Positions 1 to 21,979 of a DNA stretch of 21,979 nt are shown in pieces. Under the pieces are notes generated by a model, which saw only the letters and a list, made by a program, of their open reading frames with translations, ran no database searches and had not been told where the DNA came from. The DNA lies in the IMG/VR virus record IMGVR_UViG_3300035698_024313, positions 1 through 21,979 of that record; one strand, given 5' to 3'. A program made the position numbers and the translations under genes. How positions within the stretch are numbered: position 1 is the first letter of the stretch; each line of letters begins with the position of its first letter. Source of the stretch: a virus.

Positions 1-29
1 TAAATTTTACTAATCATTTCCTTAATCAT
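1..29 (-). CDS. Start of an unidentified gene running off the window edge
   Basis: An ATG at 29 opens a frame that stays open for the nine codons left in the window, reading MIKEMISKI. The bases just before it (AAATAGTTTATG) match the start context of the glycosyltransferase gene beginning at 4150, and an in-frame stop lies two codons upstream. Too little sequence remains to identify the product. A second ATG four codons in is an alternative start. Confidence 0.45.
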
Positions 30-60
30 AAACTATTTATTATTTACTTAGCTACGAAAA

Positions 61-118
61 TACTGAGAACCCGCATTGTATTGCTAGAAACTCAGTAAGG
101 GACACCGATTGTATTCGG
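61..118 (-). other. Structured noncoding patch with twin hairpins
   Basis: This is the core of the 131-base gap between the HNH gene and the next start. On the minus strand there is a 4-bp hairpin (118-105, loop ATACAA) and a 7-bp stem TACTGAG/CTCAGTA (97-91 with 67-61). That stem encloses a second small hairpin (84-73) with the identical ATACAA loop. CCC at 101-99 could pair with GGG at 72-70, giving a pseudoknot. It may be a structured RNA, a protein-binding site or a weak terminator, since TATTTTCG follows the 7-bp stem. I recognise no known RNA family. A 17-codon frame starting near 136 crosses it, but I do not call it a gene. Confidence 0.4.
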
Positions 119-160
119 ATTTACTCTTCCTTTTCATAAAATTATATTCTGCTAATGAAA

Positions 161-616
161 TTATTCTCTATCTTTCATTAAATTTAATTCTCTTCGTTCC
201 ATCTCTTTGATAATATTACAGTTATAACATAGAACTTGAAAACCTTTAGGATAATTATTTTTTTTTAACCACATTAATATCTGATTACCGCCGAGTTTAT
301 AACCATACTCTTTAGTCATTTTTCTTCGGTGTTCAGCTCCATTATTATCTATATGGTCAAGACTTAAACAAGGTATTCTTGGTTCTCCGCAATTAGCACA
401 CTTAGGAGGTTTTCCACCATAGTATTCTAATGCTTCCATTCTAGCTTTTTTGTAATATTCTCTCTGACTGGCTCGCATAGTATTACCTTTTTTCTTTCTA
501 TACTCACGCATATACTCGGCGTGTTTCTTACAATATTCTATTCCTTTAGGTGTTTTTACCCAATCTCTCATCCCCAAAGCACTTTCGCCAGGAGACTCTT
601 TTTTCCATCTAGTCAT
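161..616 (-). CDS. HNH endonuclease, likely free-standing homing type
   Basis: The 151-residue protein has a basic, tyrosine-rich N-terminal part (about 25-67) and a zinc-finger HNH domain. Visible residues are the Cys pairs C73/C76 and C130/C133, the Asp-His pair D87-H88 within LSLDHIDNNG, and H96. Such proteins are common phage mobile elements that nick or cut DNA and spread by homing. Unlike its neighbours it has its own promoter (647-675) and is followed by a structured noncoding patch, which fits an inserted element. The start is the ATG in AAATTTATG. A role in genome packaging, known for some phage HNH proteins next to terminase genes, is less likely at this position. Confidence 0.85.
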   Translation of the reverse strand: MTRWKKESPGESALGMRDWVKTPKGIEYCKKHAEYMREYRKKKGNTMRASQREYYKKARMEALEYYGGKPPKCANCGEPRIPCLSLDHIDNNGAEHRRKMTKEYGYKLGGNQILMWLKKNNYPKGFQVLCYNCNIIKEMERRELNLMKDRE

Positions 617-617
617 A

Positions 618-649
618 AATTTAGATTTATTATTAATTATATCTAAATT
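618..649 (-). promoter_or_regulatory. Inverted repeat overlapping the HNH promoter
   Basis: A perfect 9-bp inverted repeat (618-626 AATTTAGAT, 641-649 ATCTAAATT) has a 14-base spacer. It overlaps the -10 box and the predicted start of transcription and ends two bases before the start codon. One arm lies upstream of the predicted +1, so a DNA operator is more likely than an mRNA hairpin. AT-rich DNA yields such repeats by chance more often than mixed DNA. Confidence 0.4.
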
Positions 650-675
650 ATAGCATAGAGTAGATTAGTTTTCAA
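647..675 (-). promoter_or_regulatory. Sigma-70-type promoter of the HNH gene
   Basis: The -35 box TTGAAA (675-670) and the -10 box TATAAT (652-647) are separated by exactly 17 bases. TG one base before the -10 makes it an extended -10. The predicted transcript starts near 640, about 24 bases before the ATG at 616. The whole promoter fits in the 73-base gap after the upstream gene's stop. Confidence 0.7.
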
Positions 676-689
676 TAGGTAAACGAGAA

Positions 690-1193
690 CTAATTTTCAT
701 CGTATTGCATAGTGAAAGTGAAAGTTTCAGTATCACCTGCTTCTGAAGCGGATGTAGTTCTCAACTGAGATACGATGTAATCAGAATACCCAGCCGCACT
801 AAGCGAACTAGCTTGACTACCACCGATAGACACATTTGAAGAACCTGGGTCTGCAGTAGGAACGACTGCATCTGTTAACACATCAGTTGTTAAAGGCTCT
901 ACATAAGCCTCTAAACCACCATCTTTCCAATATAAAGATTCACCAGTTCCTTCAGTTCCAACACTCTTCCAAAATTGTAGATTTTGCACCTTATTAAAAG
1001 CACCAGTAAAATGCCCTCTTAAAAAAACTTCATAAGAGTTATTACCAGCAGTAATAGGATAAGCTGTGTATTGAGCAGCCGAAGCAACATCTTGATTTTG
1101 AAAGTTGAACAAATTGCCACTAATACCTAAATCTGAAGTGATTACAGCACTCGTTGCACCTGTTCTTTGATTCCAATTAAAAGTTAATGCCAT
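690..1193 (-). CDS. Putative virion structural protein
   Basis: The 167-residue protein is rich in Ser, Thr, Gly, Ala and aromatic residues, has almost no Lys/Arg, and looks beta-rich. It has no signal peptide or membrane segment. Its base composition is less AT-biased than the glycosyltransferase genes beside it, like the capsid gene. Composition and position in the late region suggest a structural protein such as a tail tube or decoration protein, but I see no family motif. It directly follows three glycosyltransferase genes and has many Ser/Thr, so it is one candidate acceptor for a glycan (inference). Function uncertain. Confidence 0.6.
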   Translation of the reverse strand: MALTFNWNQRTGATSAVITSDLGISGNLFNFQNQDVASAAQYTAYPITAGNNSYEVFLRGHFTGAFNKVQNLQFWKSVGTEGTGESLYWKDGGLEAYVEPLTTDVLTDAVVPTADPGSSNVSIGGSQASSLSAAGYSDYIVSQLRTTSASEAGDTETFTFTMQYDEN

Positions 1194-1246
1194 AGATGTT
1201 TAAGTTTATTTTATAAATCTACTTCCTATTTACTCTGTAAAATCAC

Positions 1247-1272
1247 TTATTAATTACGACTACGATTAATAA
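1247..1272. repeat. AT-rich inverted repeat in an intergenic gap
   Basis: The 100-base gap between the genes at 1294 and 1193 contains an 8-bp perfect inverted repeat (TTATTAAT / ATTAATAA) around a 10-base loop. The loop holds a small direct repeat, ACGACTACG. No good U-tract follows on the minus strand, so it is at best a weak terminator or a protein-binding site. I see no convincing promoter in this gap. Confidence 0.3.
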
Positions 1273-1293
1273 ATAATTTTTATATTAACTAAT

Positions 1294-2382
1294 TTAATCG
1301 ATTTGACTAATAATCTTATCATATGTTTTCAACCATTTTGTAATATTATCTTCCATAAGATTTGTCTCTGCCCAAGCCTTGGCATTTTTACCCATTTCCT
1401 TTCTTTTTACTTCATCATCTATTAGAATTTTTAAAGCTTTTTTCCATTCTTTATAACTATCTTTACATAAATACCCTGTTACACCTTCTTTAACAGCATC
1501 GTGATAAGCAGGAACATCAGAAGCAACTAACGGAATACCTAACATACCATACTCTTTAGCCCTTAAATCAGATTTAGCATCATTGAAAGAAATACTCACT
1601 GTAGGAGCTATTCCGATGTCAAACGCCATTTCTCTTAATCTGGTAGGATATTCTAGTAAAGGCACTGTCGGAAAGTATTCTAATGGACCTGTGTGACCGC
1701 ATTCTGGGCACTGCTGATGCACGTTAGGCAATTTCAGGAATATATCAAGGGGAGTGAACCCAAACAGTGTTAAATGGACTTTTCCTTTATATTCTAAAAC
1801 TAAATCTTCTAAAACTTTGGCTACTAATTCTAAATCTTGTCGATGTCCAACACAACCTTCCCAACCTACTCTGACAATATCATCATCTCGTCTATCCTCG
1901 TAGAATTTTTTATTTTTTATTGGTTGTTCCCATAGTTCTTTATCTATATAATTTGGTAAACAATGTATATTTTTATTGTAGAAAGAATACTCTTTTTGTA
2001 ATCTTGGTGTGGATACTGTAACTGCATTACATAAACTCATACAATACATCCCTCTCGTAATCATTCCTCCGACTGCTTCCCAATAAGGTTTAGCAGGATT
2101 AGTCGGTAAAATTCCCTGCATATAATCATCTATTTCATAGATAATCTTTTTTCCATTTGCTCTATAATACTGTATGAATTCTGCTACATCGTAACTAGTT
2201 GCCCTTTGAATGACAATTATATTTGCCCAATCAAAGACTCTTCGGTCTGTTAGGTCATAGACAACTTCTACATTTGCTAATCCAGACTTTTTTATATAAT
2301 TAGCTGGCATTAACATTCTGTAAAAACCACAACCCATTTTATCTTTTGCTACAAAAGCAATGTTTGGTTTAATTTCACTCAT
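1294..2382 (-). CDS. GT4-like glycosyltransferase (GT-B fold)
   Basis: The 362-residue protein has two Rossmann-like halves. The N-terminal half (1-150) includes YEIDDYMQG at 82-90, a block typical of phage and surface-polysaccharide GT4-like enzymes. The C-terminal half (about 165-360) contains VGWEGCVGHRQDL, AFDIGIAP at 253-260, and the nucleotide-sugar-binding block around 272-302 (LRAKEYGMLGIPLVASDVPAY). These enzymes move a sugar from a nucleotide-sugar to an acceptor and act in the cytoplasm. An unusual CPECGH pair sits at 225-230. It is the first of three glycosyltransferase genes in a row (upstream neighbour 18 bases away). Donor and acceptor cannot be told from sequence. Confidence 0.82.
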   Translation of the reverse strand: MSEIKPNIAFVAKDKMGCGFYRMLMPANYIKKSGLANVEVVYDLTDRRVFDWANIIVIQRATSYDVAEFIQYYRANGKKIIYEIDDYMQGILPTNPAKPYWEAVGGMITRGMYCMSLCNAVTVSTPRLQKEYSFYNKNIHCLPNYIDKELWEQPIKNKKFYEDRRDDDIVRVGWEGCVGHRQDLELVAKVLEDLVLEYKGKVHLTLFGFTPLDIFLKLPNVHQQCPECGHTGPLEYFPTVPLLEYPTRLREMAFDIGIAPTVSISFNDAKSDLRAKEYGMLGIPLVASDVPAYHDAVKEGVTGYLCKDSYKEWKKALKILIDDEVKRKEMGKNAKAWAETNLMEDNITKWLKTYDKIISQID

Positions 2383-2399
2383 AAATTTACTCTTTACTA
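2380..2399. repeat. 20-base start-context repeat, copy 1
   Basis: On the minus strand the 20 bases TAGTAAAGAGTAAATTTATG end in the start codon of the gene at 2382. An identical 20-mer ends in the start codon at 13037. Here it is intergenic; there it also encodes the end of the upstream gene. Confidence 0.6.
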
Positions 2400-2400
2400 T

Positions 2401-3195
2401 TTAATAATTTCTTATCATCGAACTAACTTGTTTTTCAGTGTAATCATCTACTAGTAATAATCTTCCAAATTTTTGTACATCTTTCCAAGTTCTCAATGGT
2501 CTAAAAAAATCTGATTCTGTATGAACTGCCTTACCTTTTCTTTTCTCCCAAATTTCCTTATATTCAGGAGCTCTATTTATGTAAAAATCGCATCTTCGTT
2601 CCCAATCTTTTATGGAGATAGCTTTTCCATAATGCTTTATTAACCCTGTATATAACATTTTTGTATAAACAGTTACTTCAGGATTCCTCGAAAACTTCTT
2701 TGTAAATTTTATATTAGGTGTATTTTTAAAAACTGATACTATATTTCTAAACTCAGGACCGCAGAAACGTCTCATCGAAGGAAGATTGCCAGTATACTTT
2801 CGGTCTTTATCTTCTTCAGTAATATAGAAATCAAATAACCTAGAAATAACTACGTCACAATCTTCTGATAAATCAGAGAAGTTATAAAACAATCTTTCAT
2901 CTGCGTCTAAATAAACAAACCAATCGGGATTATCTTTTCTAGCCTCATCCATTAATGCTTGTCTTTGTTGCATTTCTACTATTGCTAACTCTGTTTTGCC
3001 GTCCCATTTTTTTACACCAATAACTGATTTAACAGCAGGATGATTTTTACATATTTCAACAGTATTATCTTCTGAAGCATCATCGAAAACGTAAATTCCC
3101 CCCGTACAATACTCAGCCATAGCATCTAAATGCTCTTTTATTATTAAAGATTCATTTCTTATTCTAGTTAACCCAGCAATTTTATATTTCCTCAT
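2401..3195 (-). CDS. Family 2 glycosyltransferase (GT-A fold)
   Basis: The 264-residue protein begins with a classic GT2 Rossmann-like segment (residues 4-60: IAGLTRIRNES, then YVFDDASEDNT). The metal-binding D-x-D is in WFVYLDADERLF (D97-A-D99). The C-terminal part (about 150-260) is basic and aromatic and resembles the tail of GT2 enzymes of the WaaE/KdtX type. It is inverting by family rule and needs a divalent metal. Spacing to the upstream GT4 is 4 bases, so the two are very likely co-translated from one transcript. Substrate unknown. Confidence 0.85.
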   Translation of the reverse strand: MRKYKIAGLTRIRNESLIIKEHLDAMAEYCTGGIYVFDDASEDNTVEICKNHPAVKSVIGVKKWDGKTELAIVEMQQRQALMDEARKDNPDWFVYLDADERLFYNFSDLSEDCDVVISRLFDFYITEEDKDRKYTGNLPSMRRFCGPEFRNIVSVFKNTPNIKFTKKFSRNPEVTVYTKMLYTGLIKHYGKAISIKDWERRCDFYINRAPEYKEIWEKRKGKAVHTESDFFRPLRTWKDVQKFGRLLLVDDYTEKQVSSMIRNY

Positions 3196-3199
3196 ACCT

Positions 3200-4150
3200 T
3201 TATTTTATAACCTCTTTATAAATTTCTTCAAATCTGTCTGCTATTTTTTCTATATTGTGGTTTTTTAAAATTAATTCCCTATTGTCTAAACCCATTTTTA
3301 AGTAATCTTTAGAAAATATTTTCTTTATTTCGCTAGTTAATCTCTTTCCGTCCCATTGTTCTTTATTTGCTCGACTTGAGAAATTACTTAACTTAATTTT
3401 CTCATAAGATTTTGGAGTAATGACTCCATCATAACCATTATAATCACCTACAATAACAGGTTTTCCCATTGACATAATTTCTAATATACTTCGACCTAAG
3501 CCGATACCTATATCACATTCTTTTATTAACTTCTCTGTTTCAAAAATCATTTTACCATTTGTTCCTATAACTTCTATCTCAGCATCTAAATTTTTTACTG
3601 CTTCCCAAACTTCTTTTCCTTCCCATTCATTATGAAAGTAATTACTAGCTACTAATATTTTTAATTTCTTTCTTATTTTTTTAGGCGAGAAATTAAATCT
3701 ATTAATATTAATCGGATTTCTAATAATCTCTTTCTTATTTTCAGGGATATTTTTATATTGGAAATTTACTACTTCTTCTGATACTCCAATATATTTAGAT
3801 ATATCAACATCTTTAGGATATTTCTCTGGCTCAGGTAAAACTCCGTGACTAACAAATATAACAGGTATAGTAGGAAGTATTCTGCTTACCTCAGATAAAA
3901 TATAATTATGTTGTCCGTGAATTATATCAAAATTAGTATTATCTTTTAAAAGAGCAAAATCATTATCGGGATTATCTAATATTTTAAACCCTGCCTCTAA
4001 GAACTTACTGCCTTGGTGTGTAAAACTAGTAATAGAAGAACAGATAGATACTTTATGTCCTCTTTTTATAAGTTCTTTACCTAAAGTATATAAATATGTA
4101 TCTGAACCCGAATACCAAGTCAACCTATTGTTTGTCATTAATATCCTCAT
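3200..4150 (-). CDS. GT4 family glycosyltransferase (GT-B fold)
   Basis: The 316-residue protein starts MRILMTNNRLTWYSGSD, the glycine-containing N-terminal loop of GT4 enzymes. DIIHGQHN (75-82) and VSHGVLPEPEKY (100-111) fit the acceptor half. VSEEVVN and IRNPININRF at about 123-153 lead into the donor half. The donor site is GLGRSILEIMSMGKPVI (217-233), where the second Glu (E224) of the usual E-x7-E is present and the first is replaced by Gly. It is short for the family (usually 350-400). It starts 23 bases after the gene ending at 4174. Confidence 0.85.
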   Translation of the reverse strand: MRILMTNNRLTWYSGSDTYLYTLGKELIKRGHKVSICSSITSFTHQGSKFLEAGFKILDNPDNDFALLKDNTNFDIIHGQHNYILSEVSRILPTIPVIFVSHGVLPEPEKYPKDVDISKYIGVSEEVVNFQYKNIPENKKEIIRNPININRFNFSPKKIRKKLKILVASNYFHNEWEGKEVWEAVKNLDAEIEVIGTNGKMIFETEKLIKECDIGIGLGRSILEIMSMGKPVIVGDYNGYDGVITPKSYEKIKLSNFSSRANKEQWDGKRLTSEIKKIFSKDYLKMGLDNRELILKNHNIEKIADRFEEIYKEVIK

Positions 4151-4173
4151 AAACTATTTACTTAATTTTTATT

Positions 4174-4437
4174 TTAGAACAATTCCAAAATAGTTAACTT
4201 ACCTGCGGTTACTGATTTAATTGCTGCTACTGTTGTTATTTTAGACAAAGCTATTTCTATAGACCCTTCTTCAGGAACATAGAAGCCAGTTGCTACGGTT
4301 GCTGTTGCTTGATTAAAAAGAATATAACAAGATTTTGTAGCTGTTAAAATAACACTTTTACACTGACCTGATAAAGTCCCAAGAGTAGAAGCATCAAAAT
4401 CTATTTGAACTATTCTATTGTTAGTATTACTTTCCAT
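4174..4437 (-). CDS. Small beta-rich protein, putative virion component
   Basis: The 87-residue protein is rich in Thr, Ala, Ser, Ile and Val, with alternating hydrophobic patterns suggesting a beta-sandwich. It resembles in style the small phage proteins near capsid genes that have a GFYVPEEGSIEI-like turn, but I cannot name a family. It lies 5 bases after the 93-residue gene and four genes after the major capsid protein. A decoration or head-completion role is plausible but unproven. Confidence 0.6.
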   Translation of the reverse strand: MESNTNNRIVQIDFDASTLGTLSGQCKSVILTATKSCYILFNQATATVATGFYVPEEGSIEIALSKITTVAAIKSVTAGKLTILELF

Positions 4438-4442
4438 ATAGA

Positions 4443-4724
4443 TTAAAGATTATTTTTTATAACTTTGCCAATAATTGCAAAGTCTTTTTCAATACTAGCC
4501 ACTCTTTTATTAGTATAAGCATTAGTTATAACTAAACTCTTGTCATCTAATAAAGATTTAATATATTTAACATCTTTACCTCCTAATAGTAATTCGCTAA
4601 TTTTCTTTGCTAAAGTAGGCATTTCTTCTTTTGTGTTACCTAAGATTTGTCCTAAATAAGCTTTTTTTTCATCATAAAATTTCCAAATAGGATGTAAACG
4701 ATGCTTTTGAATTACAATCGCCAT
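4443..4724 (-). CDS. Hypothetical protein, 93 residues
   Basis: A lysine-rich, mostly helical small protein with no recognisable motif, signal peptide or membrane segment. It begins MAIVIQKHRLHPIWKFYDE. It lies between the acidic 147-residue gene and the beta-rich 87-residue gene with close spacing (18 and 5 bases), so it belongs to the same transcript. Its position just after the capsid gene suggests a head or head-tail role, but this is only context. Confidence 0.6.
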   Translation of the reverse strand: MAIVIQKHRLHPIWKFYDEKKAYLGQILGNTKEEMPTLAKKISELLLGGKDVKYIKSLLDDKSLVITNAYTNKRVASIEKDFAIIGKVIKNNL

Positions 4725-4742
4725 AGATTTATTGATTAAGTA

Positions 4743-5186
4743 TTAGTCTCTTTGTTCACTATTTTCTAACTCTTCTATTACTATTTCATACAAGTCCTTA
4801 CTTTTTTCATAATCATACTGAAATTCAAAATCTTCAGTAAAGATTTCTACATCATTTTTTATACCAACTACTTCAATTCTATCTTTCCAAAATAAGATAG
4901 CATCTCTTTCTGACATTAAACATTCGTTGCTAGAAAATTGATAAATATTGTAAGCATCTCGTAATTTTTTATCTTGACCTTTTATTTTTTTATAAATTAC
5001 AATAATTTTTGAATCGACAAGTTCTTTTGAACGGACTACCACTACTCTGTTAGGATTACTTTTTATTACAGTTTCTCCTTCACTATTTGATAAGGATAAA
5101 TCAAGATTTTCATTAGTATCTATTTCCTCATCATCGGTCTTTTCTTTTAAATTGTCTTCATTTTTATTTCTATTTCTTCTAGACAT
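4743..5186 (-). CDS. Hypothetical protein with charged N-terminus, 147 residues
   Basis: The first 40 residues are highly charged and probably disordered: a basic start (MSRRNRNKNE) followed by an acidic run. Residues 45-145 look like a compact alpha/beta domain (VVVVRSKELVDSKIIVIYKK onward). It is the first gene after the terminator behind the capsid gene. A weak ribosome site, AGGA six bases before the ATG, is visible and is unusual in this window. Phage small proteins of this shape after the capsid gene are often head-tail connectors, but I see no diagnostic motif. Confidence 0.6.
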   Translation of the reverse strand: MSRRNRNKNEDNLKEKTDDEEIDTNENLDLSLSNSEGETVIKSNPNRVVVVRSKELVDSKIIVIYKKIKGQDKKLRDAYNIYQFSSNECLMSERDAILFWKDRIEVVGIKNDVEIFTEDFEFQYDYEKSKDLYEIVIEELENSEQRD

Positions 5187-5221
5187 ATATTTCCTATTTA
5201 ATATTTAATAAACTATTTAAA

Positions 5222-5248
5222 GGGTGGGCAAGAATGCCCTGCCCACCC
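5222..5248 (-). terminator. Intrinsic terminator after the capsid gene
   Basis: A perfect 8-bp GC-rich stem (5241-5248 with 5222-5229, GGGTGGGC/GCCCACCC) encloses an 11-base loop. On the minus strand it is followed by TTTAAATAGTTT. It sits 16 bases past the capsid stop codon. The U-tract is interrupted, so termination may be partial and let some transcript continue into the gene at 5186. Confidence 0.75.
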
Positions 5249-5264
5249 ATAAATATACTTTCTC

Positions 5265-6269
5265 TTAAACTTGACCAATATCCTTAATAACAGATTGCCA
5301 TTGAGGAATACGTAGTTCGAGAACACAATTCCAAACAACAGACTGCGTTTCAGCAAGAGTTAAACCACGATAAACTGGGAGTTTATACATTGGTTCAGCT
5401 TCAGCTAAAGCAATTTCACCCATAGTCAAAATAAAGGCATCATCATACGGAGTGTTAACACTATTCGTAGTATTGATGAAATTATTCATTACAATATCAA
5501 TCGGACCAGCAAAACTCATATAACGAGCAATGTTATAACCAAAGGTCATACCATTTCCTGGGTCATTATAAACAACTACACTTGCCCAAGCAGTCGCTAA
5601 ATCTCGGATATCCCTAGCTGACACAAACATTGTATCAGGCATACCTCCTTGGTCAATAATAGCCTGAATACCTGTATCAATATAAGAAGTTGCTAATTTG
5701 TGATGAGTGGAATCAACCATATTCGCCGAAGCGTATGTATTGATAATATCATACAAACCATCGAATTCTGCAGGAGTGGTACTAGCATCTCCATAAAAAC
5801 TCTTTTTTTCAACATCCTGAATAATCTTACGCATTCCGTGCATAAGATGCATATCCATTAAGTCGAAATAATCACTAGCACCCCATTGAGCTTTATCACA
5901 AACCTCTACTTTAGAAGCAAAAGTTTTGATTTGGGCTGAATAACGAGTGATAGTTGCTTCATTCTCTGGGGGAGTTCCACATTCTGCTGTGGCAGTATCA
6001 GTGCTACCTAAGGCAGTAATCATATCCCATTCGTGGGTAATACCATTAGCCTTACGTTTAGATACCTTATCAAGAAACGGAGTTTTTCTGTCCGTAATAT
6101 CAGCTAAACGAGCATCTAAATGCTCACGTTGAGCATAAGTTGAAGTCGTTGTAGTTTCAACGGTTTTTTCTAAGATTTTAGCAGCGTCAGCTAAACCTAC
6201 TTTAATGTCGCTGGATTTTTCTAAAACTTTGACCGCTTCCAACAGACCTTGTGCTACACTTTTATACAT
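5265..6269 (-). CDS. Major capsid protein, HK97 fold, SU10-like family
   Basis: The 334-residue protein is the main shell subunit. An N-terminal helix-rich arm (1-50) precedes TYAQREHLDARLADITDRKTPFL and a block ending ANGITHEWDM. This 'TPFL...K..A....FEW' pattern is typical of SU10-type (DUF5309-like) major capsid proteins. FYGDAST...EFDGLYDII (about 160-180) and GMPDTMFVSARDIRDLA (about 210-225) match the conserved core. It directly follows the protease/scaffold gene (19 bases), the usual maturation cassette, and a strong terminator follows it. Base use is less AT-rich than the sugar-enzyme genes, as expected for a highly expressed gene. Confidence 0.93.
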   Translation of the reverse strand: MYKSVAQGLLEAVKVLEKSSDIKVGLADAAKILEKTVETTTTSTYAQREHLDARLADITDRKTPFLDKVSKRKANGITHEWDMITALGSTDTATAECGTPPENEATITRYSAQIKTFASKVEVCDKAQWGASDYFDLMDMHLMHGMRKIIQDVEKKSFYGDASTTPAEFDGLYDIINTYASANMVDSTHHKLATSYIDTGIQAIIDQGGMPDTMFVSARDIRDLATAWASVVVYNDPGNGMTFGYNIARYMSFAGPIDIVMNNFINTTNSVNTPYDDAFILTMGEIALAEAEPMYKLPVYRGLTLAETQSVVWNCVLELRIPQWQSVIKDIGQV

Positions 6270-6288
6270 AGAACATTAAATTAAATAA

Positions 6289-7785
6289 TTAAGATTTCTC
6301 AGCCCATTCTCTGCGGACTTTACCACATTCAATGAAGGCTTTTTCTGGGTCACTGGCAAATTTCTTTTTTACTTCTGCCAATTCCTCATCTACAGTTTTA
6401 AATTCTCCTTCCTCTTTCTTGACACCTTCATCATCTTTATCAATCGCTACACTTTTAATAGTTTTACGAGTGACATTTCTTTTTGAAAGCAACTTTTCGA
6501 TTTTCTCTTGTCGTTCAAGAACTGTCTTCAATAAATCTACAGAATTATCTCCTTTAGACTTATCTTTTGTTTCATCCTTTTTTTCTTCTTTTACTTCTTC
6601 CTTTTTATTTTTCTTGAACAAATCACTGAAAAATTCCTTTAACCCTTTTTGAACAGCATCACTAGAAATAGCGATAACATCCTCTCTGGTTAATGATTTT
6701 TCTTCAGTCTTTTCTTCTTCATCCTCTTCATCTTCTTTTTTTTCATCCTCTTTTTCCTCTTCTTTTTCGTCTTCTTTTTCATCCTCTTTCTCTTCTCCAT
6801 TTTTTTCGTCTTCCTTTTCCTCTTCTTCCTCATCTTCTTCATCTTCTTCAGATGAGTCGGACTCTTTTGATTCCTCTTCGTCTTCTTCTTTCTCTTCATC
6901 TTTTTCATCCTCTTCATCCTTTTCATCTTCCTTTTTTTCTTCGTCTTCGTTATCTTGTTTCTCTGATTCGTCTTTAGCTTCTTCCTCGTCTAGTTCAGAA
7001 GCATCTTTTTTTGCTTCTTTGGACTCAGATTTGGCGGCAGCTTTTTTAGCTTCCTCAGATTCAAGCGAAGATTTCTTTTTGTTTATTGACATAGAATCTT
7101 CTTTAATTATTAAATTAAAATTAGTTAATATTTTTTTTAAATTGTCCTCTCCTAAATATTCAAAAGACTCTGTTAAAAACACAGCCATTTGGTCTTTTGA
7201 CATACCTTTAAAATCTAGCGTGTTCATTCTCTCTGCTTTAGAAATTGACTTCGAAATAGCCCCTACCCAAGTCTTAGGATTAGCAGGAGTTGAAGTAACA
7301 GCAATATGGTCTAATTCAATTTCTTTGTAAACTCTCATAAATGTCTCTTTTTCCTTATCCCACTCTAAAGTGTAATCTTTAACAAAACCGCCAATAGAAA
7401 GACCTAATTCTTTCTTTTTGACGGTTAATGCTAACCAAAGGTCGTTAGCCTTAGAGGTTTCGTCTAATCTAGCAGACATTAATAGATTACTTTTTTTATC
7501 TACCGACAACTTGGTTACATCACCTAATTCTGATTGCCAAGACTTGTCGTGCTCGGCGTTTAAGCCAATAACGTGGTCTTTTAAACTATCTGCCATTGAT
7601 TTAATAGCACTGGGTGCCATCTTATCTCCGTGTAAATCAACATCTGTTGAAGATGCAGACCCCTCAATAAATCTCTCTTTTACTTCACCTTTATCTGTCA
7701 TTGTTACCTGCTCATAACATTTCATTATAGGCATAGCAAAAGTAAATCGAGTTTCTTCAGATTGATTACTTTTCTTAACTAGCAT
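6289..7785 (-). CDS. Prohead protease fused to acidic scaffold-like domain
   Basis: Residues 1-180 are a caudovirus prohead protease (peptidase S78, herpes-assemblin fold). RFIEGSASSTDVDLHGD is at 38-54, His79 in NAEHD, the likely nucleophile Ser130 in LGLSIGGF, and H160 in ELDHIAVTSTPANP, giving a plausible Ser-His-His set. Residues about 240-365 are an almost pure Glu/Asp/Lys tract. Residues 365-498 are helical with heptad-like stretches, resembling a scaffold. The protease would cleave the scaffold and capsid arm inside the prohead. The family is usually about 200 residues, so more than half is the added tail. An internal ATG (M232, MSINKKKSS) could yield the scaffold part alone. The start is the ATG in AAATTTATG. 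Confidence 0.88.
   Translation of the reverse strand: MLVKKSNQSEETRFTFAMPIMKCYEQVTMTDKGEVKERFIEGSASSTDVDLHGDKMAPSAIKSMADSLKDHVIGLNAEHDKSWQSELGDVTKLSVDKKSNLLMSARLDETSKANDLWLALTVKKKELGLSIGGFVKDYTLEWDKEKETFMRVYKEIELDHIAVTSTPANPKTWVGAISKSISKAERMNTLDFKGMSKDQMAVFLTESFEYLGEDNLKKILTNFNLIIKEDSMSINKKKSSLESEEAKKAAAKSESKEAKKDASELDEEEAKDESEKQDNEDEEKKEDEKDEEDEKDEEKEEDEEESKESDSSEEDEEDEEEEEKEDEKNGEEKEDEKEDEKEEEKEDEKKEDEEDEEEKTEEKSLTREDVIAISSDAVQKGLKEFFSDLFKKNKKEEVKEEKKDETKDKSKGDNSVDLLKTVLERQEKIEKLLSKRNVTRKTIKSVAIDKDDEGVKKEEGEFKTVDEELAEVKKKFASDPEKAFIECGKVRREWAEKS
6700..7030. repeat. Purine/pyrimidine-skewed low-complexity tract
   Basis: About 330 bases inside the protease/scaffold gene are, by eye, more than 90% pyrimidine on the plus strand, so purine on the coding strand. 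They are built of GAA, GAT/GAC and AAA codons. The tract encodes the Glu/Asp/Lys run. Repeats such as CTTCTTCATC recur imperfectly. It creates long spurious frames on the other strand and in other phases and could vary in length by slippage. Confidence 0.8.
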
Positions 7786-7839
7786 AAATTTGATTTTATT
7801 ATAATGATTTTTTTTATTTATTTCTCACTAATGATATCC

Positions 7840-7954
7840 CAAACAAAAACCACGCCAAACCCTAATAGGTTGCTAGGCGTGGTTGTGTGCGATATATCGA
7901 GTCTTTAAAGATAGATATTTTATTTGCACTAATTGCCTATAAAAAATTGATTCT
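7840..7954 (-). ncRNA. Candidate ~115-base RNA or attenuator leader
   Basis: The interval runs from the predicted transcription start (about 7954) to the end of the terminator U-tract (about 7840). It contains no ATG on the minus strand, so it is noncoding. It holds two adjacent 10-bp palindromes (TCTTTAAAGA, 7902-7911; CGATATATCG, 7890-7899) before the terminator hairpin. Either it makes a discrete small RNA, or it is a leader in which termination is relieved to express the protease and capsid genes. It matches no RNA family I know. Confidence 0.45.
7848..7884 (-). terminator. Intrinsic terminator upstream of the protease gene
   Basis: On the minus strand AACCACGCC (7884-7876) pairs perfectly with GGCGTGGTT (7856-7848), then TTTGTTT follows directly. 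The 19-base loop contains a further small AACC...GGTT stem. The U-tract is on the minus side only. It lies about 65 bases before the protease start and about 70 bases after the predicted start of the promoter at 7961-7988, an arrangement typical of a short RNA or an attenuated leader. Confidence 0.8.
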
Positions 7955-7960
7955 AACTAT

Positions 7961-7988
7961 ATTATACTTGTCCTGTCAAAAAAGTCAA
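7961..7988 (-). promoter_or_regulatory. Strong sigma-70-type promoter before the capsid cassette
   Basis: The -35 box TTGACT (7988-7983) and a perfect -10 box TATAAT (7966-7961) are separated by 16 bases. The predicted start is near 7954. It lies in the 245-base gap between the zinc-ribbon gene at 8031 and the protease gene at 7785 and points towards the latter. A second TTGACA lies between the boxes but is too close to the -10 to serve as its -35. Confidence 0.75.
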
Positions 7989-8030
7989 GCATTATTAGAT
8001 AAATTGAATAAATTTACCTAATATTAGTCT

Positions 8031-8336
8031 TTAGCTGCTGTCTTTTTTGTCTTTTATAACAGTTACCCTTGCTATAGAATATACTATATTTGTAAAGTTA
8101 TCCACAGGTCTCTTTTCTATCTTCGGTGCTTTGATTACAGAAATATCAACTAAATTATTCATAAATTTCCTACTAAAACCACAACTTATAATAACTGATT
8201 CATAATTTAAAGAAATCTTATTTTCTGATTTACATCTAGGACAAATTGTTTTTTGATTAACACAAGCAGACTTAGAATGGATTTCTATTTGTGATAAGTA
8301 CCTAGAACATTTTGGGCATCTCCAAGTATAAATCAT
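8031..8336 (-). CDS. Zinc-ribbon hypothetical protein, 101 residues
   Basis: Cys pairs C7/C10 (CPKC) and C32/C35 (CPRC) form a zinc-ribbon in the first 40 residues, with C25 and H20 also present. The rest (40-101) has no recognisable motif. It is the last gene before the 245-base promoter/terminator gap and starts 4 bases after the methyltransferase gene, so it is co-transcribed with the sugar-enzyme island. Zinc-ribbons bind nucleic acid or protein; the role here is unknown. Confidence 0.65.
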   Translation of the reverse strand: MIYTWRCPKCSRYLSQIEIHSKSACVNQKTICPRCKSENKISLNYESVIISCGFSRKFMNNLVDISVIKAPKIEKRPVDNFTNIVYSIARVTVIKDKKDSS

Positions 8337-8340
8337 AAGT

Positions 8341-8844
8341 TTATTTTTTTAACGCTTCAACACGCAAAGCATATTCAGGAACTCTACCTACCGCTGTTCC
8401 TTCCCCTAAATGAATTACTTTAAAACCATTTTTTTCTAAAATACCTTTTATCGTTTTCTGACTATATCCGAATTTATGTAGTTGCTCATAAGAATAATAA
8501 AAAGGGTCTTGTTTTTGAAGATTAAAGTTTTTTCCATAAATAAAATTTAAAATATGTTCCAATTTACCTGTTTTTAAATAAATTAAATTTATCACAGCTT
8601 CTATATCAGGACATTCTATAACTAACTTACCGTTAACTTTTAATTTTTTTCTCCAATTATTAAGAGTTTCCAATGGATTTTCTAAATGCTCAAACATATG
8701 AAAAGAAATTATCTCGTCTATACTGTTATCAGGGAAAGGTAATTTTTGACAATCACAAATTAAATCCGCAGTAGGTACTTTTCTTATATCTATGTTTGTA
8801 TATCCTGGCATTTTTTTGCTTCCACAACCTAAATGTAATTTCAT
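8341..8844 (-). CDS. SAM-dependent methyltransferase, class I
   Basis: The 167-residue protein starts with the SAM-binding loop MKLHLGCGSKKMPGYTNIDI (1-20), with the glycines and acidic D19. D31 and LPFPDNSIDEIISFHMFEHL (35-54) follow, which is the motif of the Methyltransf_11 type. LKVNGKLVIECPD (68-80) is the following strand. This short version with GYTNID is common in polysaccharide gene clusters, where such enzymes methylate sugars. It is flanked by a second methyltransferase-like gene and a zinc-ribbon gene, 15 and 4 bases away. A sugar O-methylation role is inferred from context; the acceptor is unknown. Confidence 0.85.
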   Translation of the reverse strand: MKLHLGCGSKKMPGYTNIDIRKVPTADLICDCQKLPFPDNSIDEIISFHMFEHLENPLETLNNWRKKLKVNGKLVIECPDIEAVINLIYLKTGKLEHILNFIYGKNFNLQKQDPFYYSYEQLHKFGYSQKTIKGILEKNGFKVIHLGEGTAVGRVPEYALRVEALKK

Positions 8845-8859
8845 ATTTTTAATATTAAT

Positions 8860-9357
8860 TTATATTTTCTGAAAGAATTTTAATCTATTCCTACCTAAAA
8901 TATATTTAAAGTGTTTATAATCAATATCTTTTTCTCCTATCTCTATTCCCCAATCGTGGACAACAACAATATCTCCTTTTTTTAATGATGGGGAGAATAA
9001 CTTAAATTCTTTTCTTTTATCTCCTCCATCACAAAATAAAATAGTCCTGCCTTCCTTTTTAAGTATTGCTTTAATATCTCCCCTCTTCTTAAAAACATCA
9101 CATAGATAAAAATTTGTATCAAAATCAAAGTATTTTTTAATATCAGAATTTTTATAAGGCTTAATATCAAAAGTGTAAAACTCTGCTCCTTTTGCTTTAC
9201 ATAACAAATGTACATAAAGAGCAAATCCACCACTCCAAGTACCTATTTCTAAAAATCTCTTAAACTTATAATTTCTAAAGAGAATTTCCCAAGCGAAAAA
9301 CTCATCTTTATTTTGAGCAAACTCTTCTCCGAAAAAAGTTAAATGTTTATACTTCAT
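8860..9357 (-). CDS. SAM methyltransferase-like protein, Methyltransf_24/CmcI type
   Basis: The 165-residue protein carries FLEIGTWSGGFALY (35-48), a SAM-binding glycine loop. FYTFDIKPY (60-68) has the acidic residue that would hold the ribose, and ILFCDGGDKRKEF and GDIVVVHDWG (128-137) complete the pattern. These match the family that includes CmcI-type and macrocin-type O-methyltransferases, where the Asp/His residues bind metal. It is small for the family (usually 200-250), lacking an N-terminal extension. It follows the giant glycosyltransferase by 11 bases, so methylation of its product is a reasonable guess. Confidence 0.78.
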   Translation of the reverse strand: MKYKHLTFFGEEFAQNKDEFFAWEILFRNYKFKRFLEIGTWSGGFALYVHLLCKAKGAEFYTFDIKPYKNSDIKKYFDFDTNFYLCDVFKKRGDIKAILKKEGRTILFCDGGDKRKEFKLFSPSLKKGDIVVVHDWGIEIGEKDIDYKHFKYILGRNRLKFFQKI

Positions 9358-9368
9358 AGTAGTTATAT

Positions 9369-12086
9369 TTATTTATTTAGACCGAGTTTTTTTATCCACG
9401 AATGAGTAGACTTTTTATAATGGACCATAGCGTTAGCTACTGAGCCTAAATCAATAGTTCCTATTTGAATACCTGCATCCCAAAGTCTCTTTTGAACAAT
9501 ATTCGAAGTCATTGCTATAGCTAAGAACATAATATCGTGCTCTTTAGCAGCTTGAACAACTGAGTCATACCAAGTATCAATAGTGTTATATGCTTGTTCA
9601 GTTGGAACAGGTATAAAGGTTTTAATTGGTAATGGTATATCTCTTAAATGCTCACCACCGACAAAACATACTTTATAACCCTTTAATTGTTCAAGGAAAG
9701 AATCAAAAATCTCTCTTTCAAATACATATAAGTAATGGAGAGCTATGGGAGTATAAAATGCTTTATTAGTATAATATTTATTAGTAACATCTATTAATGA
9801 TTGAAGATGTTTAGGCGGTAAAAATAATCCTTCTTGTGCTTTTTCTTCTACAGGCATATAAGCAGAATTACCCATTAAAAAATCCTTATCATTTATAAGA
9901 AAACACTCTTTTAATTCTTCTTTAACACCTGGGCAATCCCATTGAGTTGTTTGTTTTCCTTTATAAATACCTTCCATTAACATTATCTCACCATCACCAA
10001 ATCTTGAATAAGCAAATCTTTTACCTAATCTTTTCTTTATACTCTCAAGAGTAGCTATAGAATTAAATCCTGTATTTTTTTGAGTTAACACTCTACCTGT
10101 AAAAGAATAATACTCAGGATATTTAGAAATATTAACTTTATTATTATCAAGCATATCTAAAAGTTCAACTTCAACATCTGTACAAAACGCTTTTTTAATA
10201 TTAGGATTATTTTTTTGTAATGTTGTCCAGCCTCTTAATACTCCTATATTTTCAGGAATTTTATTTTCTATTTTATTTCTTTTAATTATAACTCCTGAAC
10301 CACCTACATAATTTGAATAAAATAAAGTATGAACTTTTGGGTCTCTTTTTAAATTTTGCATCCAAGAATCAAAAGTAGAATACTTTGAATTCATAAATTT
10401 ATGTTTGGCTTGAATAACATCTACTAATCTATAAGTTGCAGGGTGCAGTAACTTTATTAACCAATCTCTAGGAACTATTGTATCATTATCGACTTTTGCT
10501 ATAAACTCTTCGTTAGGTGTTTTCCCAAGAAAGAAATTCATAGCTCCCGCAACACCTACATTATTTGCATTAAATGTAATTTCAAATTCTTTACGCTTCT
10601 CTTTTAATATCGCTGTTCCTTTACTAGCTAACCATTCTGCTGTTCCGTCAATAGATGCATTATCAAAAATAAAAATCTTCCCAGTAGTAGATTCTGCTAA
10701 TTTTCTCAAAGATTTTTTAGTATAATCTAATCTATTAAAAGTGGTAAATAATACAGGAGTAACACTAGCAAGCCAAGTAACATATTGTTTCTGACCTTCG
10801 GCTCTTAATTTAGAGATATTGCCTTCTTTCTTTCCCGAAGCTTCTCCTAAATGATAAACAAATGAACCTTTTGACCAAATAAATTTATAACCTAATCTCT
10901 TTGCTTTTACAATCCAAGCGTGCTCACCACCATAAAAAGGAACTTCTAAAGGAAAATCAATATTTAAATCTGCCCTTAAGAGAATACAAAATCCTGATAA
11001 TAAATCTACTTCTTGGTATTTTTCTATATTTTGTTTTGCTAATTGTGGTGTTCCTAAATTTCCCTGTTCTCCGCCTACTCTATCGCCACTAGGACCAACC
11101 CCAGCCACAGAATCATCTACAAAACCACCCATCATTTCTTCGAGCCAACCCTCAGTAACAAAAGCATCACTATTTAATAGACAAACATACTTACAGGTTG
11201 AGTTTTTTACTGCGTCATTCCAAACTTTACTTAATGATTCTTTTTTTCGATAGTTATCTATAATAGTTAATTTATAAGGAAAAGTAGTAAATTTTTTAAC
11301 GTATTCAATACATTTTTCTTCTACGTCTAATAAATTAAATCTAATAATAACAATATCTACCATATTTTCTTTCGTTGCTGTTACCTTACCCTTTGAGTAT
11401 TCTTTACTTAGTAAAGAAGAGGGAACTACCGATGAACGAAAAGAATTTTCTGATAATTTTTGCTTATTTTCTTTATTTTTTTTATTTGGATTATGCTTAT
11501 CTTTAACAATCTCTAAAGTTTCTTTAATATTATCTTTTCGGCAACTAATTCCATTTTCATTATAGTATGCAGTAAAAAGAACTCGATTAATATATAAACC
11601 ATATTTTCCTTCTCCTGACATTGTTAACCATAAATCCCAATCTTGAAATCTCTTTAATGACTCATCAAACCCTAATCTTGGAAAATCATTAGTTTTTATT
11701 AAGCTCATTGTTGAGATATAATTCGATAAAATTAATGTTCTAGGATTCCAAACAGCTCCTTTTACAATCCCAGTGAGATTACCTTTTCGAAGATAGTCAC
11801 AATAAATAAATGAAGCTTCAGATTTTCGTAACTTTTGTATAAATGTTTCAAAGATTCTTGGGTCTAGTTCAATATCATCATCACAAAAAAATAAATATTC
11901 TCCTTGTGCTTTTTCTCTACCTCGATTTCTTGCCCAAGGTGCACCTTTACCTTCTTCGTCTCTTATAAGAATTACTTCAAAAGAAGTATATGTTTGTTTT
12001 TCTATTGACGCTAAGCAAAAAGGAGTACCTTCTTTTTGTCTAGTTGGTATAATAACTGATATTAAACCTTCTTTTAAATTATCCAT
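9369..12086 (-). CDS. Four-domain glycosyltransferase: three GT-A plus one GT-D
   Basis: This 905-residue protein joins four catalytic-looking domains. GT-A 1 (about 6-200) starts ISVIIPTRQKEGTPF and has DDD at 69-71. GT-A 2 (about 243-430) has NSD at 305-307. GT-A 3 (about 440-660) has VLFTTFNRLDYTKKSL, then FDNASIDGT and DND at 533-535. The last domain (about 670-905) has YSRFGDGEIMLMEG (RFGDGE at 695-700) and later VCFVGGEHL, the signature of the GT-D fold (DUF1792, CAZy GT101-like) first seen in streptococcal adhesin glycosylation. It probably adds several sugars in sequence to one acceptor. A linker of Lys/Asn (200-230) separates domains 1 and 2. The start is the ATG at 12086; an in-frame TTG two codons upstream is possible but less likely. 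Confidence 0.88.
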   Translation of the reverse strand: MDNLKEGLISVIIPTRQKEGTPFCLASIEKQTYTSFEVILIRDEEGKGAPWARNRGREKAQGEYLFFCDDDIELDPRIFETFIQKLRKSEASFIYCDYLRKGNLTGIVKGAVWNPRTLILSNYISTMSLIKTNDFPRLGFDESLKRFQDWDLWLTMSGEGKYGLYINRVLFTAYYNENGISCRKDNIKETLEIVKDKHNPNKKNKENKQKLSENSFRSSVVPSSLLSKEYSKGKVTATKENMVDIVIIRFNLLDVEEKCIEYVKKFTTFPYKLTIIDNYRKKESLSKVWNDAVKNSTCKYVCLLNSDAFVTEGWLEEMMGGFVDDSVAGVGPSGDRVGGEQGNLGTPQLAKQNIEKYQEVDLLSGFCILLRADLNIDFPLEVPFYGGEHAWIVKAKRLGYKFIWSKGSFVYHLGEASGKKEGNISKLRAEGQKQYVTWLASVTPVLFTTFNRLDYTKKSLRKLAESTTGKIFIFDNASIDGTAEWLASKGTAILKEKRKEFEITFNANNVGVAGAMNFFLGKTPNEEFIAKVDNDTIVPRDWLIKLLHPATYRLVDVIQAKHKFMNSKYSTFDSWMQNLKRDPKVHTLFYSNYVGGSGVIIKRNKIENKIPENIGVLRGWTTLQKNNPNIKKAFCTDVEVELLDMLDNNKVNISKYPEYYSFTGRVLTQKNTGFNSIATLESIKKRLGKRFAYSRFGDGEIMLMEGIYKGKQTTQWDCPGVKEELKECFLINDKDFLMGNSAYMPVEEKAQEGLFLPPKHLQSLIDVTNKYYTNKAFYTPIALHYLYVFEREIFDSFLEQLKGYKVCFVGGEHLRDIPLPIKTFIPVPTEQAYNTIDTWYDSVVQAAKEHDIMFLAIAMTSNIVQKRLWDAGIQIGTIDLGSVANAMVHYKKSTHSWIKKLGLNK

Positions 12087-12097
12087 AAGCAATTAAA

Positions 12098-12541
12098 TTA
12101 GTTTGTTATATAAATATACTTAGCATCTAAATGGTCGATTTCGTGTTGAAACATCTCAGCTCTTCGCCCCTTAACGTGCTCATTACAAGTTATGAGTCTA
12201 CCTTCTTCTAATGTTGAATACACTAATTCACAAACATTCCATCTCTGAACAGTTATCATAGGTTCATTAGGAAAAGAAACACTTCCTTCGAAACTATCTA
12301 TAGTAGTTTTTGTGTGATTAGTTATTTTAGGGTTAATGATTATTTCTCCATTTTCGGTAACAAAAAATCTTAAAGGGTCTTTTTTTTCTATTTGGGGATG
12401 AGCTAAAGATAAAATCTGTTTTAAATTACCAGTTGGGTTTTTACAAAAGTCAATCATAGCTACAGCCTCATTTTTTACTCTAACTAAATCTTCTCCTGTT
12501 ACTAAACGGCTTATTTTTTTGTGTGGGTCTATAATATTCAT
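12098..12541 (-). CDS. def: Peptide deformylase-like protein with altered motif 2
   Basis: The 147-residue protein has the deformylase zinc motif HEIDH (133-137, in MFQHEIDHLDA). SLAHPQI (45-51) stands in for GxGLAAPQ, and FEGSVSF (84-90) stands where EGCLS is expected. The metal-binding Cys of motif 2 is therefore Ser87, and the glycines of motif 1 are missing. Deformylases remove the formyl group from new N-terminal methionines, and phage versions exist. With one of three metal ligands changed, activity is doubtful. The start is the ATG at 12541: it lies 4 bases after the upstream stop and has GGAG eight bases before, one of the few good ribosome sites here. The longer upstream frame overlaps the previous gene. 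Confidence 0.78.
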   Translation of the reverse strand: MNIIDPHKKISRLVTGEDLVRVKNEAVAMIDFCKNPTGNLKQILSLAHPQIEKKDPLRFFVTENGEIIINPKITNHTKTTIDSFEGSVSFPNEPMITVQRWNVCELVYSTLEEGRLITCNEHVKGRRAEMFQHEIDHLDAKYIYITN

Positions 12542-12545
12542 ATAG

Positions 12546-13037
12546 TTAACTCCAATTAATTTTACTCCCTCCTCCTGGAACATTTTTTTTTACATATTCT
12601 TCATCTTCTTTTGTTACTTTAGCTCCGCCCCTTGAGTTAGCAACATCTAAAATAGATGATTTCTTTTTATCTGTAGATTCTAAAGCATCTACTGCTTTTA
12701 AAATAGCTGAATTTGGTTTTTTTACTACTGTTGGTGTAACTACTTTTTCAGCATTAACTACAGATGATGGTACTTTTTGAAGAGGAGTTTCATCAGTTGT
12801 AATAATCGCACTAATTTTTATCTTTGCTCCACAATTAAAGCATTGTAAAACCCCTGTCTCTAAATCAATACTCATTCGTTCATCGCATTTTGAACAAAAC
12901 AATACTGGACTCTTAGCCCTCTCTATTAATTCCATTATTGCTGTTAAAAACTTATTTGTATTATCTTCAGAAATTTCAAAATCTTTTGAGGTATCAATAA
13001 TTCTTTCTTTTATTGTCTTTTTATTTTTTTTTAACAT
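12546..13037 (-). CDS. Zinc-ribbon protein with disordered tail, 163 residues
   Basis: A helical, charged N-terminal part (1-42) precedes a zinc-ribbon with Cys pairs C48/C51 and C66/C69. A Pro/Thr/Val/Lys-rich low-complexity tail (about 80-163) ends GGGSKINWS. The start is the ATG at 13037, which sits 4 bases after the upstream stop in the AAATTTATG context. A longer frame to 13088 would overlap the upstream gene. Function unknown; the ribbon suggests nucleic-acid or protein binding. It is part of the tightly packed operon with the deformylase 4 bases downstream. Confidence 0.68.
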   Translation of the reverse strand: MLKKNKKTIKERIIDTSKDFEISEDNTNKFLTAIMELIERAKSPVLFCSKCDERMSIDLETGVLQCFNCGAKIKISAIITTDETPLQKVPSSVVNAEKVVTPTVVKKPNSAILKAVDALESTDKKKSSILDVANSRGGAKVTKEDEEYVKKNVPGGGSKINWS

Positions 13038-13054
13038 AAATTTACTCTTTACTA
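13035..13054. repeat. 20-base start-context repeat, copy 2
   Basis: This is identical to 2380-2399. Here the repeat covers the last three codons of the upstream gene (Ser-Lys-Glu, shared with its stop) and the start codon of the zinc-ribbon gene. Confidence 0.6.
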
Positions 13055-13257
13055 AAGGTTTTATTAAGCTTCTTAAAAAAGTCATCATAATTTTCTACCT
13101 TAGTTACTATCCCTGCTTCCCTATCTCTAGGCGTATCTCCTTCGATGCTTAAATTAACAATTGTTCCTCCTTTTCTCTCTATTCCAACAGCATCAACAAA
13201 ACCCACTGAATCGCCGTTTAATTTTACTTCTATTTTTCCTCGTTGATAAAAATTCAT
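13042..13257 (-). CDS. Hypothetical small protein, 71 residues
   Basis: MNFYQRGKIEVKLNGDSVGF begins a short, probably beta-rich protein with a helical end (DDFFKKLNKTFSKE). I recognise no family. Four bases separate it from the genes on each side, which supports its being real. No membrane segment or signal peptide. Confidence 0.6.
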   Translation of the reverse strand: MNFYQRGKIEVKLNGDSVGFVDAVGIERKGGTIVNLSIEGDTPRDREAGIVTKVENYDDFFKKLNKTFSKE

Positions 13258-13261
13258 ATAT

Positions 13262-13423
13262 TTATTTCTTTCTTTTTAATAAACTCGGTAAAATATTAGG
13301 CTTTTTAATATGTCTAATAACTAAATCAACCTCTTTAATAAAAAATTCATTATAAACTTTATCAGGTTTCTTCCCTCTAACCCTTCCTTCCATCTTTATT
13401 TTGTTGCGATTGGAATATACCAT
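13262..13423 (-). CDS. Small basic protein, 53 residues
   Basis: A 53-codon frame (MVYSNRNKIKMEGRVRGKKP onward, ending LLKRKK) starts 2 bases after the upstream stop and ends 4 bases before the next start, filling the gap exactly. This spacing equals that of other genes here, so it is probably real although short. It is strongly basic (about a third Lys/Arg), with the helical segment NEFFIKEVDLVIRHIKK. It may bind nucleic acid; no family is recognised. Confidence 0.65.
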   Translation of the reverse strand: MVYSNRNKIKMEGRVRGKKPDKVYNEFFIKEVDLVIRHIKKPNILPSLLKRKK

Positions 13424-13425
13424 AT

Positions 13426-13647
13426 TTAAATTTTTGCTAATAAATCATTTCTAATAGCCTCACCAGCTTGTCGAATTAAGTTTGAAGTAGCTTCTGAAAA
13501 AGAGATAACACCTAAATCTATATCTTTGTTTTTTACTTTTTTTCTATCCTCTGGTGAAAGTAATACAGGAATCGACAAAGAAATATTTATAGCTGAGATA
13601 TTTTCTCCTATTTCAAGAGTAACTCCATTAACTAATTGTTTGCTCAT
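13426..13647 (-). CDS. Hypothetical small protein, 73 residues
   Basis: MSKQLVNGVTLEIGENISAI opens a small alpha/beta protein with a helical C-terminus (SEATSNLIRQAGEAIRNDLLAKI). No motif is recognised. It is tightly packed: the 43-codon gene ends 4 bases before it and the 53-codon gene begins 2 bases after it. A minor structural or chaperone role is possible from context only. Confidence 0.6.
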   Translation of the reverse strand: MSKQLVNGVTLEIGENISAINISLSIPVLLSPEDRKKVKNKDIDLGVISFSEATSNLIRQAGEAIRNDLLAKI

Positions 13648-13651
13648 AAAA

Positions 13652-13783
13652 TTAAAGATTAATAATTGAATGCTCTCTTTTTTCTTTTTTTAGTTTCATT
13701 CTTTCCATAACTTTTTTATGGAATCTCCAAGAAGACAATGCTTTATCTACTCGCTTGTATTTTTGAACTTTTTTATAATGCAT
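13652..13783 (-). CDS. Very small basic protein, 43 residues
   Basis: A 43-codon frame (MHYKKVQKYKRVDKALSSWR onward, ending EHSIINL) ends 4 bases before the next start, the same spacing as many neighbours. It is highly basic (about 15 Lys/Arg). The start at 13783 follows a 111-base noncoding stretch. Its short length leaves real doubt, but the fit to the operon spacing favours a gene. It is possibly a nucleic-acid-binding peptide. Confidence 0.5.
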   Translation of the reverse strand: MHYKKVQKYKRVDKALSSWRFHKKVMERMKLKKEKREHSIINL

Positions 13784-13803
13784 ATTAGACTAAAGTAGAA
13801 ATT

Positions 13804-13887
13804 AATAATTAGCGTTCCCTCAATTCAGTAAAGTAGAGCTAGTCAAGCTCAACACCTTCTCTCTTTAGCTTTTAATTATTCTAGGGA
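13804..13887 (-). other. Structured noncoding patch with possible pseudoknot
   Basis: In the 111-base gap between the genes at 13895 and 13783, the minus strand can form an 8-bp AT stem (13880-13873 with 13811-13804). It encloses a perfect 5-bp hairpin GAGCT/AGCTC (13850-13836, 5-base loop). AGGGA/TCCCT (13887-13883 and 13820-13816) can pair across the stem to give a pseudoknot. The order C-tract, stem, hairpin, G-tract, stem is the same as in the patch at 61-118. No known RNA family is recognised. No U-tract follows, so it is not a normal terminator. Confidence 0.4.
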
Positions 13888-13894
13888 TATTTAC

Positions 13895-14194
13895 CTATTT
13901 ACTTTTTATTTTTTTTCTTAACTTATCTTGTTCATATAAATACTTTCTCCTCTGTTGTATTTTAGCTTTATTCTTTAAATAAAATTGTTTATCATAATTC
14001 TTTTTCCTTACAGAAGTTTTATTCTTTTCTAAAATAGTATCTTTATTCTCTTCATAATAACTCCTAGCTGTTTTATTTAATTTTTTTTGATGTGTTTGAT
14101 AATAAACCTTTTGTTGTAATCTAATTTTTCTCTTATGTTCTAAATAATAAGAGTCTTTGTCTTGGGCAGTATCGTTAATTTTTTCTTCTTCCAT
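13895..14194 (-). CDS. Basic tyrosine-repeat protein, 99 residues
   Basis: About a third of the residues are Lys/Arg. Three tandem 15-residue units begin with paired tyrosines at 16-17, 31-32 and 46-47 (SYYLEHKRK, VYYQTHQKK, SYYEENKDT), then decay. Similar basic Tyr repeats form the N-terminal part of some phage HNH endonucleases, but no HNH motif follows here. It could be a remnant of such an enzyme or an independent DNA- or RNA-binding protein. The start is the ATG at 14194 in AAATTTATG, 4 bases after the glycosyltransferase stop. An earlier in-frame ATG would overlap that gene by 77 bases. Confidence 0.62.
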   Translation of the reverse strand: MEEEKINDTAQDKDSYYLEHKRKIRLQQKVYYQTHQKKLNKTARSYYEENKDTILEKNKTSVRKKNYDKQFYLKNKAKIQQRRKYLYEQDKLRKKIKSK

Positions 14195-14198
14195 AAAT

Positions 14199-14948
14199 TT
14201 ATTTTTTAACTTTAAATATCCATTTTTTTGAATAGTAATACCAATTATCTGTTTCTTTAGAATATCTACCATCACTCATAGATTCGTAATGATATAATTC
14301 TGATTTACTAGCATACCAAATTACTTTTCCTTCTTTTTTGTATCTATTACATAAGTCTATATCTTCCCAACCTAACCAATAATTTTCATCGAAGCCATCT
14401 ATCTGTAAAAATTCGTCTTTATTTACTAACATACAAGCTCCAGTCACCGCCGAACACTCTATATCTTCTCGAGCTTTTAAGTAATTCCTAGGTTTATTAA
14501 AATACTTATGATAAGGGTATTGAAAATTGTCAAATTCAACCCCAGCGTGCTGTATAGTGCCTTTACCTGGAATTATGAGCTTTGCCCCTGTAACCGCCGC
14601 AGAATGGGCTGTATGGCACTCTACGAGCTCCTTTAACCACCCCTTTAAAGGTAATGTATCATTATTAAGAAAACACAGTAATTCACCACTAGCTAACTTA
14701 GCTCCTTGATTATTAGCTTTAGAGAAACCCATATTCTTTTTATTCTTTACATATAAACCACTGACATTCTCAGGCTTAGTTTTTTTAAAAAAACTCTTTA
14801 TTAATGACTCTGAATAATCAGTTGAATTGTTATCTATAATTATAATCTCGTATGGATAACTAGTGTTAGAAAATAAATAACCTAACATTTGAAGTGTAAA
14901 TTCAACTTTATTATAAATTGGAACAATGATTGAAGTTAGCTTTGGCAT
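14199..14948 (-). CDS. Family 2 glycosyltransferase, rhamnosyltransferase-like
   Basis: The 249-residue GT-A enzyme has TSIIVPIYNKVEFTLQML (5-22), IIIIDNNSTD (35-44), NMGFSKANNQGA (72-83), the metal-binding FLNNDTLP (NND at 95-97) and the catalytic-base region GWEDIDLC (193-200). This is the pattern of WbbL/GT2 rhamnosyl- and related transferases. The start lies 1 base after the GT4 stop, so translation is coupled. A segment around 14541-14640 is 53% GC, far above the surrounding DNA, encoding residues about 103-136. That hints at a patch of different ancestry. Confidence 0.87.
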   Translation of the reverse strand: MPKLTSIIVPIYNKVEFTLQMLGYLFSNTSYPYEIIIIDNNSTDYSESLIKSFFKKTKPENVSGLYVKNKKNMGFSKANNQGAKLASGELLCFLNNDTLPLKGWLKELVECHTAHSAAVTGAKLIIPGKGTIQHAGVEFDNFQYPYHKYFNKPRNYLKAREDIECSAVTGACMLVNKDEFLQIDGFDENYWLGWEDIDLCNRYKKEGKVIWYASKSELYHYESMSDGRYSKETDNWYYYSKKWIFKVKK

Positions 14949-14949
14949 A

Positions 14950-16140
14950 TTATTGTCTTATTAAAGCTTCATAATTTTTTGACACTACTTCCTTTATAAT
15001 ATTATCTAATTTCTTTGCTTGATTTTCGGGGGTAAACTGACTAACAAAGGTTTTTCCTGAAATAGCTTTACTATTAAGGACTTTTCTATCTCCATAAATC
15101 TTTAGTAAATTAGAAGCAATATTAGAACCACTAACAACTGCTTGACTAGTGCCATCAGCGTGATGAAAAGAAACCTCTGGACTCATTAAATAACCCATAC
15201 CATTTAAAGTATCAGGACAAGCAGAACAATCTGTAGTTAGGACAGGGACACCACAAGCCATACTTTCGTGAAATATCATCCCAAACCCTTCTCCCATAGT
15301 AGGTAAACAGAAAATATCACCTAAGTTATAAATCTCTCTTAAGGTTTTATCTGATAAAGAACCATCACCGTTTTTTTCTTTAGGCAAAACTACATAATCA
15401 TTAGCTTTATAATAATCAATCAAATACTGGAGTTCGTGTCCTTCACTTGCTCCTTCTGGTGTTTTAGTATTGTGTGTTGCTCCTAATAATAATAATACAT
15501 TAGGAATAGTCTTTTTTAAAATACTAATAGCTTGTATTAAGGCAGGTAAATTTTTTCTTGTCTGATTTCTAGCAACAGTAGTAACTACAAAATTATTTTC
15601 ACAATTAAACTCTTTTCTTAATTTAACTTTATCTTCCTTAAAAAATACTTTTGGGTCGGTAGTAGGGAAAAATACTTCCCCTTTTATACTAGGTAATATT
15701 TTCTCTATCTCTTTTTTAGCAAAATCACTATGGTATAAATTATAGTCAACCCATTTTAAAGGTTCTTTACACCCAAAACCTAGTGGAGCACCATCTAAAA
15801 CACCCCAATGTATCCATTTTTGTTTTCTTGGATAAGCCATTGCAAAAGCAATTTTAGGAAGCATATAATAATCACCAAGAGTTAGAATTATATCAGGCTT
15901 AAAATCCTGAATAGCATATTCAAGCATTTCTCTAGCCCAATAACTATCTAACTTATGAAAATTCCCAGGATAAACCTCTATATTTGGGTCTTTTGGCATA
16001 CCGTTAAAACCTAAAGCAACTTGTCTTATGTCATAACCCAATTTTTTTAGTTCGGGTATCAAATCCCTAATCTCTCTCCCAAAACCACTGGGCTTTTGAT
16101 AATAATCTCCGTAAAGTAAGAGTTTTGTTTTATTACTCAT
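14950..16140 (-). CDS. GT4 family glycosyltransferase (GT-B fold)
   Basis: The 396-residue protein starts MSNKTKLLLYGDYYQKPSGFG, with the Gly-rich loop at 17-21. PDIILTLGDYY (82-92) and LYHSDFAKKEI precede the donor half, which begins VVTTVARNQTRKNLPALI (185-202). GEGFGMIFHESMACGVPVL (283-301) carries the E-x7-E pair E284/E292 that binds the nucleotide-sugar. All key family residues are present, so it is probably active. The start at 16140 gives 4-base spacing; an upstream ATG would overlap the zinc-ribbon gene. It probably works in the same pathway as the GT2 that follows 1 base later. Confidence 0.87.
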   Translation of the reverse strand: MSNKTKLLLYGDYYQKPSGFGREIRDLIPELKKLGYDIRQVALGFNGMPKDPNIEVYPGNFHKLDSYWAREMLEYAIQDFKPDIILTLGDYYMLPKIAFAMAYPRKQKWIHWGVLDGAPLGFGCKEPLKWVDYNLYHSDFAKKEIEKILPSIKGEVFFPTTDPKVFFKEDKVKLRKEFNCENNFVVTTVARNQTRKNLPALIQAISILKKTIPNVLLLLGATHNTKTPEGASEGHELQYLIDYYKANDYVVLPKEKNGDGSLSDKTLREIYNLGDIFCLPTMGEGFGMIFHESMACGVPVLTTDCSACPDTLNGMGYLMSPEVSFHHADGTSQAVVSGSNIASNLLKIYGDRKVLNSKAISGKTFVSQFTPENQAKKLDNIIKEVVSKNYEALIRQ

Positions 16141-16144
16141 ATTT

Positions 16145-16390
16145 TTAAACATTAGTATTTTTACCTGTTTTCATTTTATGTTGATAACCTGTTGCTGTTC
16201 TTTTTTTATCACTACAATCCCTTCGAACAAAATCTTTTATTTCTCTAATTAATGCTTTGTTATTTCTGCTCTTCTCACTTATTTTTCTCCGCCTCTTTTT
16301 TTTCTTCTTCTTTCCGAGATTACATAACGGGCAGTATGGCGTTGTTTCATTATTATAAGAGCAACCACATTTTAGACAAATAACTATCAT
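16145..16390 (-). CDS. Zinc-ribbon protein with Lys/Arg tract, 81 residues
   Basis: Cys pairs C5/C8 and C20/C23 make a short zinc-ribbon (CLKCGC, CPLC). A run of ten Lys/Arg residues at 27-36 follows, then a basic tail. Strong positive charge suggests binding to DNA or RNA. It is packed between a 93-residue helical protein (7 bases) and the GT4 (4 bases). Function unknown. Confidence 0.65.
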   Translation of the reverse strand: MIVICLKCGCSYNNETTPYCPLCNLGKKKKKKRRRKISEKSRNNKALIREIKDFVRRDCSDKKRTATGYQHKMKTGKNTNV

Positions 16391-16397
16391 AATTAAT

Positions 16398-16679
16398 TTA
16401 CTTAACCTTTTCTAATTTCTTAGCTTCATCAATCCAAGCATCGAGAATTTTATTAATATTATCAAGTTGCCCTTTATAAACCTCATTAACATTGTGCTGT
16501 CCTTTTATAAAAGCTATGATTTCCAATAAAACTCTGCCTACTTTATCAAAATTATGAACACTGTAATCACTAAATTCTTTTGTAGTTAAAGGCTTATCCG
16601 AAGGTGCGGGTAAATTTAATTCTAATATTTGTTTTTCTTTATCTTGCCCTAAGGTAGATAAATCTTTTACAGTCTTCAT
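16398..16679 (-). CDS. Hypothetical helical protein, 93 residues
   Basis: It begins MKTVKDLSTLGQDKEKQILE. The second half (about 40-93) is a long helix region ending DAWIDEAKKLEKVK. No motif is recognised. It is 4 bases from the gene before and 7 from the gene after, clearly part of the operon. It may be a small coiled-coil virion or chaperone protein, but only context says so. Confidence 0.6.
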   Translation of the reverse strand: MKTVKDLSTLGQDKEKQILELNLPAPSDKPLTTKEFSDYSVHNFDKVGRVLLEIIAFIKGQHNVNEVYKGQLDNINKILDAWIDEAKKLEKVK

Positions 16680-16683
16680 ATTT

Positions 16684-16986
16684 TTATAATTTTTCTACAT
16701 CGGGCATCAATGGATTTTTCGTAAAAGCCGCTGTAAATTTCTCTTGATTCTTTTCTTTAGCAACAATATCTTCTTCTGTCATAGGTAAAAGGTCTCGATA
16801 ATAAATAACATTATTTAATTTCTCACCTATCACTAAAAAAGTCATAGTAACTAAAATACGTTCATCGTTGATAGTTTCTAAAAATTTATTAGTCTTTTCT
16901 TCGAATACTTTTAAGTCTTTCTCTGTTATAACCTCAACCTTATTTTTAGAGATAACAGGAACTTTTACTTGTGTTGGATTTGGCAT
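16684..16986 (-). CDS. Hypothetical protein, 100 residues
   Basis: A small alpha/beta or helical protein (MPNPTQVKVPVISKNKVEVI onward) without recognisable motif, signal peptide or membrane segment. The start follows AAATTT, the recurring start context here. It lies 18 bases after the papain-like protease and 4 bases before the next gene. Unknown function. Confidence 0.6.
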   Translation of the reverse strand: MPNPTQVKVPVISKNKVEVITEKDLKVFEEKTNKFLETINDERILVTMTFLVIGEKLNNVIYYRDLLPMTEEDIVAKEKNQEKFTAAFTKNPLMPDVEKL

Positions 16987-17004
16987 AAATTTTTTATTAA
17001 TTAA

Positions 17005-17745
17005 TTATTTTTTAACTTTAATAAAGTCTTCTCTCATTCTTGTTATATCAAATAAAGAAGAAGCAACAGATTTTGGATTTTCTAAATCCACCGAAGTCCA
17101 AGCAACATTAAGGGCTCTTTCTACATACATATAGTCTAAATAAGCATAACCGTTTATTCCCCAGTCTTCTCCCCAACTATTTTTTATAATAAATTTACAT
17201 AAATTATCATCATAAGCTCCTAATAAGATAGCGTGCAAACCATTACTCTTTGAATTATCCTTATAAACAACAACACCATCATCAGGTTTATAAAAATTAT
17301 CATAGACTTCTATACCAATAACAGCAAAACCATTAGCTACAATCGAATATTTTAATTCTTCGATTGATTTAACACTCGTATACGACTCGATTTTATAAGG
17401 AACACCAGTAGAGTCTTTTACTCCTCTGTCTTGGAGCATTTTCATAGCTGTTCTTATATTAGTTCCTTTCTGATTAGGCATTCCATCGACTTCTTTTAAT
17501 TTGCTATAAAAGTCTATCCCTGAAAAAGTAACTAATTTATTAGACTCTATCATTTCTTGTTCTTCTTTCATTGCTACAGTTGAATACCCTACACAAGCAG
17601 GACTATTGCCTTGATTTAAAACAGGAATATTCATATCAAACCAATTAATTGACTTTGGTAATTTTTTTGGAATAATATAACTAGCTAACATTAAATCTCT
17701 ACTATCTTGAGGGTCTTTAACACACCCTAATGTATATCCGTTCAT
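17005..17745 (-). CDS. Papain-family (C1A) cysteine protease
   Basis: The 246-residue protein has every C1A landmark. These are Q45 (oxyanion hole) in LNQGNSPACVGYS with nucleophile C51, H171 in NGLHAILLGAYDD, and N189 in IIKNSWGEDWG. There is no signal peptide and no clear inhibitory propeptide, so it would be made active in the cytoplasm or packed into the particle. Its ATG overlaps the TGA of the thioredoxin gene by 4 bases (ATGA), so the two are translationally coupled. C1A proteases are uncommon in phages. Roles could be processing of virion proteins or attack on host proteins; neither is shown by sequence. Confidence 0.9.
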   Translation of the reverse strand: MNGYTLGCVKDPQDSRDLMLASYIIPKKLPKSINWFDMNIPVLNQGNSPACVGYSTVAMKEEQEMIESNKLVTFSGIDFYSKLKEVDGMPNQKGTNIRTAMKMLQDRGVKDSTGVPYKIESYTSVKSIEELKYSIVANGFAVIGIEVYDNFYKPDDGVVVYKDNSKSNGLHAILLGAYDDNLCKFIIKNSWGEDWGINGYAYLDYMYVERALNVAWTSVDLENPKSVASSLFDITRMREDFIKVKK

Positions 17746-18020
17746 AAATTTTTATATTTAGTTATTAAGTCTATAATACTATCTCTATGTTGTAACCCAG
17801 CAAGACGAGACAATTCATTATTATTCTTATCTAAGAAAATTACTGTTGGTAAATCGTGAATATGATAAGTATTTATTATGGCTGGAATATCGTGATTAGT
17901 ATCACTATAATCGTATTCTTTAATCTTTAAATCAGAAAACTGTAGTCTTAAATTTCTCCACATTGGTTTCATTGTCCGACAATCCGAACACCAAATAGCG
18001 TGAAAAATCATTATTTTCAT
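17742..18020 (-). CDS. Thioredoxin-like protein
   Basis: The 92-residue protein has the redox motif WCSDC (C11/C14) after a short strand and the cis-proline in DLPTVIFLD (P58), both diagnostic of thioredoxin folds. It is slightly short of the usual 105 residues, lacking the first helix. It would reduce disulfides in the cytoplasm. Its stop overlaps the start of the cysteine protease, suggesting a partner role in keeping the catalytic cysteine reduced (inference). Phage thioredoxins can also serve DNA synthesis or capsid assembly. The zinc-ribbon gene before it is 3 bases away. Confidence 0.88.
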   Translation of the reverse strand: MKIMIFHAIWCSDCRTMKPMWRNLRLQFSDLKIKEYDYSDTNHDIPAIINTYHIHDLPTVIFLDKNNNELSRLAGLQHRDSIIDLITKYKNL

Positions 18021-18023
18021 AAA

Positions 18024-18281
18024 TTATTTATTAGCATCATCAACAATTTTTTTCGAACCCTTTGCCATTAAAAGCTCACCGACACCTGTTCTAGTTTTTA
18101 CAGAACGCCGACTTCCTGAACTAGAGAATTTAGCATTATTAATAGGCATCGGTATTTTTGTTAACCCTTGATGACCACATTTCCTACAAGATTTATCTAA
18201 AGTACCTTCTTCAATAACTTTACCAAAAAACATTTCTTCAGAAAACCCGCATTTTTTACATTTTACTGTATATATAGGCAT
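18024..18281 (-). CDS. FmdB-type zinc-ribbon protein
   Basis: From the start at 18281 the protein is 85 residues and begins MPIYTVKCKKCGFSEE, the typical FmdB/CxxC_CxxC_SSSS N-terminus. Cys pairs are C8/C11 and C32/C35, and a Ser-rich piece (53-60) follows. The usual family length is 70-100. The longer upstream frame (to 18311) would overlap the previous gene; the inner ATG gives 4-base spacing and the family N-terminus. FmdB proteins are putative regulators with unclear mechanism. Confidence 0.78.
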   Translation of the reverse strand: MPIYTVKCKKCGFSEEMFFGKVIEEGTLDKSCRKCGHQGLTKIPMPINNAKFSSSGSRRSVKTRTGVGELLMAKGSKKIVDDANK

Positions 18282-18285
18282 ATAA

Positions 18286-18516
18286 TTATTTTTTACAACC
18301 CTTACAGCCATATTTTCTAGCTTCTTGATATTTTTTAATTCCTTCAGGGGTATTTAACCCTTTAATCCTTAAAAAATGTTTAACGAAACTATACGCTTCT
18401 TGGATTGTCTTATTTTGAGTAAAACTCATTACATTCTTTCGCATAATTGGGTCTAACCCATTTAAAGCTTTTTTTATGTCCGCCATTGTAACCTCTTTTA
18501 TTTCACTATTAGCCAT
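18286..18516 (-). CDS. Hypothetical protein, 76 residues
   Basis: A helical protein (MANSEIKEVTMADIKKALNG onward) that ends in a Cys-rich basic tail (GCKGCKK). A single CxxC pair is too little for a zinc site alone. It lies 11 bases after the coiled-coil gene and 4 bases before the FmdB-type gene. Unknown function. Confidence 0.6.
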   Translation of the reverse strand: MANSEIKEVTMADIKKALNGLDPIMRKNVMSFTQNKTIQEAYSFVKHFLRIKGLNTPEGIKKYQEARKYGCKGCKK

Positions 18517-18527
18517 AATAGTTATAA

Positions 18528-19088
18528 TTAATTTATTAAGTGTGTATATTTAAAATTATTAATAATTTTTGTTATATAAGTACCTTCACCATAAATTAGA
18601 GCTGTTCCCGAACCTTGCTGTACCCAAGTAGTTATTTTTTTATTTTTAGTTTTATTAACTTCTTTTACGTATTTTTGTATTTTTTCATTTTCAAATTTAT
18701 TTCTTTCTTTTCTTTCTTTTATAACTTTTTCTGCTTCTATTTTTATAGATATAAAATTTTCATATAACTCTAGCTCTTCCTCATTAAAGAAAGATTCTAA
18801 AGTATCCCGAAGACTGAGAATATTTTCTGTTGCGTATTTTAATATCTTTTCTGCTTTACTTTTTATCTCTTTTGCTAATTCATACTTCTTAAGACTTTCT
18901 TCTTCTTTTTTATTTCTATCATCTTCATAATCATTATATCTATAATCACTAGATGATGTTGACATACCTGGTATACTAGGCGTATTACCCGAAGAATCTA
19001 AATTGTTAGTTCTCAAAAAACTAGCATCTGAAGTTTTTGTTGATATTTTGCTTATTTCTGGATTAAATGTAGATTGATTCATTAACAT
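18528..19088 (-). CDS. Hypothetical coiled-coil protein, 186 residues
   Basis: A Ser/Thr/Asn-rich disordered N-terminus (1-60) is followed by a long charged helical stretch (about 60-150) with heptad-like pattern and a small C-terminal domain containing WVQQGSGTALIYGEGTYI. The position directly after the MuF-like protein suggests a head-associated or scaffold role, but there is no family motif. The start at 19088 in AAATTTATG gives 4-base spacing. A longer upstream frame overlaps the MuF gene, and another ATG two codons on (19082) is possible. Confidence 0.6.
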   Translation of the reverse strand: MLMNQSTFNPEISKISTKTSDASFLRTNNLDSSGNTPSIPGMSTSSSDYRYNDYEDDRNKKEEESLKKYELAKEIKSKAEKILKYATENILSLRDTLESFFNEEELELYENFISIKIEAEKVIKERKERNKFENEKIQKYVKEVNKTKNKKITTWVQQGSGTALIYGEGTYITKIINNFKYTHLIN

Positions 19089-19092
19089 AAAT

Positions 19093-20040
19093 TTAAGTTT
19101 GAGTATGCTGGGCATTTTGAGCTTCTCCGTGCCAAGTATATCCGTTTAAATAATCTTGTATCTCTACTTCTGGTAATAATGAACATCTACAATTTGGATG
19201 TGCTAATGGACCTAAAAAACCATTACTAAAATTTTGAAGAAAACCTATTACACCATCTCCCATTGCTAGTATACAAACAGAACACGCTTTAGGCTCTGCT
19301 AACCAAGACTTTCTTCTAACATCTCTCCTAGCATAACTCTCTTCCCTTGCCCAACTAACTGCTTGTCCTAACTCTGTCCTAGCAATTACTTCAGCTCTTT
19401 TTTGAGTAAATTCCTGACTAGATGGCTTGACTTGCCAAGAAGAGAATAAACCTTTTAAATCTTTTCGTATTCCATCGTAACCAAACCCTCTATCATACGC
19501 CCCAATAATTGTATTAACTATAAGTCTTTTAGTAGTATTATTTATACCAACTATTCTTTTTCCAGCTTCCCATTTTAATTTATTTCTAACAGCAGGGTCA
19601 GTTAAAGTGAAAACTGTTTTAATGCCTGTCCCTAATTTAGCTAAATTGCCCTTATTTGCTAATAAAGCTGATTTAATATCATTTAAACTAGTTGTGCCGC
19701 CAATATCATACCCTTCTTTATAATATTCAAAGAAAGTATCTATTTCTAGCTCACTTGCTAAATTTAAATAACTCTCTTGGTCTAAAGCTCTTATTAAAAA
19801 TTCTTTTTCTATTCGATATTTCCCTGACTTTTCTAACTTAGGATAAATACTTAAAAAATCTTTAATAACTCCGAAAGGGAACTTGTTTGTTTGCTCTTTA
19901 AACATTTTAGAAACATCTAAAACAAATTCCCCTTCTAACTTTAATACTTTCTTTACTACTTGCCGACTAAAAAGGTCACTCTTGCCAATTTTAGCAAAAA
20001 CCTTTTCTTCATTAGTTATATAAGGTAAAGAATAATACAT
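19093..20040 (-). CDS. MuF-like minor head (head morphogenesis) protein
   Basis: The 315-residue protein has the Phage_Mu_F C-terminal signature: RAEVIARTELGQAVSWA (215-231), the Cys pair C253/C256 (CSVC), and HPNCRCSLLPE (281-291). The pattern of Arg-Thr-Glu followed by CxxC and HPxCRC is diagnostic and probably binds metal. Such proteins sit in the head near the portal and are injected or needed for assembly; some carry toxin domains, but none is seen here. The N-terminal 200 residues are the usual variable helical part. It starts 3 bases after the portal stop. Confidence 0.92.
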   Translation of the reverse strand: MYYSLPYITNEEKVFAKIGKSDLFSRQVVKKVLKLEGEFVLDVSKMFKEQTNKFPFGVIKDFLSIYPKLEKSGKYRIEKEFLIRALDQESYLNLASELEIDTFFEYYKEGYDIGGTTSLNDIKSALLANKGNLAKLGTGIKTVFTLTDPAVRNKLKWEAGKRIVGINNTTKRLIVNTIIGAYDRGFGYDGIRKDLKGLFSSWQVKPSSQEFTQKRAEVIARTELGQAVSWAREESYARRDVRRKSWLAEPKACSVCILAMGDGVIGFLQNFSNGFLGPLAHPNCRCSLLPEVEIQDYLNGYTWHGEAQNAQHTQT

Positions 20041-20043
20041 ATA

Positions 20044-21750
20044 TTATTTTTTATTTTTTTCATCTTCAGCAGTTATTCTGCCATAATTTCCTTCACTATC
20101 TTGAGCCCAAAGTAAATCTTCGTGAGCATAAATATGAACTCTTAAACTAGCTCTATACTTTTCTTTTGTAGAATAGAAAACTGCTTGGTGTTCTTTAATA
20201 TGGACTTTATGATTATCGCTTTTATTTGGGTCAAGTACTTCTCCTTTATTCATCTCTCCATTTTCTTTTTTAGCTGCTTTCTTTGCTTCAGCACTGGTTT
20301 GAGATTTTTCTAAACTCTTCTTAGGTTCTTTTTCTTTTAGTTTATCAGTTTGAGTTTTAGCCTTACCTCCAGCAAAATCCTTTAAAGGAGTAGCAATACC
20401 ATTATGAACAATATAGAATTCATCCGCCCAAGTCTCATTAACCATTTCTAAGCCTATTCTCTTTCTTGCTTCATTAAAGCTTCTAGTTCCATACATAAAT
20501 GATTTACTAGCTTCCTCTACTCTCTTTGAACTATCTTCTAAATCAATATCTTGAAAGTCTAATCGCCAATCCTTAATGCCAAAAGAATCGACAATAACAT
20601 CTTGAGTTATTCTATTACAAATAGCATTTCTTAAAGGTTTAACTACTCTCTGATAAAAGCTCTTGGCTTCTTCGTTACTAGTTGCTCGATTACTGCCTTC
20701 GGGTTGGCTAATCATTATCATAGGAACACCGTACATACCTGCTACTTGTTTTAAGCCGAAGGTTAATAATTGTAGATAGTCCATATCCTGCGGAGATAGT
20801 CCTAAAGCTTCGGCGTCTGCATTATTATAAAGAACCAATGCTTTACCTGCGTTAGATGCTCCTTGAAAGTTCTTTTCAAAGAATAAACTAAATTCTAATG
20901 CTTCAGTTGAGCTTGTTCCTTCAGGAAGTCTAATCTTTAATGGCGGTTTACCTGAATTTTCAAAAGTTTTAATATTATAGATTAAAGCCAATAAAATTAA
21001 TTGCATCACCGACTGATTATCTTCAAATAATGCTCTACCATAAATTTTACCCCTTGGGTCAGGTCGTTTAAAATGAATAACCTCACCCATTTCATAAACT
21101 ATTTTCTTATCTTCGGCTTTGCTTGCTTCTGCAAAAGGAACATAAAGCTCATAGCCGATAGGGATATTAATTCCTGCTTTTCTCTTATCTACATCAACAA
21201 GGATTTTCATATCCTCACTAGGTAATATATACATCTCAGCTATCTCTCCTTTTTCTCCTGCTTTACTTTCTGCATAAACTTTCTCTATGTAAGAATTACC
21301 AAAAGCATAGAAATTAGTGACAACATTTTGAACAATATCTTCGATAGTTGCATCTGGGTTTGGAGCATTAAAAAATTCAATAAGTCTTTTTAAATTTTTC
21401 TTATTAGCCTTGACACCAGGAACAGGTTGCAATAAATAACCAGCCCCAGTAACAGCAGACCTAATTCTATCAGCACATTGCGGAGACCCAGGAGCTTCGG
21501 AAAAAACATTATAAATTAAATTCCAACTCTTATTTGGGTCTAATTCAGCTGCTTTAAAATTCTTTTTTGTAGCTGTTGAAGTATACTCTGCAATTCTACC
21601 ATAAGACATCGAACTTTTTGTAAGTTCTTTTGCAGTATCTTCAGCCCATTTGACTTTTTCATTACCAAGCCTATTTTCTACTTCATCTTTAATCATATCC
21701 GAAGCTACATTTGATAATAGTCTTTGGACCAATGATTTTCTCTTTTTCAT
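20044..21750 (-). CDS. Portal protein (HK97/SPP1-like phage portal)
   Basis: The 568-residue protein forms the dodecameric ring at the head vertex through which DNA enters and leaves. Residues about 70-430 match the Phage_portal family: FSEAPGSPQCADRIRSAVTG, NFYAFGNSYIEKVY, MYILPSEDMKI, GEVIHFKRPDPRGKIYGRA, and GMYGVPMIMI followed by an Asn-Arg-Ala-Thr-Ser-Asn-Glu-Glu motif. The C-terminus is lysine/glutamate-rich and ends with a small domain containing DPNKSDNHKVHIKEHQAVFY. It lies between the terminase end and the MuF gene, the usual order. No SD is seen; the start context is an A/T-rich stretch. Confidence 0.93.
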   Translation of the reverse strand: MKKRKSLVQRLLSNVASDMIKDEVENRLGNEKVKWAEDTAKELTKSSMSYGRIAEYTSTATKKNFKAAELDPNKSWNLIYNVFSEAPGSPQCADRIRSAVTGAGYLLQPVPGVKANKKNLKRLIEFFNAPNPDATIEDIVQNVVTNFYAFGNSYIEKVYAESKAGEKGEIAEMYILPSEDMKILVDVDKRKAGINIPIGYELYVPFAEASKAEDKKIVYEMGEVIHFKRPDPRGKIYGRALFEDNQSVMQLILLALIYNIKTFENSGKPPLKIRLPEGTSSTEALEFSLFFEKNFQGASNAGKALVLYNNADAEALGLSPQDMDYLQLLTFGLKQVAGMYGVPMIMISQPEGSNRATSNEEAKSFYQRVVKPLRNAICNRITQDVIVDSFGIKDWRLDFQDIDLEDSSKRVEEASKSFMYGTRSFNEARKRIGLEMVNETWADEFYIVHNGIATPLKDFAGGKAKTQTDKLKEKEPKKSLEKSQTSAEAKKAAKKENGEMNKGEVLDPNKSDNHKVHIKEHQAVFYSTKEKYRASLRVHIYAHEDLLWAQDSEGNYGRITAEDEKNKK

Positions 21751-21850
21751 AAGATTAAGATTAAAATTAAATTACTAAAAGCGAGAAATAATTACCTGAT
21801 AGCCCCCGTTAAGAAAAGTATCGAGTAAATTACCTCGCATTTTCAATAAT
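21751..21850 (-). promoter_or_regulatory. Terminase-portal gap with weak promoter-like boxes
   Basis: This 100-base gap holds TTGAAA (21846-21841) and GATACT (21822-21817) with an 18-base spacer, a weak -35/-10 pair pointing at the portal. It also has a possible GCGAG/CTCGC stem (21838-21834 with 21785-21781) around a GGGGG stretch. A 21-codon frame lies inside but has no support. The portal could equally be read from upstream. Confidence 0.25.
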
Positions 21851-21979
21851 CTAACCTATATTTGATTCATTAAGTACTCTTGTTCCTTCACTACCACCTG
21901 CTATAACTATCCCAATGCCCCCAACTGACTTATTACAATGCCAGCATACGCCAGCAACACTATCAGCCACATCTTTAGA
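21851..21979 (-). CDS. terL: Terminase large subunit, C-terminal end (partial)
   Basis: Only the last 42 codons are in the window. They begin SKDVADSVAGVCWHC, and K-D-V-x-D-x-x-A-G is the end of the terminase nuclease domain, where the Asp helps bind metal. The enzyme's N-terminal ATPase and the rest of the nuclease would lie beyond 21979. It cuts and pumps DNA into the head through the portal encoded next. The tail after the motif (ending NESNIG) is unremarkable apart from the CWHC pair. Confidence 0.8.
   Translation of the reverse strand, partial: SKDVADSVAGVCWHCNKSVGGIGIVIAGGSEGTRVLNESNIG

Follow-up and report, generated by a model that had tools for sequence, protein, structure and literature searches.

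Introduction

In dGT1 of Streptococcus parasanguinis, an N-terminal GT-D domain transfers Glc first and a C-terminal GT-A domain (CgT) then adds GlcNAc (PMC5063993). GtfD/GtfE of Lactobacillus reuteri, encoded in a SecA2/Y2 cluster, join a GT4 N-terminus to a DUF1792 C-terminus (PMC6291802). In viruses, the three glycosyltransferase (GT) domains of A111/114R of the chlorovirus PBCV-1 share a single chain and serve the capsid glycan; four GT domains are predicted for Tupanvirus R496 (PMC9614988). According to PMC12363180 (citing Freeman 2023), mycobacteriophages use GTs of their own to glycosylate the capsid and the tail tube. Few phage isolates are known to glycosylate their virions, and GT-D has been studied mainly in Gram-positive bacterial adhesins.

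Here we describe a 905-aa protein with three GT-A domains followed by a GT-D domain, encoded in an IMG/VR virus record, a metagenomic contig of 21,979 bases with its genes on the minus strand (the whole stretch of DNA analysed, hereafter the window). As in dGT1, GT-D and GT-A lie on one chain, for which we propose the addition of successive sugars to one glycan, and the GT-D profile matches 4pfx/4phr; unlike the phage protein, dGT1 is bacterial, has only two domains, with GT-D first and GT-A second, and acts on a serine-rich adhesin. GtfD/GtfE are likewise fused GTs that end in a GT-D, but differ in their GT4 partner, in having two domains only and in their SecA2/Y2 cluster. PBCV-1 A111/114R and A064R are likewise soluble viral proteins with several transferase domains that build a capsid glycan stepwise, together with methyltransferases (PMC9614988); the virus infects eukaryotic algae, the chain has three domains, GT-D is not reported, and they are likened here by description. 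Tupanvirus R496 also has four predicted GT domains in one viral protein, a likeness in domain count, and belongs to a giant virus of amoebae. Che8 gp110 and Corndog gp38 are phage-encoded GTs that glycosylate virion proteins; they are likened here by description, not sequence, and the passages on them in PMC12363180 mention neither GT-D nor a multi-domain layout.

Results

Four glycosyltransferase domains on one chain

The protein and its domains are as follows.

9372..12086, minus strand: 905-aa four-domain glycosyltransferase; D1 GT-A, D2 GT-A, D3 GT-A, D4 GT-D (basis: open reading frame, Pfam, homologue in contig L003)
11472..12086, minus strand: domain 1 (D1), residues about 1-205; GT2 family, GT-A fold; DDD 69-71, QDWD 148-151 (Pfam PF00535)
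10767..11381, minus strand: domain 2 (D2), residues about 236-440; GT2 family GT-A; NSD 305-307, GGEHA (Pfam)
10071..10766, minus strand: domain 3 (D3), residues about 441-672; GT2-like; DND 533-535 (Pfam PF00535, best stretch 446-560)
9372..10070, minus strand: domain 4 (D4), residues about 673-905; GT-D (DUF1792, PF08759; GT101); RFGDGE 695-700, TIDLGS

The frame runs on the minus strand from an ATG at 12086 to a stop codon at 9369-9371; an in-frame TTG lies two codons 5' of the ATG, and a start there would give 907 aa. A first-pass annotation, made from the sequence alone, had read three GT-A domains with DDD, NSD and DND sites and then a GT-D domain with RFGDGE in this one chain. Its motifs (D69-D70-D71, N305-S306-D307, D533-N534-D535 and R695-F-G-D-G-E700) and coordinates were right, and Pfam agrees, with three Glycos_transf_2 (PF00535) stretches (whole protein E 2.8e-34) and four such stretches in the L003 homologue. 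Its assignment of the C-terminus to GT-D held as well: PF08759 matched residues 694-894 of the whole protein with 28.1 bits, above the gathering score of 27 (E 2.1e-6), and the GT-D region alone with 33.4 bits (E 5.3e-8; 32.6 bits for the L003 homologue). Compared with solved structures, a profile of 17 phage GT-Ds matched 4pfx/4phr (E 4.6e-11, positions 12-229 of 240), which we take to be the GT-D part of dGT1 (PDB title GalT1), and 5v4a (E 1.5e-8), with no other significant E-value. Besides RFGDGE, the GT-D has a conserved D-x-GS motif, and conservation suggests the putative roles of its residues.

The homologue L003:1916-4630, from an independent 17.4-kb IMG/VR contig, also has 905 aa and the same domain order; it is 57% identical to the window protein and syntenic with it, with neighbours of the same kind. 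Between the two, dN/dS (NG86) was 0.21 for D1, 0.24 for D2, 0.53 for D3 and 0.38 for D4, and all four domains are under purifying selection in this comparison, in which dS is near saturation. The fusion in L003, together with a dN/dS below 1 in each domain, indicates that all four domains are constrained as parts of a single gene. The highest 19-residue Kyte-Doolittle mean in the protein is 1.26, and it is thus without a membrane anchor.

Among 50,697 annotated phage genomes, no record covered most of the 905-aa protein, and PLSDB plasmids gave partial matches only (≤24% of the query). The GT-D part of the window had no PHROG match, nor had the other GT-D proteins tested against PHROGs, save for a weak match of L003 to a family of unknown function (E 0.04). 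These searches bear out the first-pass remark that no described phage enzyme of this layout was known.

A recurring three-domain core with a fourth domain at either end

Scans with the GT-D and with the D2-D3-D4 part recovered a GT2-GT2-GT-D core in the window and in seven other viral contigs, L003, L051, L069, L071, L072, L074 and L075. L051 and L070 are one contig, and L050/L073 matches L051 as a partial, nearly identical copy. The core domains are each 35-69% identical to those of the window. Trees of D2-D3 and of D4 share, with high support, one main split that sets the window, L003, L069 and L051 against L071, L072, L074 and L075, while branching within the two groups is less sure; the shared split fits a core inherited as one unit.

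D1 is an optional domain, fused N-terminally in the window. L003 also has it N-terminally, the 906-aa, four-domain protein of L075 has it C-terminally (D2-D3-D4-D1), and five of the eight core contigs lack it. A clade of the D1s of the window, L003 and L075, named before the D1 tree was made, was rejected in an AU test (p-AU 0.006). In the D1 tree, the D1s of the window and L003 group with those of a 620-622-aa protein of sister phages and with a relative from L010 (support 93/96). Because the tree test rejects a single origin, D1 was probably fused at least twice, independently at opposite ends; the evidence for this is good, though not final because the L075 D1 branch is long.

Relatives of the individual domains occur in other arrangements. 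GT-A and GT-D are joined in one protein in viral contigs L052 and L056, and GT-D is a separate gene within GT/methyltransferase clusters in L021, L026 and L057-L062; the stand-alone GT-D of L021 had no tblastn match in the annotated phage collection. In L021, L023 and L026, relatives of the D1 type, D2/D3-like relatives and GT-D-like relatives lie near each other as single genes (in L023, D1-, D3- and D2-like genes close together). Genes of nucleotide-sugar type were found in L021 (UDP-GlcNAc 2-epimerase), L069 (epimerase), and L071 and L072 (cytidylyltransferase).

The only close bacterial relative over D2-D3 (49% identity) is L064:3093-6242, a 1050-aa protein of a bacterial MAG that combines a GT, a methyltransferase and D2-D3 and adjoins an ABC-2 permease and Wzm/Wzt-type export genes. 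No GT-D remnant was seen past the L064 stop; a PF08759 search of the L064 genome gave no match, and neither did the controls. The sampled genomes of this phylum, among those listed, are mostly about 1 Mb or less.

Site residues and predicted structure

In an alignment of the eight core relatives, unchanged residues include N305, D307, N534, D535, R695, G697, D698, G699 and E700. D71 and D149 are invariant in an alignment of ten D1 relatives, and D149, in QDWD, is the likely catalytic acid of D1. D2 is kept in the eight viral core proteins at 43-69% identity, with its N-x-D site and an invariant E388 in GGE. In D3, W620 is invariant across the eight core proteins, and the position expected for the catalytic base holds T, G or K (WT, WG, WK), with no invariant acid in the eight sequences. 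From these residues, D3 may be a retaining enzyme, may use another residue or may be non-catalytic, and since it has no evident catalytic base, four activities are not to be assumed. We regard it as a serious if somewhat doubtful alternative that only some of the domains are catalytic, such that D1, D2 and the GT-D would transfer sugars while D3, a degenerate GT-A, would hold the acceptor or act as a spacer between them. The lack of the expected acid points that way, as do NND in place of DND in L075 and a dN/dS for D3 of about 0.53, the highest of the four domains; against it, DND is kept in the other seven core proteins and D644 in all eight, and a site without a base does not equal lost activity, as in retaining GT-A enzymes that lack a canonical base.

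Structure prediction upheld the first-pass reading of D1 as a GT-A domain, while D2 and D3 were poorly modelled and D4, predicted alone from an alignment of four sequences, reached a mean pLDDT of 47. MAFFT had put single-domain D2, D3 and D4 fragments onto D1, and those rows were left out before prediction. The full-length AF2 model is reliable for D1 only, with block means of about 80-96 over residues 1-110 and 63-92 beyond them. In VIA-align the D1 model gave Z 20.2 to 2z86 (chondroitin polymerase, 202 residues) and Z 17.3 to CgT 5hea, and D1 is well predicted as a GT-A fold. A VIA search with the whole model listed only D1-type matches; with a model reliable at D1 only, the absence of GT-D from that list is uninformative.

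An exchangeable slot among head genes

The genes around the four-domain GT are as follows.

8860..9357, minus strand: methyltransferase-like gene (PF13578), directly downstream, 11 bases past the GT stop (Pfam, at cut-off score)
8341..8844, minus strand: second methyltransferase (PF08241; Pfam)
12098..12583, minus strand: peptide deformylase (PF01327), directly upstream of the GT (Pfam; synteny with L004 and L007)
6289-7785, minus strand: head maturation protease-like gene, downstream of the GT (PHROGs)
5265-6269, minus strand: major capsid protein, downstream of the GT (PHROGs)
1294-2382, 2401-3195 and 3200-4150, minus strand: three more GT genes, GT4-like, GT2-like and GT4-like (Pfam)
14199-14948 and 14950-16152, minus strand: two more GT genes, GT2 and GT4 (Pfam)

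With the five additional GT genes, 22 kb hold nine GT domains. The PF13578 gene has a possible part in glycan decoration. The window also encodes portal and head morphogenesis genes, and capsid, portal or connector genes lie beside the core in the six of eight core contigs compared on this point, the window, L003, L051, L069, L071 and L074. Two side observations concern the head genes: the protease-like protein has a long Glu/Lys/Asp-rich low-complexity stretch, also present in relatives, and a peptidase-like gene (17005-17745; phrog_16701, E 8e-28) lies among them.

The capsid proteins of L003 and of the sister phages L004 and L007 are 83-85% identical to that of the window. In L004 and L007 the slot between the peptide deformylase and the zinc-ribbon/protease genes holds another GT/methyltransferase set: besides a GT-A and a methyltransferase protein, it has a GT-D-like enzyme encoded on its own (PF22882, 92 bits) and a fusion of GT-A, D1 and methyltransferase. 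A constant capsid with exchanged glycan genes is the pattern of a variable (surface) trait. The phage peptide deformylase, which by sequence similarity has a counterpart at this position in both L004 and L007, bounds the exchangeable slot on one side. Proteins resembling polysaccharide deacetylases occur inside phage GT cassettes (L023:8828-9343 and L007:3887-4975, the latter after a methyltransferase domain; Pfam reported no deacetylase in the L007 protein).

A search of genome_contigs with a capsid profile found no relative. Elsewhere the profile matched Bacteroides and Bacillus phages, but weakly and distantly, and among 380 genomes from the phylum to which the L064 MAG belongs it had a single match, weak and partial. 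A Shine-Dalgarno-like motif precedes only 5 of 30 window genes, and the sequence upstream of the genes is rich in A/T, like that of hosts without Shine-Dalgarno use.

Discussion

We are evenly divided on the full reading of the protein as a soluble, multi-domain Leloir-type GT of a tailed phage that assembles a short oligosaccharide, with a virion protein as the most likely acceptor. In the proposed mechanism, the three GT-A domains and the GT-D would add sugars in turn to one growing short glycan in the cytosol of the infected cell; two to four sugars would be placed on one cytosolic acceptor and then methylated, and adjacent GT and methyltransferase genes would start or finish the chain. The acceptor would be a capsid, decoration or neck protein, so that the mature particle carries the glycan. 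A soluble enzyme adding two to four sugars is proposed from the site residues of the domains and the absence of a membrane segment, and a virion acceptor from gene position, cassette exchange at a constant capsid, and precedents. What each domain does and in which order, which sugars are added, and that the virion is the acceptor are all inferred.

Stepwise building of a tri- or tetrasaccharide, as the first-pass annotation had put it, is plausible by analogy with the described enzymes. It also placed the work of GT-D after that of GT-A enzymes on a shared glycan, which is incorrect for dGT1, where GT-D acts first (PMC5063993), and the order of domains along the chain can therefore not be read as an order of addition. 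The recurrence of GT-D, alone or fused to GT-A, in other phages was out of reach of an annotation made from the one sequence. The window order is GT-A, GT-A, GT-A, GT-D and not the dGT1-type order of an N-terminal GT-D and one GT-A. No serine-rich repeat adhesin or accessory Sec genes were recognised among the listed open reading frames of the window, itself a fragment.

Two points weigh against a virion acceptor: core genes may be accessory genes that sit among the head genes because of when these are expressed, and L064, beside Wzm/Wzt-type genes, shows that the family has a host-surface-polysaccharide side. The latter keeps alive an unlikely alternative, in which the four-domain GT would alter a host surface glycan or a lipid-linked precursor, for example for superinfection exclusion or to free progeny from receptors. 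In its favour, the one bacterial relative that is close lies beside export genes, and PHROGs file GT families under moron and host takeover; yet a GtrA flippase was found neither in the window nor in 12 related viral records, the GT proteins of the window have no membrane segment (highest 19-residue hydropathy mean 1.52), and many core copies lie among head genes. Glycosylation of modified bases in phage DNA is a far more remote reading: T4-type DNA glucosylation is a well-known role of phage GTs, but thymidylate synthase and dCMP hydroxymethylase families had no match above cut-off in the window and 13 related records (up to 178 kb, some maybe incomplete), and an oligosaccharide fits better with the presence of methyltransferases and several tandem GTs. 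For DNA glycosylation as for GtrA-type O-antigen conversion, the supporting genes were not found. That the fusion is an artefact of assembly or gene calling, as a single metagenomic contig might suggest, is practically ruled out by independent contigs, namely the 57% identical, syntenic 905-aa homologue with the same layout and place in L003, the four-domain protein of L075 and the three-domain cores elsewhere.

Returning to synthesis of an oligosaccharide on the virion, we tentatively suggest, while thinking it rather less probable than the proposal for the single protein, that tailed phages hold a family of assembly-line glycan synthases, in which GT domains are added at either end of the GT2-GT2-GT-D core, the cassette is exchanged between head genes, and domain content sets the virion oligosaccharide. 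A fixed three-domain core with a fourth domain at either end suggests a compact phage machine for a short sugar chain, most likely on the phage's own particles. Three elements are already known singly: viral GTs with several domains, fusions of GT-D with GT-A, and virion glycosylation by phages. That phages combine them, that they have the three-domain core and that D1 is added to it at one end or the other appears not to have been described in the sources searched; the open-licence literature, which lacks most subscription journals, described no phage GT-D and no phage protein with four GTs.

These findings bring GT-D into phages. If the proposal is right, a fixed core with a movable fourth domain would be a small soluble system in which the sequence of a glycan could be related to domain order. 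It would also show how the exchange of a single gene can change the particle surface of a phage, and would offer compact multi-step enzymes for glycobiology.

Two further GT-D-bearing contigs deserve mention. L053:3992-6808, flanked by head-tail adaptor genes and tail genes, encodes a 939-aa protein. Its N-terminal GT-D-type region is followed by further domains, one of them matching GT2, and the protein also matches TPR weakly. In L052, a 506-aa Ser/Pro-rich repeat protein (SPSESPSESPS...; L052:246-1763) is encoded close upstream of GT, methyltransferase-like and GT-A+GT-D genes, an arrangement that recalls serine-rich repeat adhesin glycosylation loci.
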